This document shows positions 1 to 64,000 of a stretch of DNA of 64,000 nt, piece after piece. Below the pieces are notes generated by a model, which saw nothing but the letters and a program-made list of their open reading frames with translations, ran no database searches and was not told the origin of the DNA. Origin of the DNA: Pilibacter termitis (GTDB lineage: Bacteria; Bacillota; Bacilli; Lactobacillales; Streptococcaceae). The position numbers and the translations under genes are program-made. Location of the stretch: the NCBI RefSeq assembly GCF_900167335.1, contig NZ_FUXI01000001.1, positions 39,014 through 103,013 of the forward strand. Direction: 5' to 3'. Each line of letters opens with the position of its first letter. Positions within the stretch are counted from its first letter, which is position 1.

Positions 1-95
1 CAACTGTTCGCAATGTCGATCGCAACTGACGTTGCGATTAAATAAACGACATGGCTCACTGTTGCAAACTTCAAAACGCCCCTCTACGCTTTTCT
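1..95 (+). repeat. Structured intergenic repeat, copy 1 (5' part cut by window edge)
   Basis: This is the right-hand three quarters of the repeat family found at eight sites in the first 30.6 kb. Inner stem CGCAAC/GTTGCG and middle stem ATGTCG/CGACAT are both present, followed by the conserved right end AAACTTCAAAACGCCCCTC and CGCTTTTCT. The left arm lies outside the window. Confidence 0.85.
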
Positions 96-148
96 TTTAC
101 GCAAAAACTCTATTTGCAAAATAAAAAAACTCTCCTAATCTACATCAT

Positions 149-180
149 GTGATACAATAAAATAAAAAATCCAAGGAGAT
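149..180 (+). promoter_or_regulatory. Extended -10 promoter and RBS of the PAP2 gene
   Basis: TGaTACAAT at 150-158 is an extended -10 element. No good -35 is visible 17 bp upstream. AAGGAGAT at 173-180 is the ribosome binding site and selects the GTG start at 185. Confidence 0.5.
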
Positions 181-184
181 TCTT

Positions 185-832
185 GTGAAAAATAGAAAAA
201 ACTATCAATTAGCCGCCAGTTTTACATTGTTAATTTTTGTTATTTTAGGTTATACAATCAAATTTTACGAGCAAAACATTCTTCCCATTGATACACAAAT
301 TCAAAGTGTTATCCGTGGGGTTCGCACCCCTTTTTTAGATGCGTTTTTCATCAACTTTACCAGTTGTTTCAACCAAATTCAAGGGGGCGTATTGCTCATT
401 TTGGTCTGTATTCTTTTATTTCTCGCCAAAAGAAAAATGGAGATTGTTTGGTTACTAACTTCTACTGTTATTCTTTCAGTCGTTGCTAACCCATTACTCA
501 AACACATTTTTCAGCGAGAAAGACCTTCCATTACGCATTTAGTCGTGGAAACTTCTTTTAGTTTCCCGAGCGGACATTCTGTTTTTGCAACGTTATTTTT
601 TGGGAGTTTCTTTTTCTTCTTTCCTTTATGGATAAAAGATAAAATGAAAATGGCACAAACCATTTGCCTATTTCTGCTCATTCTCGTGCTTATTAGCCGC
701 ATTTATGTTGGTGTGCATTACCCGAGTGATGTTCTCGGCGGATTTCTTTTGAGTACGAGTTGGCTGTTGTTTACTTATCCTTATTTTGAGGAAAAAAGAT
801 TTGTTTGGCGTTTTAAAGGGTTACAGAAATGA
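185..832 (+). CDS. PAP2 superfamily membrane phosphatase
   Basis: A 215-residue integral membrane protein of the phosphatidic acid phosphatase type 2 family. These enzymes dephosphorylate lipid phosphates such as phosphatidylglycerol phosphate or undecaprenyl pyrophosphate at the membrane. The three signature motifs are complete: K106..RP114, PSGH at 128-131 and SR..H..D at about 174-185. Roughly six hydrophobic segments surround them. The start is GTG at 185, set by AAGGAGAT just upstream. The stop overlaps the mnmL start by 4 bp, so the genes are probably cotranscribed. The lipid substrate cannot be told from sequence; undecaprenyl-PP phosphatase and PGP phosphatase are both possible. Confidence 0.85.
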   Translation: MKNRKNYQLAASFTLLIFVILGYTIKFYEQNILPIDTQIQSVIRGVRTPFLDAFFINFTSCFNQIQGGVLLILVCILLFLAKRKMEIVWLLTSTVILSVVANPLLKHIFQRERPSITHLVVETSFSFPSGHSVFATLFFGSFFFFFPLWIKDKMKMAQTICLFLLILVLISRIYVGVHYPSDVLGGFLLSTSWLLFTYPYFEEKRFVWRFKGLQK

Positions 833-1812
833 GAGGTTTACAAATGATTCCAAATTTTTATGATTCTACCAAACGTTACCGTACGTGGAATGGTGCTTTG
901 CGTGAAGAGTTTGGCGGGAAAATTTTCAAAGTCCCTATTGACGGCGGATTTGATTGCCCAAACCGTGACGGCACGGTCGCTCATGGCGGTTGTACTTTTT
1001 GTTCTGTCAGCGGAAGTGGCGATATGATTTTAGAGCCAAATGCTCCTTTGCGTGAACAATTTTTCACCGAGGTAAATTTCATGCACAAAAAATGGCGTGA
1101 TGTCTCACAATACATTGTCTATTTTCAAAATTTCACAAACACGCACGCACCTGTGGAGATTTTGCGTGAACGGTACGAGCAAGTGATTAATTTGAACGGC
1201 GTTGTTGGGCTTTCCATTGGCACAAGACCAGATTGCCTACCTGATGAAACAATCGAATATCTTGCAGAATTAAATGAACGACTCTATCTTTGGGTCGAAC
1301 TCGGTTTGCAAACAACTTATGAAGAAACGAGCAATCTCATCAATCGAGCACATAGTTATGAAGTCTACCTTGACGCTGTGGAACGTTTGCGGAAACACAA
1401 TATTCGTGTTTGCACTCATTTAATCAACGGTTTGCCTACCGAAACACCCGAGATGATGCTTGAAAACTGTCGCAGAATGATTTTGGATAGCGATATTCAA
1501 GGGGTAAAACTTCATCTCATGCACCTAATGACTCAAACAAAAATGATGCGTGATTACCATGAAGGTCGTCTAAAATTGATGAGCATGGAGGAATATGTGC
1601 AAGTAATTTGTGACCAGCTCGAAATCATTCCTCAAGACATCATCATTCACCGCTTAACAGGAGACGCTCCAAGAGAGTCACTTATCGGTCCAATGTGGAG
1701 TTTAAACAAGTGGGAAGTACTGAATGCAATTGATACAGAGTTAGAAAAACGCAAAAGTTACCAAGGAAAATTTGACATAAGAAAAAGCGGAGGAACTAGA
1801 GAATTATGCTAG
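829..1812 (+). CDS. mnmL: Radical SAM protein, MnmL/YtqA family (tRNA wobble-uridine modification)
   Basis: A 327-residue radical SAM enzyme of the YtqA/TIGR01212 family. The three cluster cysteines are seen as C43, C55 and C58, within FDCPNRDG and GGCTFC. In Bacillus subtilis, YtqA (MnmL) works with YtqB (MnmM) to convert cmnm5U34 to mnm5U34 in tRNA, replacing MnmC. That assignment is strengthened because the mnmM homologue follows directly, overlapping by 7 bp. Two starts are possible. ATG 829 overlaps the PAP2 stop and has AAAGGG upstream. ATG 844 has AGAGG 7 bp upstream and would give 322 residues. Confidence 0.85.
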   Translation: MRGLQMIPNFYDSTKRYRTWNGALREEFGGKIFKVPIDGGFDCPNRDGTVAHGGCTFCSVSGSGDMILEPNAPLREQFFTEVNFMHKKWRDVSQYIVYFQNFTNTHAPVEILRERYEQVINLNGVVGLSIGTRPDCLPDETIEYLAELNERLYLWVELGLQTTYEETSNLINRAHSYEVYLDAVERLRKHNIRVCTHLINGLPTETPEMMLENCRRMILDSDIQGVKLHLMHLMTQTKMMRDYHEGRLKLMSMEEYVQVICDQLEIIPQDIIIHRLTGDAPRESLIGPMWSLNKWEVLNAIDTELEKRKSYQGKFDIRKSGGTRELC

Positions 1813-2366
1813 AAAGTGCGTTAAGATATTCACATAAATTAATTCGTGAAATCGTCAATAATGGCGACACTGTCGTAGATGCTACAATGGGCAATGGAAA
1901 TGATACCGCATTGTTTGCCAGTCTTGTTGGAGAAACCGGCTGTGTTCATGCGTTTGACGTGCAAGAATTGGCAGTCGAAAATACAAAAATACGTCTTAAA
2001 GAGCAACAATTAACCGCTCAGTTGCATTTAGAAAGCCATGAAAATGTCGGCAATTATTTACAGCACAACTTAAAATGTGCCGTCTTTAACCTCGGCTATT
2101 TGCCGAAAAGTGATAAAACAATCATTACCCAATCAGAAAGCACGCTCAAAAGCCTAAAGTGCATGCTTACTCACCTGCTTTCTGGCGGAAGGATTCTCCT
2201 TGTCCTCTACTATGGTCATGACGGTGGCGAACAGGAAAAAGAAGCTGTGTTACATTTCGCACGAACTCTTCCTCAAGAAGAATACCAAGTGCTTGAATAC
2301 CAATTTATCAACCAGAAAAATTCTCCGCCTATTTTAGTTTGTATTGAAAAACGCATGAAAGAATGA
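1806..2366 (+). CDS. mnmM: tRNA (mnm5U34) methyltransferase MnmM/YtqB
   Basis: A 186-residue class I SAM-dependent methyltransferase of the YtqB family. The SAM-binding loop VDATMGNGNDT (about residues 24-34) and the acidic motif II residue in HAFD are visible. NLGYLP at about 96-101 takes the place of the usual catalytic NPP motif and is typical of this family. Known YtqB (MnmM) methylates nm5U34 to mnm5U34 in tRNA. The overlap with mnmL and the shared terminator at 2347-2381 indicate one transcript with the PAP2 gene. Confidence 0.87.
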   Translation: MLESALRYSHKLIREIVNNGDTVVDATMGNGNDTALFASLVGETGCVHAFDVQELAVENTKIRLKEQQLTAQLHLESHENVGNYLQHNLKCAVFNLGYLPKSDKTIITQSESTLKSLKCMLTHLLSGGRILLVLYYGHDGGEQEKEAVLHFARTLPQEEYQVLEYQFINQKNSPPILVCIEKRMKE

Positions 2367-2381
2367 ATTCATGCGTTTTTT
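2347..2381 (+). terminator. Rho-independent terminator after mnmM
   Basis: AAAACGCATGAA and TTCATGCGTTTTTT form a stem of about 12 bp. It starts inside the last codons of mnmM and ends in a T run. Confidence 0.85.
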
Positions 2382-2392
2382 GTCTAGCTACG

Positions 2393-2563
2393 AAGTGCTG
2401 AAGTCTGGTGGCTGTTCACAACGTCGCTTGAAACTTCGTTTCAATGCTAGTCTTTCAAGAATCTTTGATTCTTAGAAAGACTATATGCGAAACGAAGTGT
2501 AGCAGTAAATAAACGACGTGGCTCACTGCCACAGACTTCAAAACGCACTTCTCCGCTTTTCTT
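2393..2563 (+). repeat. Structured repeat, copy 2 (long form)
   Basis: Left end TCTAGCTACGA, right end CGCTTTTCT. Outer arms GAAGTGC/GCACTTC, TGAAGTCTG/AGACTTCA and GTGGC/GCCAC all pair. The middle stem is ACGTCG/CGACGT and the inner stem TTGAAAC/GTTTCAA. The long form carries an extra module of about 55 bp with its own hairpin, AGTCTTTC/GAAAGACT. Confidence 0.9.
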
Positions 2564-2565
2564 TG

Positions 2566-2686
2566 TCTAGCTACGAGAGGCTGAAGTTTGGCAACTGTTC
2601 GCAGTGTCGATCGCAACTAACGTTGCGATTAAATAAACGACACGGCTCACTGTTGCAAACTTCAAAACGCCCCTCTTCGCTTTTCT
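2566..2686 (+). repeat. Structured repeat, copy 3
   Basis: Short form of about 121 bp in tandem with copy 2. Stems TGAAGTTTG/AAACTTCA, GCAAC/GTTGC, GTGTCG/CGACAC and CGCAAC/GTTGCG are present. Confidence 0.9.
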
Positions 2687-2689
2687 GTG

Positions 2690-2807
2690 TCTAGCTACGA
2701 GGGGCAGGAGTTGGGTCGCTGTTCGCAATGCCACTTGAAGCTTTGCTTCAAGCAAGTAAATGGCATGGCTCACTACGACAAACTCCTGAACGCCCTCTCG
2801 CTTTTCT
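2690..2807 (+). repeat. Structured repeat, copy 4
   Basis: Short form. Arms are AGGAGTT/AACTCCT and GTCG/CGAC, middle stem ATGCCA/TGGCAT, inner stem CTTGAAGC/GCTTCAAG. Both sides differ from copies 3 and 5 but remain paired. Confidence 0.9.
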
Positions 2808-2810
2808 GTG

Positions 2811-2930
2811 TCTAGCTACGAGAGGCTGAAGTTTGGCAACTGTTCACAACAGCACTGGAAACTGCGTTTCCAGCAAGTAAATACTGTGGCTCACTGTTGC
2901 AAACTTCAAAACGCCCCTCTTCGCTTTTCT
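2811..2930 (+). repeat. Structured repeat, copy 5
   Basis: Short form ending 9 bp before the fakA stop. Arms TGAAGTTTG/CAAACTTCA, GCAAC/GTTGC; inner stem CTGGAAAC/GTTTCCAG. The stretch 2382-2938 holds only copies 2-5 of this family. Confidence 0.9.
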
Positions 2931-2938
2931 TTTTTTCT

Positions 2939-4612
2939 TTACTCCGCACTAAACAAATACGGATAAACTGGTTGCCCTCCTTGGTGTACTTCTAACTCTA
3001 CATCAGGGTATTTTGTTTCAAGAAGTGTCGTAATTGCTTCGGTGTCTTCCGTACTCGCTCCTTCACCTACAAGAAGCGTTACGATTTCGGTTTCGTCTAT
3101 TATCATTTTTTCAAGCGTTTGAATACTCGCTTCTACAATCTGTGGCACGCTGACAACAATTTTTCCGTCTACCATACCAATAAAATCACCCTCTTTGACT
3201 GCAACGCCTTCGATTGTCGTGTCACGAACCGCTGTTGTTACTTGTCCGCTTACCACGTCTTCAAGAGAATTTGTCATAATTTCTTTATTTTCTTCTAAAC
3301 TTTGTGTGTCATTAAAGCTCAAAAGTGCTGTCATTCCTTGTGAAACCGTGCGACTTGGCACAACAACAGCTGGCACATCTGCTTCTGCTACTGCAGCTTC
3401 TGCTGCCATAAAGATATTTTTATTGTTTGGCAAGACAATCACATTTTCAGCGTTGACTTCTTTGATTGCCTGTAAAATGTCCTCTGTTGACGGGTTCATC
3501 GTTTGTCCGCCACTAATCACATAACTGACTCCCATTGATTGGAACAATTCCGCAAGACCGTCTCCTGCTGCAATTGCAATAATTGCATAAGGTACACGTT
3601 CACGTGGTGTGATAATTTGAGCTTGTTCTTTTTCTACTTGAGCATCATGTTGCTCACGCATATTGTCAACTTTTATTTTGATAAGTGAGCCAAAACGTTG
3701 ACCATATTGCAACACACTTCCGGGGTCTTCTGTATGCACGTGAACTTTGATAATTTCATCATCATTGACCATTAAAAGAGAATCCCCTTTTTCGTTTAAA
3801 TAATTTCTAAATGTATCATAGTCAAACTGTTCAACGGCAGTAGGTCCTTTGCCAATTGCGACCATAATTTCCGTGCAATAGCCAAATTGAATATCTTCCG
3901 TGGCAACGTGGCCTGCAACAGATTTGTGATGTTCTGCATTTACCATTTCATCCATTGTGCCGGGATTTGGCTGAAATTCTTCACTTTCCAAATATTCGCC
4001 CGTCATAGCCGCAAGGAATCCTTCATAGATAAACAATAATCCTTGACCTCCACTATCTACAACGCCAACTTCTTTTAGCACAGGAAGCATTTCTGGAGTT
4101 TTGGCAAGAGCTTTTTTCGCTCCTTTGACAACTGCCTGCATCACTTCAATTGCATCATCCGTATTCTTCGCCGCACGCTCCGCGTAAATAGCCGCACCAC
4201 GTGAAACTGTCAAAATCGTTCCCTCGACAGGTTTCATCACTGCATTATAAGCTGTTTGAACCCCACCGTTAAACGCAACGGACAAATCACTTGCCGTCAA
4301 TACTTCTTTTCCTACAATCGCCTTTGAAAAACCTCTGAATAATTGCGAAAGAATCACACCGCTATTGCCTCTTGCACCCATTAACAAGCCTTTACTTAAT
4401 ATTTGTGCCAATTCGCCAAAATGCGTTGTTTTTGCATCTGCTACTGCTTTTGCACCTGTCGTCATGGAAAGCGACATATTCGTTCCCGTGTCACCGTCTG
4501 GCACCGGGAAAACATTTAAACTATTCACATACTCTGCATTTTTTGAAAGACGCTGAGAACCTGCCTGCACCATTTCATTGAATAAGCTGGCATTGATTTC
4601 TTTTACACTCAC
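2939..4612 (-). CDS. fakA: Fatty acid kinase subunit FakA (DhaL/DAK2-domain protein, YloV family)
   Basis: A 557-residue cytoplasmic protein. The N-terminal DhaL-like ATP-binding domain (about residues 8-200) carries the Mg-nucleotide motif PVPDGDTGTNMS and MGARGNSGVILSQ. Middle and C-terminal FakA domains follow (about 210-550). Known FakA phosphorylates exogenous fatty acids held by a FakB (DegV) partner for entry into phospholipid synthesis. No fakB is in this window. The gene lies just downstream of the Asp23-family gene and convergent to the mnm operon, the usual yloU-yloV pairing in Firmicutes. Start ATG 4612 follows AGGAGGATATA. The stop is 9 bp from repeat copy 5, which may serve as its 3' end. 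Confidence 0.93.
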   Translation of the reverse strand: MSVKEINASLFNEMVQAGSQRLSKNAEYVNSLNVFPVPDGDTGTNMSLSMTTGAKAVADAKTTHFGELAQILSKGLLMGARGNSGVILSQLFRGFSKAIVGKEVLTASDLSVAFNGGVQTAYNAVMKPVEGTILTVSRGAAIYAERAAKNTDDAIEVMQAVVKGAKKALAKTPEMLPVLKEVGVVDSGGQGLLFIYEGFLAAMTGEYLESEEFQPNPGTMDEMVNAEHHKSVAGHVATEDIQFGYCTEIMVAIGKGPTAVEQFDYDTFRNYLNEKGDSLLMVNDDEIIKVHVHTEDPGSVLQYGQRFGSLIKIKVDNMREQHDAQVEKEQAQIITPRERVPYAIIAIAAGDGLAELFQSMGVSYVISGGQTMNPSTEDILQAIKEVNAENVIVLPNNKNIFMAAEAAVAEADVPAVVVPSRTVSQGMTALLSFNDTQSLEENKEIMTNSLEDVVSGQVTTAVRDTTIEGVAVKEGDFIGMVDGKIVVSVPQIVEASIQTLEKMIIDETEIVTLLVGEGASTEDTEAITTLLETKYPDVELEVHQGGQPVYPYLFSAE

Positions 4613-4680
4613 TTTACTATATCCTCCTAGAAAAAGGGGCGAGATGTGCCACCTATCTGGTTATTTTCTATTTTTTACTG

Positions 4681-5043
4681 TTATTCTGCCAGCACTTTTA
4701 CACCTTGCACAAAAATGTTTACACTGTTTGCTGAAACACCTAACATACTCTCAAGATTATATTTCACTTTTTCTTGCACATTACGTGATACTTCAGAAAT
4801 TTTTGTGCCGTAAGTCACGATAATATACGCATCCACTGCTACGCCATTTTCTTCTTGACGCACAACAACGCCTTTTGAATAATCTTCTTTTCTTAACACA
4901 CGATTGAGTGCATCTTTTGCTTGGTGACGACTTGCCATACCTGCGATACCGTAAATATCTGTCGCTGCACCTCCTACAACTGTTGCAATGACCTCATTGC
5001 TTACTTCAATACTTCCTTGTTGTGTTTGAATGGTTACTGCCAT
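4681..5043 (-). CDS. Asp23/Gls24 family envelope stress protein (YloU-type)
   Basis: A 120-residue Asp23/Gls24 (DUF322) protein with the typical core VVGGAATDIYGIAGMAS. There is no transmembrane segment. It is the first gene of a likely yloU-fakA operon and sits divergent to rpmB, as in many Lactobacillales and Bacillales. Family members are membrane-surface stress proteins, and the exact role of YloU is not established. The start is ATG 5043, preceded by GGGGGTGTACTT. Confidence 0.9.
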   Translation of the reverse strand: MAVTIQTQQGSIEVSNEVIATVVGGAATDIYGIAGMASRHQAKDALNRVLRKEDYSKGVVVRQEENGVAVDAYIIVTYGTKISEVSRNVQEKVKYNLESMLGVSANSVNIFVQGVKVLAE

Positions 5044-5191
5044 AAGTACACCCCCATATTATTGTTATTTTATTTTAACATGAAGTAGGATATTTGTATT
5101 CTAATTTATGCTCAAGATAAACTAAAAACTTTCTTCAACCTTGTTAATTTACTTTATTTTTCCGTTTTTGTCAAACTTATATCTTTTACAC

Positions 5192-5220
5192 TTGCAAAAT
5201 AGTTTTAGCTATGGTAAAGT
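5192..5220 (+). promoter_or_regulatory. Candidate rpmB promoter
   Basis: TTGCAA at 5192-5197, a 17-bp spacer and TAAAGT at 5215-5220, with TATGG just before the -10. It places the start of transcription about 100 bp upstream of rpmB. Confidence 0.5.
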
Positions 5221-5253
5221 TTTTAAGTATGAGTGTTCAGCTCATGAAACAAA

Positions 5254-5318
5254 AGCCGCAACCTCTCCTTTAGTCGAGGTTGTCTAAATCGGCTAGAGGT
5301 ATTTTAGTATAAAAGGAG
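5254..5318 (+). promoter_or_regulatory. Candidate structured leader of rpmB (L28) with possible SD pseudoknot
   Basis: Two coaxial stems are visible: AGCCG/CGGCT (5254-5258 with 5290-5294) and CAACCTC/GAGGTTG (5259-5265 with 5276-5282). The loop holds TCCTTT (5266-5271), which is complementary to AAAGGA of the rpmB Shine-Dalgarno (5312-5317). Inference: an autoregulatory ribosomal-protein leader. The base pairing is seen directly; the function is not. Confidence 0.5.
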
Positions 5319-5328
5319 GAGAATCACA

Positions 5329-5517
5329 TTGGCAAAGGTATGTTACTTTACTGGACGTAAAACAACTGCTGGTAACAATCGTTCTCACGCGATGAACCAA
5401 ACAAAACGCACAGTAAAACCGAACCTTCAAAAAGTACGTGTACTTATTGACGGCAAACCTAAAAAAGTTTGGGTTTCAACTCGTGCTTTGAAATCAGGCA
5501 AAGTAGAACGTGTGTAA
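5329..5517 (+). CDS. rpmB: 50S ribosomal protein L28
   Basis: A 62-residue L28 of normal length. It begins [21 protein letters not shown] and carries the conserved core KPNLQKVRV. The start is TTG at 5329, forced by AAAAGGAGG 8-9 bp upstream and by homology to the family N terminus. It is monocistronic, followed by two terminators. The base composition of the region is ordinary. A structured leader precedes it. Confidence 0.97.
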
Positions 5518-5542
5518 AAACACATTGAAACTGTGAGAATTT

Positions 5543-5566
5543 GCGACCCTTTGGGTCGTTTTTTTG
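5543..5566 (+). terminator. rpmB terminator
   Basis: GCGACCC TTTG GGGTCG followed by seven T, 25 bp after the stop. Confidence 0.9.
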
Positions 5567-5578
5567 TATGAAAATGAT

Positions 5579-5614
5579 AAAACCTCACGATTTTTTATAG
5601 TCGTGAGGTTTTCT
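5579..5614. terminator. Second hairpin terminator after rpmB
   Basis: AAAACCTCACGA and TCGTGAGGTTTT form a perfect 12-bp stem flanked by A and T runs, so it can act on either strand. Confidence 0.8.
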
Positions 5615-5620
5615 TTGTGG

Positions 5621-5689
5621 GCTATGAGGTGTTGTGGGGGATTGGTCGCAAGGTCTCAAACAACCCTTAACGCCCCTCTTCGCCTTTCT
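5621..5689 (+). repeat. Degenerate remnant of the structured repeat (copy 6)
   Basis: Only the right half is recognisable: GGTCGC, CAAACAACCCTTAACGCCCCTCTTCGCCTTTCT. The left arm is eroded. Confidence 0.6.
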
Positions 5690-5692
5690 GTG

Positions 5693-5813
5693 TCTAGCTA
5701 CGAAGGGCTGAAGTTTGGCGACTGCTCTCAATGTCGCTCGCAACTAGCGTTGCGAGTAAATAAACGACATGGTTCGCTGTCGCAACCTCCTGAACGCCCC
5801 TCTTCGCCTTTCT
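5693..5813 (+). repeat. Structured repeat, copy 7
   Basis: Short form. GCGAC/GTCGC, ATGTCG/CGACAT and CGCAAC/GTTGCG pair. The outer arm TGAAGTTT does not match its right partner CCTCCTGA, so this copy looks like a chimera of two sub-types. Confidence 0.88.
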
Positions 5814-5816
5814 GTG

Positions 5817-5937
5817 TCTAGCTGCGAGGGGCTGAAGTCTGGTGGATGTTCGCAGTGCCGATCGAAACTTGCGTTTCGATCAAGTAAACGGCACGGCTCA
5901 CTTCCACAGACTTCAAAACGCCCCTCTTCGCTTTTCT
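5817..5937 (+). repeat. Structured repeat, copy 8
   Basis: Short form ending 3 bp before the potD stop. GAGGGGC/GCCCCTC, TGAAGTCTG/CAGACTTCA, TGGA/TCCA, GTGCCG/CGGCAC and TCGAAAC/GTTTCGA are all paired. Confidence 0.9.
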
Positions 5938-5939
5938 TA

Positions 5940-7013
5940 TTACTTCCTATACATTTTAAACTGCAAAAATAAGTCGTTGTAGATTCCTAGCCATTTTTTG
6001 CCTAGGTCTTGGTAGACTTCGAGGTTTTCTAGTGTTTTTTCTTCTGGATAAAATTGCTTGTCCTCACGTACTTCTTTTGGCAACAAGGCTTTTGCTTTTT
6101 CATTTGGTGTGGCATAGCCCACATATTCAGCGTTTTGAGCGGCATTTTCTGCTTTTAGCATGAAATTAATAAATGCGTACGCCCCGTCAATGTTTTTCAC
6201 CGTTTTAGGAATCACCATATTATCAAACCAAAGATTACTTGCCTCTGGTGGAATAACGTAGTGCAAATGTTCGTTATTGCTCATCATTTCACTCGCCTCG
6301 CCAGAAAATGTAACTGCTGCTGCTGCCTCATTTTGTGCCATATACATTTTGATTTCATCGGCAACAATTGCTTTAATGTTTGGCGTCAATTTTTCTAACT
6401 TTTCACTTGCACGCTCAAGCTCTGAGAGATTTTTTGCGTTCAGCGAATACCCTAATGAGTTCAGCGACAAGCCCATTATTTCTCTAGCTCCGTCAATCAA
6501 TAACAAGTTATTGCGATATTCTTCTTGCCACAAATCATTCCAATGCTCTGGAGGATTTTTTCCAACCATTTGGTCATTGTAAACAATCCCAAGCGTTCCC
6601 CAAAAATATGGAATAGAATACTCATTGTTTTCGTCAAACGGTTGATTTAAAAATCTCGGTTCAATTTCTTCCAAACCTTTGATTTTTTTATGGTCAAGAG
6701 GCACGAGGAGTTTCATTTTTTTCATTTTTTGAATCATATATTCACTTGGAATGGTAATATCATAAGCTGTCCCACCTTGTTGAATTTTGGTAAACATCGC
6801 CTCATTCGAGTCGAATGTTTCATAAGAGACTTTATAACCACTTTCTTTTTCAAATTTCTTAATCAAAGCAGGATCAATATAGTCTCCCCAGTTATAAATG
6901 GTCAGCACGTTATCCTTTGTTGCTCCTGTCTGACTTTCGAGGTGACGAACGGTAAAAAACAAAAAGAGAATGATCGCAACAATGCCTAACATCAACATTT
7001 CCAACTTTTTCAT
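5940..7013 (-). CDS. potD: Spermidine/putrescine-binding protein PotD
   Basis: A 357-residue extracytoplasmic polyamine-binding protein. The hydrophobic N terminus (about residues 8-22) is followed by the mature start LTIYNWGDYIDP. The family pattern YDITIPSEYM and the ligand-contact region IPYFWGTLGIVYN are visible. No lipobox cysteine follows the hydrophobic segment, so it is probably held by an uncleaved signal anchor, as in several Lactobacillales PotD proteins. It is the last gene of potABCD, and its start directly abuts the potC stop. No hairpin terminator other than repeat copy 8 is seen downstream. Confidence 0.93.
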   Translation of the reverse strand: MKKLEMLMLGIVAIILFLFFTVRHLESQTGATKDNVLTIYNWGDYIDPALIKKFEKESGYKVSYETFDSNEAMFTKIQQGGTAYDITIPSEYMIQKMKKMKLLVPLDHKKIKGLEEIEPRFLNQPFDENNEYSIPYFWGTLGIVYNDQMVGKNPPEHWNDLWQEEYRNNLLLIDGAREIMGLSLNSLGYSLNAKNLSELERASEKLEKLTPNIKAIVADEIKMYMAQNEAAAAVTFSGEASEMMSNNEHLHYVIPPEASNLWFDNMVIPKTVKNIDGAYAFINFMLKAENAAQNAEYVGYATPNEKAKALLPKEVREDKQFYPEEKTLENLEVYQDLGKKWLGIYNDLFLQFKMYRK

Positions 7014-7808
7014 CTACTTCTCCTCCCCTCTTTGCTTGTGCGTATCTTTTGAGATAAAATAATAACCAATCACAAGAATCATTGAAAAGACGAACACTAA
7101 GGCTGAAAGTGCATTGATTTCAAGATTTATCCCTTGTCTAGCTCGAGAGTAAATTTCAACAGAAAGGGTCGTAAATCCATTCCCCGTAACAAAAAATGTC
7201 ACCGCAAAATCATCTAGCGAATAAGTAAATGCCATAAAATAACCTGCAATAATGCCTGAGGTGAGTGTTGGTAAAATTACTTTGTGCAACACTTGAAAAT
7301 GATTCGCTCCTAAATCTCTTGCTGCATCAATCATCGTATCGTTCATTTCATAAAGTTTCGGTAAAACCATTAGCACGACAATTGGAATACTGAACGCTAT
7401 ATGACTAAGCAATACACTTGAAAATCCTAGCTTAAAGCCAATAAATGTAAAGAAAATCAACAAACTCGCTCCAATAATAACATCTGGAGAAACAAGTAAA
7501 ATATTATTCATCGCCAAAATCGCATTACGATTGCGTCGCTTTTTCAAATAATAAATCCCCATTGCACCAAAAGTGCCGATAAATGTCGCAAGCAATGCAG
7601 ATAAAAATGCTAGTAAAAAAGTTTCCGCTACAATCAAAAGCAAACGTGAGTCTGAAAACAGTTCCTCAAAGTGAGCAAGAGAGAAACCTGTAAAACTATT
7701 CATCGTTTCCCCGTCATTAAATGCGTAGAAAATCAAATAAAAAATCGGTGCGTAAAGCAAAAAGAAAACAGCAAACAAATAAAGATTGGACACTTTCCAT
7801 TTTTTCAT
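7014..7808 (-). CDS. potC: Spermidine/putrescine ABC transporter permease PotC
   Basis: A 264-residue inner permease with about six transmembrane segments and the EAA loop AARDLGANHFQVLHKVILP (about residues 166-184). The PotC-typical YSLDDFAVTFFVTG follows. It pairs with PotB to form the channel driven by PotA. The start overlaps the potB stop by 4 bp (ATGA), so translation is probably coupled. Confidence 0.94.
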   Translation of the reverse strand: MKKWKVSNLYLFAVFFLLYAPIFYLIFYAFNDGETMNSFTGFSLAHFEELFSDSRLLLIVAETFLLAFLSALLATFIGTFGAMGIYYLKKRRNRNAILAMNNILLVSPDVIIGASLLIFFTFIGFKLGFSSVLLSHIAFSIPIVVLMVLPKLYEMNDTMIDAARDLGANHFQVLHKVILPTLTSGIIAGYFMAFTYSLDDFAVTFFVTGNGFTTLSVEIYSRARQGINLEINALSALVFVFSMILVIGYYFISKDTHKQRGEEK

Positions 7809-8623
7809 CCTTTCGCTCCTCCTTTCACACGTTTGCGTTTTTCACCTGTTAAAATCATAACAAGGAGCATTGCCAATATTAGCACAACCCCAATTGTTGA
7901 CCCCATGCCCCAGTTTTGCGTAACGAGAAAATGTTCTTCAATCGCTGTACCAAGCGTAATCACACGGTTCCCGCCAATCAATCTCGTCAGCATGAACAAA
8001 GAAAGTGAGGGGATAAATACTGCCTGTACGCCACTTTTCACCCCACTAAGCGAAAGAGGGAAGATGACGTGTCGAAACGTTTCAACAGGTGTCGCACCCA
8101 AATCACTTGCCGCATCAAGCAAAGAAGCATTCATTTCTTCCAGTGCATTAAAAATTGGCAAAATCATAAACGGCAACTCAATATAAGTAGCAACAAATAA
8201 AAAGCTAAAATCTGTAAACAAAATCTGGAAGGGACCGATACCAAAAAGCTCTAAAAACTGGTTGATACTCCCAAATTTGCCAAAAATGCCGATAAATGCG
8301 TACGCTTTGAGTAGCAAATTAACCCATGTTGGCAAAATAATCAACATTAACCAAAGTTGTTTGTGCTTGAGTCTTGTCAGTAAAAAAGCGGTCGGATAAC
8401 TAATCAACAATGCAAAAATCGTAATCAAAAACGCATACCAGACCGAGTTGACCGTCATTTTTAAGTAGGTTATTTGCGTGAAATAACTCTGATAATTCGC
8501 AAGTGTAAATTTCCCATCAATACCAAAGAAACTTTGGTAAACAATCAAAAGAACAGGTGCTAGAACAAAGAATAAAAGCCAAGCATAATAAGGAGTTGCG
8601 TATAATAATCGTAGTTTTTTCAT
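7805..8623 (-). CDS. potB: Spermidine/putrescine ABC transporter permease PotB
   Basis: A 272-residue permease with six predicted membrane segments and the EAA loop AASDLGATPVETFRHVIFP. I chose ATG 8623 (MKKLRLLYATPYY). GGAGGGG lies 6-7 bp upstream, inside the last codons of potA, and this start matches the family N terminus. An in-frame start at 8641 would add six residues and overlap potA by 17 bp, with no ribosome binding site. It is the second gene of the potABCD operon. Confidence 0.93.
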   Translation of the reverse strand: MKKLRLLYATPYYAWLLFFVLAPVLLIVYQSFFGIDGKFTLANYQSYFTQITYLKMTVNSVWYAFLITIFALLISYPTAFLLTRLKHKQLWLMLIILPTWVNLLLKAYAFIGIFGKFGSINQFLELFGIGPFQILFTDFSFLFVATYIELPFMILPIFNALEEMNASLLDAASDLGATPVETFRHVIFPLSLSGVKSGVQAVFIPSLSLFMLTRLIGGNRVITLGTAIEEHFLVTQNWGMGSTIGVVLILAMLLVMILTGEKRKRVKGGAKG

Positions 8624-8624
8624 T

Positions 8625-9773
8625 CTACCCCTCCATCTCATCTGGAGGAATAGCCGTCACTTCACTTTCTGGAATGACTTCTTCCTCTACATATTCTTCG
8701 ATACGTGCATCAAATTCTTCTTCTGTTTCATTGAAACGCATGATATGAATGTCTTCAGGCTCAAAAGTTAAACCGATTGTTTCGCCTTCGGCAGCTTTTC
8801 TTGTAGAATGAATCATCCACTCATTGCCCTCTTCGTCATAGGCGATAATCTCATAATGCACGCCACGAAAAAGTTGTGAATCTACTTTGACAGTTATTTT
8901 CCCTTTTTCTTCAGTCGTAATCACCAAATCTTCTGGACGAATGACGACTTCGACAGGTTCATTTTTCCTCATTCCACCGTCCACTGCCTCAAAACGTTTG
9001 CCGTTGATTTCCACCAAATAATCATCAATCATTACACCTGCAATAATATTGCTCTCACCAATAAAATCCGCAACAAAATGGTTAATCGGCTCATCATAAA
9101 TGTCAACAGGCGTACCGCTTTGCACGATTTCACCGTCATTCATCACGAAAATCCAGTCGCTCATTGCAAGTGCTTCTTCTTGGTCATGTGTAACAAAAAC
9201 GAAGGTAATTCCAAGTCGCTGCTGCAACTCACGCAATTCATATTGCATTTCCGTACGCAATTTCAAATCAAGTGCAGAAAGTGGTTCGTCTAAAAGTAAG
9301 ACTTCTGGTTCGTTGACAATGGCACGTGCAATCGCCACACGCTGTCGTTGCCCTCCAGAAAGTCGTGTGATTTCTCTATCTGAAAATTTCTCCAAATGCA
9401 CCATGCGAAGTGCTTCAGCAACTTTCTTTTCAATCTCTGGCTTAGGTAATTTCTTCAGCTTTAAGCCAAATGCGACATTTTCAAACACATTCATATGCGG
9501 AAAAAGTGCGTAGTCTTGAAACACCGTGTTCACAGGTCGCTTATTTGCTGGAACGTCATTGATTCTCTTGTCGTTGAGGTAAATATCTCCCTCCGTTGCC
9601 TCGATAAACCCTGCAATCATGCGAAGTAGTGTCGATTTTCCACTTCCACTTGCACCAAGCAGTGTATAAAATTTTCCACGCTCCATCTCCAAATTTATAT
9701 TTTTCAAAACAGGGTCGCTTGCATCATCAAATCTTTTCAATACATTCTCAAAACGAATAATTTCTTGGGTCAT
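8625..9773 (-). CDS. potA: Spermidine/putrescine ABC transporter ATP-binding protein PotA
   Basis: A 382-residue ATPase. Walker A is GASGSGKST (about 37-45), followed by the Q-loop [11 protein letters not shown], signature [14 protein letters not shown], Walker [13 protein letters not shown] and the H-loop [13 protein letters not shown]-type regulatory domain occupies roughly 240-345. An acidic tail of about 30 residues ([18 protein letters not shown]) makes it slightly longer than E. coli PotA. It heads the operon potA-potB-potC-potD, which imports polyamines. Start ATG 9773 is preceded by GGAGGGGCAATGAGAAA. Confidence 0.95.
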
Positions 9774-9947
9774 TTTCTCATTGCCCCTCCTTAAACTTCA
9801 TTGTAAACTAAGCCTCAGCATAACCAGCGATACCTATTTTAACAAATTTACGAGGAAATAACGACTAAAATTTTTATAAATAAATTATGAACTCTTCTAA
9901 AAAACGACATTTATCCAAAAAAACTCATTCTCCTATTTTACTGAATG

Positions 9948-9977
9948 TTGTACTCACGGGATAGAAGATGATATAAT
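9948..9977 (+). promoter_or_regulatory. coaB promoter
   Basis: TTGTAC at 9948-9953, 18-bp spacer, TATAAT at 9972-9977, 34 bp upstream of coaB. The rest of 9774-10010 shows no gene and carries the divergent pot promoter, which I could not place. Confidence 0.65.
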
Positions 9978-10010
9978 AGGCAAAATAAATAACATATATA
10001 AGGGGAATTT

Positions 10011-10766
10011 ATGAAAATATTGATTACATCTGGTGGCACAACTGAGCCGATTGATTCTGTTCGCGGAATTACCAATCATTCGACTGGAAAATTAGGAAGA
10101 GAACTTGCTGAAATTTTTCTGAAAAACGGAGCGAGTGTGGATTTTATTACGACCAAACACGCTGTCAAACCTGCCACTACTACAAATTTAGCGTTACACG
10201 TTATCCAAACAACTCGTGAACTCGAAGAAAAAATAAAGGATTTATTGCAGAACAATCGCTATACTGCGGTCATTCACGCAATGGCAGTGAGTGATTACCG
10301 TGTGAAATCAACACTTGAACGCTCTGAATTTGCGAGTATTCTTTCTGAAAATTTACAGAAAAGCAAGGATATTTCGCAAATCGAACGCACACTTGAAACT
10401 CTTGCAACAGACAATAGCAAAAATAAAAAAATCTCAAGCAATGCCGAAATGCTCGTGGTAACACTTGAAAAAACACCGAAAATCATTCAAATGATTAAAC
10501 AAATTCAACCAAATACTTTGCTTGTTGGTTTTAAATTGCTTGTTGACGTACCACGCGAAGAACTTTTACGTGTGGGATTAGAAAATTTAAAGAAAAATAA
10601 TGCTGATTTTGTGCTTGCAAATGATTTGACAAAAATAACAAATGATACGCATTACGGAATGCTAATTGAAAATGAAAAGAACTTAACCGAAGTGAATACA
10701 AAAAAAGAAATCGCAGAAATTATTTTCAAAAAAATAAAAGAACGAGGGGAATATTATGAAAAATGA
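10011..10766 (+). CDS. coaB: Phosphopantothenate-cysteine ligase, stand-alone CoaB
   Basis: A 251-residue CoaB, the ligase that joins cysteine to 4'-phosphopantothenate. The N terminus ILITSGGTTEPID and HSTGKLG form the nucleotide-binding region. AMAVSDYRV (about 87-95) and the AND.. motif VLANDLTKI (about 204-212) are family signatures. In many bacteria CoaB is fused to CoaC. Here, as in streptococci and enterococci, they are separate genes in the order coaB-coaC, overlapping by 11 bp. AAGGGGAATTT precedes ATG 10011. Confidence 0.93.
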   Translation: MKILITSGGTTEPIDSVRGITNHSTGKLGRELAEIFLKNGASVDFITTKHAVKPATTTNLALHVIQTTRELEEKIKDLLQNNRYTAVIHAMAVSDYRVKSTLERSEFASILSENLQKSKDISQIERTLETLATDNSKNKKISSNAEMLVVTLEKTPKIIQMIKQIQPNTLLVGFKLLVDVPREELLRVGLENLKKNNADFVLANDLTKITNDTHYGMLIENEKNLTEVNTKKEIAEIIFKKIKERGEYYEK

Positions 10767-11304
10767 TAAAAAAACAATTTTACTCGGTGTCTCTGGGTCT
10801 ATTTCTGCCTATAAAGCAGCGGATATTGCAAATGGCTTAACCAAGCTCGGCTTTCACGTAGAAGTCGTAATGACCCGTTCTGCACAAGCATTTATCACGC
10901 CTCTTACTTTACAAGTGCTATCAAAAAATCACGTGCATGTTGACGTGCTAGAGGAAGTGGAAACGACGAAAGTCAATCATATTGAACTCGCAAAAAACAC
11001 AGATTTATTAATAGTCGCTCCTGCAAGTGCAAATATCATTGGCAAATTGGCAAATGGCATTGCTGACGATATGCTCTCAACTGTTGCACTCGCTGTAAGA
11101 GATGAGGTTCCAAAATTGATTGCTCCTGCAATGAATACGCAAATGTACGCAAATAAAATCGTGCAACGCAATTTAAACACCTTAAAAGAGCTAGACTGGA
11201 AAGAAATTGAACCACGTGAGGCAATGCTTGCTTGCGGCGATGTAGGGCGTGGAGCTTTAGAGGAAGTGGAAAAAATTTTATCCATTGTCCGAAAAGAAAT
11301 CTAA
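10756..11304 (+). CDS. coaC: Phosphopantothenoylcysteine decarboxylase CoaC
   Basis: A 182-residue flavoprotein decarboxylase. The FMN-binding start ILLGVSGSISAYKA, the catalytic-histidine region KVNHIELAK, the APASANIIGKLANGIADDM motif and the substrate clamp LIAPAMNTQMY are clear. The active-site cysteine lies in EAMLACGDVGRGAL. It acts after CoaB and yields 4'-phosphopantetheine. AGGGGAATATT precedes ATG 10756, inside the coaB end. Confidence 0.95.
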   Translation: MKNDKKTILLGVSGSISAYKAADIANGLTKLGFHVEVVMTRSAQAFITPLTLQVLSKNHVHVDVLEEVETTKVNHIELAKNTDLLIVAPASANIIGKLANGIADDMLSTVALAVRDEVPKLIAPAMNTQMYANKIVQRNLNTLKELDWKEIEPREAMLACGDVGRGALEEVEKILSIVRKEI

Positions 11305-11438
11305 AAAACGAACATTATTTTTCTTCTTCCAAATTTTACAAGTAAATTGTTTTACTTTTTACTTTTCTTTCTCTACACTTATTATAAAGTAAATACATTT
11401 TGCTGATTATGATAATATTTTTAAGAAAAGGGGATTTT

Positions 11439-12038
11439 ATGAGAAACAAAAAAACAAATGAATTGGCAATTGTCGCAATGTTTATCGCAACGATTACGGT
11501 GCTTGGAGTGTTAAATCAAATCTTTTTGGTCTATTGGCCGTTTTTGATTAAACCCACTATTTTACACATTCCAGTCATTATCGCTTCCATTGTCCTAGGA
11601 CCACGACTTGGCGGTTTGCTTGGACTTTGGTGGGGAATTAACAGTGTAACCATTGCAACCGTAACTGCTGGACCAACAAGTTTTTTATTTACACCTTTTT
11701 TGCCTGTTCCAAACAGCACACATGGTGATGTCCGCTCGTTACTTATTGCGATTGTCCCACGTATTTTAGTTGGTATATTGCCTTATTTTATCTACAAACT
11801 ATTCTCTAGCAAAAAGCCTTCACGCATTGGTTTAAGCATTAGCGGAATTGTAGGTTCAATGACAAATACTATCTTTGTACTTTCTGCAATTTATGTTATT
11901 TTTGGCAAAATTTTAGGCTGGGGGCTCAAAACCGTCCTCACGTCAATTGTTGCTACCAACTCACTTGCAGAGGCAATCATCGCAGCAATTTTAGTTGCTG
12001 GAGTAACTCCAGCAGTCTTGAAAGTTTATAAAAAATAA
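11439..12038 (+). CDS. ECF transporter S component, PanT-like (probable pantothenate uptake)
   Basis: A 199-residue hydrophobic protein with about six membrane segments, including the pattern HIPVIIASIVLGPRLGGLLGLWWG typical of ECF S components. ATG 11439 is chosen because AAAAGGGGA lies 5-8 bp upstream; a longer TTG reading from 11400 has no site. The S component binds the vitamin, and the EcfAA'T energy module must be elsewhere. Placement directly after coaB-coaC makes pantothenate the likely substrate (inference from context and known coaBC-panT clusters). A bidirectional terminator follows. Confidence 0.85.
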   Translation: MRNKKTNELAIVAMFIATITVLGVLNQIFLVYWPFLIKPTILHIPVIIASIVLGPRLGGLLGLWWGINSVTIATVTAGPTSFLFTPFLPVPNSTHGDVRSLLIAIVPRILVGILPYFIYKLFSSKKPSRIGLSISGIVGSMTNTIFVLSAIYVIFGKILGWGLKTVLTSIVATNSLAEAIIAAILVAGVTPAVLKVYKK

Positions 12039-12043
12039 GCAAC

Positions 12044-12084
12044 AAAAAACGCATGAAATAGAAAAAGAATTTCGTGCGTTTTTT
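12044..12084. terminator. Bidirectional terminator between the S component and the histidine kinase
   Basis: AAAAAACGCATGAAA and TTTCGTGCGTTTTTT flank an 11-nt loop. A and T runs on the two sides serve both convergent genes. Confidence 0.88.
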
Positions 12085-12090
12085 GTTTGT

Positions 12091-13071
12091 TTAGTGATTG
12101 CTATTAAAATAAATCACCACCGTTGTCCCCACGCCTATTTGTGAAGTAATTTTAATTTCATGTCCTAATTTTGTCAAAATTTCCTTCGACATAAACAACC
12201 CTAGCCCGCTCGCTTTTTTATCCAACCGACCATTTAATCCTGTGAAACCAGGGTCGAAAATACGTGGTAAATCCTCGGCTAAAATACCAATGCCCGTATC
12301 CGTAACAGATAGCGATTGTTCGCTCATACAAATTTTCACTCCGCCAGTTTTAGTATATTTTATCGCATTAAACAAAATTTGCTCAAAAACAAATTGCAAC
12401 CATTTTTCATCGGTCACAACACTTGCCTCAGACTCTTCTAGCTCAATTGTCAAATCTTTTTTAATGAAAAAACGTGCGTATTTTTTTATACTTGCTTTCA
12501 CCATTTTGTTCAACTCAACAGGAGCAAAAACATAATCCGTCTCCGTATTGTTCATGCGAACATACTGCATTATCAACTCAATATATTGATTGATGTAAAT
12601 TAACTCATCTTTTAACACATCAAGATCAAGTTCCTTCGTTTGCACCATTAAGTCAATAACTGCAAGCGGCACTTTGATTTGATGACTCCACATACCGTAA
12701 TAATCAATCATCTGCTGCCGTTCACGAAAAGCTAAGTTCATCTCTTGTATCTGCTCTTTACGCAGTTGACGAGCAAGGTCTATCAGACTTTCCTCTGTTG
12801 AATTTGGCTCAACAAAATCACGGAAATCCATTAATTTCGTATCTTTTTTCGCTCTCTCAATCACTTTATGTTTGGCAAATACTTTTGTCAGTTGATAGAT
12901 TGTAAGAATACTAGCAAAAAACAAGACAAAAATACACGCATCTAAGAAAGGAGCTAACGGTACATTTTCAAGAAAAAATGTGCCAAAAAAAGAAAACACC
13001 ACAAGCAAAAGCAAGAAATAGAAATAACGATTGCTGTGAAAAAAATCAAAAATTATTTTCTTCTTGCTCAT
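12091..13071 (-). CDS. BceS/VirS-like intramembrane-sensing histidine kinase
   Basis: A 326-residue sensor kinase. Two transmembrane helices (about 17-33 and 42-60) are joined by a very short extracellular loop, as in intramembrane-sensing kinases. The H-box MWSHQIKVPLAV has phospho-acceptor H130. The N-box FEQILFNAIKYTK, G1 DTGIGI and G2 GLGLF are intact. It follows the response regulator gene without a gap. Family members (BceS, BraS, VirS) sense cell-wall antibiotics through a BceAB-type ABC transporter. No such transporter is adjacent here, so the partner and stimulus are unknown. Confidence 0.88.
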   Translation of the reverse strand: MSKKKIIFDFFHSNRYFYFLLLLVVFSFFGTFFLENVPLAPFLDACIFVLFFASILTIYQLTKVFAKHKVIERAKKDTKLMDFRDFVEPNSTEESLIDLARQLRKEQIQEMNLAFRERQQMIDYYGMWSHQIKVPLAVIDLMVQTKELDLDVLKDELIYINQYIELIMQYVRMNNTETDYVFAPVELNKMVKASIKKYARFFIKKDLTIELEESEASVVTDEKWLQFVFEQILFNAIKYTKTGGVKICMSEQSLSVTDTGIGILAEDLPRIFDPGFTGLNGRLDKKASGLGLFMSKEILTKLGHEIKITSQIGVGTTVVIYFNSNH

Positions 13072-13746
13072 TTATTCACCTAAACTAAACCCTTTCCCTT
13101 TAATTGTTTGGATATATTTGGCAAAATCTAGTTCCAACAACTTTTTCCTAAGTCGCGTCATCGTCACACTCAAAGTATTTTTGTCAATAAAATGTTCATC
13201 TTCCCAAAGTTTTTCCATAATCTCCTCTTTCGTCACAAGTTGCCCAACATTTTGAAAAAGCAAGCTCAATATTTTTACCTCATTTCTCGAAAGTTCAACC
13301 TGCTCACTTCCTTTTTTCAGCACCGTATCCTCTATATCTAGCTGAAAATCCAAAAATTCATACGTCGATGTTTCCTTTTTGAACACATATGTCCGTCTTA
13401 GCAAAGCTTGAATTTTTGCCGTCAAAACCGCAATATCAAACGGTTTTGTCACAAAATCGTCCGCTCCCATGTTCATCGCCAACACCATGTTCATATTGTC
13501 CCCTGCACTTGAAATAAAAACAATCGGAACCGTCGAGAGTTTACGAATTTCATTTGTCCAATGAAAACCATTATAAAATGGCAACGTAATATCCATTAAA
13601 ACTAAATCTGGATTGCTCGCCAAAACCTCTTTTGCCACCTGCTGAAAATCTCCAACACTCTCAATTTCAAAATTCCAACTCGAAAGTGCCTTATCCAACA
13701 AAGTCACAATCTGCTCATCGTCCTCTACAATAAAGATTTTTTGCAT
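13072..13746 (-). CDS. OmpR-family response regulator (BceR/VirR-like)
   Basis: A 224-residue regulator. The receiver domain (1-115) has acidic pocket EDD, phospho-acceptor D52 in LVLMDITLP and switch lysine in FVTKPFD. The C-terminal winged helix (about 128-224) includes LSRNEVKILSLL and SVTMTRLRKKL. I chose ATG 13746 because AGGTG lies 6 bp upstream; a GTG at 13755 would add MKN but overlaps that site. It pairs with the downstream kinase and probably controls cell-envelope stress or antimicrobial-peptide resistance genes located elsewhere. Confidence 0.9.
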   Translation of the reverse strand: MQKIFIVEDDEQIVTLLDKALSSWNFEIESVGDFQQVAKEVLASNPDLVLMDITLPFYNGFHWTNEIRKLSTVPIVFISSAGDNMNMVLAMNMGADDFVTKPFDIAVLTAKIQALLRRTYVFKKETSTYEFLDFQLDIEDTVLKKGSEQVELSRNEVKILSLLFQNVGQLVTKEEIMEKLWEDEHFIDKNTLSVTMTRLRKKLLELDFAKYIQTIKGKGFSLGE

Positions 13747-13798
13747 ATTCTTCACCTGATTTTTGTCCTTATTTTTTGATTGTTATCTTTTATTATAG

Positions 13799-13831
13799 CA
13801 AAAAACCCGATAAATATGAGTATCGGGTTAT
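13799..13831 (-). terminator. Terminator of the 82-aa gene
   Basis: AACCCGATA and TATCGGGTT form a 9-bp stem around an 8-nt loop, with a T run on the minus strand. Confidence 0.85.
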
Positions 13832-13840
13832 TGTAACCAA

Positions 13841-14089
13841 TTATTTAAACTCTCCTGTGAAGTAACCAACAAATGTACGAACTGCAAGGTCTTGTGCTTT
13901 TGTGCTTGCCTCGTTTGCCTCTAAAACACCTTGTTGATAGCCTGTCACTCTAAATTTTGCTAACATTTCTTTACGCAACAATAACGTCAAACAATCATTT
14001 TCACGAACGATAGCATACATACCTTTTTTCGCTTCACCGTTATCCCAAGCAAGTTGTGATAATTCTTCCACTGTTTGATTTGGTTTCAT
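13841..14089 (-). CDS. Small conserved-looking protein of unknown function
   Basis: An 82-residue protein I do not recognise. GGGAGG lies 6 bp upstream of ATG 14089, so the longer reading from 14119 is unlikely. It has no membrane segment or signal peptide, is mildly acidic at the start and has a mixed helix/strand character. It stands alone between fhs and the two-component genes on the same strand with its own terminator. The strong ribosome binding site, clean terminator and coding-like composition support a real gene. Confidence 0.75.
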   Translation of the reverse strand: MKPNQTVEELSQLAWDNGEAKKGMYAIVRENDCLTLLLRKEMLAKFRVTGYQQGVLEANEASTKAQDLAVRTFVGYFTGEFK

Positions 14090-14179
14090 TCTATACCTCC
14101 CAAGTTGATTAAAATTCATTAGTATTCGATAAATATTTTATAATATTTCTTTGAATAAAGCAACGTTTTTTTGAGAATG

Positions 14180-15853
14180 TTAAAACAACCCAATCGCATT
14201 CCCCACACTATCCACATCCATATTAAGAGCAGCTGGTGTTTTAGGAAGTCCCGGCATTGTCATAACGTCTCCTGTCAAAGCAACGATAAAACCTGCACCA
14301 AGCTTTGGCACGAGTTCTCGAACGGTAATATCAAAATCTTTTGGACGAGCCAAAAGTGTCGGGTCGTCCGAGAGCGAATATTGAGTTTTCGCCATGCAAA
14401 TAGGCAATTTATCCCAACCGTATTGAGCAAAATTCTTCATTTGCATTTTTGCTTTCTTCTCAAAATGAACTTGCCTGCCACCGTAAATTTTTTGCACTAT
14501 TGCTGTTATTTTTTCTTCGATAGAGTCATTGACATCATAGACTGGTGAAAATTCTTTGCTTGTTCCCTCCATTTCAGATAACACAGCTTTCGCAAGTTCC
14601 ACTCCTCCTGCACCGCCATTTGCCCAAACTGAACAACGAGCAATCTTGACGCCTTTTTCTTCGCACAATTGCTGAAGAGTCAAAATTTCTTCTTCTGTAT
14701 CAGTAAGAAATTCATTGATAGCAACGACAACTGGTACGTTGAACGATTGAATATTTTCGATATGTTTTTCCAGATTCGCAAAGCCTACCTTTAATGCTTC
14801 GACATTTTCTTCTTGCAAATTACTTTTCAATACTCCGCCGTGCATTTTCAACGCACGAATCGTTGCGACAATGACAACAGCATCAGGGGCTTTTGGTAAA
14901 TTAGGTACTTTGATGTCGAGGAATTTCTCTGCTCCCAAATCTGCACCAAAACCAGCCTCAGTTACAACATAGTCTCCCAATTTTAATGCCGTCGTAGTCG
15001 CAAGAACTGAATTGCAACCATGTGCAATATTTGCAAACGGACCGCCATGCACAAAAGCGGGTGTTTTTTCAATCGTTTGAACCAAATTGGGCTTAATTGC
15101 ATCTTTCAAAAGCAAAGCCAAAGCACCTTCCACTTTTAAATCACGCACAAAAACAGGCTGACGAGTATAAGTATAGCCAATCACAATGTTTCCCAGACGT
15201 TGTTTCAAATCGGTAATATCACGTGCCAAACAAAGAATTGCCATAATTTCACTTGCTACCGTAATATCAAATCCGTCTTCACGAGGAACACCTTGTATTG
15301 CACCGCCTAATCCTACGACCACCTTACGCAATGCTCTATCATTCAAATCTACCACACGTTTCCAAATTGTGCGTCTTAGGTCGATATTTAGCTCATTGCC
15401 TTGTTGAACATGGTTGTCAAGCAATGCTGAAAGTGCATTATTTGCCGTTGTAATAGCGTGCATATCCCCAGTAAAATGAAGATTAATATCTTCCATTGGC
15501 AAAACTTGTGCCGCTCCTCCACCTGTTGCTCCGCCTTTAATTCCCATCACAGGTCCTAAAGAAGGCTCACGAAGTGCAATCACCGTTTTCTTTCCAAGGC
15601 GATTGAGTGCATCTCCTAAACCGATTGTAACCGTTGATTTCCCTTCCCCTGCTGGTGTTGGATTAATCGCTGTTACCAAAATCAATTGACCATTTTCATT
15701 CGATTTCAATGCGTTAATTTTTTCCATGCTTAATTTTGCCTTATATTTACCGAAAAGTTCTAAATCATCTTCTACTAACCCAATTGTTTCAGCAATTTCT
15801 TTAATTGGCGTCAATGTCGCCTGTTGTGCAATTTCTATATCTGTTAAAACCAT
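14180..15853 (-). CDS. fhs: Formate-tetrahydrofolate ligase
   Basis: A 557-residue enzyme of full length that makes 10-formyl-THF from formate, THF and ATP. The phosphate-binding loop [18 protein letters not shown] is at about 66-83. Also seen are [35 protein letters not shown] (about 95-130) and the C-terminal [16 protein letters not shown] signature. It supplies one-carbon units for purine and fMet synthesis in the cytoplasm. GAGGAGGAAATC precedes ATG 15853. A TATAAT box is visible around 15891-15896 in the upstream gap. Confidence 0.97.
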
Positions 15854-15937
15854 GATTTCCTCCTCAAAAAGCGAATGTTTTCCTCTTTATTATACTCAAT
15901 ACTTCGAGGAATAAAAACTAAAAATGTTAATTTTTTA

Positions 15938-15973
15938 CAAAAACGCACCTCCTCGTTCGGAAATGCGTTTTTC
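15938..15973 (-). terminator. Terminator of the histidine phosphatase gene
   Basis: AAAACGCA and TGCGTTTTT pair around a 17-nt loop with an internal CGTTCGG. A T run follows on the minus strand. Confidence 0.7.
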
Positions 15974-15976
15974 GAT

Positions 15977-16672
15977 TTATTTAGCTAATCGTTTTCGTCC
16001 TATTTCACGGTATTTCATCAAACCTGCGTTTTCTACGGTAAATTGTTCGCCGTCATAGCTTACAATCGTCACACTTCCGTTATCCAATCCACGAACACGT
16101 GGATTTTCTGGGTGTACCAAATGACAAAAAGTCGCAATCGTCATGCCGTGTGAAACAATTAAAGCATTTCCACCGCCGTCTGTATGAAGTTTGTGAGCAA
16201 TATCTTCAAATCCTGTATAAATACGATCTTTTATCTTTTCCCAAGGCTCCGCCCAGCCTGCTGTATCAATCTCCATGATCCCACGAGCAATATCCTCAAA
16301 CGACAAATTGTCTAAATCTTTGCCCTTGTAAGCATCTGTTCTTGGCAGAATCCCGTCGAAAAGTTCTCCGTCAAATCCTCCGTCCATTGACCCAAAACAC
16401 CATTCACGTATCCTTTTTTCTCGAAGATAAGGAATGTTCGGATATTCCAGATGTTCCATGATAATATCCATTGTCTGAATCGTACGTCCTGAATCGGAAG
16501 AAAATGCTGCTTTAAATGGAATGTTCTCCGCTTTTAGTCCTGCACCAAGCTCATGAATCCCCTCTTCACCAAATGGCGTAAGTGGTGTATCACTCCAACC
16601 TTGAGCACGACCTAGCGTGTTGAACATTGTTTTTCCATGACGAACGATATAAAGAGTTGTTTTTTCACTCAT
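15977..16672 (-). CDS. Histidine phosphatase family protein (phosphoglycerate mutase-like)
   Basis: A 231-residue cytoplasmic protein of the histidine phosphatase superfamily. It shows the nucleophile motif VRHGKTMFN near the N terminus, the basic-pocket region SDSGRTIQT and the second histidine in LIVSHGMTI. ATG 16672 (MSEKTT) follows GGAGAG and is preferred over the longer start at 16684. The substrate cannot be inferred; family members include cofactor-dependent mutases and broad phosphatases. It lies downstream of the DUF1149 gene with a short gap, so they may be cotranscribed. Confidence 0.85.
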   Translation of the reverse strand: MSEKTTLYIVRHGKTMFNTLGRAQGWSDTPLTPFGEEGIHELGAGLKAENIPFKAAFSSDSGRTIQTMDIIMEHLEYPNIPYLREKRIREWCFGSMDGGFDGELFDGILPRTDAYKGKDLDNLSFEDIARGIMEIDTAGWAEPWEKIKDRIYTGFEDIAHKLHTDGGGNALIVSHGMTIATFCHLVHPENPRVRGLDNGSVTIVSYDGEQFTVENAGLMKYREIGRKRLAK

Positions 16673-16707
16673 AGCTCTCTCCAAATTCTATAAAGTTTCT
16701 TGAAACC

Positions 16708-17094
16708 CTATTCTGTTGGTGCATTTGCCTCAAATTTCAACTCTAAGCCCGGTTCGTCCATTGCAATTTCTGTCACTTCATACGTCATACGTTTCACAAT
16801 GTTGAAAAGTGGGGAAACAAGTTCTTCTACTTCTTGTTGAGTAATATCAGTTTGTTCGTTGATTTCACGATTGATGACAAAATTCACTTGTGAAACTGAA
16901 CCAGAAATCACATAATCAGGGAAAATCAGACGAAATTGCAAGCGTGCAAGAATCGCCGTACTTTTCTCAGGTGTTCCCTCAAAATCTTCGAGTGGCGTCA
17001 AACCTACATTAATTTCTGTTTCTACCTCAATTTCTGGATTTTTCATATCATAGTGATATGCCTCTACTACTTCTTGTAAACGTTGAATTTCCAT
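16708..17094 (-). CDS. DUF1149 family protein
   Basis: A 128-residue acidic protein of the DUF1149 family found in Lactobacillales. The N terminus EIQRLQEVVEAYHYD and the central YVISGSVSQVNFV are recognisable. The family is described as SecB-like in fold, but no role is established. GGAGATGGAATA precedes ATG 17094. A TGTTATAAT extended -10 element is seen at about 17173-17180 on the minus strand. Confidence 0.82.
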   Translation of the reverse strand: MEIQRLQEVVEAYHYDMKNPEIEVETEINVGLTPLEDFEGTPEKSTAILARLQFRLIFPDYVISGSVSQVNFVINREINEQTDITQQEVEELVSPLFNIVKRMTYEVTEIAMDEPGLELKFEANAPTE

Positions 17095-17227
17095 TATTCC
17101 ATCTCCTTCAATCTCTTGTTTCTCTCTAAAATTTCCACAAGAAACACTTTCTAGTTTTCTTTTCTTACTAAATTATAACACAATTCCCATTCCCTAGCTC
17201 TTAAAAGTATGCAAACTATTTTTTCTT

Positions 17228-17863
17228 TCAATCTTCCTTTTCACAAGACGGTATTAACAAAATTTCAGCTAAACTATGCACGGTGAAATCAGCGGGTATT
17301 TCACCCAAAAATCCGTCAATATCGTATAAAATAGCGGATACTTCAGCATTTTTTCCAGCAAGCACGTCTAATTTTCTGTCCCCTATCATCACAGTCTCGT
17401 CAATTGCTAATTCATGCTTTTTCATCAAATGTAAAATTGAGCTAGGATCTGGTTTTAGCGGAAAATCATCAGCCACGGTCACAAAGTCCGTAAAGCAATG
17501 AAACAAACCGTCTTGTTTTAAAAACTCAAGAGCTGTGTTGTCACGATGTGTCAAGACAAAATTCTTCCCTCCGTTTTGCACGATACTTTCTAACGTTTCT
17601 CTTGCATCATGAAACGGTTTCGGCGACTCTTGCAAACGAGGCTCTATTTCTTGATATTTTCTCATCAATGCTTGTTTTTTCTCAAGTCCTACATAATGTT
17701 CTGCAGCAAAACGTGCAGATTCTTTTTTTATCAACTGATAAACTTCCTTGGGAGTTGCTTGTATGCCAAACAACTTTAAACTCTCTAAAAAAGCTGTCGT
17801 AATCGCCCCATATGTATCATAAAGCGTGCCGTCAAAATCCCAGATATAATTTTTAAAACGCAT
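17228..17863 (-). CDS. HAD-family hydrolase (subfamily IA, Gph-like)
   Basis: A 211-residue haloacid dehalogenase-type phosphatase. Motif I is WDFDGTLYDT near the N terminus, motif II FVLTHRD, then conserved K in FPLKPDP, and motif III VMIGDRKLDV. A helical cap lies between motifs I and II. ATG 17863 is preceded by GAGGGGGAAAGG; the longer reading to 17887 lacks a site. The substrate is unknown; phosphoglycolate phosphatase is one possibility. It follows a 45-codon gene by 29 bp and is probably in the same transcript. Confidence 0.83.
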   Translation of the reverse strand: MRFKNYIWDFDGTLYDTYGAITTAFLESLKLFGIQATPKEVYQLIKKESARFAAEHYVGLEKKQALMRKYQEIEPRLQESPKPFHDARETLESIVQNGGKNFVLTHRDNTALEFLKQDGLFHCFTDFVTVADDFPLKPDPSSILHLMKKHELAIDETVMIGDRKLDVLAGKNAEVSAILYDIDGFLGEIPADFTVHSLAEILLIPSCEKED

Positions 17864-17892
17864 CCTTTCCCCCTCATTTCTTGGCATAAATG

Positions 17893-18030
17893 CTACTTGT
17901 TGAAAATCTTCGGTCCTTTTCGCATATTTTTGCGATCGTTTTTAGGACTTTGGCTTTGTTGAACCGTTCCTGTTTTTCCTTGTTTCTGCTTGATTAATTC
18001 TAACATTTTTTCTTTTTGTGTTGTTTTCAC
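17893..18030 (-). CDS. 45-aa basic small protein of unknown function
   Basis: A short gene starting at GTG 18030, with GAGGTG 8-9 bp upstream and ending TAG at 17893. The product is 45 residues and strongly basic: a helical start MKTTQKEKMLELIKQKQG, a Gln/Ser-rich middle and the end NMRKGPKIFNK. No hydrophobic segment is present. The ribosome binding site and the position 29 bp before the HAD gene support translation. I do not know its function; the composition would fit a nucleic-acid or ribosome-associated microprotein. Confidence 0.65.
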   Translation of the reverse strand: MKTTQKEKMLELIKQKQGKTGTVQQSQSPKNDRKNMRKGPKIFNK

Positions 18031-18144
18031 GTTTTCCACACCTCTATGCTTTTCTTTTTTCACGCTTACCTAAAATTATTTGTTTTTAGCGTGTCTTTTA
18101 CACTATTCAACTCTAGTTTATCATATTTACAAGAGGAATTGAAA

Positions 18145-18180
18145 AAGAACCCTTATAGTTTCCTACAAGAGTTCCCTTTT
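18145..18180 (-). terminator. Probable hup terminator
   Basis: GGGAACTC and GGGTTC pair (one G-U) around a 16-nt loop, then TTTTTC on the minus strand. A weaker hairpin than the others. Confidence 0.45.
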
Positions 18181-18183
18181 TGC

Positions 18184-18459
18184 TTATTTGACAGCGTCTT
18201 TTAATGCTTTACCTGGTTTGAACGCAGGTACTTTAGATGCTGGGATTTGGAGTTCTTCACCTGTTTGTGGGTTGCGACCTTTACGAGCTGCACGTTCACG
18301 AACTTCGAAATTACCAAAACCGATAAGTTGAACTTTTTCACCTTTAGCAAGTGATTCTTGAATAGTAGCGAATACAGTATCGACTGCTACAGTAGATTGT
18401 TTTTTAGTCAACCCAGTTGCTTCTGCTACTTTTTCGATGATTTCTGCTTTGTTTGCCAA
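18184..18459 (-). CDS. hup: DNA-binding protein HU
   Basis: A 91-residue HU homologue of usual length. [12 protein letters not shown] is at the N terminus, [21 protein letters not shown] forms the DNA-binding arm, and it ends [14 protein letters not shown]. It bends and compacts DNA as a dimer. The start is TTG 18459, set by a perfect AAGGAGGTG 7 bp upstream. Two hairpins lie in the upstream leader. It is monocistronic. Confidence 0.97.
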
Positions 18460-18484
18460 TGAAATTCACCTCCTTGGATAAGTT

Positions 18485-18525
18485 GAGGAGCTCCGCTCCA
18501 TTGCGTTAAGTGGTCTAACGCAATG
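18485..18525 (-). promoter_or_regulatory. Two hairpins in the hup leader
   Basis: CATTGCGTTA/TAACGCAATG (18499-18525) is a perfect 10-bp inverted repeat with a 7-nt loop. GGAGC/GCTCC (18487-18499) lies between it and the Shine-Dalgarno. No T run follows, so neither is a terminator in the hup direction. A regulatory or stability role is inferred only. Confidence 0.5.
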
Positions 18526-18674
18526 ATATTGAATTGATACCCTCAATATCTAAAACTACTTTATCACTTAAAACGTGTTCTATCAACAATTTTCCACTAT
18601 TTTTTGCATTTTTCTTCAAAAAATGTTTCATACGGGTTTTTATTTGTATGATTTCGCTTTTTATGTTAAAATGC

Positions 18675-19985
18675 TTACTTTCTCTTTCGAGCAATTAAAT
18701 GAATCGGCGTTCCCTCAAATGTAAATGCTTTGCGAATTTGATTTTCCAAAAAACGTGCATACGAGAAGTGCATTAATTCTTCTTCGTTAACAAACACAAC
18801 AAATGCTGGTGGTTTTACTGCCACTTGTGTCGCGTAGAAAATTTTCAATCGTTTTCCTTTGTCTGTTGGCGTTGGATTCATCGCCACAGCATCCATGATA
18901 ATATCGTTTAAAATGCTAGAAGAAATTCGCAAGTTTTGCGAATGGCTTACTTCTTGAAGTAGTTCTGGCAATTTATTCAAACGTTGCTTCGTTTTCGCTG
19001 AAACAAAAACAATCGGTGCATAACTCAAATATTGAAATTCCTCACGAATTTCTTTTTCAAACTCACGCAAAGTGTTCGTTTCTTTTTCAATGGTATCCCA
19101 CTTATTGACCACGATAATCATGCCTTTTCCTGCCTCATGAGCAAATCCTGCAATATGCTTATCATACTCACGAATGCCTTCTTCAGCATTTAAAACCATT
19201 AGTACAATATCACTTCGGTCAATCGCACGCATTGCACGCATGACCGAATATTTTTCTGTCGCCTCATACACTTTTCCACGTTTACGCATCCCTGCCGTGT
19301 CAATCATTTGAAACTCTTGTCCGTCATTTGAAGTAAAATAGGTATCAATCGCATCTCTCGTAGTTCCTGCAACGTCAGAGACAATTACACGTTCCTCGCC
19401 TAAAATCGCATTGATCAGTGAGGACTTTCCAACATTTGGACGACCAATCAAGCTAAATTTAATCAAATCTGGATTTTCGTCTTCTACTTCTTCTGGGAAA
19501 TGTTTTATCGCCTCGTCTAAAACATCTCCTAAACCAAGACCGTGACTACCTGAAACAGCAATCGGTTCCCCCAATCCAAGCGAATAAAACTCATAAATTT
19601 CATTTCGCATTTCTGGGTTGTCCACTTTATTAACTGCTAAAATAACGGGTTTGTTAGACTTGTATAAAATTTTTGCTACATATTCATCAGCATCCGTAAT
19701 CCCTTCTCTTCCGCTCACTACTAAAACAATGACTTCCGCCTCTTCCATAGCAATTTCTGCCTGTTGTTTAATTTGTTCCATAAATGGCTCATCACCCATT
19801 TCAATTCCACCTGTATCAATCAGATGAAATTCCTTGCCAAGCCATTCTCCTGTCGCATAAATTCTATCTCGTGTTACACCCGGTGTGTCTTCTACTATGG
19901 AAATACGTTCGCCTGCAATACGGTTGAAAATCGTTGATTTCCCTACATTTGGGCGACCGACTATGGCTAATGTTGGTTTGCTCAA
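18675..19985 (-). CDS. der: Ribosome biogenesis GTPase Der (EngA)
   Basis: A 436-residue double GTPase. G1 of domain 1 is GRPNVGKST (about 9-17) with DTPG and NKVD. Domain 2 has GRPNVGKSS (about 181-189), DTAG and NKWD. The C-terminal KH-like domain follows. It acts in 50S assembly. I chose TTG 19985 ([10 protein letters not shown]) because AAAGGAG lies 8 bp upstream and this is the family N terminus. An open frame extends 37 codons further to an ATG at 20096, but that part is encoded by structured repeat copy 9 and is not expected to be protein. Confidence 0.95.
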
Positions 19986-20012
19986 TTTCGTTTCTCCTTT
20001 GTTTTCGGTTTG

Positions 20013-20131
20013 TCTAGGTACGAAGTGCAGGAGTTGGGTCGCTGTTCGCAACAGCACTGGAAACTGCGTTTCCAGCAAGTAAATGCTGTGGCTCACTGCG
20101 ACAAACTCCTTAACGCACCTCTTCGCTTTTC
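20013..20131 (+). repeat. Structured repeat, copy 9 (in the der leader)
   Basis: Short form starting 13 bp upstream of the der ribosome binding site. AGGAGTT/AACTCCT, GTCGC/GCGAC, ACAGCA/TGCTGT and CTGGAAAC/GTTTCCAG pair. It is read in antisense orientation if the der promoter lies beyond it. An inverted repeat TAAAGTCTTT/AAAGACTTTA at 20139-20162 and a TGGTAAAGT extended -10 at about 20159-20167 (minus strand) lie upstream. Confidence 0.9.
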
Positions 20132-20262
20132 GGTTTCCTAAAGTCTTTTCTTAAAGACTTTACCATAATTTGAATGTTTTTTCGACCTTTACATCATGTT
20201 TCTTTATAGGATTCATTTAAAAAAACTGCTTTTTATAGCGTTATATCAAAAAACTTCAATTG

Positions 20263-21429
20263 TTAAAATTTTATTTTGATGAAAAATACTTTTAAATAAT
20301 CACTTTCACTAAATCCTTTTACTGCTGGAAAATCCTCGGGTAAAGATTTTTTGTCAAAAAATTGATATTGTACGTTTTTTTTCTTCAAAGCAGTTTCGAT
20401 ATTTTGTTGAAATTTTTCACGTGTGATGTTTGCTGCATTGGCTGAGGCAATAATTATGCCGTTTTTACTTAAAATTTCCACCGATTGCTCAATTAATTCT
20501 CCGTAGTTTTTCGCCACAGAAAAACTTTTCTTCCCGTTTCTAGCAAAACTTGGCGGATCAAGGATAATGGTATCATAAGTCAACTGATGTTTTTTCGCAT
20601 AATCAAAATAACGAAATACGTCCATTACATAAATTTTTTGTTGTTCAACAGGCAAACCGTTCACCTCAAATTGCTCACGTGTTTTTTCAAGTGAACGCTT
20701 TGCCAAATCAACACTAGTTGTTTGTGTAGCACCGCCAACACTTGCTGCCACAGAAAATGCTCCTGTATAGCTGAACATATTCAACACATTTTTTCCTGCA
20801 AGCAATCCGTCAACTAAACGTCCTCGCACTTCTCGTTGATCAAGAAAAATCCCTGTCATCCACCCTTCATCCAAATAAACAGCGTAGTTCACACCATTTT
20901 CTTTAACAACCATTGGAAATTGACCTACATTGCCAAATAAATGTGCGTTTTCACACAATGGATTGTCAAAGCGATTTTTTTCATATGCTCCCTCAATTTC
21001 TGGGAAAACTTCACGAAATGCACGGATAATCCTTTCACGAATGGAATAGACAAATTCGTTGTACCAGTGAAAAACGGCATAAGAGTCATATTGATCAATC
21101 ACAAAGCCACCAAAACCGTCTCCTTCACCATTAAACAGACGAAAAGCATTTGTCCATTCATCTTGCAACAAACGCTCACGTTTTGCTTTTGCTTGCATGA
21201 AAAGTTTGCACAACCACACCTCCTGAATACTCGTTTCTTTAGAAGAAAGAAACCAGCCAATTCCTTTGTTTTGCTTAGAAAGATAACCAATCCCTAAAGT
21301 TTCCCCAGACAATGAAACAAATGAAACTTCTTGATTCAAGACTTCTTCACGGGTCAAATCTTCTTTTGTTATCAAAGGAATTCCTTTTTTTATTTTCTTT
21401 TCTGCTACTTTTGTAACAATTACTTTCAT
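20263..21429 (-). CDS. Class I SAM-dependent rRNA methyltransferase, RlmI-like (PUA domain)
   Basis: A 388-residue protein. An N-terminal PUA-like RNA-binding domain (about 1-75) is followed by the RlmI central part (NGEGDGFGGFVIDQY) and a Rossmann methyltransferase domain. Motif I is VLNMFSYTGAFSVAA, motif IV DPPSFAR. Family members such as E. coli RlmI methylate a cytosine in 23S rRNA. The catalytic cysteine of true m5C enzymes is not evident here, as in RlmI relatives, so the exact target is uncertain. It is transcribed alone toward der. Its start at ATG 21429 is preceded by AGGTGGAAAAGTAG. Confidence 0.85.
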   Translation of the reverse strand: MKVIVTKVAEKKIKKGIPLITKEDLTREEVLNQEVSFVSLSGETLGIGYLSKQNKGIGWFLSSKETSIQEVWLCKLFMQAKAKRERLLQDEWTNAFRLFNGEGDGFGGFVIDQYDSYAVFHWYNEFVYSIRERIIRAFREVFPEIEGAYEKNRFDNPLCENAHLFGNVGQFPMVVKENGVNYAVYLDEGWMTGIFLDQREVRGRLVDGLLAGKNVLNMFSYTGAFSVAASVGGATQTTSVDLAKRSLEKTREQFEVNGLPVEQQKIYVMDVFRYFDYAKKHQLTYDTIILDPPSFARNGKKSFSVAKNYGELIEQSVEILSKNGIIIASANAANITREKFQQNIETALKKKNVQYQFFDKKSLPEDFPAVKGFSESDYLKVFFIKIKF

Positions 21430-21723
21430 CTACTTTTCCACCTACTTAATTTTTTTGCTGTTCAGCTCCATTTCAAATTATATAACAAATCTTAAAGAAA
21501 GTACCTTTTTACGCAATTCCTATTGACGATAGTATGTAGAAAAGGTAAAATTTTCGTAAATGTAAATTACGTGTTCATTCTAATACTTAGTTTTAGAATA
21601 TAAATCTTATACCGATGAGTTTTTGTCTTTAATATTGAAAGAAAGCATACACTCAGACAGAACAACAACGTAATTCAAGGTTCAAAGTTTTTACAAAGTA
21701 AAAACGAGGAAAGGAAGTATATT

Positions 21724-23853
21724 TTGAAAAAACTTAAAATCCCAACATGGCTAAATACTAGATTAGGTTTCTTTTTATTGCTGACTATTTTGATGTGGTG
21801 CAAATCTATTTTTGCATACTTAGCTGACTTTAATCTTGGCGTAGAAGGAGCATTCCAACAATTTATATTATTAATCAATCCATTTGCGACCGTTCTCCTG
21901 CTTTTAGGAGTAGCACTATATGTCCGTGGAAAAAAGACAAGCTATATTACGATGCTTGTAATTTATTTCATTTTGACAATGTTGCTCTTCTCAAATGTCG
22001 CCTACTATCGTGAGTTTTCTGATTTTCTGACAGTTAACACGATACTCGGTTCAGGAAAAGTCGCAAGCGGACTTGGCGAAAGTGCAATGAATCTTTTTCG
22101 TCCGTACGATTTACTCTACTGGCTAGATTTGCCAATTCTCATTACGCTTTTGGCAATGAAGAAAATCAAAATGCAGGAAAAACCATTTAGAGGTCGTATG
22201 GCGATTGCTACCACTGCACTAGCAATCATGATTTTTTCAGGAAATCTATTTCTAGCAGAAACTGATCGTCCAGAGCTTTTAAGCCGTACGTTCTCAAAAG
22301 ATTATTTAGTGAAATATCTTGGAATCAATGCTTACACCATGCTTGACGGTGTGCAAACGTATAAGACTAGTCAAGTCCGTGCAAAAGCTAGTCCAACAGA
22401 TTTAAATGAAGTGGAAAGTTATGTGAAAAGCCATTACGCTCAACCAAATACTGAAACATTTGGCTTGGCAAAAGGAAAAAATGTAATTTACATTCACCTT
22501 GAAAGTTTCCAGCAATTTTTGATTGACTACAAATTAAAAGACGAACAAGGAAAAGAACACGTTGTCACACCTTTCATCAACAGTCTTTTCCATTCTAATA
22601 GTACGTTTGCTTTTGACAACTTTTTCCACCAAGTTAGCTCAGGGAAAACGAGTGATGCAGAAACTTTAATGGAAAATAGTTTCTTCGGTCTTGCTGACGG
22701 TCCTTTGTTCACGCAACTAGGTGGCAAAAATACTTTTGAGGCGGCACCGAGCATTTTACAGCAAACTCAAGGTTATACTTCTGCTGTTTTCCACGGAAAC
22801 GCAGGAACATTTTGGAATCGAAATGAAACGTATAAACGCTTAGGTTATAACTATTTCTTTGATGCAAGTTACTTTGATGTTACAGCGGACAACAGTTTCC
22901 AATACGGCTTGCACGACAAACCATTCTTTGAACAATCTGTTCAATATTTGGAGCATTTACAACAACCGTTTTACACGAAATTTATCGCTGTAAGTAATCA
23001 CTATCCTTACGAACAATTCAAAAATGGTGAGGCTGGTTTCCCGATTGCTAACACGAAAGACGATACGATTAACGGCTATTTTGCAACAGCAAACTATTTG
23101 GATAAAGCAGTGGAAGAATTTTTCAACTATCTGAAGAAAAGTGGATTGTATGACAACTCAATTATCGTACTATATGGCGACCACTACGGTGTATCCAATA
23201 CACGCAATCCAGATTTAGCTGAGTTGCTTGGCAAGGACAAAACGACGTGGAATGATTACAACAACGCCATGATGCAACGTGTGCCTTATATGATTCATGT
23301 GCCAAACAGCACGAAAGGTGGTATTAACCATACTTTCGGTGGACAAGTAGACGCTTTGCCAACACTTCTTCACTTGCTTGGTATCAAAACGGAAAACTAT
23401 ATTCAGCTAGGACAAGACTTGCTTTCTAAACAACATCAAGGAATTGTCGCATTCCGTAACGGTCAACTTGTTACATCACAATATACGATTTTAGGCGAAA
23501 AAATCTACAACACTACAACAGGAGAGGAAATTACCAATCCAACGCCAGAAATCACTGAAATCATCAAAAAAGACAAAGAGGCAGCTCGCCAACAACTTGC
23601 AACGAGCGACAAATTAACCAACGGTGACTTATTGCGTTTTTATACGGAAAGCGGCTTGAAACCTGTTGACCCTGACCAATTTGTCTACAAAAAAGAACTC
23701 GCTCAACTTGAGAACATTGAAGAGGAAAAAGGCGAAAAATCTACTTCCCTTTACTCTAAAAACAAGGATAAATCTACAGTTGAACTCTATTCAACTAAGA
23801 CTTACGAAGAGTACAACGGAGTTGCAAATACGACTTCAAGTGAGCCGAAATAA
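21724..23853 (+). CDS. ltaS: Lipoteichoic acid synthase family protein (LtaS)
   Basis: A 709-residue membrane enzyme. Five N-terminal transmembrane helices (about 13-180) precede an extracellular sulfatase-fold domain. Metal and catalytic residues are visible: E260 in IYIHLESF, nucleophile T309 in SSGKTSDAETL, and YGDHYG near 489. It polymerises glycerol phosphate from phosphatidylglycerol onto a glycolipid anchor. The charged C-terminal tail of about 70 residues is longer than in S. aureus LtaS. The start is TTG 21724 behind GGAAAGGAAG. The 294-bp gap before it has no gene; a perfect terminator follows. Confidence 0.9.
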   Translation: MKKLKIPTWLNTRLGFFLLLTILMWCKSIFAYLADFNLGVEGAFQQFILLINPFATVLLLLGVALYVRGKKTSYITMLVIYFILTMLLFSNVAYYREFSDFLTVNTILGSGKVASGLGESAMNLFRPYDLLYWLDLPILITLLAMKKIKMQEKPFRGRMAIATTALAIMIFSGNLFLAETDRPELLSRTFSKDYLVKYLGINAYTMLDGVQTYKTSQVRAKASPTDLNEVESYVKSHYAQPNTETFGLAKGKNVIYIHLESFQQFLIDYKLKDEQGKEHVVTPFINSLFHSNSTFAFDNFFHQVSSGKTSDAETLMENSFFGLADGPLFTQLGGKNTFEAAPSILQQTQGYTSAVFHGNAGTFWNRNETYKRLGYNYFFDASYFDVTADNSFQYGLHDKPFFEQSVQYLEHLQQPFYTKFIAVSNHYPYEQFKNGEAGFPIANTKDDTINGYFATANYLDKAVEEFFNYLKKSGLYDNSIIVLYGDHYGVSNTRNPDLAELLGKDKTTWNDYNNAMMQRVPYMIHVPNSTKGGINHTFGGQVDALPTLLHLLGIKTENYIQLGQDLLSKQHQGIVAFRNGQLVTSQYTILGEKIYNTTTGEEITNPTPEITEIIKKDKEAARQQLATSDKLTNGDLLRFYTESGLKPVDPDQFVYKKELAQLENIEEEKGEKSTSLYSKNKDKSTVELYSTKTYEEYNGVANTTSSEPK

Positions 23854-23856
23854 AAG

Positions 23857-23897
23857 AAAAAACTCAATCCTATCAACACTTAGGATTGAGTTTTTTT
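23857..23897 (+). terminator. ltaS terminator
   Basis: AACTCAATCCTA and TAGGATTGAGTT form a perfect 12-bp stem with an 8-nt loop and a seven-T tail. Confidence 0.93.
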
Positions 23898-23935
23898 CTA
23901 GCTACAAGGGGCAGGCGTGAGCCGTGTCGTTATAG
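23897..23935 (+). repeat. Remnant of the structured repeat (left end only)
   Basis: TCTAGCTACAAGGGGCAGG followed by decayed sequence with GTGTCG. It runs to the 3' end of the lysozyme-like gene and the right arm is missing. Confidence 0.6.
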
Positions 23936-24541
23936 ATATTGCATCAGCCACTCATTTATCGCCACAATTTTAGCGTAAAAAAAGTTGCCTCCATTTTTAT
24001 ATAAATGCCCTCCATTATGAAAAAGTGCTTGCGGGTGAATATAGCTGTATTCCTCTCCACTATGATTTCCCAAACTTGGTGCGACAACTGTTTTGGAATA
24101 TTCTTCTGCTAATTCAAGCGTATTTTTCTTTCCGTTTTTGCTGACATAGTCAATATAACCCAGACCAAAATTATAGGCTTGAACTGCCGTCCAAATATCT
24201 GTTCCTTCTTCGTTGCTTTTTTGAATTGCCTTTGCTAGAAAATCAATACCTGCTCGCAAACTTTCTTCTCCTCCGAGTTTTCCAGTTTCACCGTGAACAG
24301 ACTCGCTACTTTGCAGTAAATCACTGTCTTTTCCTTTTGTCTCCGTGTAAATCATCGCCAGTACAATTGGCTTATATTGTGAAATTCCCGCTCTTTCCAC
24401 TTCAGAAGTAACCACTGTATCATATTGCCGTACCTCACGAAAATCTTGATGAAATTTGAACGCAAAAAATGCACAGGTAAGCAAAATAGAAAGAACAAGA
24501 AATAGTATCATTCCTTTTAAAATTTTTCCTATGGTTTTCAC
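23930..24541 (-). CDS. Lysozyme-like cell-wall protein with N-terminal membrane anchor
   Basis: A 203-residue protein. After a short basic start, one hydrophobic helix (about 10-30) anchors or exports it. The rest matches the lysozyme-like family (as in CwlT and Pmp23-type proteins): a catalytic glutamate in MIYTETKGK, then LGGEESLRAGI, and AVQAYNFGLGYIDYV. It probably cuts glycan strands at the cell surface. GTG 24541 is chosen because AGGAGA lies 6 bp upstream; 12 further in-frame codons lack a site. The final codons lie at the edge of a repeat remnant. Confidence 0.83.
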   Translation of the reverse strand: MKTIGKILKGMILFLVLSILLTCAFFAFKFHQDFREVRQYDTVVTSEVERAGISQYKPIVLAMIYTETKGKDSDLLQSSESVHGETGKLGGEESLRAGIDFLAKAIQKSNEEGTDIWTAVQAYNFGLGYIDYVSKNGKKNTLELAEEYSKTVVAPSLGNHSGEEYSYIHPQALFHNGGHLYKNGGNFFYAKIVAINEWLMQYL

Positions 24542-24627
24542 AAAAATTCTCCTAATCCTTATCGTATGATTTATCATAACACATCAAACAGAAAAGTAGC
24601 GAAAATTTTTAAAGCTAAAAGAAAAAC

Positions 24628-25638
24628 TTAAATTTTGTTCACGATTTTTTCGATATTTTTTATCACAATTGAAATTGTTCCGTCTGGATTGTTGATAAAT
24701 TCAACCGCATTCGCATCACGATACACTTCAAGCGGTACAATCAATTCAATACCGTTATCCATTTTAAGCTTTTGCTTGCCAAATTTTTTATCGGAAATCT
24801 CTCTGATTTCGTCCATTTCTCTATTTTCCGTTGGAAGTGATTCACGCAAACCGTCTTTAAATTCCAATTTCGCCGACAAATTTTCGCCAAAGACCTTTTC
24901 CGCAAGAAAATCCTGCTCAATCACACCATATTCCTCAAAGCTATCAAATAGTGCCTCTTTGACGTTTGCCATTACCTCGTACTCATCGTCCTCATATTTC
25001 CGCCCAATGCTCTTCGCCAGTTTTTTGACCGCACTTACGCTCTGGTCAACACTCGCTTGTGGCTGTTCAGATTCTGCCAACAAATATTGAGCAAAATAAA
25101 ATTGTTTCTCACCAGAAAACTCAAAGCGTTTTTCTATCAATTCATACTCTAGCGTAGACAAATTGACCGCAAATGCCTCGTCTGGCTTACTGGAACTTGC
25201 TGGCAAAATCGCTCGATTCATTACCAATTTGTTGTTAATCCCATTTTCAGCATTTTCCACAAAATGCGTCAGACCATCTTTATAGGCAAGTTTAATGAAA
25301 GCAAAATATAACTGGCTATCTTTTTCATACAACGCCATTAACACATCACTGCTCGGTGCGTCTTCAGATTGTGTATAAATTTTCGCCCAATTTTCCATAA
25401 ACTCTTGTCCTGTTGCGATAAAATTTTCCTTATTCGCAAGAGAAAATATTTTTCCAAGCACGCTCTCTTGATTTAATTTCCCCGTTTTTGTCTGCGAGGT
25501 CGCTATTTTTTTGACCTTATTTTCCACATACTCCGCCACAAAATGCTGTGTCAAATCAAGCAACGTATCTGATAAAATCGGTGATTCATTATTTCTATCC
25601 ATCATGTGCAAAGTCGCACGTTTTAAATAAATATCCAT
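24628..25638 (-). CDS. Nucleoid-associated protein, YejK/NdpA family
   Basis: A 336-residue protein of the 37-kDa nucleoid-associated (YejK/NdpA) family, common in lactic acid bacteria. The N terminus MDIYLKRATLHMMDRNNESPIL and the C-terminal part DNGIELIVPLEVYRDANAVEFINNPDGTISI are characteristic. A DNA-binding role is inferred from the family. It is a single-gene unit on the minus strand. Confidence 0.8.
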   Translation of the reverse strand: MDIYLKRATLHMMDRNNESPILSDTLLDLTQHFVAEYVENKVKKIATSQTKTGKLNQESVLGKIFSLANKENFIATGQEFMENWAKIYTQSEDAPSSDVLMALYEKDSQLYFAFIKLAYKDGLTHFVENAENGINNKLVMNRAILPASSSKPDEAFAVNLSTLEYELIEKRFEFSGEKQFYFAQYLLAESEQPQASVDQSVSAVKKLAKSIGRKYEDDEYEVMANVKEALFDSFEEYGVIEQDFLAEKVFGENLSAKLEFKDGLRESLPTENREMDEIREISDKKFGKQKLKMDNGIELIVPLEVYRDANAVEFINNPDGTISIVIKNIEKIVNKI

Positions 25639-25795
25639 TTTTTTAATCGTCCTTAAACTTTCTTTTTTTGTAGAGCTATTCTAAACTACTTATCCATTTC
25701 TTCATTTTACATGATATTCCGGAAAATTTCATGTACTTTTTTCAGTTTTCTCATTTACACAACGGAAACTTTCAAAAATGTAAGGTAAATATCAG

Positions 25796-25824
25796 TTGCC
25801 TACTGGGCAATTCCAAAGTATAAT
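25796..25824 (+). promoter_or_regulatory. Promoter of the TVP38-family gene
   Basis: TTGCCT at 25796-25801, 17-bp spacer, TATAAT at 25819-25824. It gives a leader of about 105 nt with a small AGTC/GACT hairpin. Nothing else is seen in 25639-25937. Confidence 0.7.
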
Positions 25825-25937
25825 ATGGTTAGAAAAGTAACAATAGGAAGAAGTCGGCAATTCAGTCTATGGACTGATGTGGAAATGGAAGTATTCTTTT
25901 ATACTTAGGTTATAAAGAATATCAAGGAGAGATTTTT

Positions 25938-26534
25938 ATGAACGTTCAAGTTGGAAAAAAAATTATGAATATCATCTCTGTTTTGGGATTGTTCGCAACA
26001 GCTGCTATAACAATTTATTTCATTCACTTAGGTGTATTTCGAGATCAACACGCTCTGGAAGGACTTGTTGGCAATCGGATTATTTTAGGACCGATTATTT
26101 TCGTTCTCATACAAATTCTTCAAGTTGTTGTGCCGATTATTCCCGGCGGTATTAGCAATGCAGCAGGCGTATTGATTTTTGGTCCAATTGCTGGTTTCCT
26201 TTACAATTATATCGGAAACGTCATTGGTTCTCTCATTCTCTTTTCTCTTGGTAGAAAATATGGAAAACCATTTATCCAAACACTTGTAAGCGAAAAAACC
26301 TACGATAAATATGTCGGAAAATTGGACAATAAAAAATGGAGTGTCATCTTCTCACTTCTCATTGCCGCACCAATTGCACCAGATGATGCACTTGTTTTAA
26401 TGACAAGCCTCACAAAAATGAGTTTCAAGAAGTTTAGCATGATTATTATCCTCTGCAAACCACTTGGTATCGCAGCGTATAGCCTTTTGCTCGTGTATGG
26501 TGGACAATACTTGACACAATGGTTGATTAAATAG
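25938..26534 (+). CDS. TVP38/TMEM64 (SNARE-associated/VTT domain) membrane protein
   Basis: A 198-residue polytopic protein with about five hydrophobic segments. The VTT-domain core is visible: VVPIIPGGISNAAGVLIFGPIAGFLYNYIGNVIGS, then the F.GRKYG motif, then IAAPIAPDDALVLMTSLTKMS. Bacterial members of this DedA-related superfamily are linked to lipid scrambling and envelope homeostasis, but the role here is not known. AAGGAGAGATTTTT precedes ATG 25938. Confidence 0.85.
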   Translation: MNVQVGKKIMNIISVLGLFATAAITIYFIHLGVFRDQHALEGLVGNRIILGPIIFVLIQILQVVVPIIPGGISNAAGVLIFGPIAGFLYNYIGNVIGSLILFSLGRKYGKPFIQTLVSEKTYDKYVGKLDNKKWSVIFSLLIAAPIAPDDALVLMTSLTKMSFKKFSMIIILCKPLGIAAYSLLLVYGGQYLTQWLIK

Positions 26535-26541
26535 TTTTTCC

Positions 26542-26564
26542 GAGAGCGAAAGCTCTCTTTTTTT
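26542..26564 (+). terminator. Terminator after the TVP38-family gene
   Basis: GAGAGC GAAA GCTCTC, a GNRA-looped 6-bp stem, then seven T. Confidence 0.88.
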
Positions 26565-26591
26565 GTCGTAAGAAAAGATATGGTCACCGCT

Positions 26592-26636
26592 AAAAAAAGC
26601 AGAAATATCATTTTCTCAAATGTGTTTCTGCTTTTT
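26592..26636 (-). terminator. Terminator of the AI-2E family gene
   Basis: AAAAAGCAGAAA and TTTCTGCTTTTT form a perfect 12-bp stem around a 19-nt loop. A/T flanks serve either strand. Confidence 0.8.
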
Positions 26637-26704
26637 AGAGTTTCATCCTCTATCCCTATTGTGAATTTTTTTCAATTTATTTACTTTTATTCTTTAAAGG
26701 CGTC

Positions 26705-27880
26705 TTACTCGACAGTTTCTACTTCAGGTGTTACTTCTTCTTCCTCATAAAGTCCTGAAACTCGTCTATGCCATTGATAAAAATGTACGACTAAGACTTT
26801 AATTGAGGCATAAACTGGGATACCGACAATTACGCCCATGAGTCCTCCCACTTTTCCACTCGTTAGAAGTACGATAAGAATTGTAACTGGGTGAACTGCT
26901 AGTTGTGAGCCTAACACGATCGGAGCGATTAGACGACCTTCGAGAGTTTGCTCGACAACGAAAAGAACCAACACTTTGACAAGCATTACTGGACCTACGA
27001 CAATGCCTAGCACAACTGCTGGAATCATCGCTAAAAATGAGCCAAGATAAGGAATCATATTGAGCAAACCTGCTGAAATCCCTAGCGTAATCGCATAATC
27101 TAAGCCGATAATATTAAATCCAATGATAAACATGATTGCAACTGCAAGTGCAACAGTCAATTGACCACGAATGTAAGAAGAAATTTGATTGTTTACATCT
27201 ACTAACACACTTTTCGTTGAACTTCTCCATTTTAATGGCAATAATTTTAAAAAGTTGGGCAATAGCTCTTTTCCGTCTTTCAATAAATAAAAGAGGATAA
27301 ATGGCATGGTAATCAACCCTAGAACGACCGTTGTAATCATAGAAACAATGTTGCCAATGCCATTAAAGACGTCTGTTGAAATTTGTTGAGCCCATTCAAT
27401 GATTTTTTTGCTAATATCATTGCTTACTTCTAAAATTTGGCTACGATATGGATCAAATACCGAGTTTTCAAGAATTTCTCGCCCTTTTGTATCAATGACT
27501 TTCACATAATCTGGCACGTGCTGGAAAAAACTAACGGTTTGTTGTTGAATTTTTGGCAAAACAACCACAATTCCAAGCACTAAAAGTCCTAAAAGCAAGA
27601 CGAAAATTCCTGCAATCGAGGCAATTCTATGCACACCTTTTTTTTCTAGAAAATCAACAATCGGGTTGAGCAAGTAGTAAAAGACAACTGCTAACAAAAT
27701 AGGAAGTCCCACAATTGCCACAAACTGCCCAACGGGTGCGAAAAGATAAGATACTTTTGTAAAGATAAAAAGATTTAACAACACTAAAAATAGGATAAGT
27801 AACGTTGTTACTGTCTTGTTATTTAAAAACCATTTCCAAAACCAACTTTTCATTTCTGTTCTCTCACTTGCCTGTTTCAA
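26705..27880 (-). CDS. AI-2E family transporter (PerM/YtvI-type permease)
   Basis: A 391-residue protein with about eight membrane segments and the long soluble loop typical of the AI-2E/DUF20 family. The conserved LGISAGLLNMIPYLGSFLAMIP is at about 265-285. Members include AI-2 exporters and Na+/H+ antiporters, so the substrate is open. TTG 27880 directly follows the stop of the upstream gene and has GGGGAGG 8 bp upstream. ATG 27853 with a weaker GAGAG site is an alternative. It is cotranscribed with the IIA gene. Confidence 0.82.
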   Translation of the reverse strand: MKQASERTEMKSWFWKWFLNNKTVTTLLILFLVLLNLFIFTKVSYLFAPVGQFVAIVGLPILLAVVFYYLLNPIVDFLEKKGVHRIASIAGIFVLLLGLLVLGIVVVLPKIQQQTVSFFQHVPDYVKVIDTKGREILENSVFDPYRSQILEVSNDISKKIIEWAQQISTDVFNGIGNIVSMITTVVLGLITMPFILFYLLKDGKELLPNFLKLLPLKWRSSTKSVLVDVNNQISSYIRGQLTVALAVAIMFIIGFNIIGLDYAITLGISAGLLNMIPYLGSFLAMIPAVVLGIVVGPVMLVKVLVLFVVEQTLEGRLIAPIVLGSQLAVHPVTILIVLLTSGKVGGLMGVIVGIPVYASIKVLVVHFYQWHRRVSGLYEEEEVTPEVETVE

Positions 27881-28234
27881 TTATTTTTCCTCCCCATAAA
27901 AAATTTCCATTCCTACTTCAATTTTAGGTGGCGTATTCGGTTCAAGATAAATGCCTCCTGCAAATTCTTCTTGTTGCTTGCCAAATAAAAATGCCACATG
28001 ACCGATTTCGTTTAAGTTATGATTGGCAACTGCCCCAACTTCTGTAACGTTGTACTTCTGCTCTCCAAAAGAAATGATGTCTCCTTGTTCTACTGTTATT
28101 TCCTCTTCGTTTTCAAGTCGTTGAATGACAGAAACCTCACGAATAAACTCCGTGGCACTTTCATCAAAAAAAAGTAGCATTTTGTCACTTTCACTTAGAG
28201 CATTTCTCCCAATTTCTGTAATGACTGATTTCAT
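27881..28234 (-). CDS. PTS glucitol/sorbitol-type IIA component (orphan)
   Basis: A 117-residue GutA-family IIA protein. The conserved block VGAVANHNLNEIGHVAFLF lies at about 66-84 and the terminal region GGIYLEP follows. Normally it transfers phosphate from HPr to a sorbitol IIBC. No IIB, IIC or sorbitol-phosphate dehydrogenase is in the window, and the partner in the operon is an AI-2E family permease. It may have a regulatory role or serve a distant permease. Confidence 0.8.
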   Translation of the reverse strand: MKSVITEIGRNALSESDKMLLFFDESATEFIREVSVIQRLENEEEITVEQGDIISFGEQKYNVTEVGAVANHNLNEIGHVAFLFGKQQEEFAGGIYLEPNTPPKIEVGMEIFYGEEK

Positions 28235-28374
28235 ATTAAATTCCTTTCTTTATACAGTTTTGTTTAGGTATAAAAATTATAACATAATCTTCCGATTAAA
28301 AACTGCTTACATAAAGTTTTTTTATTGTTCGCACGAAAAAAATAAATAGTCATTCAATTTTAGTAGAAACTCTC

Positions 28375-28402
28375 TTTGCGAAACGTCACTTTATGATATA
28401 CT
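28375..28402 (+). promoter_or_regulatory. Candidate promoter of the lactonase gene
   Basis: TTTGCG at 28375-28380, 16-bp spacer, TATACT at 28397-28402. Confidence 0.5.
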
Positions 28403-28457
28403 AGAAAAGTATAAACCTCATGATTGTTGAGGATAAAAAAAGAAGGTGGGTAAAAAA

Positions 28458-29489
28458 ATGACAGAAAAAATTCTTTTTGGTGGATACACGAAACGAGTTT
28501 CTGAAGGGATGTATTCTCTTGATTTAAACAAGGAAACAAAACAGCTTGAGAATCTAACGTTGATTGCAAAAGAGCCAAATCCTACTTATTTGGTCGTGGA
28601 TAAAAGTCAGCATTTGTATAGCGTTGGAGCAGTGGAAGAATTGGGCGGTGTAGCAGCATTTTCTTTTGAAAACAACCAAGCCACTCTACTCAATCACGTG
28701 GTTTCAACTGGAGCACCACTTTGCTATGTAGGGGTAGATGAAGTGCGAAATCTCGTCTATGGTGCAAATTATCACTTGGGGGAAGTGCGTGTCTACAAAC
28801 GACTTGCAAATGGATCGCTTGAACTTGCAGATACTGCAAAGCACACTGGAAGTGGGCCACATAAAAATCAAACTTCTCCTCACGTGCATTATACCGATTT
28901 AACTCCTGACAATCGCCTTGTCGCTTGCGATTTGGGAACGGACGGTGTGTATCTCTACGATGTGAGCGAGGAAGGAAAATTGAGTCTTGTTAGCACGTAT
29001 CAAGCAAACGCTGGTGCTGGAAGTCGTCATATTACATTCCACCCAAATGGAAGAATTGCTTATTTGTTTGGTGAGTTAAATTCTACAATTGAAGTGTTGG
29101 CATATGACAAGGAGAAAGCAGAGTTTTCTCTTTTACAAGTTATTTCTACTTTGCCAGAGGACTTTTCTGGTGAAAGTGCTGGAGCTGCTGTTCGCCTGTC
29201 GGCTGACGGAAAGTATTTATACGCATCAAATCGTGGGCATAATTCGATTGTAGTTTACAAAGTGTCTGAAAATGGTGAAGAACTTACAACGATTCAGTGG
29301 GCAAGCACTCATGGTGATTTTCCACGTGATTTCAATTTTTCACAAGACGAAGATTTCTTAATCGTGGCAAATCAAGATAGCGATAACGTAACACTTTTCG
29401 CACGCAATAAAGAAAACGGTGAGCTTGTTGTCGTACAAAAAAACGTGTTTCTTCCTGAGGGAACTTGTGTTTTGAGTATTGGCGAGTAA
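28458..29489 (+). CDS. Lactonase family protein (6-phosphogluconolactonase, YbhE/Pgl type)
   Basis: A 343-residue seven-bladed beta-propeller protein of the YbhE family. Typical blade strings include GGYTKRVSEGMYSL at the start, GPHKNQTSPHVHYT, DLGTDGVYLYDV, GSRHITFHPNG, YLYASNRGHNSIVVYKV and FPRDFNFSQDEDFLIVANQ. Known members hydrolyse 6-phosphogluconolactone in the oxidative pentose-phosphate pathway. ATG 28458 follows AGAAGGTGG; the GTG at 28446 lies inside that site and is rejected. It is monocistronic with a strong terminator. Confidence 0.87.
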   Translation: MTEKILFGGYTKRVSEGMYSLDLNKETKQLENLTLIAKEPNPTYLVVDKSQHLYSVGAVEELGGVAAFSFENNQATLLNHVVSTGAPLCYVGVDEVRNLVYGANYHLGEVRVYKRLANGSLELADTAKHTGSGPHKNQTSPHVHYTDLTPDNRLVACDLGTDGVYLYDVSEEGKLSLVSTYQANAGAGSRHITFHPNGRIAYLFGELNSTIEVLAYDKEKAEFSLLQVISTLPEDFSGESAGAAVRLSADGKYLYASNRGHNSIVVYKVSENGEELTTIQWASTHGDFPRDFNFSQDEDFLIVANQDSDNVTLFARNKENGELVVVQKNVFLPEGTCVLSIGE

Positions 29490-29490
29490 A

Positions 29491-29541
29491 TAAAAAACTT
29501 CCCCTTTCATGAAACGTTAATTCATGAGAGGGGGAGTTTTT
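29491..29541. terminator. Bidirectional terminator between the lactonase gene and apt
   Basis: AAAACTTCCCCTTTCATGAA and TTCATGAGAGGGGGAGTTTT pair over about 19 bp with a 7-nt loop. A and T runs lie on both sides. Confidence 0.9.
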
Positions 29542-29542
29542 C

Positions 29543-30055
29543 TTAAAAATGCATCAAAACTTTCACATCATAGCCTTCTAATTTTTCACGACCATTTAAG
29601 TCATCTAATTCAATCAAAAAGGCACATCCTACTACAATTCCGCCTAGTTTTTCAATCATTTCGATTGTTGCTTGAACTGTTCCGCCTGTGGCAAGTAAAT
29701 CATCAACGATTAGTACACGGTCCCCTTTTTTAATGGCATCTGCGTGCATCGTGAGTGTGTCTGTGCCGTATTCTTTTTCATATTCAGCAGAAACAACTTC
29801 ACGTGGTAGTTTTCCTGGTTTGCGAACGGGAGCAAAACCTACCCCCATTTCAAACGCAACAGGGCAACCAACGATAAATCCACGTGCCTCTGGTCCTACT
29901 ACCATGTCAATATTTAACCCTTCTGCATAGTCAACGATTTCTTTCGTTGCTGCTCGATACGCCTCGCCATTTGCCATAAGTGGCGTAATGTCACGAAAAA
30001 CAATCCCCTCTGTCGGATAGTTGTCAATTCTTGCGATATAATCTTTTAAATTCAT
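29543..30055 (-). CDS. apt: Adenine phosphoribosyltransferase
   Basis: A 170-residue enzyme that salvages adenine to AMP with PRPP. The N terminus [36 protein letters not shown] and the PRPP loop [13 protein letters not shown] (about 118-130) are clear. ATG 30055 follows AAAAAGGAGAATACCT. The frame is open for 20 more codons to 30115, but that part comes from structured repeat copy 10. It lies downstream of recJ, a common Firmicutes order, but here separated by about 530 bp of repeats. Confidence 0.95.
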
Positions 30056-30070
30056 AGGTATTCTCCTTTT

Positions 30071-30189
30071 TCTAGCTACATGGTGCTGAAGTCTAGCAAC
30101 TGTTCGCAACTGCACTGGAAACTTACGTTTCCAGCAAGTAAATGCTGTGGCTCACTGTTGCAGACTTCAAAACGCACCATTACGCTTTT
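30071..30189 (+). repeat. Structured repeat, copy 10
   Basis: Short form just upstream of apt. CATGGTGC/GCACCAT, TGAAGTCT/AGACTTCA, GCAAC/GTTGC and CTGGAAAC/GTTTCCAG pair. The outer arm differs from the GAGGGGC type yet is matched on both sides. Confidence 0.9.
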
Positions 30190-30193
30190 ATTT

Positions 30194-30374
30194 GTCTAGC
30201 TACGAGGGGCAGGAGTTGGTCGACTGCTCTCAACGTCGCTCGAAACTGACGTTTCGATGCTAGTCTTTCAAGAATCTTTGATTTTTAGAAAGACTGTATG
30301 CGAAACGAAGTGTAGCAGTGAATAAACGACGTGGTTCGCTGTCGCAAACTCCTGAACGCCCCTCTACGCTTTTA
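30194..30374 (+). repeat. Structured repeat, copy 11 (long form)
   Basis: GAGGGGC/GCCCCTC, AGGAGTT/AACTCCT, CGAC/GTCG, ACGTCG/CGACGT and CGAAAC/GTTTCG. It carries the extra module with AGTCTTTC/GAAAGACT. Confidence 0.9.
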
Positions 30375-30378
30375 TTTT

Positions 30379-30558
30379 TCTAGCTACATGGTGCTGAAGT
30401 CGGGCAACTGTTCACAATGTCGCTCGCAACTGACGTTGCGATGCTAGTCTTTCAAGAATCTTTGATTCTTAGAAAGACTGTATGTGAAACGAAGTGTAGC
30501 AGTAAATAAACGACAGTGTTCACTGTTGCAGACTTCAAAACGCACCATTACGCTTTTA
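30379..30558 (+). repeat. Structured repeat, copy 12 (long form)
   Basis: CATGGTGC/GCACCAT, TGAAGTC/GACTTCA, GCAAC/GTTGC, TGTCG/CGACA and CGCAAC/GTTGCG, plus the extra module as in copies 2 and 11. The stretch 30056-30587 holds only repeats. Confidence 0.9.
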
Positions 30559-30562
30559 TTTT

Positions 30563-30606
30563 TCTAGCTACGAGGGCTACTCTGTGTTCACAATGCCACC
30601 TGAAGA
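30563..30606 (+). repeat. Truncated structured repeat (copy 13) running into recJ
   Basis: TCTAGCTACGAGGGC and TGTTCACAATGCCACCTGAAG match the left arm of the family. The right arm is missing. The recJ stop at 30588 lies inside it, so the last codons of recJ come from the repeat. Confidence 0.75.
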
Positions 30607-32909
30607 TTTTTTCCAGTTAATTTTTTTGCTATTTCAGGGATGTTGTTGAGAATGAAAAATTCTTGAATGCGTATTTTTTTCATTCTTTCTTGATACAATT
30701 TGCTTGTGTCTAATGCTTTTTTCTCTGGTTTTTCCACTTCGTTTAATAGACCATTTTCAATCGTGACAAAGCCTAACTCCTCAAATACTTGTAACATGAA
30801 AATAAAGAGTGAGTAGGGTATTTTCAAATATTGAGCAATTTCTTTTGACTTATGTCTAACATCTACTTCGTGAAATTGGTGAATAAAACCAAATAATTTC
30901 GCATATTGCTCACGCGTTCCCATGCCTTGCAAATATTCTTCGTTTGGGCAATTGACTACGAGAAAAATACGTGAAACACTCGTTTCTTGTAAAATATCTG
31001 CGAGAATCTCAATACTCGTTGGTGTGTCTAGCACGATAATTTCTGTGATTTTTTTCTCTTTGATACATTGTATAATCTCTTGTGCCTCATTTGTCTGCAA
31101 GTGAAAAATTGCATTTTCTGGCACTACTGTTTTTTTATCAAAAGATAAAAACAATCCTGTGGCAAACGGCAGAGGAATCGTGTTATTTTTTCCACGCAAA
31201 TCAAACACTTGTAAGCCATTCACTTGGAAATCCTCAACCATTAGCTGTGGCAATTTATTGCCATTCCATTCATTGACGGAAAGTTTGCCGACTAGTTCAT
31301 TTTGCTCTTCTGTTGAAAATTCATTGAGCTTATCGCCTGCACTAAAATAAATGCAATCAAGTGTTGCCTCTTCTTGCTCAATTTTTCCTTTTAGATGAGC
31401 AAGATTGGCTCCTATCGCTTTTCCGTCTGTAAATTTCACGTCTTTAAACAAGAAATATGGCTCTGGAAATTCTGTGCCAAACGGAGCTAAGGCGTTCATT
31501 TGCTCAATAAATTCAACCGTCACTTCTTTTGGTGTAAGCACTTCGTCAATGAAAAGCGTTTGTCCTTGAGTAAGGTCAATTTCACTTTTTTCAATAGAAG
31601 TATTTAGCACTTCTGAGAGTTTTGCGACGTTTTCTTTTGGCAAGCTCATACCCGCAGCAGCGTGGTGTCCACCAAATGCAGTGAAAAGTTCACGATTTTC
31701 ATTCAGCAATTCATAAATATTGATCGCCTCAATCGAACGAGCAGAACCTTTGGTAATGCCGTCCTCTTTTATGGTCAAAATCACCGCAGGTTTGCCTGTT
31801 TCGTTCATGACTTTTCCAGCGACAATTCCTAAAACTCCTTCATGCCAATTTTCTTTTGCAAATACATAAGCTGAACTTTGTGGATTTTCATTGACCATTG
31901 CCATGACTTCATTTGTGATGTCCTCAACAATCTTTTTCCGCTCCTGATTAACAGCATCAATTTCTTCAGCAAGTTGCTGTGCCTCTTCTTCGTCAAACGT
32001 ACTCATCAATTCAACACCCGGAGACGCCTCGCCGAGTCGCCCTAATGCGTTCAAGCGTGGACCAATTTGAAACCCTATGCTTGTCTCCGAAATTTTTTCT
32101 CTCTCCACACCTGCAACTTTCAATAATTCGTCCAAACCAATGCGTTGAGCGGTTTTTATCATTTGAAGTCCTAATTGCACAAGTGTGCGATTTTCATCGG
32201 TCAATCGAACCAAGTCAGCAATCGTTCCAATTGCTACCAAATCAAGTGATTCCATTGGAATTTCACCTAAAAGTGCTGTGGCAACTTTGAACGCCACCCC
32301 GACACCTGCAAGCTCTTGAAATGGATAATTGCCCTCTGGATGTTTCGGATGAACAATTGCAAATGCCTCGGGCAGTTCATCTGGCAACTCGTGGTGATCG
32401 GTCACAATCACGTCCACTCCTGCCTCTTTGGCAAATTTAAGTGCCTCATGCCCTGCTACTCCGTTATCCACTGTAATAATCAAGGAAATCTCTTGCGACT
32501 GAATATAATATTTATACACTTCCAAATTCGGTCCATAACCGTCTGTAAAACGATTGGGCAAGAAATATTCTGGCTCTGCACCAAGTGTCTCTATCGCCTC
32601 TTTCATCACCGTAGTCGAGGTAATACCGTCAGCATCATAATCGCCATAAATCAAAATTTTCTCATCACGCTCTATCGCTAACATAATGCGGGCAACAGCT
32701 CGCTCCATGTCATACATCAAAAAAGGATCGTGAAGACTTTCAATCGTTGGATGTAAAAATTTCTCTAACTCCTCTGCTGTTTTTATTCCTCTATCAAACA
32801 AAATCTGAGCAACGAGAGGGTGGAGCTTTTCTTTTTCGGTCAAAGACAAAAATTCACTTGGCAACTCTTGCCTTTTTGCCACTTGCCATTTATAAAATGC
32901 TGGTTTCAT
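30588..32909 (-). CDS. recJ: Single-stranded-DNA-specific exonuclease RecJ
   Basis: A 773-residue 5'-3' single-strand exonuclease used in recombination and repair. DHH-family motifs are intact: YGDYDADGITST (about 75-86), VTDHHELP (about 152-159), and DHHA1 motif GGHHAAAGMSLP (about 410-421). An OB-fold and the Firmicutes-type C-terminal domain follow. ATG 32909 is set by GAGG 8 bp upstream. The last five residues and the stop are encoded by a truncated structured repeat. The original C terminus may therefore have been replaced, far from the catalytic core. Confidence 0.94.
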   Translation of the reverse strand: MKPAFYKWQVAKRQELPSEFLSLTEKEKLHPLVAQILFDRGIKTAEELEKFLHPTIESLHDPFLMYDMERAVARIMLAIERDEKILIYGDYDADGITSTTVMKEAIETLGAEPEYFLPNRFTDGYGPNLEVYKYYIQSQEISLIITVDNGVAGHEALKFAKEAGVDVIVTDHHELPDELPEAFAIVHPKHPEGNYPFQELAGVGVAFKVATALLGEIPMESLDLVAIGTIADLVRLTDENRTLVQLGLQMIKTAQRIGLDELLKVAGVEREKISETSIGFQIGPRLNALGRLGEASPGVELMSTFDEEEAQQLAEEIDAVNQERKKIVEDITNEVMAMVNENPQSSAYVFAKENWHEGVLGIVAGKVMNETGKPAVILTIKEDGITKGSARSIEAINIYELLNENRELFTAFGGHHAAAGMSLPKENVAKLSEVLNTSIEKSEIDLTQGQTLFIDEVLTPKEVTVEFIEQMNALAPFGTEFPEPYFLFKDVKFTDGKAIGANLAHLKGKIEQEEATLDCIYFSAGDKLNEFSTEEQNELVGKLSVNEWNGNKLPQLMVEDFQVNGLQVFDLRGKNNTIPLPFATGLFLSFDKKTVVPENAIFHLQTNEAQEIIQCIKEKKITEIIVLDTPTSIEILADILQETSVSRIFLVVNCPNEEYLQGMGTREQYAKLFGFIHQFHEVDVRHKSKEIAQYLKIPYSLFIFMLQVFEELGFVTIENGLLNEVEKPEKKALDTSKLYQERMKKIRIQEFFILNNIPEIAKKLTGKNLQVAL

Positions 32910-32936
32910 AATCAAATCCTCTATATTCCTTCGGTA

Positions 32937-33716
32937 TCATTTGTAGTTAAAGACATTTTGTGAAAAATAGTCCGTTATTCTTGGAAAAAGTGTTGCCCAT
33001 ACGCTCGCCACACTCATCAGACGTGGGCGATTTAGCTCTCTTTTTTTCGTGCCAATGGTTTGACTAATTTCCTCGGCTAATTTGTCCGCATTTAACATCC
33101 ATTTTTCCACTTTTTTTGCATATTCACCTGTCTTATCTGCTTTTTCGTGAAAAGGTGTTCGGATAGGTCCTGTATGCACAAGTCGAACACGCACACTTTT
33201 TTTCGCCAATTCCAATCGCAAAATATTGGAAAAGTGCGTAACCGCTGCTTTACTCGCCGCATAAATCGAAGATTTCGGACTAGAAAATTTCGCCGACATG
33301 GAAGAAATATTAATGATTTCTCCTTTTGACTTTGTAATATTCGGCAACAAAATTTTGCTGAAAACCATAAGAGATAACACGTTTGTTTGAAAGGTAGCTG
33401 TTATTTTTTCTACGGATAGATTGGAAAATTCTTCAAAATATCCAACTCCTGCATTATTAATCAATACGTCTATCACGCTATATTTTCTTGCTATTTTTTC
33501 ACCAACAGCTTGTACTTCTTCAATTTTCAAGAAATCCGCCTGATAAGTTTCGCATTGCACTTGATGTTGTTGCAACAAACTTTCTTGAATTTCCTTTAGT
33601 TTTTCAGCATTTCGTCCGAGTAATATTAAATGTGCCTTTCTTTTTGCACACACATGAGCAATCGCCTCGCCAAGACCACTTGTTGCACCTGTAATGACTA
33701 TTGTTTTATTTTTCAA
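32937..33716 (-). CDS. Short-chain dehydrogenase/reductase (DltE/YqjQ-like)
   Basis: A 259-residue SDR. The cofactor motif [12 protein letters not shown] (about 8-19), NNAGVG, catalytic S in NISSMSAKF and Y..K in YAASKAAV are all present. It lies between rnz and recJ, overlapping rnz by 11 bp. This order (rnz-SDR-recJ) is frequent in Lactobacillales, where the SDR substrate remains unknown. ATG 33716 is within the rnz end. Confidence 0.88.
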
Positions 33717-34644
33717 AAGGTATCTCCACTATGTCAAAATCTTTCACTACGATACTATTTGGGAAAATTTTCTTCGCTTGACTTACGAGTTTGGCATGGT
33801 CACGAATCATAAATCGTGCAGAAAGATGAGTGAGTAAAAGTTTTTTCGCTTGTGCATTCAAAGCCACTTCTGCCGCCTCACTCGTTGTGGAATGGAAATG
33901 TCGTCTTGCAAGTTTTTCTTGCCCTGCCTCATGTGTCGCCTCGTGAATCAAAATATCTGCATTTTTTGCTAATATTTCAGCATTTTTCGTTTTCCTCGTG
34001 TCGCCCATAATCGCAACAATACGTCCCGCCTTAGCTGAACCGATAAAATCTTTGCCGTCAATCACTCGACCGTCCTCAAGTTCGACTGTCTCACCACGTT
34101 TTAACTTGCCGTAAATCGGACCACTTGGCACATTCAATGCACGCAATTTTTCCACTTGCAATTCCCCTTCATGAGCCGTTTCCTCAATCCGAAAACCATA
34201 ACAAGTAATTCCATGCTCTAAAGGCAAAGCTGTCACTGTAAATTCTTTCATTTTCAAAACAGGCTCGTCCACTTGGATTTCATGAAAACGAAGTTTATAA
34301 TTCAATTTCGTCTGTGAAATTCTCAACGCTGTTTCCACAAATTCTTTTGCTCCTTTTGGTGCATAAATATCCAAATCACTTGGAGCATCTTCCCCATTTT
34401 GAAAAGATCGTGAACTTAAAAGCCCTGGCAAACCAAACAAATGGTCGCCGTGCAAGTGCGTCAAAAAAATTTTTTTTATTTTCCTTGGACGAATGTTCGT
34501 TCTCAAAATCTGTTGCTGACTCCCTTCGCCTACATCGAATAGCCATACTTCATTGATTTCAGCAACCAAATTGAGAGCAATGCCACTCACATTTCGATGT
34601 TTGGCAGGAATCCCTGCTCCTGTACCTAAAAATTGTATTTCCAT
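33706..34644 (-). CDS. rnz: Ribonuclease Z
   Basis: A 312-residue tRNA 3'-processing endonuclease of the metallo-beta-lactamase fold. The zinc motif [12 protein letters not shown] is at about 63-74, the N terminus is [20 protein letters not shown], and the further ligands lie in IMGDTRKT and HFHSTTSEA. It has the normal length. First gene of rnz-SDR-recJ, possibly extending to apt. ATG 34644 follows AGAGGAATGTTAGA. Confidence 0.96.
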
Positions 34645-34790
34645 TCTAACATTCCTCTATTTTCATCGTTCTCAACCTATTTATTTTACATGGAAACTTC
34701 TTTCCTTGCAATGAAAAGAATAGAAAACTCTTTTTACTTGCCTCATTATACCATTCTACAACAGAAATCACAGAACTTGTCACTCTTCCC

Positions 34791-34822
34791 AAAAACAGTC
34801 CTCACAAACGCAAGGACTGTCA
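34791..34822 (-). terminator. Terminator of the APC permease gene
   Basis: ACAGTCCT and AGGACTGT form an 8-bp stem around a 10-nt loop; TTTTT follows on the minus strand. Confidence 0.88.
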
Positions 34823-34828
34823 TCGTCT

Positions 34829-36274
34829 TTATTCAACTACCCCTTTAGTCTTCTCTCGTCTTGCAATTTTCGGTAAAATCATACCGAGTAAAATCAAAAC
34901 AATTGGGGTTAAAATATTGGTAATCAAGCGGAAAATCCATGCTTGTGGGTCGTCTGCATAGTTTTCTTTTGGCACCATTCCTAAAACACAAGCAAATGCT
35001 GTAAAAATGAAACACCAAGCACCAAAAACAAAGGCAAGTTTTGGATTTTTGACGAATTTGTATTCTGAATTGAACTCTTTAATTGCTTTGTTTAACAACA
35101 TATAAGCCAAAAATACCCACATATAACGCATTGGCATTACGACAGAATTTAGATTGGTTAGCCATGTTACCAAGCCATTCATATCTTTCAATCCTAGAAG
35201 TGGCACTAAAATGATAATGCTCACTAACACACCTGTTAGTTTGTAACCATTGACAAGTACGCCTTTCGCAGTTTTTTTACGCAACCATGCTGGAACAAAT
35301 TCCGAATCAGCTTCTGCAAGTAAAATTTTCAGTGGTGCATCAATTGAAAACGCAAGTGCGGCAATTTGCCCCACACCATTGGTAATTGCATAAATAATCA
35401 TCAAAAGATTGCCCACACCCCAATATTTTCCGAGAATTTGGAATGCTGCATAGGCACCGTTTGCCATTAAATCTTTTGGAATATTGTTACTCGCAAAGAG
35501 CATACCCATTGCAAATGTTCCTAAAATCGCTGAGATTCCTACCATTGCTGCAAGGAAAATCATTCCTTTTGGAAATTCTTTTGCAGGATTTTTCGTCGCA
35601 TTTACATAAGGCGAAATTTTCTCTGCTCCACCTACTGCAAACACGAGCATGGAAACTGTTGTCAAATAACCAAAGTTAAATTTTGGAATATACGTTGAGA
35701 TTTGATCCATGTGTGGTGTTGCAAGCGTTACGTCCTTGTTAATCATTGGTGCTCCCACCGCAAACAAGATAAACAGAATAGACATCACAAATGTCGCTGT
35801 TCCTGCAAGTCCTCCAATTACTTTTAACGTAGACAAACCTTTTGTTGATAATAATAAAAATAACAAAAAAATAACCAAACAAATCAATTGAATTTGCCAA
35901 ATTTGTAGGCTTGCAAGCAATTCTCCATTTCCTTTGAAAATCCAGCCTAGTGCAATTAAAATTGCCTGTGGCTTTTGTGCAAGATATGGAATATGCACCA
36001 CCCAATACGTCCATGCCGCATAATATGCCAAGCGTTTCGTGCTTGTATGACGTATCCATGAGCTTACTCCTCCGTTGCTGTCTTTAAAAGCAGAACCAAG
36101 TTGTCCTACAATTAAAGCGTAAGGGATAAAGTACAATGCCAAAATCAACACCCAACTTGTAACAACTGAAATTCCTTGTTGTGCATAGTTGTTGACGACA
36201 TTCCCAATCCCCCAGACCATATTGAAGGCAATCAAGCCGACAGTAAACCATCGTAATTGCTTCTTATTGTCCAT
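34829..36274 (-). CDS. APC family amino acid permease (YjeM / glutamate-GABA antiporter type)
   Basis: A 481-residue transporter with about 12 membrane segments. The N-terminal helix has the motif NMVWGIGNVVNNY, and the conserved SMLVFAVGGAEKISPYV lies near residue 210. Overall it resembles the YjeM and GadC-like branch of the APC superfamily. The substrate is not readable from sequence. It is a single gene with its own terminator, transcribed toward rnz. AAGAAGGAGTGTATCAAAA precedes ATG 36274. Confidence 0.85.
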   Translation of the reverse strand: MDNKKQLRWFTVGLIAFNMVWGIGNVVNNYAQQGISVVTSWVLILALYFIPYALIVGQLGSAFKDSNGGVSSWIRHTSTKRLAYYAAWTYWVVHIPYLAQKPQAILIALGWIFKGNGELLASLQIWQIQLICLVIFLLFLLLSTKGLSTLKVIGGLAGTATFVMSILFILFAVGAPMINKDVTLATPHMDQISTYIPKFNFGYLTTVSMLVFAVGGAEKISPYVNATKNPAKEFPKGMIFLAAMVGISAILGTFAMGMLFASNNIPKDLMANGAYAAFQILGKYWGVGNLLMIIYAITNGVGQIAALAFSIDAPLKILLAEADSEFVPAWLRKKTAKGVLVNGYKLTGVLVSIIILVPLLGLKDMNGLVTWLTNLNSVVMPMRYMWVFLAYMLLNKAIKEFNSEYKFVKNPKLAFVFGAWCFIFTAFACVLGMVPKENYADDPQAWIFRLITNILTPIVLILLGMILPKIARREKTKGVVE

Positions 36275-36392
36275 TTTTGATACACTCCTTCTTCGCTTTT
36301 TTGTAGTTTTCTATGAATAACTACTGGGCTATTCTACCAACAAAATTATAAATAAACAAATAATAAGGTGCGAGAATTTTTCCTGATTCAAA

Positions 36393-36483
36393 TAAGGGCA
36401 CCTCTAAAAACTATTTGGCTTTTCTAAAAAAGAACTAGAGCATAGGAAGTTATGCTCTAGTTCTTTTTTAGAGATGCTCTTAA
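36393..36483. repeat. MITE-like element carrying the mapZ terminator (copy A)
   Basis: The ends TAAGGGCACCTCTAAAAA and TTTTTAGAGATGCTCTTA are imperfect terminal inverted repeats. The interior is a perfect hairpin. The right end supplies the TAA stop of mapZ. No coding capacity. Confidence 0.65.
36432..36467 (-). terminator. mapZ terminator
   Basis: AAGAACTAGAGCATA and TATGCTCTAGTTCTT form a stem of about 15 bp around a 6-nt loop. A/T runs flank it on both sides. Confidence 0.9.
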
Positions 36484-38285
36484 TAATGCACCGCAGTATT
36501 CGGGTCGAAGTCGTAGCCTTTTTCTGCAATCGTACCACGTCCTCTAAACCAACCTGTTTTACAGTTAATTGTCACAAGATAATGACCGTCAGCAGCAATC
36601 AAGTTGTAATAACCATTGCCATTAATAATGTCTACTGGATTTAAATACCAACCTGTTGAGGCGATATAGCCACGTGAGATACAAATATTAATCACACGCT
36701 CTTGAATCCCTTCTGCCCATGCCCATGCCTCGTTATGCGTGTCTGCAATCGCACGAGAACTATACGGAATAATCGAGTCCGTTTTCGCAGCAGCATCTTC
36801 TGGCCCTGCTTGTGCCATATTGTTAATGCTCGCATTTTGCACGTCACCTACACCGCCATTTTCAGTTGCTCCACCGTCAATTTGTGGTACTGCTTGCGGA
36901 GTTTCCGCTGGTGTAGTTTGTGAAGAATTTTCTTCGCTTGCAACAGTTTCCTCACTTGTTTTTTCATCATTCGCTTGAGATGCTGCTTGAGCTTTCTGTG
37001 CTTTTTCAAGCTCAGCTTTCTTCTTCTGAATTTCCTCGTTCACTTTGTCTAGTTTCTTTTGGAAATCATTTCGGATAGACTCATTTTTTATCTCTTTGAT
37101 TAATTTTCCTGTTGATTGTACTTGTTCAAGAGCTTTCTTCACACTTTCCTCGTCTGCTTTTAGATTTTTTGTGTCGCTCTCCAGTTTTTTAGTCGCCTCA
37201 TCTGCTTTTTTCGCTGTGTCATATTGTTTTTTCGCCTCATCAATCGCTTGATTGGCAACTGTGTCAAAAGCAGTATCTTTTGTATCTGAAGTCAAAGTTA
37301 CAGCTTTATACTTCGCCAAAACCAAATCTTTTACTATCTTATCGTTTTCAAACGCATTTTTAGTGAAAAGTAAATTTACATCTTGTGTTATTTTTGCTTT
37401 TTGTTTCAATTGTTCAATCAACGGTTGTACCGTCTCAAAACCTTTGGTTCCTTTTAATGCGTTAAATTTCTTGACAAAAGAAGCAATATCTTTCAATTTT
37501 TCACTCTTAATAAAATGTTGCTCTTTATCAAAGTAAAAACTTGGAATTTCCTTTTCCAAATTCTCCAAAGCCGTCTTGTCTTTTGCCATTTGCAACGTTC
37601 GTTGTTTCGCTTGCGAGTCTTGGTAAGCATTGTAGCCGACGTAGCCAACACCTGCAAGTACAGCTGCACTTACGGCTAAGATGACAATTTTCTTTCGTCT
37701 ATCTGATTTGTGTGGCGTGAGGTATTCGGTATCCTCTGTTACGGGAGACTGCTCTAGCTCTGTAATAGGAGAAGTTACAAGCTCTTTTATCGGCTCAATC
37801 ACTTTTTCTTCTTCGACATCCGTAGCTTTTTTAGTTTCTTCTACTTTTTCCTCTACAACAGGTGTCGGGATTTCTTGTTCAACTTTCTCCTCAAGTTTTT
37901 CCTCCTGCTTCACTTCTTCAACGGGTGGTTGTTTTTCTGGTTTCTCAACCGTTTTCCCCCCTACTTCTTCAAGCGACTTCACCTTTCCACTCACAATTTC
38001 AACACCAACGCCTTCCTCCCATGAAGGTCCTTCGTAATTTGATTTATGAGCTTGAATATATTGAGAAAGAATATGATTATCCGTCTCCTCCGTTTTCGCC
38101 TGCTCCATTGCAACTTTATTTTTCAAGCGTTCTGCCAATGATTCTTCTTTTGGTGTATTCTCTTCTTTTGATTCCTTATTTGGCATCAATTCCTGAACGG
38201 AACCTACGGTCATGTTTTTCACATCATCAAGCTGTACTCCTTGATTTTGTTGTTTCTTCTTCTTTTTCTTATGCTTTTTTCCCAT
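36480..38285 (-). CDS. mapZ: Mid-cell-anchored division protein MapZ (LocZ)
   Basis: A 601-residue bitopic protein. A very lysine-rich start (KKHKKKKKKQQ) leads an acidic, Glu/Pro-rich cytoplasmic region (about 20-195). One transmembrane helix follows (about 199-219), then an extracellular domain, a Lys/Glu coiled coil (about 350-440), a Ser/Thr/Gln linker, and a C-terminal domain with AWAWAEGIQERVINICISRGYI and VTINCKTGWFRGRG. This is the architecture of MapZ, which binds peptidoglycan at mid-cell and places the FtsZ ring in streptococci and enterococci. AGGAG precedes ATG 38285. The TAA stop is part of a MITE-like element. Confidence 0.85.
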   Translation of the reverse strand: MGKKHKKKKKKQQNQGVQLDDVKNMTVGSVQELMPNKESKEENTPKEESLAERLKNKVAMEQAKTEETDNHILSQYIQAHKSNYEGPSWEEGVGVEIVSGKVKSLEEVGGKTVEKPEKQPPVEEVKQEEKLEEKVEQEIPTPVVEEKVEETKKATDVEEEKVIEPIKELVTSPITELEQSPVTEDTEYLTPHKSDRRKKIVILAVSAAVLAGVGYVGYNAYQDSQAKQRTLQMAKDKTALENLEKEIPSFYFDKEQHFIKSEKLKDIASFVKKFNALKGTKGFETVQPLIEQLKQKAKITQDVNLLFTKNAFENDKIVKDLVLAKYKAVTLTSDTKDTAFDTVANQAIDEAKKQYDTAKKADEATKKLESDTKNLKADEESVKKALEQVQSTGKLIKEIKNESIRNDFQKKLDKVNEEIQKKKAELEKAQKAQAASQANDEKTSEETVASEENSSQTTPAETPQAVPQIDGGATENGGVGDVQNASINNMAQAGPEDAAAKTDSIIPYSSRAIADTHNEAWAWAEGIQERVINICISRGYIASTGWYLNPVDIINGNGYYNLIAADGHYLVTINCKTGWFRGRGTIAEKGYDFDPNTAVHY

Positions 38286-38432
38286 TTCTACTCTCCTATT
38301 TGCAATAACCTACGCTAGTCAATGTTCTCTTCATTTTACCATAGCACAACGTTTTTTTCATTAGAAATTCTGAAAGAGCCAACAATTTTTTTCGTTTCAA
38401 ATTTGAAAAACGACTGCTTTTTTCGGAAAAAC

Positions 38433-38548
38433 AAAAAATTGACGGACAGTTGGGAGACTGTCCGCCGTTTTAGGAAGAAGAGATATATGAAAAGTTTACT
38501 ATACTAATAAGCTAAGCAACTTTTCGATAGGGGGGAGACCCCTATCAC
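38433..38548 (-). ncRNA. Candidate small RNA gene (~116 nt) with own promoter and terminator
   Basis: On the minus strand, TTGCAA (38579-38584), a 17-bp spacer and TAATAT (38556-38561) form a near-consensus promoter. It predicts a start near 38548. Three helices follow: GATAGGGG/CCCCTATC (38526-38546, loop TCTCC), GAAAAGTT/AACTTTTC (38518-38525 with 38489-38496), and a terminator CGGACAGT/ACTGTCCG with loop CTCCCA and a T run (38433-38464). No open frame of note lies in it. C-rich loops recall small RNAs that pair with Shine-Dalgarno sequences, but the targets are unknown. It is not 6S, tmRNA, SRP or RNase P RNA by its visible motifs. Confidence 0.7.
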
Positions 38549-38555
38549 AATTTAT

Positions 38556-38584
38556 ATATTACCATGTTCTCAAAAAGATTGCAA
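38556..38584 (-). promoter_or_regulatory. Promoter of the candidate small RNA
   Basis: TTGCAA, 17 bp, TAATAT on the minus strand, about 8 bp before the first hairpin. Confidence 0.75.
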
Positions 38585-38589
38585 GTATT

Positions 38590-39100
38590 ACTATCATTAA
38601 TATCACATCTTCTCTTCATCTGTTTTTCCTAGCTTTTTTATTCACACTTTCTCTACCAAGAACATTGTCTAAAACAACGATAGAATAAGATTTAAATAGG
38701 CATATTTCCCATTTCTTTAAAATTTTTGCATAACCTTTGATCGTTTATCGGTTTCTCGTTTGTTTTTTTTAGTAATCGCTTTCCTAAAAATGAAAGTAAA
38801 TGTTTTTTTCTCCTAACGTAAAAGTTGGAACCTCATCAATAGCTTAGTCATGCTCAAACATTTTCCCTTGAAAACAAAAACAAAAAAACTAGGGAAATTG
38901 TTAGATAAAAATATAAAAGTATATTTTTTTCTATTCATTACTTCCGTTCTTTTCATTTTCCTGCTTTCTTTGTTTCATAATATTGGTTTATTTCCCATTT
39001 CATTTTAATATTTTTATCTACTTTTTTATTTATTTTTTTGTATTTGAATATTTTTTTCTATCTAAAAAAGCAAACAGCTCCTTTTTCTTTGACTTTTTGA
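38590..39100. other. AT-rich intergenic region without a recognisable gene
   Basis: About 510 bp of very AT-rich sequence between the small RNA promoter and the murC terminator. No open frame with a good ribosome binding site, no repeat of the two families described here and no convincing hairpin was seen. Confidence 0.6.
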
Positions 39101-39101
39101 C

Positions 39102-39130
39102 AAAAAAACTAGAGCTATAAAACTCTAGTT
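39102..39130 (-). terminator. murC terminator
   Basis: AACTAGAG and CTCTAGTT pair around an 8-nt loop; seven T follow on the minus strand. Confidence 0.88.
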
Positions 39131-39142
39131 TTCCTGTAAATA

Positions 39143-40474
39143 TTATTGCTTATTCGGTAAACTTCTGCTTAGTAAATACTCGAAAGCAAATTCAAATTTT
39201 TGAATGTCGCCTGCTCCCATGAATACGACAACTTCGCCTTCGTATTCTAGCACGCTACTCATATTCTCTTCGGATATGATAGTGCCACCTTTTGTTAGCT
39301 TAGCTGCTAAATCCTCAATGTTGACATCACCAGATGTTTCACGTGCAGAGCCATAAATTTCGCCAAGATAAATTGCGTCTGCAAGCTCTAGGCTTTCTGC
39401 AAATTCGTCCATAAGAGCAATGGTACGAGTGAACGTGTGCGGTTGGAATACTGCTGCTACTTTGCGGTCTGGATATTTTTGGCGTGCTGCATCAAGTGTC
39501 GCTTTGATTTCTGCTGGGTGATGAGCAAAATCATCAATGACAACCGTTTCTCCTATTATTTTTTCAGAAAAACGACGTTTTACGCCCGGAAATGTTTGAA
39601 TTTCTTGCTCCACTTTTCTCATGTCAAGACCTGTTTTGAATGCTACTGAAAGAACCGCAAGAGCATTCATCACATTATGCTCTCCAAATGTTGGCACGTG
39701 GAATTTGCCGATAATTTCTCCCTCGTGTTTCACTTCAAAAGTAGAACCAGACGTTGTGCGGTCAATATTCACCGCTTGGAAATCATCGTTTTCCTCTGTT
39801 CCATAGTAGTAAATCGGCACATCTGCCTCTAATTTACGCAAATACTTGTCTGCACCGTAAGCAAAAATTCCTTTTTTCACATTCTTGGCATACGACTGAA
39901 ATGCACTAAAGACATCATCAATCGACGTATAATAGTCTGGGTGGTCAAAATCGACATTCGTAATAATCGAATAATCAGGATGATAAGGAAGAAAATGACG
40001 TTCATATTCATCCGACTCAAATGTAAAGAACTTCGCATTTGGCTCACCGTGACCTGTTCCGTCACCAATCAAATAGCTTGTTGGAACAATTCCTTTGAAA
40101 ATATGTGAAATTAATCCCGTGGTTGACGTTTTCCCATGAGCTCCTGCCACTCCGATAGAAGTGTACCCTTCAATAAATTTCCCTAGAAATTCATGGTAAC
40201 GCTGAATGTTCAAGCCTAATTCTTTTGCACGAACAACTTCTGGGTGGTCTTCTTTAAAGGCATTCCCTAAAATGATTTCAAAGCCTGCTTGAATGTTGTT
40301 TTCATCAAATGAATAAATCTCAACACCTGCGTTTTCAAGTCCACGCTGTGTGAAGAAATGTTTGTCCACGTCACTTCCTGCTACTTTATAGCCCATTTCA
40401 TTCAAGACAAGTGCCAATGCACTCATGCCACTTCCTTTAATACCTATAAAAAAGTAAGTTGTTTCCTTGTTCAT
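39143..40474 (-). CDS. murC: UDP-N-acetylmuramate-L-alanine ligase MurC
   Basis: A 443-residue Mur ligase that adds L-Ala to UDP-MurNAc. The N-terminal loop [13 protein letters not shown] (about 9-21), ATP loop [13 protein letters not shown] (about 107-119), the central DEYERHFL and [10 protein letters not shown], and the C-terminal HHPAEIKAT are all intact. ATG 40474 is set by AAGGAG 7 bp upstream; the in-frame extension to 40498 lacks a site. It follows a basic disordered protein by about 30 bp, probably as one transcript. Confidence 0.96.
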
Positions 40475-40506
40475 TTTCCTTCTCCTTCGTTCCGTCAATT
40501 TGAAAT

Positions 40507-41517
40507 TTAATTTCTATCAAACAATTTTTTCTCGATTTTACTCATGCTCGTGTTTTCCGATTCCATGATAGAGGTCAAATCACGTGCTAATGCCCGTTTT
40601 TTTCTTGTGTTTTCCGTAGCAGCAGCGGCACGTGAAGGCTCTTTTGTGATACTTTTTTCAATGTTTAACCTTGGGCGACCCGTGAAAATCGGTTTATCCT
40701 GTGTAGGATATTTTTGTGAAAATCGCGTTGTCCCCTTTACTGCCTCTTTGTTACTTCCTGTAATCACTGGTTTTGTTTGACTTGCACTCACCCTTGGTGA
40801 ACGTGCCTGCCACGAACGTACTCCTTGTTTTTCCTCTTGATGAACAGGAGCATTTGGGTCAATTTCCATTAAAATATAGCTTTCTGGTGCTTTTTTCATG
40901 GAGTCAAATAATTCATCTTTTGTAAATTTTGGTTTTTCTAGTGTTGCCACTTTTGTACGTGGTAAATTTTCACTCCGTTTACGAAAACGACTCAGACCAC
41001 CAGAATATTGTTGCTTGAGTGGTTGCTGTTTTTCTCGTTTCATCTCCTCACGAATTTTCGCAAGTCTCGGCTGAAGATTACTCCCTTGAGCCTGTCGCAT
41101 AGTAGGCATTGGCGGAGTGACTTCTTCCCGTTTAAATGTTCGCCCTACACGTTGCTCTGGAATGTACGGACGACGATTGATGTCATCACGTCTTTTCACT
41201 TTTTCTTCTGTCTGACGAAAACGTGGCAACGACCTCTCGTCATATTTTTTACGTTCTTCTTCAAACTTCATTCCACGAACGTCCATCGTGTAATGATTTT
41301 CCGTATTTTCATTGTCCGCAAAAGAAATCGTATCATATTCTTCTGCATTTATCGACTGATAAAGCCCCTCGCTTGTGCGGTCATCCGTAATGGAGCCGAA
41401 AATAAATTCTTCTCCTGCAAAAAGAATACGTTCCTCTTCTGAGGAAGTAAGCTTTACCCCTTCTTCATCATCAAAAACGGGAAAACGAAAATGTTTCCGT
41501 GAAAAATTTTGATTCAT
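40507..41517 (-). CDS. Basic, low-complexity protein of unknown function upstream of murC
   Basis: A 336-residue protein I do not recognise. An acidic N-terminal part (about 1-95) includes [15 protein letters not shown] and [15 protein letters not shown]. It is followed by a long basic, Arg/Lys/Pro/Gln-rich, probably disordered region (about 95-300), with [12 protein letters not shown] and [16 protein letters not shown]. There is no membrane segment, signal peptide or known domain. GGAGGGG lies about 9 bp before ATG 41517; the upstream TTG overlaps it. Its place directly before murC suggests a link to wall synthesis or division, which is inference only. Confidence 0.75.
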
Positions 41518-41652
41518 TCTACGATTCCCCTCCAATACTCTCTATTTTACAGCCACATATTTCTAGGCAATAAATACTCACTTACAAACATTCAATATTT
41601 TACCATAAAAAACAATTAGAACAAAGAAAATTCTTTATTCCTCTTGCAAATT

Positions 41653-41677
41653 TATAAGGGTACCTCTAAAAACTCTA
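41653..41677. repeat. Single MITE-like end at the stop of the YbaK-type gene (copy B)
   Basis: TAAGGGTACCTCTAAAAACT matches the terminal repeat of the sodA-flanking MITE. It abuts and partly overlaps the TAG stop of the upstream gene. No second end is visible nearby. Confidence 0.5.
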
Positions 41678-42172
41678 AAAATCAAGGATTTCCGCCTGTA
41701 AATCAACTATTTGAACAGGATTGCCTTGATGTTCAAGAAATTTCATCATATCTTTTATCGAAAGAAAAAGTGTTTGGTCATTGACATTTGGCGAGAAACA
41801 AATTTTTTCCTCGCTCATCATTTCCTTTTCTAAATAAACTTGAATATCCTTTTCTGGATTATTCAACAAGCCAAAAATTGTTACCGCTCCTTTTGGCACA
41901 CCTAATTTTTGCTCAAGCAATTCTGCTGAAACAAACTTCAACTTTTTTTCCCCAACCAATTCGCCAAAGTGCTGTAATTCTAGCCTTCTGCTATCATCCA
42001 TAACGAGCAAAAAGAATTTTGTCTTTTTCTTATTCGTCAAAAAAAGATTTTTGCTCCTCACACCTTCTCTCCCCTTGATATAAAGGTCGCCTTCATGTGC
42101 CGTGTAAACAGGTGGATGATGTACCACTTCATAAGAAATCCCAAGATTGTCTAATATTTCGTAAACATTCAT
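41675..42172 (-). CDS. YbaK/ProX-type aminoacyl-tRNA editing domain protein (prolyl-tRNA deacylase)
   Basis: A 165-residue stand-alone editing protein. The N-terminal YEVVHHPPVYTAHEG and central K residue in GVRSKNLFLTNKK match PrdX/ProXp-type deacylases, which hydrolyse Ala- or Cys-tRNA(Pro) formed by mistake. GVPKGAVTIFGLLN is the second family block. It is a single gene with GAGGAGGAAAAAG before ATG 42172. The stop codon lies in a MITE-like end. Confidence 0.85.
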   Translation of the reverse strand: MNVYEILDNLGISYEVVHHPPVYTAHEGDLYIKGREGVRSKNLFLTNKKKTKFFLLVMDDSRRLELQHFGELVGEKKLKFVSAELLEQKLGVPKGAVTIFGLLNNPEKDIQVYLEKEMMSEEKICFSPNVNDQTLFLSIKDMMKFLEHQGNPVQIVDLQAEILDF

Positions 42173-42243
42173 TTCTTTTTCCTCCTCATACCCCTTCTTT
42201 GTCTTGTTTCTATTTTATCATTAAATTCCCTTCTGTTAAACAA

Positions 42244-42303
42244 AAAAACGGCTAGGGTAAAGATTTATTCTCTCATTCAGAGAATCTTGACTACCCTAGC
42301 CTA
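42244..42303 (-). terminator. Terminator of the V-ATPase operon
   Basis: GGCTAGGGTA and TACCCTAGCC enclose an inner stem ATTCTCT/AGAGAAT. Seven T follow on the minus strand. Confidence 0.92.
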
Positions 42304-42320
42304 TTCGTTTTCAAATTGCC

Positions 42321-42950
42321 TTACTTATTCATTTCTTTCACTTTAATCAATCGTGTAATATCCGCACGTTCGCTTTCCTCTAGTTTCATACGAATAAAGG
42401 AAATTGTCTCTTTTAATTGCGGAATCGTCATATATTCCAAGGCATTTACACGTCTGCGTGTTTTTTCAATTTCAGCAGCCATTAATTGACACGTTTTTTC
42501 TACTTCTACCAATCGTAAAAGATTTGGCAAAAGTGCTGTCATATTTTTGTACGCATCGTCTAGTTCCTTGGTTGAATTGACAAAGCCATAGCTTAACGGT
42601 TTTTCGGCTACTTCTGTGTCATATTGAAAATGAAACTTAGGCACTTCAACACTCATGATGTTTTTTGGGATAACCTCTATTTCCACCGTTGTTGCAGGAA
42701 TGACCATGCTCTCCTCGATAAATTGCTCAGGAAGTAGAGCATCCGCAAGTGCATGACTTCTCATTGCTGTAACAAGCGTTCCCTCCATTTGCTCACGCAT
42801 CTGGTTGTTTTCACGCACCATAAGGATAAATCGACGCATTAACTCATCTTGTTTGTCTTTTAACAACTTATGCCCACGTTCTGCCGTTGACAAACGTTTT
42901 TTCAACTTTGTCAACTCCATACGTGTAGGATTGACATTCAATCGAACCAT
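42321..42950 (-). CDS. ntpD: V-type sodium ATPase subunit D (central stalk)
   Basis: A 209-residue coiled-coil rotor shaft protein. The N terminus [19 protein letters not shown] and the C-terminal [26 protein letters not shown] are almost the family consensus. It turns inside the A3B3 head. Last gene of the ntpFIKECGABD operon, followed directly by a strong terminator. The E. hirae operon continues with ntpH and ntpJ; they are absent here. Confidence 0.96.
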
Positions 42951-42978
42951 TTTTCCACCGCCTCTCTTGTCAAGTCAA

Positions 42979-44355
42979 TCATTTTTCTGTCTCAAGAAAT
43001 TCGTCTAGCATTTCATCCTTGATACGTTTTAACTCTTCTCTTGGCAACATTCTTAACAGTTCCCATGCCAAATTGAGCGTTTCTTCAATCGTTCGGTTTG
43101 TTGTGAACCCTTGTGAAACATATTCTCTTTCAAAACGGTCAGCGAATTTTGCATAAATTTTATCTGTATCACTCAAAGCACTTTCACCTAATACTACAGC
43201 TAATTCTTTGGCTTGTTTTCCTTGAGCGTACGCTGCAAACGCTTGGTTCATCGTTGGTGCGTGGTCTACTCTTGTTTTCCCCTCACCTGTTCCTTTGTCT
43301 TTCAAACGAGAAAGAGAAGGCAACACGTCTATTGGTGGAGTAATCCCACTTTTGTATAACTCACGAGAGAGGATAATTTGTCCTTCTGTAATATATCCTG
43401 TCAAGTCAGGAATTGGGTGCGTTTTGTCATCTTCTGGCATGGTCAAAATTGGAATTTGCGTTACACTTCCATTGCTGCCTTTGATTCGTCCAGCACGCTC
43501 ATAAAGTGTTGCTAGATTGGTGTAAAGATAACCAGGATACCCACGACGACCCGGCACTTCACGACGAGCAGAAGAAATTTCACGCAATGCCTCACAATAA
43601 TTGGTCATATCCGTCAAAATGACTAACACGTGCATTCCTTTTTCATATGCCAAATATTCCGCAGCAGTCAACGCCATGCGTGGAGTTGCAATCCGTTCAA
43701 TCGCAGGATCATTGGCTAAATTCATGAACATAACCGTTCGGTCAATCGCACCAGTTTTCCTAAAGTCCTCAAGGAAGTATTCTGCCTCCTCAAACGTAAT
43801 CCCAATCGCAGCAAAGACTACCGCAAAATCGTCCTCCGTATTCAATACCGTTGCCTGACGAGCAATCTGAGCGGCAAGTTCCTTATGTGGCAAACCTGAA
43901 CCAGAAAACACTGGCAATTTTTGCCCACGAACGAGCGTATTCAAATGGTCAATGGCAGAAATACCCGTCTGAATAAATTCGTCAGGATAATCACGCACGA
44001 CTGGATTGATTACTTCACCATTAATATCTAGCATTTTTTCTGGGAACAACGCTGGCCCATTATCTTTCAATCGTCCCAAACCGTCAAATACTCGACCAAT
44101 CATTTCCTCACTCACACCAAGTTCCAAAGGATGACCTAAAAAACGAACACGAGATTCTGCAAGGTTCAAATTACTCGTTCCCTCGAAAATTTGCACAAGT
44201 GCTTTGTCGCCCTCAACTTCTAACACTTGACCTCGGCGAATGTCTCCATTTTGCATTCGCACTTCGATTAGTTCTTCATATTTCACACCCTCAACTTGCT
44301 CAACTGCCATCAAAGGTCCTACTACTTCTGTAATGGTTCTATATTCCTTTAGCAC
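42979..44355 (-). CDS. ntpB: V-type sodium ATPase subunit B
   Basis: A 458-residue non-catalytic head subunit, the same length as E. hirae NtpB. It begins [20 protein letters not shown] and has [14 protein letters not shown] in place of a P-loop, then [26 protein letters not shown] 44355 is chosen because GGGAGGTG lies 6 bp upstream and fits the family start. The reading frame to 44385 would overlap ntpA. It follows ntpA with a 1-bp gap. Confidence 0.96.
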
Positions 44356-44356
44356 G

Positions 44357-46129
44357 CTATGCACCTCCCTTGCTGATGATTTCATGAATGGTTGTTTGAA
44401 TTTCTTGATGAATTTCTTCTAATTTAGACAATTCCGTTTCTGCTACATATTTACTTCTAGCAATTCTATCACGCAATTTTACAGTCCCTGTCATGATTTC
44501 TTTGAAATAAGCACCAACTTCGATTGCTTTTTCAGCTTCTGTTCCAAAGTAGAGAATGTTTTCCAACATTTTTTGCTGTTTATCCATAGAAGTATAAGTA
44601 TCCACGTCATCAAACGCATTTTGCTGTAAATAGTCCTCACGAATGGATTTTGCTACTTCTAACGTCAATTTGTCCTTATCAGAAAGCGAGTCAATTCCGA
44701 CCAGACGAACGATTTCATCTAGTTGTGCCTCTTTTTGCAAAAGTTCCATCGCACGTGTCACTTTGCTCGCCCATTCCACACCAAGCTGTCTGTCCAAGTA
44801 TTCGCCTACTTCCGTTGAATAAAGCGAATAACTTTGTAACCAGTTAATTGACGGGAAATGACGTTTTTGAGCAAGTAAACTATCCAATCCCCAAAAGACT
44901 TTTACTACACGTAGTGTGTTTTGGGTAACAGGTTCACTAATATCTCCACCACTCGGTGAAACGGCACTAATCGCAGTAATACTTCCTACACGCTCCTCGC
45001 CTCCAAGTGTTACCACTTTTCCTGCACGCTCATAATATTCTGCTAAACGACTCCCAAGATACGCTGGATACCCTTCGTCCCCCGGCATTTCTTCCAAACG
45101 ACCACTCATCTCACGAAGTGCCTCTGCCCAACGACTCGTAGAATCCGCCATAATCGCCACAGAATACCCCATATCACGAAAATACTCGGCAATCGTAATC
45201 CCTGTATAAATAGATGCCTCACGTGCTGCAACAGGCATATTACTCGTGTTTGCAATCAAAATCGTGCGTTCCATCAACGAATTATTCGTATTTGGATCAA
45301 TTAACTCTGGAAATTCATTCAAAACGTCCGTCATTTCATTTCCACGTTCCCCGCAACCAACGTAAACAACTAAATCTACGTTCGCCCATTTTGCGACTTG
45401 GTGTTGAACAACTGTTTTCCCTGCTCCGAACGGCCCCGGAACAGCTGCTGCTCCTCCTTTTGCAATTGGGAAAAATGTATCAATTACACGCTGACCTGTA
45501 ATCAACGGCTCTTGTGGCACTAACTTTTGTTTCACTGGACGTGCCTTTCTAACAGGCCATTTTTGGAGCATGGTAATTTCTTTTACTCCTTCTTCCGTTT
45601 GAATGGTTGCAACCATTTCATCAATTGTAAACTCGCCCGTTTCAATAGAAAGGATTTCCCCTTTTATTCCAAGTGGCACTAAAATTCTATGCTCAATCGC
45701 TTGAGTTTCTTGTACCACTCCTAAAATATCTCCTGCATCAACTGTTTCACCTACTGATTTTTTCGGCGTGAACAGCCATTTTTTCTCATGGTCTAATGGC
45801 GAAATTTTCACCCCACGACCTAAGAAACTACTTTTTGTTTGCTCAAAAAATACATCTAGTGGTCGCTCAATTCCGTCAAACATTTGACTAATAATCCCTG
45901 GTGCCAATTCAACGGACAAGGCTTCCCCTGTCGTCTCTACTTTTTCACCCGGTCCTATTCCACTTGTTTCCTCATATACCTGAATAGAGGCGGTACTTCC
46001 ACGCATTTCGATAATTTCACCGATAACGCCGACATCTCCCACATAGCAAATATCTTGAATACTTGCATGAGCCATGTTTTTCGCCTCTACCAACGGCCCA
46101 GAAACTTTTGTAATGATTCCTGTATTCAA
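44357..46129 (-). CDS. ntpA: V-type sodium ATPase catalytic subunit A
   Basis: A 590-residue catalytic subunit. The P-loop [13 protein letters not shown] lies at about 229-241, catalytic E in GCGERGNEM, and the family bulge domain at about 110-185. It hydrolyses ATP in the A3B3 head. I chose TTG 46129 ([14 protein letters not shown]), which aligns with the E. hirae N terminus and has AGGA 7 bp upstream. A further TTG at 46162 adds 11 basic residues but has no ribosome binding site. Confidence 0.95.
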
Positions 46130-46207
46130 TCGTTTTTCCTGCTTTCGTTTAGTCTCGTTCAAAAAGTAAATTTCTTCACTTTTTTAGCACTCAATTTTTC
46201 CCTTGTA

Positions 46208-46519
46208 CTACAATATATTTTGCCCAACTGCTCGCTCGACATTTTCCTGAATTTTGGCAAGCCCAATTCCTTGGCTCCCTTGAATGTTCGGAATTAAAAG
46301 AATCGCTGGTGTCATTTCTGTTTCTAATTTTTCAATGACATCACTTACACCAATTGCGACACTTTCCGTGATGAAAATAATACTCACATTTTTTTCCTGC
46401 AATTCTCGAATCAATTTGCGAACTTTTTCCTCTTTTGTTTCATAATAGACATCGAAATCAAACAGACGAAAGGGCAAAATGGAATCCTTATCGCCAATTA
46501 CTGCAATTTTTTGACTCAT
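46208..46519 (-). CDS. ntpG: V-type sodium ATPase subunit F-like (NtpG)
   Basis: A 103-residue central-stalk protein (V-ATPase subunit F; named NtpG in E. hirae). It shows the family start KIAVIGDKDSILPFRLFDFDVYY, central IIFITESVAIGV and C-terminal PNIQGSQGIGLAKIQENVERAVG. It binds subunit D. The start overlaps the ntpC stop by 4 bp (ATGA), implying coupled translation. Confidence 0.93.
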   Translation of the reverse strand: MSQKIAVIGDKDSILPFRLFDFDVYYETKEEKVRKLIRELQEKNVSIIFITESVAIGVSDVIEKLETEMTPAILLIPNIQGSQGIGLAKIQENVERAVGQNIL

Positions 46520-47502
46520 ATCCCTCTCATCCTTTCACGAATACTTTCAATTGGCAAAAAGCTCCTCATTCCTTTGACAACCAAACGAATGTTTTTTTGC
46601 TCAATTTCCTTTGCGTTCAAAAGTGCCAATAATGGCAGTGGACCAAACGCTACGGTTGAAGCATTCTGATAAATTCCTGTCAAATAATCATCCATTAACA
46701 CAGAAAATTGCTTTTTCCATAGCCCATCTTCTGACTCGGTTTGAATAAATTCTTTAAATGGTGTTTCCAAAACAAAGCGAGCAAATTCTCCAATTTCTTT
46801 TTGTGAAAGCATTACTAGCTCCTCTTTTGAAAACGTACCACCGTCCACTAATACGGAACGCATTAAGTTGACACCTTCTTGGTTGCGAATCGCACGCTCG
46901 ACAATTGACAAATTCATCAAATCGACAAAAGCAATTACTTCTCTCATCAGTTCTTTCGAGCCACTTTTTTTCGCCACTTCAAGCTGCATAGAGAAAAAAT
47001 GACGGTCGAGCAATAAATCAATTCCTCTTGGTTGCTGCTCTTTCTCCATATAATCATTGACTTCCTGAATGGCACTCATAAATTCTGGTTCTAGTACAGA
47101 AGAAGTCCCTGTATTGACTGCACGTGTGATTTCGCTATATGGATAACTTCCGTCTGGTGTAGCAAATGCTTCATAATCTACACCTGTCACTTTTGATTTC
47201 ATCGCCAATTTGATGTTGTGAAACGTAAGGCGTTGTGTGTAAATCGAAAGCACCCATTTATCTGGAGCAAGAGCGTACAAATCCTCAAAAAGTTCACCAA
47301 TGTCTTGCATTAAATACCGGTCAATATTTTCGATAAAATCCGCCTCTCGTGCAAACGGAGCGTAGTGAGTAGAGGCAAGTACCTCACGCAATTCTTCTAA
47401 AGAATCCGCTTGGAGCATTCGTTCAAACACTTCTTTGCTCAAAAGTTCCAACTCTCTCATGCGAACAATCGTATTCACCTGACTGTATGCTAAATCATTC
47501 AT
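46516..47502 (-). CDS. ntpC: V-type sodium ATPase subunit C (d-type)
   Basis: A 328-residue subunit linking the rotor shaft to the membrane ring (V-ATPase C/d family). N-terminal YSQVNTIVRMRELELLSKE and three repeated helical lobes are typical, with IERIDRYL-like segments. It lies between ntpE and ntpG in the canonical operon order. Confidence 0.92.
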   Translation of the reverse strand: MNDLAYSQVNTIVRMRELELLSKEVFERMLQADSLEELREVLASTHYAPFAREADFIENIDRYLMQDIGELFEDLYALAPDKWVLSIYTQRLTFHNIKLAMKSKVTGVDYEAFATPDGSYPYSEITRAVNTGTSSVLEPEFMSAIQEVNDYMEKEQQPRGIDLLLDRHFFSMQLEVAKKSGSKELMREVIAFVDLMNLSIVERAIRNQEGVNLMRSVLVDGGTFSKEELVMLSQKEIGEFARFVLETPFKEFIQTESEDGLWKKQFSVLMDDYLTGIYQNASTVAFGPLPLLALLNAKEIEQKNIRLVVKGMRSFLPIESIRERMRGI

Positions 47503-47540
47503 TTTCTGTCACCTCATTTCTACAAATATTCTTCTTGATT

Positions 47541-48131
47541 TCATTCTTGGAAAAGTCGCTGTGAAATGACTGACAACTCTTTTTCCTTGACTTCACGTAG
47601 TAGCGAGGCAAAAAGAAAATTATACTCAATTCCATCTTTTCGTATCACAAATCCTGCTTCTTTCGGATAACTTTCCTTGCTGAAAACAAACATTCCTTGA
47701 TGTGCTTGATTCCATTCTGTCAATTTGTTTTCAGAAAATTTTCCGATAGATTTTTCCCCAAAAACAAGTTCTGCTTGCCCGAGTTCTTTGACATTTTCAA
47801 GTGCATGAAAAACCAACTCTTGAAATTCTTCTTCACTTATTTTTTCCAATTCTTCGCCAGAAAGTGAGAAAATTTCTTCCAATGCCACTTGTTTTTCACC
47901 AAGAAGAGCTTGGCGTTCTTCCAATTGCAAACGTTGAATTTGTTGTTTTTTCATTTGCGACAACTCCAGTTTGCGTTTTTCTTGCACTTTTTCTAACTGT
48001 AAAAGTGCTTGTTCACGCTCACGATTGAGTTTTTCTTGTGCCGCTTGAGTTTCTTCATCAATGCGTTTATCTATTTCTTCTTTTTGTTTCGTGGCAATCG
48101 CATTTGCCATCGTTTCTAATGTATCATTCAT
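47541..48131 (-). CDS. ntpE: V-type sodium ATPase subunit E (peripheral stalk)
   Basis: A 196-residue peripheral-stalk subunit. The first half (about 10-95) is a long charged coiled coil rich in Glu, Gln and Lys, followed by a small globular C-terminal domain. It pairs with the NtpF product to brace the head. It starts 4 bp after the ntpK stop, with AAAGGATAAGACT before ATG 48131. Sequence divergence is normal for this subunit; the order in the operon makes the call firm. Confidence 0.92.
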   Translation of the reverse strand: MNDTLETMANAIATKQKEEIDKRIDEETQAAQEKLNREREQALLQLEKVQEKRKLELSQMKKQQIQRLQLEERQALLGEKQVALEEIFSLSGEELEKISEEEFQELVFHALENVKELGQAELVFGEKSIGKFSENKLTEWNQAHQGMFVFSKESYPKEAGFVIRKDGIEYNFLFASLLREVKEKELSVISQRLFQE

Positions 48132-48135
48132 AGTC

Positions 48136-48612
48136 TTATCCTTTCACGTTGAACACTAAAAGGAAAGAGATAACGAAACCTAAAATTGCATACGTTTCAA
48201 CCATTGCCGCATAAATAATCCCTTTCGTTGCTTGCTCAGGTCGTTTTGCAAGAATTTGAATACCAGCTGCTGCAACACGTCCTTGTGCTACACCTGAAGT
48301 AAGTCCTGTAAAGGCAATTGGCAGTGCCGCACCAAGAAACGCAAGACCATTTTCAAGTGGCATACTTGCATTGACATTGATGAAAATCATAAAGGCGATT
48401 ACGAAACCGTAAAGTCCTTGCGTACCCGGTAAAAGTTGGAAAATCAGTGCTTGACCAAATTTTTCTGGTTGCTCTGTGGTAAGTGCTGCTACTGCCTCAC
48501 CTGCGATTCCGACACCTTTTGCTGAACCCATTCCTGAAAAAATTGTGGCTACTGCCATTGCGAAAAATGATAAAACCATTCCACCGTTGTGTGTTGTTAA
48601 ATATTCAAACAT
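48136..48612 (-). CDS. ntpK: V-type sodium ATPase ring subunit K (proteolipid)
   Basis: A 158-residue proteolipid with four transmembrane helices, built as two fused hairpins. Residues that bind Na+ in E. hirae NtpK are all found at the same numbers: L61, T64 and Q65 in LLPGTQG, Q110 in GVAQG, and E139 in MVETYAIL. The ring probably moves Na+ rather than H+. It lies between ntpI and ntpE. Confidence 0.97.
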   Translation of the reverse strand: MFEYLTTHNGGMVLSFFAMAVATIFSGMGSAKGVGIAGEAVAALTTEQPEKFGQALIFQLLPGTQGLYGFVIAFMIFINVNASMPLENGLAFLGAALPIAFTGLTSGVAQGRVAAAGIQILAKRPEQATKGIIYAAMVETYAILGFVISFLLVFNVKG

Positions 48613-48652
48613 TGCTTTGTAATCCTCCGTTTTTTTAATTGTATTGTGTTTT

Positions 48653-50662
48653 TTATTTTTCTTTTTGTGAAATATTCACGTGTTTTTCTTTCGGTTTGAG
48701 TGGACTGAATGCTCTGCCGCCACCATTATAAAATTTACCGAAAAACTCTACATATTGGAGCCTTGCACTATGCACGTAAGCACTCAAATAGGAAAGGAAT
48801 AAATTGAGTGATTGTAGTAAAATCAACAATAAAATCCCAATGGTAAACCGCATAACTGGGGGCATAAAGCCTACAAGCAAGTTAAATGCTGCAGCGATAC
48901 TCCCACCTGAAATTCCAAGTGCCATAAGACGAGTATAACTCACCAAATCACCGATATATCCTGAAATTCCATATAAATTGTAAAGTCCTGTTGCAAATCC
49001 TGTCACTTTGTTTTTCGTTTTCAACATTGGGACAAGCAAAATGGAGAACGCTGATACTCCTGCAAGAACCGCACCAATCGTTACCAAAATTGGAAGATGA
49101 AGTGCTACTGCACCAAGCACTGCAAGAACGGCACCAATCAAAATCCCTTGCCAAGCAAATCCGTCAGCCACGCTTTGCAAATAATCCTTTTTGCGAATGT
49201 GCAAGGCACTCGATAAGGCTAAACCAGTCAAAATTTGGATAAACCCGAGTGCAAGTGAAACAATCAAAATCGTATTGACATCTTCCGTTGTCGAAATAAT
49301 TGGAAACGGCAAGGAAATGCCAAAGAGCGACTTAGGCAGTGCAGCTCCGAAAAATGAGCTGTATATGAATCCCCAAAGAATCGTCGGAATGGCAACAATT
49401 TGGAAAAAGTCGATGAATTGTTTCATTCCACGAGGGAAAACCATCACTTTCTTGGCAATCATCGTTGCCAAAAATAATACCAATCCATACCCAATATCTG
49501 CTACCATCATGCCAAAGAAAACAAAATAGAAAGGCATCATAAATGGTGTAGGATCAATTTCATCATATTTCGGCAAAGCGTACATTTCTGTCAGCTTTTC
49601 AAACGGTCGAACAAATCGTCCGTTTTTCAACAAAACAGGAATTTTCTCAATTTCTTTTGGCAATTCATCAAACACTTCAATCCACACTCGTTTCGCTTTG
49701 ACAAGTGGATCAAGTTGTGTGTAAAATGCCTCTTGTTTCTCAAGCGGCAAGAAACCTTCCATATACGTCACATGCCCTGTCGTCAACATCATTGTTTCTG
49801 CCTCAATACGTGCAACTTTGGCGAGCAACAATTCCTCATATTTGAACAAATCAGGTAGTGCTTTTGCATATTGATGTACTTGTTTGTATAACTCTTGCAA
49901 TTCGTTTGATCTATCCAATCGTGTGCGTTCTAATATTTCATAAACCAGCGTTGGCACTCCGTCTTCCTTGTAAGAAAACTCCTGCACACCAACTTGTTGT
50001 AAAATCTCTTTTGCCACACTCTCCTCTTCTTTCAACGTGAAAAGAACAAAAGAATTTTCTTGTTTCCCTAGGCGAATGACTTCTAACTCGTAGTGAGAAA
50101 GCTTTGTTGACAAAGATTGTTGCATTTCATCAAAAAGCATAGCGTCCACAGTTGCAACATTTGCATTGACGTATTGGAGTGTTTTTGCTTTTTTCGGGTC
50201 AATGTCAAGTGTTCGCCATACACCAATCGTGTTTTCTTTTTCTTGCAATTCGTCACATTCTTGCTCAAGCCTTTGCCGTTTCTGCTCCAAAGTTGCTATC
50301 TCTTCTAGCAATTGGTGAATTTCGTTCAAATTGACCTGTGCCTCTAATTCTGCAAGCGACAAAGACACTCGTTTTAAGCCTACCTCTTTACTTTTCAGCT
50401 TACCGTTTCGCTGAATAAACGTAATCGCCGTCTGTACGCTAGAGAGTTTTTCTTCGACCTCATTCATCTTGTCCTCTAAAATCTCAAGCGAATTGACTTG
50501 TAATTCCTCATCAAAATATCGCTCGAAAATCGGAGCAAATTCTTCCTCTTGCTTGCTATCAATAATCTCAACAGCTTGAAGTTCTTGCAGAAGTTTGGTC
50601 AAATGTGGCAAATCCTCTTCTCTTGCGACAAGCGAAAGTTTTTGCATCTTACTAATTGCCAT
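48653..50662 (-). CDS. ntpI: V-type sodium ATPase subunit I (membrane stator)
   Basis: A 669-residue subunit a/I homologue. The soluble N-terminal half (1-370) is rich in coiled coil. The C-terminal half has about eight membrane segments, starting at MMPFYFVFFGMMVADIGYGLVLF. The ion-path helix contains the essential arginine in LVSYTRLMALGISGG (about residue 573). It overlaps ntpF by 11 bp. Confidence 0.95.
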   Translation of the reverse strand: MAISKMQKLSLVAREEDLPHLTKLLQELQAVEIIDSKQEEEFAPIFERYFDEELQVNSLEILEDKMNEVEEKLSSVQTAITFIQRNGKLKSKEVGLKRVSLSLAELEAQVNLNEIHQLLEEIATLEQKRQRLEQECDELQEKENTIGVWRTLDIDPKKAKTLQYVNANVATVDAMLFDEMQQSLSTKLSHYELEVIRLGKQENSFVLFTLKEEESVAKEILQQVGVQEFSYKEDGVPTLVYEILERTRLDRSNELQELYKQVHQYAKALPDLFKYEELLLAKVARIEAETMMLTTGHVTYMEGFLPLEKQEAFYTQLDPLVKAKRVWIEVFDELPKEIEKIPVLLKNGRFVRPFEKLTEMYALPKYDEIDPTPFMMPFYFVFFGMMVADIGYGLVLFLATMIAKKVMVFPRGMKQFIDFFQIVAIPTILWGFIYSSFFGAALPKSLFGISLPFPIISTTEDVNTILIVSLALGFIQILTGLALSSALHIRKKDYLQSVADGFAWQGILIGAVLAVLGAVALHLPILVTIGAVLAGVSAFSILLVPMLKTKNKVTGFATGLYNLYGISGYIGDLVSYTRLMALGISGGSIAAAFNLLVGFMPPVMRFTIGILLLILLQSLNLFLSYLSAYVHSARLQYVEFFGKFYNGGGRAFSPLKPKEKHVNISQKEK

Positions 50663-50975
50663 AGAATTCTTTCACCCTCTTTATAATCAGCTGAATCGTT
50701 GCCTCTTTGTTTTGCGAAAGTCGCTCGCTCAGCTTTTCTTTTTCTGCACTTTGCTTCGTTATAATTTTCTGACGTAGTGCTGAAATTTCTTGTGCTATTT
50801 GCTCTTTTTCCCGCTCGTATTCTTCATTTAATCGAGCTTTTTCATCGTCAATTTCTCGAAGTAAATCCTCTCGTGCTTTTGTCAAAACCTTTTCAGCATT
50901 TGCTTGTTTTTCCGCTTCATATTGCTGTAAATTTTCTTCTACCGAGCGAAATTTTTCCAATGCTTGATATGCCAT
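50652..50975 (-). CDS. ntpF: V-type sodium ATPase subunit NtpF (peripheral-stalk G/H type)
   Basis: A 107-residue, almost wholly helical, charged coiled-coil protein, the partner of NtpE in the peripheral stalk. I chose ATG 50975 (MAYQALEKF) because GAGGTGAGG lies just upstream. The open frame extends to 51152, but the extra 59 residues are not family-like and span the leader hairpin. It is the first gene of ntpFIKECGABD. Confidence 0.9.
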   Translation of the reverse strand: MAYQALEKFRSVEENLQQYEAEKQANAEKVLTKAREDLLREIDDEKARLNEEYEREKEQIAQEISALRQKIITKQSAEKEKLSERLSQNKEATIQLIIKRVKEFYGN

Positions 50976-51035
50976 TTCCTCACCTCGTTTTCTTGTTTTA
51001 AAGATACTTTTAAAGAAAAAGCGTACACTCCAGTC

Positions 51036-51063
51036 TTGTTTTATCCGCCCAGATAAAACCAGC
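51036..51063 (-). promoter_or_regulatory. Hairpin in the ntp operon leader
   Basis: GTTTTATC/GATAAAAC with loop CGCCCA (on the plus strand) lies about 60 bp upstream of ntpF. No T run follows, so it is not a terminator. It may stabilise or control the operon mRNA. Confidence 0.4.
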
Positions 51064-51220
51064 CTTGAAGCATACGCCCAACCGTAAAAAATATTGATTT
51101 CACTATATAGCCTCTCCCATTTTTTGAGTTCTGTATAGTTCACATTTACCATTATAACAGAATAAATTTTTTTTGGGAGAGTCGCTAGTAGTTTTTTTCG
51201 ATTACACTACCTTTAACGTA

Positions 51221-52504
51221 TTATTTCCCGAACATTAAGTTTGGTAAAAGCAGTACCAAATCTTTGGCAAACACACAGATAAGCACGACGACGACTACTG
51301 CGAAAATAAACGGTACGGTTTCTTTTGCTACTGCCTCAGGTTTCGTCTCCATAATACTCGAGACGGTGTAAAGGGCGATTCCAACAGGTGGCGTAATAAT
51401 TCCCATGGTAACAATGGTCATCATGATAAGTCCAAATTGAACAGGATCTACTCCTAAATTCACCACAATCGGTAAAAGAATTGGTGTAAGCAAAAGCGTT
51501 ACAACTGTTGATTCTACAAACATTCCACAAACAATCAACAAGCCAATAATGACAACAAGCAAGATATATTTGTTATCCGTCAAACCTACCAAGAATCCCG
51601 CTGCTTTTTGCGGAATACTATCATAGACAATTCCATAACCAAAAATTCCAGAAAGTGAGATTAAGAACATGATAACCCCAACGTCACGAGCACTGTCTTT
51701 CAACGTTTTTAGGAATTTTGACCAAGTCAATTCTTTGTAAATGAATACCCCTACAAAAATTGCATACATTGCCGCAAACGCACCAGACTCACTTGGTGTA
51801 AAGAAACCAAAACGAATCCCTACAATCAAGATAAACGGGAAAATCAATGCCCAAATACTATCTATACCAGCTTTTACGATTTCTTTTGGCTTAGCAACTG
51901 CCGTGCGATCTGGCACATAGCCTCTTTTCTTCGCTGTAAATCGAACGGTAATCATCAAGGCAATCATCATCAAAATACCCGGTAAAATTCCCGCCGCAAA
52001 TAGTCGCCCGATAGATACACCTCCAACTGTTCCATAAATAATCAAGCCCATACTTGGTGGAATCGTCGCTGTAATCAGTGAAGAAACACCGTTTACCGCA
52101 CCTGCATATCCACGACTGTACCCTTGCTTAATCATGTCTGGTCCCAATACTCTTGACTGCATTGCCGCATCTGCATTGGCTGAACCAGATACTCCCCCCA
52201 TTAAAGTGGAAAGTACACAAGATACTTGTGCTAAATGACCATACATATGCCCTGTCAAGACATTGGATAGTTCAATTAATTTTTTCGTGATTCCCGTATT
52301 GTTCATCAAATTCCCTGCGAAAATGAACAGAGGAACTGCCAACATAGTAAAACTTTGCGTTGAGGCAACAACTTTTTGTGTCGCAATCGCAAGAGGAACA
52401 TCAGGTACCGATAGAAAATAAAGCGTTCCTGCAATCCCAATGGAAAACGCAACTGGCATTCCGAGTAATAGTAAACAAATTAACGCAATTAATACTAAGC
52501 CCAT
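51221..52504 (-). CDS. dctM: TRAP transporter large permease (DctM)
   Basis: A 427-residue membrane protein with about 12 hydrophobic segments of the DctM family. Conserved stretches are FTMLAVPLFIFAGNLMNNTGI, GGVSGSANADAAM and ITATIPPSMGLIIYG, with MTIVTMGIITPPVGIALYTVSSI near the end. It uses an ion gradient to import an acid. Third gene of dctP-dctQ-dctM, with the DctQ stop overlapping its start. No uxu gene follows; the set lies downstream of uxuB-uxuA-uxaC on the same strand, so a hexuronate is the likely substrate. Confidence 0.92.
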   Translation of the reverse strand: MGLVLIALICLLLLGMPVAFSIGIAGTLYFLSVPDVPLAIATQKVVASTQSFTMLAVPLFIFAGNLMNNTGITKKLIELSNVLTGHMYGHLAQVSCVLSTLMGGVSGSANADAAMQSRVLGPDMIKQGYSRGYAGAVNGVSSLITATIPPSMGLIIYGTVGGVSIGRLFAAGILPGILMMIALMITVRFTAKKRGYVPDRTAVAKPKEIVKAGIDSIWALIFPFILIVGIRFGFFTPSESGAFAAMYAIFVGVFIYKELTWSKFLKTLKDSARDVGVIMFLISLSGIFGYGIVYDSIPQKAAGFLVGLTDNKYILLVVIIGLLIVCGMFVESTVVTLLLTPILLPIVVNLGVDPVQFGLIMMTIVTMGIITPPVGIALYTVSSIMETKPEAVAKETVPFIFAVVVVVLICVFAKDLVLLLPNLMFGK

Positions 52505-52995
52505 TAAAACTCTCCTCCTAACACTTCCGCTTTTTTATGATGCACAATTCGGTTGTATAATTTGATCAATATCGTCGAAATCAACAAGACTGAACCGACT
52601 GGACAGCTGACGACCGCCCAATTGTAGCTAATACCCAAAGTAGAAAACATTCTATCTGAGTTTGCTTGCATAATTGGAAAGGCATTGACTGCTAAAATTC
52701 CTAAAAAGACCAAAATCATCGCATACCACAAGTAGTAGAAAAAACTTTGAATGGCTTTCGGGAAATATCTTGTAATCATATCTACCGATACGAAGTCCGC
52801 TTCACGCAAAGCTAAGTCTGCACCAAGGAAAATTACCCAAGGGAAAAGTAACAACGCTACATCTTGTCCCCAGTTAATCGGCATTTTGATTGTCCGCATA
52901 ATCGCCTGAATAAAGATGAGAAACGTAATGCCCGCCAACGCAAAGGCGACAAACAATTCTTCGATTTTCGTTAGAATTTCACCTATTTTTTTCAT
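52504..52995 (-). CDS. dctQ: TRAP transporter small permease (DctQ)
   Basis: A 163-residue protein with four membrane helices. The DctQ motif MPINWGQDVALLLFPWVIFLGADLALRE is visible at about 41-68. It forms the permease with DctM. ATG 52995 follows AGGTGGAAAC; the reading to 53031 overlaps dctP and lacks a site. Confidence 0.9.
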   Translation of the reverse strand: MKKIGEILTKIEELFVAFALAGITFLIFIQAIMRTIKMPINWGQDVALLLFPWVIFLGADLALREADFVSVDMITRYFPKAIQSFFYYLWYAMILVFLGILAVNAFPIMQANSDRMFSTLGISYNWAVVSCPVGSVLLISTILIKLYNRIVHHKKAEVLGGEF

Positions 52996-53003
52996 GTTTC
53001 CAC

Positions 53004-54002
53004 CTACTGTCCCTTTCCAATTTCTGACCATATTTGTTTTCGTAAATCTTCAAATCCTAACTCTTTATAGGATTCCTCGCTTGCCTTTTTGAATGCCTCT
53101 ACATCAGGTGTAATAATTTCAACTTTTTCTTTTTTCATCAAGTCTTCATATTCTAATTGCTTAGACTCAACATATTTGGCATTGTCTGCTGCTGTTGCTT
53201 TACATTCTTCAATGAGAATTTCTTGGAACTCTTTTGGTAAAGTTTTAATCCATTTTTCTCCGCAAATAATTCCATTTAGTAGTTGAAAATGACCTGTTTT
53301 GTTGACGTATCGAGCAACTTCAAACATTCGAGAAGTGTAAATTGCAGTGTATTGTGCCTCTGCTCCGTCTGCTGCTTTTGATTGAATCCCGTTGTACGTT
53401 TCAGACCAAGGCATATTGATTGGCGTTCCACCCATTTTTGAAACAGATACACTCCATGTTGGTGCCGACGGCGTTCTAATCCGTTCACTCTTCAAGTCTT
53501 TTGGTTCCTTGATTGGTTTATTGGTCAAATAATGTCTTGGTCCGTCATACCAATTGAAAGCAATCGGATAAATACCTGCTTTTTTCGTCAATTCTTTTTC
53601 AAAACCTTTAAACGTTGTCGTTTCCGTGATTTTTCTCATATCGTCATAATTATCTCCGATATAAGGCATTCCGACAATTCCAATATCGTGAACATAGTCA
53701 CTCATACGACCACCGTCTGTTAAAATTGCCACATTCACACCAAGCATTGCTTGCTCGATAATGTCTTCATCTGTTCCTAATTGACCAGAAGGAAGAATTT
53801 CGATTTTTAAACGACTGTCTGTTTTGTCCGCTACTCGCTTAGACCACTCTTTTAATCCTTCGACAATCGGGTGAGTTTCATTCAATTGTGTGGACATTTT
53901 CAAAGTATAAACTCGACTCGCATCTGCTTTATCCTTTGAAGCACCACAACCTGAAACCACTAACAACATAAGCGTTACAATTGTTAAATAAAATTTCTTC
54001 AT
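53004..54002 (-). CDS. dctP: TRAP transporter solute-binding lipoprotein (DctP)
   Basis: A 332-residue DctP-family binding protein. The lipobox LVVSGC at about 14-19 predicts a lipoprotein anchored at the outer face of the membrane. Conserved features are LNETHPIVEGLKEW, GQLGTDEDIIEQAMLG and the ligand-binding arginine in SERIRTPSAP. ATG 54002 follows GGAGAAAACTT. It sits between uxaC and dctQ, supporting glucuronate, galacturonate or a related acid as ligand. Confidence 0.9.
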   Translation of the reverse strand: MKKFYLTIVTLMLLVVSGCGASKDKADASRVYTLKMSTQLNETHPIVEGLKEWSKRVADKTDSRLKIEILPSGQLGTDEDIIEQAMLGVNVAILTDGGRMSDYVHDIGIVGMPYIGDNYDDMRKITETTTFKGFEKELTKKAGIYPIAFNWYDGPRHYLTNKPIKEPKDLKSERIRTPSAPTWSVSVSKMGGTPINMPWSETYNGIQSKAADGAEAQYTAIYTSRMFEVARYVNKTGHFQLLNGIICGEKWIKTLPKEFQEILIEECKATAADNAKYVESKQLEYEDLMKKEKVEIITPDVEAFKKASEESYKELGFEDLRKQIWSEIGKGQ

Positions 54003-54095
54003 AAGTTTTCTCCATTTTTCACAAATGATTTTACACGAAGGCATTTCGTATAAAATAAATATTGAATTTCCCTATTTTTTCACAAACATTTTTAT

Positions 54096-54138
54096 GGTTC
54101 TCTCTAAAAACTCACTTACAGAATTTTTAGAGAGCACC
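54096..54138 (-). terminator. Terminator-like short MITE-family element after uxaC (copy C)
   Basis: GGTTCTCTCTAAAAACTC and GAATTTTTAGAGAGCACC form a hairpin of about 17 bp with a 7-nt loop. The ends resemble the MITE ends near sodA. It lies between uxaC and dctP and could reduce read-through. Confidence 0.6.
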
Positions 54139-54162
54139 TACACGAAAAGAACATTGGGAACC

Positions 54163-55575
54163 CTAAATCCCAAGTTGTTTTGATACATTTCCATAACAAA
54201 TATCGGCAACAATTTTCCCTAAAAATTCTTCATCTTCAGGTACCTGTCCTCTATTTACCCATTCTCCAATCAAATTGCACAAAATGCGTCTGAAATATTC
54301 GTGTCGTGGGTAGCTTAGGAAACTTCTTGAGTCGGTAAGCATTCCGACAAAATTGCCAAGCAAGGACTGCTGTGCCATAGTGATTAATTGAGTAATCATA
54401 CCCTCACGTGTGTCGTTAAACCACCATGCTGCACCAAACGTCAAGCGTTGCACCATACCACCTTGGAAACTTTGAAGTGCTGTGGCAAGTGGTAACCAAT
54501 CCGTTGGATTTAATGAATAACAAATCATACGCGGTAGTGCGTTTTCTTCTTCAGCTACCGCAAGCAATTTCACCAAATGTTCGGTAATCGCTGGTTGATC
54601 CCCAGAGGAGTCTCCTCCAACATTGATCCCAATTTCTCTTTGCATTTTCGTTGAATCATTGCGAAATGCGTTCAGATGAAGTTGCATCGTCCAACCTTTT
54701 TTCACATAGTGTTTCATCAGATGAAGTTGAAGTGCTGTGGTAAATTTCGCACGTTCACTAGCGGTAAAATCCGTTTCTCCTTTGATTGCCCGATCGAAAA
54801 TATTTTCTAATTCTTCACTTGTTGCTTGTTCAAAATAGAAACTGTTCAACCCGTGGTCACTCAAACGTCCACCGACTTCATGGAAAAAGTCCACACGTTG
54901 TGCTAACACTGTTTTTAACTCTTCAAAACTCTGAATTTCTCGGTTGGAAACTTTGGCTAGACGAGCGATATAGTTAGGGTAATCACTCGTTTGAATACTC
55001 CACGCATTGTCCGGTCGAAACGTTGGCAACACTTTGATTTGCACCTCTTCATAAACTTCAGCTAACTTCTGATGATATTCCAAAGTATCCGCTGGATCGT
55101 CTGTCGTGCAAAGTGCTTTGACATTCATTTTTTTGAGCAACTCTTGAGGTCGACAATCATCTGTGTGAACCTTTTCATTTACCCTCTGCCACACACTCGC
55201 CGCCGTCTTTTCCGTTAAGACATCTTCAATTCCGAAATAACGTCGCAACTCCAAATGACTCCACTCAAAAATTGGATTCCCAATCGCTTTTTCTAGCGTG
55301 CGAGCAAAGGCGAGGAATTTTTCCTCGTCCTCTCCGTCACCAGAGATAAATTGCTCATCTTCGCCATTTGTTCGCATCAATCGCCATTTGTAATGGTCAC
55401 CCAATCCATTGTCATTCAACCATAAGCGTGTAATGTTTTCATACATCCGATTTTCATAAATTTCCTTTGCCTCTAAATGACAGTGATAATCTATAATCGG
55501 CTGATGTTTTGCATAGTTGTGATAAAGACGTATTGCCCATTCATTTTCTAAAAGAAAATTTTCATCTAAGAACAT
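54163..55575 (-). CDS. uxaC: Glucuronate isomerase (uronate isomerase)
   Basis: A 470-residue amidohydrolase-fold isomerase that turns glucuronate into fructuronate (or galacturonate into tagaturonate). The metal motif IDYHCHLEAKEI lies near the N terminus. Also seen are CTTDDPADTLEYH, HEVGGRLSDHGLN and MLTDSRSFLSYPRHEYFRR. ATG 55575 has AAGGGAAG 7 bp upstream, at the uxuA stop. The frame to 55608 would overlap uxuA. Third gene of the uxuB-uxuA-uxaC run. Confidence 0.94.
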   Translation of the reverse strand: MFLDENFLLENEWAIRLYHNYAKHQPIIDYHCHLEAKEIYENRMYENITRLWLNDNGLGDHYKWRLMRTNGEDEQFISGDGEDEEKFLAFARTLEKAIGNPIFEWSHLELRRYFGIEDVLTEKTAASVWQRVNEKVHTDDCRPQELLKKMNVKALCTTDDPADTLEYHQKLAEVYEEVQIKVLPTFRPDNAWSIQTSDYPNYIARLAKVSNREIQSFEELKTVLAQRVDFFHEVGGRLSDHGLNSFYFEQATSEELENIFDRAIKGETDFTASERAKFTTALQLHLMKHYVKKGWTMQLHLNAFRNDSTKMQREIGINVGGDSSGDQPAITEHLVKLLAVAEEENALPRMICYSLNPTDWLPLATALQSFQGGMVQRLTFGAAWWFNDTREGMITQLITMAQQSLLGNFVGMLTDSRSFLSYPRHEYFRRILCNLIGEWVNRGQVPEDEEFLGKIVADICYGNVSKQLGI

Positions 55576-55579
55576 CTCA

Positions 55580-56659
55580 TCACTTCCCTTGCTTACTTGA
55601 TTTGTCAAGAGATTCCCAAAGACCTAAAATATAGCTTGCTCCGATTGCTCTATCGTACAATCCATACCCCGGTCTTCCTGTTTCACCCCAGATAAATCGT
55701 CCATGATCTGGACGAATGTAACCGTCAAAACCATTGTCATATAAAGATTTCAAGACTTTATACATATCCAAACTTCCCTCTGTTGAAAGGTGAGCAGATT
55801 CGTAAAAATCTTTGTTTTCGATGATTTTGATATTGCGAACGTGAGCAAATGGAATACGATCACGTCTAGCAAATTCTGCCAACAATTCATAAACGTCATT
55901 TTCAGGTCCCTCAGCAATTGAGCCAACACAAAATGTAATGCCGTTTGATTTGGAGTCTACTGCATTGCAAATCCAGTCTAAATCCTCACGATTTTTCACC
56001 ACACGTGGCAAACCGAAAATAGAATACGGTGGATCATCTGGGTGAATCGCCATTTTGATCCCTACTTCCTCACACGTTGGAATAATTGCCTCTAGGAAAT
56101 ATTTCAAGTTCTCACGAAGTTTTGTATCATCGACTCCTTCGTATGCCTTGAACAATTCCGTCACGTGTGCCAAACGTTCTGGCTCCCAGCCCGGCAAAAT
56201 ATTCCCATTTGAATTACTCAATACCTCCTCTACAATTTCTTCTGGCGATTTTTGAATCCCTGCAAGCTCAAATGCCATTGTTTTAGAACCGTCTGGCAAA
56301 ATATACTCCATATCCGTCTTAATCCAGTCAAAAATTGGCATGAAATTGTAGCAAATTACTTTAATGCCATATTTTCCTAGATTGCGAATTGTTTGCTTGT
56401 AATTTTCAATATAACGTTCACGAGTTGGCAAGCCAATTTTGATGTCATCGTGAATGTTCACTGACTCGATTACCTCAAGCTCCATGCCAGAGGCAGCACA
56501 TTCTTCTTTTAGTGCTTTGATTTTCTCTTCTGGCCACACCTCACCAACTGGCACGTCATATAAGGCTCCGACCACCCCTGTTACACCCGGAACTTGTCGG
56601 ATATTTTCAAGTGTCACCTTATCATTTTCACTACCAAACCATCGCATTGTCATTTTCAT
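55580..56659 (-). CDS. uxuA: Mannonate dehydratase
   Basis: A 359-residue TIM-barrel enzyme that dehydrates D-mannonate to 2-keto-3-deoxygluconate. Conserved features are MRWFGSENDKVTLENIRQVPGV at the N terminus, KVICYNFMPIFDW, and the metal ligands in MAIHPDDPP, FCVGS and RPDHGR. The family start MKMTMRWFG corresponds to ATG 56659. In-frame ATGs at 56671 and 56668 are closer to AAAGGA, so the exact start is uncertain by up to four codons. Confidence 0.94.
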   Translation of the reverse strand: MKMTMRWFGSENDKVTLENIRQVPGVTGVVGALYDVPVGEVWPEEKIKALKEECAASGMELEVIESVNIHDDIKIGLPTRERYIENYKQTIRNLGKYGIKVICYNFMPIFDWIKTDMEYILPDGSKTMAFELAGIQKSPEEIVEEVLSNSNGNILPGWEPERLAHVTELFKAYEGVDDTKLRENLKYFLEAIIPTCEEVGIKMAIHPDDPPYSIFGLPRVVKNREDLDWICNAVDSKSNGITFCVGSIAEGPENDVYELLAEFARRDRIPFAHVRNIKIIENKDFYESAHLSTEGSLDMYKVLKSLYDNGFDGYIRPDHGRFIWGETGRPGYGLYDRAIGASYILGLWESLDKSSKQGK

Positions 56660-56683
56660 TGTTATCATCATTCCTTTCGATTT

Positions 56684-58312
56684 CTATTCTTTTAATTCTT
56701 CTTGTAAAGTTTTACGAACACTCCCGACATCACGAGTCATGCGAACGAAATATTCATGAATTTTCTCTGCTATCCCTGCCTCGTATAAGTCCACTCCGAA
56801 AATACGTTCATTACTTAAAATCGGATATAAAATATCTTTCGGTTCAAAGAGATTGCCTAAGTCCACTATTCTTAGATAGCCAAATAATTCTTTCAACAAC
56901 GGATCTGGTGAAACGCCAAAATATTCTCCGTTGTCATCTAGCTCAAGCAAATAACGAAGCCATGCTGCAATCGTCAGCGGAATAAAGCGTAATTCGCTTA
57001 TATCGTGTTCGTCACTTTCCATATATGCTTTAATCGTTTCGCCATAGCGGATCCCCACTTTTTGCGAAGTATCTGTTGCAATTCTTTGCGGTGAATCTGG
57101 AATGTTCGGATTGACCAAACGAAGATTGATCACTTCGTCAATGAACGCTTTTGGATTGATGATTTTCGGATTGACTACAACAGGTAACCCTTCGTCATAC
57201 CCCAATTTTTCAACCAATTTTCGTAAATCTTCGTCTTGCATTTCCTTGTAAATTCTGTCATAACCAAACAGGCAACCAAATATCGCAAGAGAGGTATGCA
57301 ATGGATTGAGACAAGAACAAACTTTCATCAAATCAGCATTGTTTACCGTTTCCCTATCCGTCATATAAATGCCTGCTTTTTCAAGTGGCGGACGACCATT
57401 CGGGAAATTGTCCTCAATCACTAAATAACTTGTCTCTTCTGTATTAACAAACGGTGCAAATGCTGCACCCTCCTCAAATTCCATTCCTTCAATTCCATCT
57501 TTTGCCAACTCTGTCGCAATAGTAGTGCTAGGTAAAGGAGTAATTCGATCAATCATACTAAATGGAAACGCAACTTTCGTATCATCTGATAGCCATGCAA
57601 CAAATCCATTTTCAACTTTTCCATTTTCCTCCCAACCTTTTGCAATCACTAAAAGATTTTCCTTAAAGCGTTCGCCGTTATGAGAAAAATTATCCGTTGA
57701 AACCATCGCAATCGGCACACCACCGTTAAGATAACGCTGATAGAGCAAGTAGGCATAAATTGCCATAGAAGTACTCAACTCTGCAAAATTTGCACCATTT
57801 TCAATATCAGCTTTCGCTTGCGGAGTAAGATTACCCTCTATATCTTTTACCGTATAACCTTTTTCCGTAATCGTCACCGTCACAAGTTGCAAAGAGTTTT
57901 GCTTAAATACATCGACCATTCGCTCAACAGATTGTGAAACTTCTGAAGAAAGATAGTATGCTTCTGCAGTTGAAGCAATCAATTCTTTTTCTACGCTTCC
58001 ATCTGATTTCATCACGACGTTTAAACTTCGATTGTCTAATTTGTTGTAGACATTATTAATCAACGTACGACCAAATGTGTCTGCAACTATAATACCTGTA
58101 TTCATTTCCCCTTTGTTTAATAAATCTTGTGCAACTTTCGCATGAAGACAACGATAAAGATTGCCTCCTCCAAAATGCACCCACTGAGGATTTTTCTTCG
58201 TTTCTTCCCGCATTTTTTTCTCGTCAAATTGAGGCAAGCGAATGTTCGCTTTCTCAAATGCACGCTGGTTTTCTAAAAACTCAACTCCCCAATTATCTGT
58301 AATTTGTACCAT
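56684..58312 (-). CDS. uxuB: Fructuronate reductase (mannitol dehydrogenase family)
   Basis: A 542-residue long-chain polyol dehydrogenase. NAD-binding VHFGGGNLYRC (about 45-55), VTITEKGYTV, AMVSTDNFSHNGERF (about 202-216) and the catalytic-lysine region VNPKIINPKAF match the family. In context it reduces fructuronate to mannonate. ATG 58312 follows AAAGGAG at 9 bp. First gene of the hexuronate operon, behind a strong promoter with a cre-like site. Confidence 0.9.
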   Translation of the reverse strand: MVQITDNWGVEFLENQRAFEKANIRLPQFDEKKMREETKKNPQWVHFGGGNLYRCLHAKVAQDLLNKGEMNTGIIVADTFGRTLINNVYNKLDNRSLNVVMKSDGSVEKELIASTAEAYYLSSEVSQSVERMVDVFKQNSLQLVTVTITEKGYTVKDIEGNLTPQAKADIENGANFAELSTSMAIYAYLLYQRYLNGGVPIAMVSTDNFSHNGERFKENLLVIAKGWEENGKVENGFVAWLSDDTKVAFPFSMIDRITPLPSTTIATELAKDGIEGMEFEEGAAFAPFVNTEETSYLVIEDNFPNGRPPLEKAGIYMTDRETVNNADLMKVCSCLNPLHTSLAIFGCLFGYDRIYKEMQDEDLRKLVEKLGYDEGLPVVVNPKIINPKAFIDEVINLRLVNPNIPDSPQRIATDTSQKVGIRYGETIKAYMESDEHDISELRFIPLTIAAWLRYLLELDDNGEYFGVSPDPLLKELFGYLRIVDLGNLFEPKDILYPILSNERIFGVDLYEAGIAEKIHEYFVRMTRDVGSVRKTLQEELKE

Positions 58313-58515
58313 TTGGCACTGCTCCTTTCTCTTGTTCAAAATCATGCACTTGGGATTTTTGTGCGTTGCATTTGTAACAAAAAGTTTCTACTCCATTACG
58401 TTAATCACTTTACGCTTATCCCAAATTGCTCATTTTCAATTCTTATATGTTTCGATGATGAAACCGCATTTTTTCTACACTTTTTCACCAATTCCTCACC
58501 TAACCTCTACGTTGT

Positions 58516-58544
58516 ATATTACACTATGTCGAAAATTAATGCAA
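58516..58544 (-). promoter_or_regulatory. Promoter of the uxuB-uxuA-uxaC operon
   Basis: On the minus strand: TTGCAT (58539-58544), 17-bp spacer, TAATAT (58516-58521). Gives a leader of about 195 nt before uxuB. Confidence 0.75.
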
Positions 58545-58553
58545 GCGTTTTTC
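58539..58553. promoter_or_regulatory. cre-like site overlapping the uxuB -35 box
   Basis: ATGCAAGCGTTTTTC has a perfect TGCAAGCG half and matches 12 of 14 positions of a TGNAARCGNWWWCA-type consensus. Overlap with the -35 box would suit CcpA repression. Confidence 0.5.
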
Positions 58554-58582
58554 AATATTTTTTTTAAATTTATTTTTATCGC

Positions 58583-58610
58583 TTGATATAACTGTATTTT
58601 TTGCTATTAT
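58583..58610 (+). promoter_or_regulatory. Candidate promoter of the GntR regulator gene
   Basis: TTGATA at 58583-58588, 16-bp spacer, TATTAT at 58605-58610. It leaves a leader of about 240 nt with no gene or clear structure. Confidence 0.5.
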
Positions 58611-58853
58611 ATATGTTATAGTATTCTTTTTCCTCTTGTAACATTTCATGCCTTTTGAGTTTTTCTTGTTGCAACAACGAATAAAGAATGTCTTGCTCGA
58701 CAACTATCGGAAAAAAGATTGATGCTTATTTCACATTTTATTTCCTAACGAGCAGTCTTACACTTAGTTTTTTTACCTTTTCCATCTATAAAAAAGGGAG
58801 AGATTTTACTTTCCTTTTAGTATATAACATTTTAAAAATTGAAAGGAGTTCCT

Positions 58854-59537
58854 ATGTTAAAACACACGTTTAAATATGCAACAGAGTCTAGCCGTGACTT
58901 TGTTTACCGCACCATCCAAGAGAGCATTGTTGAATTTTATTTGCGTCCAAATGAACGCATTAGCGAAGTTGCAATCTCTGAGGAATTAAATTTGAGTCGC
59001 ACACCGATTCGAGAAGCCTTGATTTTACTTGAGAGCGAATCCCTCATTGAAGTGCGACCTAAGGTGGGGACTTATGTTACAAAAATTGAAACAGACTCTG
59101 TAAAAACCGTAGTATTTATGCGGAAAGTAATTGAAGCTGAAATTATCCGTTTAGCTTGTGAACAATTTAGCGAGGAAGATTTTGCAGCTGTTTCTCAAAT
59201 TCTTAACGCACAAAAAACCCTGCTTTCTTTACATGATGAATTTGATTCCTTATTCTCTTTGGACAATTCCTTCCACCAAGCAATTTATAAAGCAGTCGGC
59301 AAGGAAGAAACATGGTTTAAGCTACAAAAACTAAGCAGTCCATTTAACCGAGCAAGAAAATTAGATATTATGCTTGGCAACGCAATCGAAAAACGCATTG
59401 ACGAGCATGAAGAACTTCTTGAGATTATTAAAAACAAAGAAATCGAAAAAATCGACGACTTTGTGAAAAAACATTTAAACAACGTGGACGATCTACTCGA
59501 AAGATTACACGAAAACTTTTCAGAGTATTTCATTTGA
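58854..59537 (+). CDS. GntR family regulator, FCD (FadR C-terminal) subfamily
   Basis: A 227-residue regulator. The winged helix (about 1-75) contains ISEVAISEELNLSRTPIREAL and the wing LIEVRPKVGTYV. The FCD ligand domain (about 85-225) has metal-site residues in LDNSFHQAI, DEHEELL and FVKKHL. It is divergent to the hexuronate operon, and FCD-GntR proteins commonly answer to hexuronates (UxuR/ExuR type), so it probably represses uxuB-uxuA-uxaC and the TRAP genes. ATG 58854 follows AAAGGAG; an upstream TTG at 58839 overlaps that site. Confidence 0.88.
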   Translation: MLKHTFKYATESSRDFVYRTIQESIVEFYLRPNERISEVAISEELNLSRTPIREALILLESESLIEVRPKVGTYVTKIETDSVKTVVFMRKVIEAEIIRLACEQFSEEDFAAVSQILNAQKTLLSLHDEFDSLFSLDNSFHQAIYKAVGKEETWFKLQKLSSPFNRARKLDIMLGNAIEKRIDEHEELLEIIKNKEIEKIDDFVKKHLNNVDDLLERLHENFSEYFI

Positions 59538-59583
59538 AAAAACGCATGAAGGTAACTTTTTTAGGTTACCCTCATGCGTTTTA
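59537..59583 (+). terminator. Terminator of the GntR gene
   Basis: AAAACGCATGAAGGTAAC and GTTACCCTCATGCGTTTT, an imperfect 18-bp stem with one mismatch and a T-rich tail. Confidence 0.88.
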
Positions 59584-59633
59584 TTTGCTAAAAAATTAAA
59601 ATCGCTCAAAAATTCTTGGTTGCTCATCTTCAT

Positions 59634-59662
59634 TTGACAAAAAAACTAATAAATACTACTCT
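59634..59662 (+). promoter_or_regulatory. Candidate promoter of the LytTR regulator
   Basis: TTGACA at 59634-59639, 17-bp spacer, TACTCT at 59657-59662. Confidence 0.5.
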
Positions 59663-59725
59663 GATTGTGGGTAGTGTTTTTTTGTGCGTGCGACTCTTTT
59701 TATATTTTAGGGAGACATTATAAGC

Positions 59726-60467
59726 ATGAATATTTTTATATTAGAAGACGACTTTCTTCAGCGAAGACAGCTCGTTCATATTATTAAGAGCATTGGAAAA
59801 GAAGAGCATTATCATTACGAAAAAGTTTTTTCGACCTCCAAGCCAGAGGAGTTATTGAATGTGGCACAAGAAGTTGGAGAGCATCAAATTTATTTTTTAG
59901 ACATTCAAATCAATGGAAATGACCTTGCTGGTTTGGAAGTTGCACGAGAGATTAGAAAAAAAGATAGGTATTGTTCCATTGTTTTTATTAGCTCTTTCCC
60001 AAATTATATGTGGAAAAGCTATTCTTACAGTGTTTCTGCTCTTGATTTCATTGTAAAAGTGCATGAGAGAGAAAAATTGCAACATGCTATTTCTAAAAAT
60101 TTAAAAATTGTTGCAGAAAATTGTAAAAGAACGATTGCACAAGAATCTTTTTTTTCTTCAAAACTCTCATAATAGTATCCATGTAAGATTTGATGATATT
60201 TTCTTCTTTGAAACAAGCGAAGTAGAGCATTATTTAAACTTGAAAACTAGAAATGGAGAATACCGCTTTCGAGAGACAATTAAAAACCTTTTGAACAAAG
60301 ATAAACGACTTTTCCAGAGCAATCGTTCCTTTGTTATCAACATTGAAAATATAGTAACACTCGATAAGAAAAACAAAATCGCTATTTTTGAGGACGGAAG
60401 TTATGCTTACATTTCTTTAAAGAAATTTAAAGAGCTAGAGAAATTATTAAAAAAATTACATGAATAA
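59726..60467 (+). pseudogene. LytTR-family response regulator (AgrA/ComE-like), frameshifted at an eight-T run
   Basis: Two reading frames together make one regulator of about 246 residues. The first part, 59726-60172, is a receiver domain with acidic pocket LEDD, phospho-acceptor D59 in YFLDIQ and switch lysine in FIVKVHE. The second, in the next frame up to 60467, is a LytTR DNA-binding domain with DIFFFETSEVEHYLNL and RSFVINIENI. Removing one T from the run at 60148-60155 joins them: E-S-F-F then LQNSHNSIHVRF. So there is a single-base insertion, slippage site or sequencing error. No histidine kinase or peptide gene is adjacent. GGGAG lies 11 bp before ATG 59726. Confidence 0.8.
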
Positions 60468-60472
60468 AAAAC

Positions 60473-60499
60473 GGCTAGGAAAAATTCAAAATCTAGCCT
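60473..60499 (+). terminator. Terminator after the LytTR gene
   Basis: GGCTAG and CTAGCC pair around a 15-nt loop, followed by TAATT. A weak terminator by itself. Confidence 0.45.
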
Positions 60500-60504
60500 A
60501 ATTA

Positions 60505-60567
60505 AACTAGAAAAATCGCAGAAAATCAACCATTGAGAAAATGGAATTTCTACGATTTTTCTAGTTT
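60505..60567. terminator. Bidirectional terminator between the LytTR gene and sdaAA
   Basis: AAACTAGAAAAATCG and CGATTTTTCTAGTTT form a perfect 15-bp stem around a 33-nt partly paired loop. Confidence 0.75.
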
Positions 60568-60585
60568 TATCACAATCTCTTTACT

Positions 60586-60602
60586 TTTTAGAGGTGCCTT
60601 TA
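60586..60602. repeat. MITE-like end at the sdaAA stop codon (copy D)
   Basis: TTTTTAGAGGTGCCTTTA matches the terminal repeat of the sodA-flanking MITE. Its last bases supply the TAA stop of sdaAA on the minus strand. Confidence 0.55.
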
Positions 60603-61481
60603 TACACTCTCTTTCTCCCCAAAAATTCGATTACCAATCATTTTTCCTGTTGGAGTTTGTGCGAGTCCTCCTTCAGCAGTTTCTTTAAAAATACTTGGCA
60701 TTGCCCGTCCTACTTGATACATACAAATAATAACCTCATCGGCTGGGATGACTGATTGAATCCCTGCAAGTGCCATATCGGCTGAAATAAATGCTTGTGA
60801 GGCACCGAGAGCATTGCGTTTTACGCAAGGTACTTCGACAAGTCCTGCTACGGGGTCACAAATCAAGCCCATCATATTTTTCAGCGTAATAGCAACTGCG
60901 TTCGCTGCAATTTCTGGCGTACCGCCATTTGCCATTACAAGTGCTGCTGCTGCCATTGCACTGGCTGACCCTACTTCTGCTTGGCAACCTCCTTCTGCAC
61001 CGCTAATTGAGGCATTATTTGCCATTACCAAACCAAATGCTCCTGCTGTAAACAAGAAATCCAACTGCTGCTCATGCGTCAAATTCAACTTTTCGCTTGC
61101 TGCAAGCAAAACAGCTGGCACACAACCTGCTGAACCAGCTGTCGGTGTCGCACAAATCAACCCCATTTTTGCGTTGACTTCGTTGACCGCAATCCCATTT
61201 CTGACCGCTTTTAAAATCACTTCACCACTTAAAAAGTTGCCACTGTCAATGTAATCATTCATACGCTTAGCATCTCCACCTGTAATTTTTGTTACAGATT
61301 TCACACCTTTAATTCCTTCCTCAACCGATGAAATCATCACTTCCAGATTTCTTTCCATAAGCTGAAGAATTTTTTTCCGACTGCGACCTGTTAATTCTTC
61401 CTCTGTCGCAATCATCAACTCTGCTACTGAATCATTATACTTTTTCGCTTGTTCAATTATATCCTGAATTGAATAAAACAT
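60600..61481 (-). CDS. sdaAA: L-serine dehydratase, iron-sulfur-dependent, alpha subunit
   Basis: A 293-residue subunit that holds the [4Fe-4S] cluster. Cysteines are in GLICATPTAGSAGCVPAV, GGCQAEVGSA and LICDPVAGLVEVPCVKRNA. With SdaAB it converts L-serine to pyruvate and ammonia. It lies 52 bp downstream of sdaAB. The start is ATG 61481 with GTGAGGATAAA upstream. The stop codon comes from a MITE-like end. Confidence 0.95.
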   Translation of the reverse strand: MFYSIQDIIEQAKKYNDSVAELMIATEEELTGRSRKKILQLMERNLEVMISSVEEGIKGVKSVTKITGGDAKRMNDYIDSGNFLSGEVILKAVRNGIAVNEVNAKMGLICATPTAGSAGCVPAVLLAASEKLNLTHEQQLDFLFTAGAFGLVMANNASISGAEGGCQAEVGSASAMAAAALVMANGGTPEIAANAVAITLKNMMGLICDPVAGLVEVPCVKRNALGASQAFISADMALAGIQSVIPADEVIICMYQVGRAMPSIFKETAEGGLAQTPTGKMIGNRIFGEKESV

Positions 61482-61533
61482 TTTATCCTCACTTTACATC
61501 CACATTCTTGAAACTAAATGCAGAATTTTATTT

Positions 61534-62205
61534 TTAATGGAAAAAACTCACATTGTGCAAATGTGGTATATCCTTAATTTCCTGACAAACATCTTCTACT
61601 CTTGGTGAATCCACTTCAATAATCATAATCGCCTTATCACCTTTTGAGGCTCTCGTCACATTCATTTGGGCAATATTGATTTCATTTGCACTCAAAATAT
61701 TGGTCACTTTCGCAATCATACCGGGAACGTCTTGGTGAACGATAATAAACGTTGGCGTTCCCATAGAAAGTGAAATGTCAAAACCATTCAATTCTGTCAC
61801 TTGAATATTCCCGCCACCAATTGAAATGCCTGTTGCACTCATCTTCTTCTCGCCTTTTTCAAGGACAATGCGTGCTGTATTCGGATGTTCTGCTCTATCT
61901 TCCTTATGCGGAATAAACGCTACCTCAATTCCTTCCTCGTAAGCCAATTTTAGCGATTGTGACAGCCTGTTGTCATCTGGATTCATACCTAAAAGTCCGC
62001 CAACAATCGCAATATCCGTTCCATGCCCACGATATGTTTTCGCAAAACTTTCGTACAGATGAATATCCACTTTTTCAGGTGCCTCACCAAAAATAGAGCG
62101 AACAATTTTGCCAATTCTCGCAGCACCTGCCGTATGCGAACTACTCGGTCCAACCATAACAGGCCCAATAATATCAAAAACGCTCTTATAACGTATGCTT
62201 TTCAT
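61534..62205 (-). CDS. sdaAB: L-serine dehydratase, iron-sulfur-dependent, beta subunit
   Basis: A 223-residue subunit. The N-terminal part has SVFDIIGPVMVGPSSSHTAGAARIG, the family signature, and the C-terminal ACT domain (about 148-220) starts FIIVHQDVPGMIAKVTNILS, probably binding serine. It is the first gene of sdaAB-sdaAA. GAAGGATGAATTTAG precedes ATG 62205. Confidence 0.95.
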   Translation of the reverse strand: MKSIRYKSVFDIIGPVMVGPSSSHTAGAARIGKIVRSIFGEAPEKVDIHLYESFAKTYRGHGTDIAIVGGLLGMNPDDNRLSQSLKLAYEEGIEVAFIPHKEDRAEHPNTARIVLEKGEKKMSATGISIGGGNIQVTELNGFDISLSMGTPTFIIVHQDVPGMIAKVTNILSANEINIAQMNVTRASKGDKAIMIIEVDSPRVEDVCQEIKDIPHLHNVSFFH

Positions 62206-62331
62206 CTAAATTCATCCTTCTCATCTTTTCTACTCTCTTCATTTTAATCAAAATAACCACTCAAGTAAATCAATGTCTATTCTTTTTTTGGTTTCAAGAT
62301 TATTTCTTCTCCTTAAATTGTTCATTTAACA

Positions 62332-62496
62332 TTTAAGGGCACCTCTAAAAACTCGCACTTATCCTAAATTGCTAGTTTTCCGATTTTCTTCGTCAATCTC
62401 CTCAACCTATGAACCACATAGCTTTCGTCGATTTCCTCGATAATCGAAAAACTAGCTAATTTAGTCTTAAGCGGAGTTTTTAGAGGTGCCCTTAAA
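62332..62496. repeat. MITE-like element upstream of sodA (copy E, complete)
   Basis: A 165-bp element with perfect 23-bp terminal inverted repeats TTTAAGGGCACCTCTAAAAA-CTC, extended imperfectly to about 44 bp (CTAAATT.GCTAG). It has no coding capacity and could fold into one long hairpin. The outer TTTAA/TTAAA may include a target duplication. The rest of 62206-62645 has no gene. Confidence 0.8.
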
Positions 62497-62570
62497 AAAA
62501 TAGTATTCCCACTCTTTTCTTATGGTTTCCGATAATTTCCCAATGAACTTTTATCTTTCAAGCAGATTAC

Positions 62571-62599
62571 TTCTCTTTTTGGCTCATTCGGTCTACAAT
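62571..62599 (+). promoter_or_regulatory. Candidate sodA promoter
   Basis: TACAAT at 62594-62599 with a poor -35 (TTCTCT, 62571-62576), 75 bp downstream of the MITE. Confidence 0.4.
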
Positions 62600-62645
62600 A
62601 TTCACTGTAAGCATTTACGAATAATTTTTTTTGGAGGGATTCTCA

Positions 62646-63254
62646 ATGAGCTATACTTTACCAGATTTACCATATGCCTATGATGCACTTGAACCACACT
62701 TTGATGTGGAAACAATGCACTTGCACCATGACAAACATCATGCAACATATGTTGCAAATTTAAACGCTGCGGTAGAAAAATATCCAGAGTTATTTAACAA
62801 AAAGGTCGAAGAACTTGTTGCTGACCTTGAAAATGTGCCAGCTGACATTAAGATTGCCGTGCAAAATAACGGTGGTGGACACGCAAATCACAGTTTCTTC
62901 TGGGAAATTTTAAGCGGAAACGGTGGCGGAAATCCAACAGGTGAAATTGCTGAAGCGATTGAAAAAACATTTGGTAGTTTCGAGTCTATGAAAGAAGATT
63001 TCAAACTTGCTGCAACAGGTCGCTTTGGTAGCGGCTGGGCTTGGCTTGTCGTTGACAATGGAGAGTTGAAAATCACTTCTACTGCCAACCAAGACTCACC
63101 ACTTACTAACGGTCAAACTCCTGTTCTTGGACTAGATGTTTGGGAACACGCTTATTACTTGAAATATAAAAACGTCCGTCCAGACTACATCGCTGCTTTT
63201 TGGAACTTGGTGAACTGGGATGTGGTGAATGAAAACTACAAAAAAGCTTTGTAA
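62646..63254 (+). CDS. sodA: Superoxide dismutase (Mn type)
   Basis: A 202-residue Fe/Mn superoxide dismutase. Metal ligands are visible in [23 protein letters not shown] and [13 protein letters not shown]. Gly in NNGGGH and Gln in TANQDSPL are the residues typical of manganese enzymes. ATG 62646 follows GGAGGG at 7 bp; the TTG at 62631 is inside that site. It removes superoxide in the cytoplasm. Related MITE-like elements lie on both sides. Confidence 0.97.
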
Positions 63255-63272
63255 TAAGAAATTTACCAAATA

Positions 63273-63316
63273 AAAAGAGTAAGGAAGGTTGTTAGTGGCT
63301 TCCTTGCTCTTTTTTC
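63273..63316 (+). terminator. sodA terminator
   Basis: AAAGAGTAAGGAAG and CTTCCTTGCTCTTTTTT form a 12-13 bp stem with one mismatch and a T tail. Confidence 0.9.
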
Positions 63317-63320
63317 TTGT

Positions 63321-63421
63321 GTACTCTTAAAACTCCGCTTAATACCAAATTAGATAGTTTTTTCCCGCTTTTCTTTGATGTGTTTCCTCAGAAACTTAAA
63401 CGGAATTATTAGGGGTGTCTA
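63321..63421. repeat. Degenerate MITE-like element downstream of sodA (copy F)
   Basis: The left part matches the reverse complement of copy E almost base for base (ACTCCGCTTAA, TAAATTAG.TAGTTTTT), and the right end TTATTAGGGGTGTCT is a worn terminal repeat. It is shorter (about 101 bp) and in the opposite orientation to copy E. Confidence 0.6.
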
Positions 63422-63485
63422 TATGGGTATTCACATACTTTGACAGCATAAGAAAAACGGGGAATGTTCAAGGAATAGCATGAAA

Positions 63486-64000
63486 CTATTCCCCACCGCT
63501 TTCCTCACTTTCCTCAACAACAAGTGGTTCAATTTCACGAAACAGCACACGTAGTTCGGAAACTCTTGTTCCCTCCATTTTTTCTTTGTGGAGAGTTAAA
63601 TGGTCGTGGTCGTTATCGACATCATAGCTAATTTCCTCATGCTCGTCTGGAATAGTTCCAACAGCAGTCAAAAAATAGCCTGCCATCGTATCGACATCGT
63701 CCATTTCTAAATTGGTATCAAATTCCTCGTTGAACTCATCAATGAGCATACGACCTTGAATAATGTATTCATTCTTACCGATTTGGCTAAATAGCACTTC
63801 TTTTTCATCGGTTTCATCATCAATTTCACCGACAATTTCCTCAAGCAAGTCCTCTAATGTCACAAGACCTGCCACGCCACTATATTCGTCAAGTAAAATA
63901 GCCATTTGATTTTGCGTCCGTTTTAATTCGGTCAATAAATCGTCAATGAAAATGGTTTCTGGCACGAAAAGTGGTTCTTGTAAAATTTCACGAAGATTGA
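63486..64000 (-). CDS. CorC/HlyC-type hemolysin family protein (5' end beyond the window)
   Basis: The visible 171 codons are the C-terminal part of a DUF21-CBS-CorC membrane protein (YhdP/YugS type). The second CBS domain reads QNQMAILLDEYSGVAGLVTLEDLLEEIVGEIDDE, and the transporter-associated CorC_HlyC domain (IIQGRMLIDEFNEEFD, MAGYFLTAVGTIP) follows. The frame stays open to base 64000, where the upstream codons N-L-R-E-I-L-Q-E-P-L-F continue the CBS region. An internal GTG near 63965 is not the start. Members are linked to Mg2+ or Co2+ efflux. Confidence 0.88.
   Translation of the reverse strand, partial: NLREILQEPLFVPETIFIDDLLTELKRTQNQMAILLDEYSGVAGLVTLEDLLEEIVGEIDDETDEKEVLFSQIGKNEYIIQGRMLIDEFNEEFDTNLEMDDVDTMAGYFLTAVGTIPDEHEEISYDVDNDHDHLTLHKEKMEGTRVSELRVLFREIEPLVVEESEESGGE

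Follow-up and report, generated by a model that had tools for sequence, protein, structure and literature searches.

The stretch of Pilibacter termitis DNA analyzed here (64,000 nucleotides; hereafter the window) carries, between murC and mapZ, an intergenic segment for which a first-pass annotation had proposed an independent small RNA (sRNA) gene with its own promoter, three helices and a terminator. The locus therefore raises the question of whether such a gene exists and, if so, on what its product would act. The flanking genes were called from Pfam MapZ_EC1 and MapZ_C2 (mapZ) and from TIGR01082 (murC). Both extracellular Pfam domains match in MapZ (window 36480-38285), which reached 116 of the 700 bits at NCBI's streptococcal MapZ cut-off and is, by these matches, a divergent MapZ.

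A predicted small RNA gene on the minus strand

The promoter, the three helices and the terminator were all found on the minus strand, in the order promoter, nine bases, 5' hairpin, second helix, linker, terminator hairpin and AATTTTTT. The features are as follows.

38556..38584, minus strand: promoter with -35 box TTGCAA (38584-38579), a 17-nt spacer carrying an extended -10 TG, and -10 box TAATAT (38561-38556); read from the sequence, 8/12 to consensus
38433..38546, minus strand: predicted small RNA gene, transcript of ~114 nt; fold z of -7.0; homologues of 115 nt each in two other genera
38526..38546, minus strand: 5' hairpin of 8 bp with loop UCUCC; same position in both homologues, sequence and loop unrelated
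38489..38525, minus strand: second helix, GAAAAGUU...AACUUUUC; present in Xx448 as well, absent from the predicted Hs463 fold
38472..38498, minus strand: invariant 27-nt segment (the linker), UAAACUUUUCAUAUAUCUCUUCUUCCU; 27/27 identical in three genera
38433..38466, minus strand: intrinsic terminator from the terminator scan, with a 10-bp stem, loop CUCCCA (38456-38451) and U-run (38438-38433)
38333..38361, minus strand: separate promoter-like site for mapZ, ATGAAA-17-TAAAAT with extended -10; promoter scan, 9/12 with TG

RNA folding of a 118-nt stretch gave -41.9 kcal/mol versus -18.8 +/- 3.3 kcal/mol for dinucleotide shuffles (z = -7.0), and none of the 200 shuffles matched the native fold energy. 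The terminator hairpin (38466-38441) consists of ten pairs, one of them G-U, and is followed by AATTTTTT, in which a UUUUUU run ends at 38433. It was the strongest of its region in the terminator scan: the two remaining terminator-like sites of the 3-kb region, where chance would give 1.5, have half its number of pairs. The promoter is the weak part of the unit: TTGCAA-17-TAATAT agrees with the consensus at 8/12 positions, went unreported by a scan at 9/12, and alone would not count as evidence. The minus-strand unit 38546-38433 was confirmed, at the level of prediction, as a real small RNA gene, and is regarded as a gene rather than a candidate because two homologues from other Streptococcaceae genera independently support it. 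The independence of the gene, as first proposed, was thus borne out.

Distribution among sampled Streptococcaceae

Comparison of a 176-bp region with 58 related genomes yielded two further copies, in two other genera of Streptococcaceae. Both are in metagenome-assembled genomes, namely JAITWV010000093 (G007) of Streptococcaceae bacterium isolate Xx448_bin8 (hereafter Xx448) and JAISJD010000027 (G010) of Lactobacillales bacterium isolate Hs463_bin101 (hereafter Hs463). Isolate codes of this kind presumably belong to termite-gut surveys. The sRNA is present as a single copy per genome. An exact 21-mer of the core occurred only in the window's genome, Xx448 and Hs463 among 295 family genomes, the majority of which come from one large genus, and the same search found the exact core to be absent from the sampled Streptococcus genomes. 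A covariance model built on linker and terminator, which linker-less divergent homologues would escape, recovered three strong members only (67-82 bits) from a set of 146 relatives and from 345 genomes across the order, with the next best match at 31.6 bits. The weak matches to this model were taken as chance; ten were viewed as alignments, and two (L034 and L035) were read in context. When the genome collection was searched for an exact 20-mer, it yielded only the two known relatives and 13 scattered matches in unrelated bacteria, of which the two that were opened (Clostridia and Lachnospiraceae) look protein-coding. Matches with two mismatches in the family members G009, G105 and G135 resemble coding sequence. 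No match to the sRNA was obtained in searches of plasmids, phages and viral contigs.

MurC identity to the window was 76% for Hs463, 75% for the same-genus genome G001 and 74% for Xx448, with 66-68% for the next genus. By these values the window's genome, Xx448, Hs463 and G001 look like one clade. Three of these four show the sRNA, and the fourth assembly is just 59% complete. As far as sampled, the sRNA appears to be confined to one small Streptococcaceae clade. Its place within the genome varies. Relatives had been expected to carry it between murC and mapZ as the window does, but this location is not conserved: their murC loci gave no match to the sRNA, the Hs463 copy lies beside a flavin reductase gene, and the Xx448 copy lies beside a prophage-like tyrosine integrase gene. 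In both homologues the 3' end faces a convergent gene, encoded on the other strand.

An invariant linker among altered stems

The strongest feature of the sRNA, missed by the first-pass annotation, is the 27-nt linker, which is invariant (27/27 nt identical across three genera), largely single-stranded, and complementary to a Shine-Dalgarno sequence plus AUG. The final 18 nt of this segment are predicted to be unpaired and would complement AGGAAGAAGAGAUAUAUG, which comprises a Shine-Dalgarno sequence plus start codon. The predicted unpaired probability of the linker was 0.94 in the window and Xx448 and 0.41 in Hs463. The terminator loop reads CUCCCA in the window and CUUCCCA in each of the two homologues, that is, CU(U)CCCA.

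The 5' hairpin and the terminator stem differ almost throughout from genus to genus, yet both still pair. In the terminator, the 5' arms of the stem read GGCGGACAGU, UGAGGCAGGU and CGAGAGCGGU, each with a complementary 3' arm; in a hand alignment of the three genera, which leans towards structure, 29/30 pairs were standard and compensatory changes occurred at 6 of the 10 positions. The covariation signal was weaker with MAFFT, which misplaces the window copy's loop, shorter by one base, and thereby shifts the window row by one. The 5' hairpins (GAUAGGGG.., GUAGUAAGA.. and AAAAUAGUU..) are unrelated in sequence and all fold to 8-9 bp, with loops AAA and GAAA in the homologues versus UCUCC in the window. 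Thus, of two C-rich loops to which attention had initially been drawn, the one in the terminator is kept in three genera, whereas the 5' loop (TCTCC) is not conserved. The second helix is common to the window and Xx448 and is not predicted in Hs463. Predicted transcript lengths were 114, 115 and 115 nt for the window and the two homologues, and fold z values were -7.0 for the window and -7.2 and -6.4 for the homologues. A TTGCAT-17-TATTAT promoter with the same 8/12 score precedes the core of Xx448 by 63 nt, versus 62 nt in the window, and a weaker TTTATT-17-TAAAAT lies 54 nt before the core of Hs463. The first-pass annotation had named as its own test whether relatives conserve the promoter and the helices. 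Both homologues do retain the 5' hairpin and the terminator, one retains the second helix, and the promoter is clear in one and weak in the other.

The three-genus comparison showed hairpins that keep their position and change their sequence, together with a linker and a C-rich terminator loop that keep theirs. Sequence constraint on unpaired parts combined with structural constraint on stems is the pattern that would be expected of a base-pairing regulatory RNA.

Predicted action on translation initiation

The linker (CAU-AUAUCUC-UUCUUCCU) would pair with target mRNAs at their start codon and Shine-Dalgarno sequence, and the terminator loop (CUUCCCA), a second possible anti-Shine-Dalgarno site, may do likewise. 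Such pairing would block ribosome binding and inhibit translation initiation in trans, in a csRNA-like manner. A trans-acting blockade of translation initiation is the most likely mechanism, and it is very probable that the sRNA keeps other mRNAs from being translated, because a perfectly conserved single-stranded stretch complements the ribosome-binding site and AUG. As a whole, the element is probably a trans-acting regulatory sRNA of ~114 nt with its own promoter, restricted to one small clade as sampled, that pairs with the Shine-Dalgarno sequence and AUG of mRNAs and blocks ribosomes. Shine-Dalgarno pairing, as originally suggested, accordingly gains support as a probable activity, with the linker complementing Shine-Dalgarno plus AUG.

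RsaE/RoxS-type and LhrC-type sRNAs of Firmicutes have C-rich UCCC loops able to pair with Shine-Dalgarno sequences. The sRNA described here has a C-rich hairpin loop in common with them, but differs in having no Rfam match and in that its dominant conserved element is a linker also carrying an anti-AUG.

Pairing energy of the linker averaged -12.2 kcal/mol at the 46 gene starts of the window versus -6.9 kcal/mol within genes. Shuffled linkers paired at gene starts nearly as well as the real one (-10.9 +/- 0.8 kcal/mol), indicating that much or most of this generic gene-start affinity is base composition. Complements of an 18-mer of the linker were no commoner in the window's genome than control patterns. 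Linker sites with two mismatches are present at several gene starts in each of the three genomes. In the window's genome, the start region AGGAGGTAGAGAAATATG of a hicA-like gene (L013 1501-1700, contig C30 of G000) can pair with the linker if two mismatches are allowed, making this gene a possible, unproven candidate target. The start region AGGAGGAAAAAATATATG of a gene for a SpaA/thioester-domain surface protein in Xx448 (L094 1-1530, contig C33 of G007) pairs with the linker at -19.9 kcal/mol and is likewise a possible, unproven candidate in that lineage, and Hs463 has a linker complement at the gene start of a probable secreted protein. No target is claimed, since candidate sites were not enriched relative to controls in the window's genome and did not involve shared orthologues across the three genomes.

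Comparison with csRNAs and Rfam families

The csRNAs, CiaR-dependent small RNAs of Streptococcus, are proven regulators of translation initiation that are built from a stem-loop, an unpaired anti-Shine-Dalgarno/anti-AUG linker and a terminator, within 51-202 nt (PMC3091779, PMC8186281). Compared with csRNAs by description, the sRNA likewise runs from a 5' stem-loop through an unpaired linker, which holds an anti-Shine-Dalgarno and an anti-AUG (CAU), to a terminator, and its conservation is similarly concentrated in the linker (PMC3091779, PMC8186281). The unpaired complement of Shine-Dalgarno sequence and start codon is provided by CAUAUAUCUCUUCUUCCU, whose predicted probability of being unpaired is 0.94 in both the window and Xx448 but 0.41 in Hs463, and stem-loops and an intrinsic terminator are contained in an intergenic transcript with a predicted length of 114 nt, within the 51-202 nt range. 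In contrast, where csRNA genes have TTTAAG-N5-TTTAAG ~10 nt before the -10 box, the window reads ATACTT-GCAAT-CTTTTT, and the sRNA promoter was not among the matches to the CiaR pattern in its genome with up to one mismatch allowed, one of which does precede a CiaR-like regulator gene. The sRNA thus departs from csRNAs in the absence of a CiaR site at the promoter, the extra second helix, the single copy per genome, and an exact core not found in sampled Streptococcus. Set beside csRNAs by their published description, it would work like a csRNA but is not classed as one, because the defining CiaR site is absent.

The window's genome also encodes a CiaR-like response regulator and a histidine kinase (L122 1501-3031, contig C16 of G000), preceded by TTTAAG-N5-TTTTAG-N10-TATAAT. 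This pair is probably an autoregulated CiaRH outside the genus Streptococcus; the assignment draws on the near-consensus CiaR site and on a resemblance of the regulator to CiaR. No NCBIfam family scored above its cut-off for the pair. Arrays of mutually related intergenic repeats of ~124 bp (or 184 bp; CAAACTCCAAAACGCCCC...TCTAGCTACGA) are located at 2507-2930, 5665-5937 and 30152-30576 of the window, and a similar repeat sequence follows a CiaR-like site on contig C27 of the same genome (L127).

Rfam gave zero matches at gathering score in the whole 64-kb window and no match over the sRNA at the homologue loci, in agreement with the initial view that this is not a housekeeping RNA such as 6S, SRP, tmRNA or RNase P RNA. 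The best sub-threshold match was the Listeria rliG (RF02415; 18.5 bits, E 0.067, gathering score 55), whose alignment falls largely on the AT-rich sequence upstream and leaves out both the conserved linker and the terminator.

Alternative explanations

A shorter sRNA that starts just before the linker, and so consists of linker and terminator only, is unlikely. A TCGAAA-18-TATAGT sequence at 38527-38498 scores 9/12 in the promoter scan, TTGAAA-17-TAATAT is similarly placed before the linker of Hs463, and 16 of the 61 predicted csRNAs have the terminator hairpin alone (PMC3091779); however, the 5' hairpin, retained with altered sequence in all three genera, and the second helix, retained in two, argue for transcription of the upstream part. 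There is very little to commend the reading of the element as a cis-acting mapZ leader whose terminator serves as an attenuator; mapZ itself starts 148 bases downstream on the same strand. The terminator does stand on the mapZ strand upstream of the mapZ start, yet mapZ has its own promoter-like site (38333..38361) downstream of that terminator and outside the sRNA gene, and the murC loci of relatives are without the element. A conserved position upstream of, and co-directional with, a regulated gene was not observed: the next gene lies on the opposite strand in both relatives, so the sRNA is not a leader of that gene. Equally hard to credit is a functional plus strand on which AGGAAGAAGAGATATATGAAAAGTTTA would supply a very short peptide (MKSLLY, MKSLLSMI or MKSLCHYITP) with its ribosome-binding site and start. 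Although a good ribosome-binding site, a start codon and four identical codons are found in 3/3, the peptides differ in length and sequence beyond codon four, there are no synonymous changes to speak for coding, and the evidence from terminator, hairpin and promoter is entirely minus-strand.

It is also very unlikely that the conserved core acts as a DNA site, for example an integrase attachment site of mobile elements, instead of as RNA. The three copies sit in three different contexts, and in Xx448 the tyrosine integrase gene, preceded by ImmA/IrrE-like and antirepressor-like genes, ends ~35 bp from the terminator. Against this, the window and Hs463 copies have no adjacent integrase, the Xx448 genome (assembly 82% complete) has no second copy of the core or the terminator arm, the phage and viral collections gave no match to the element, and both the compensatory changes in the stem and the retention of the 5' hairpin are characteristic of RNA. 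An RNA gene that is used as an integration site is possible. On contig C87 of Xx448 (L004 151-2860), KilA-N/antirepressor-like, ImmA/IrrE-like and tyrosine integrase genes run towards the sRNA 3' end; the distance of ~35 bp between integrase end and terminator suggests that a prophage-like element is integrated at the 3' end of the sRNA gene. The other end of this element was not found in the Xx448 genome (82% complete). A more far-reaching reading, which we regard as rather doubtful, would see a new CiaR-independent sRNA family in which only the 27-nt anti-initiation module and the C-rich terminator loop are constrained in sequence while the stems drift, the gene having been relocated in each genus and one 3' end having become a prophage-like integration site. 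The preferred reading remains that of a trans-acting sRNA directed at translation initiation.

Significance

The sRNA gene is real, new and uncurated, and its predicted product is of a known general functional type; no match to it turned up in Rfam or, beyond three related genera of Streptococcaceae, in the genomes sampled. As a predicted anti-initiation sRNA, it would present a clean case of an invariant pairing module on a changing scaffold. It would also represent a csRNA-like regulator whose input is apparently other than CiaRH, in a genome that has a CiaR-like system as well.
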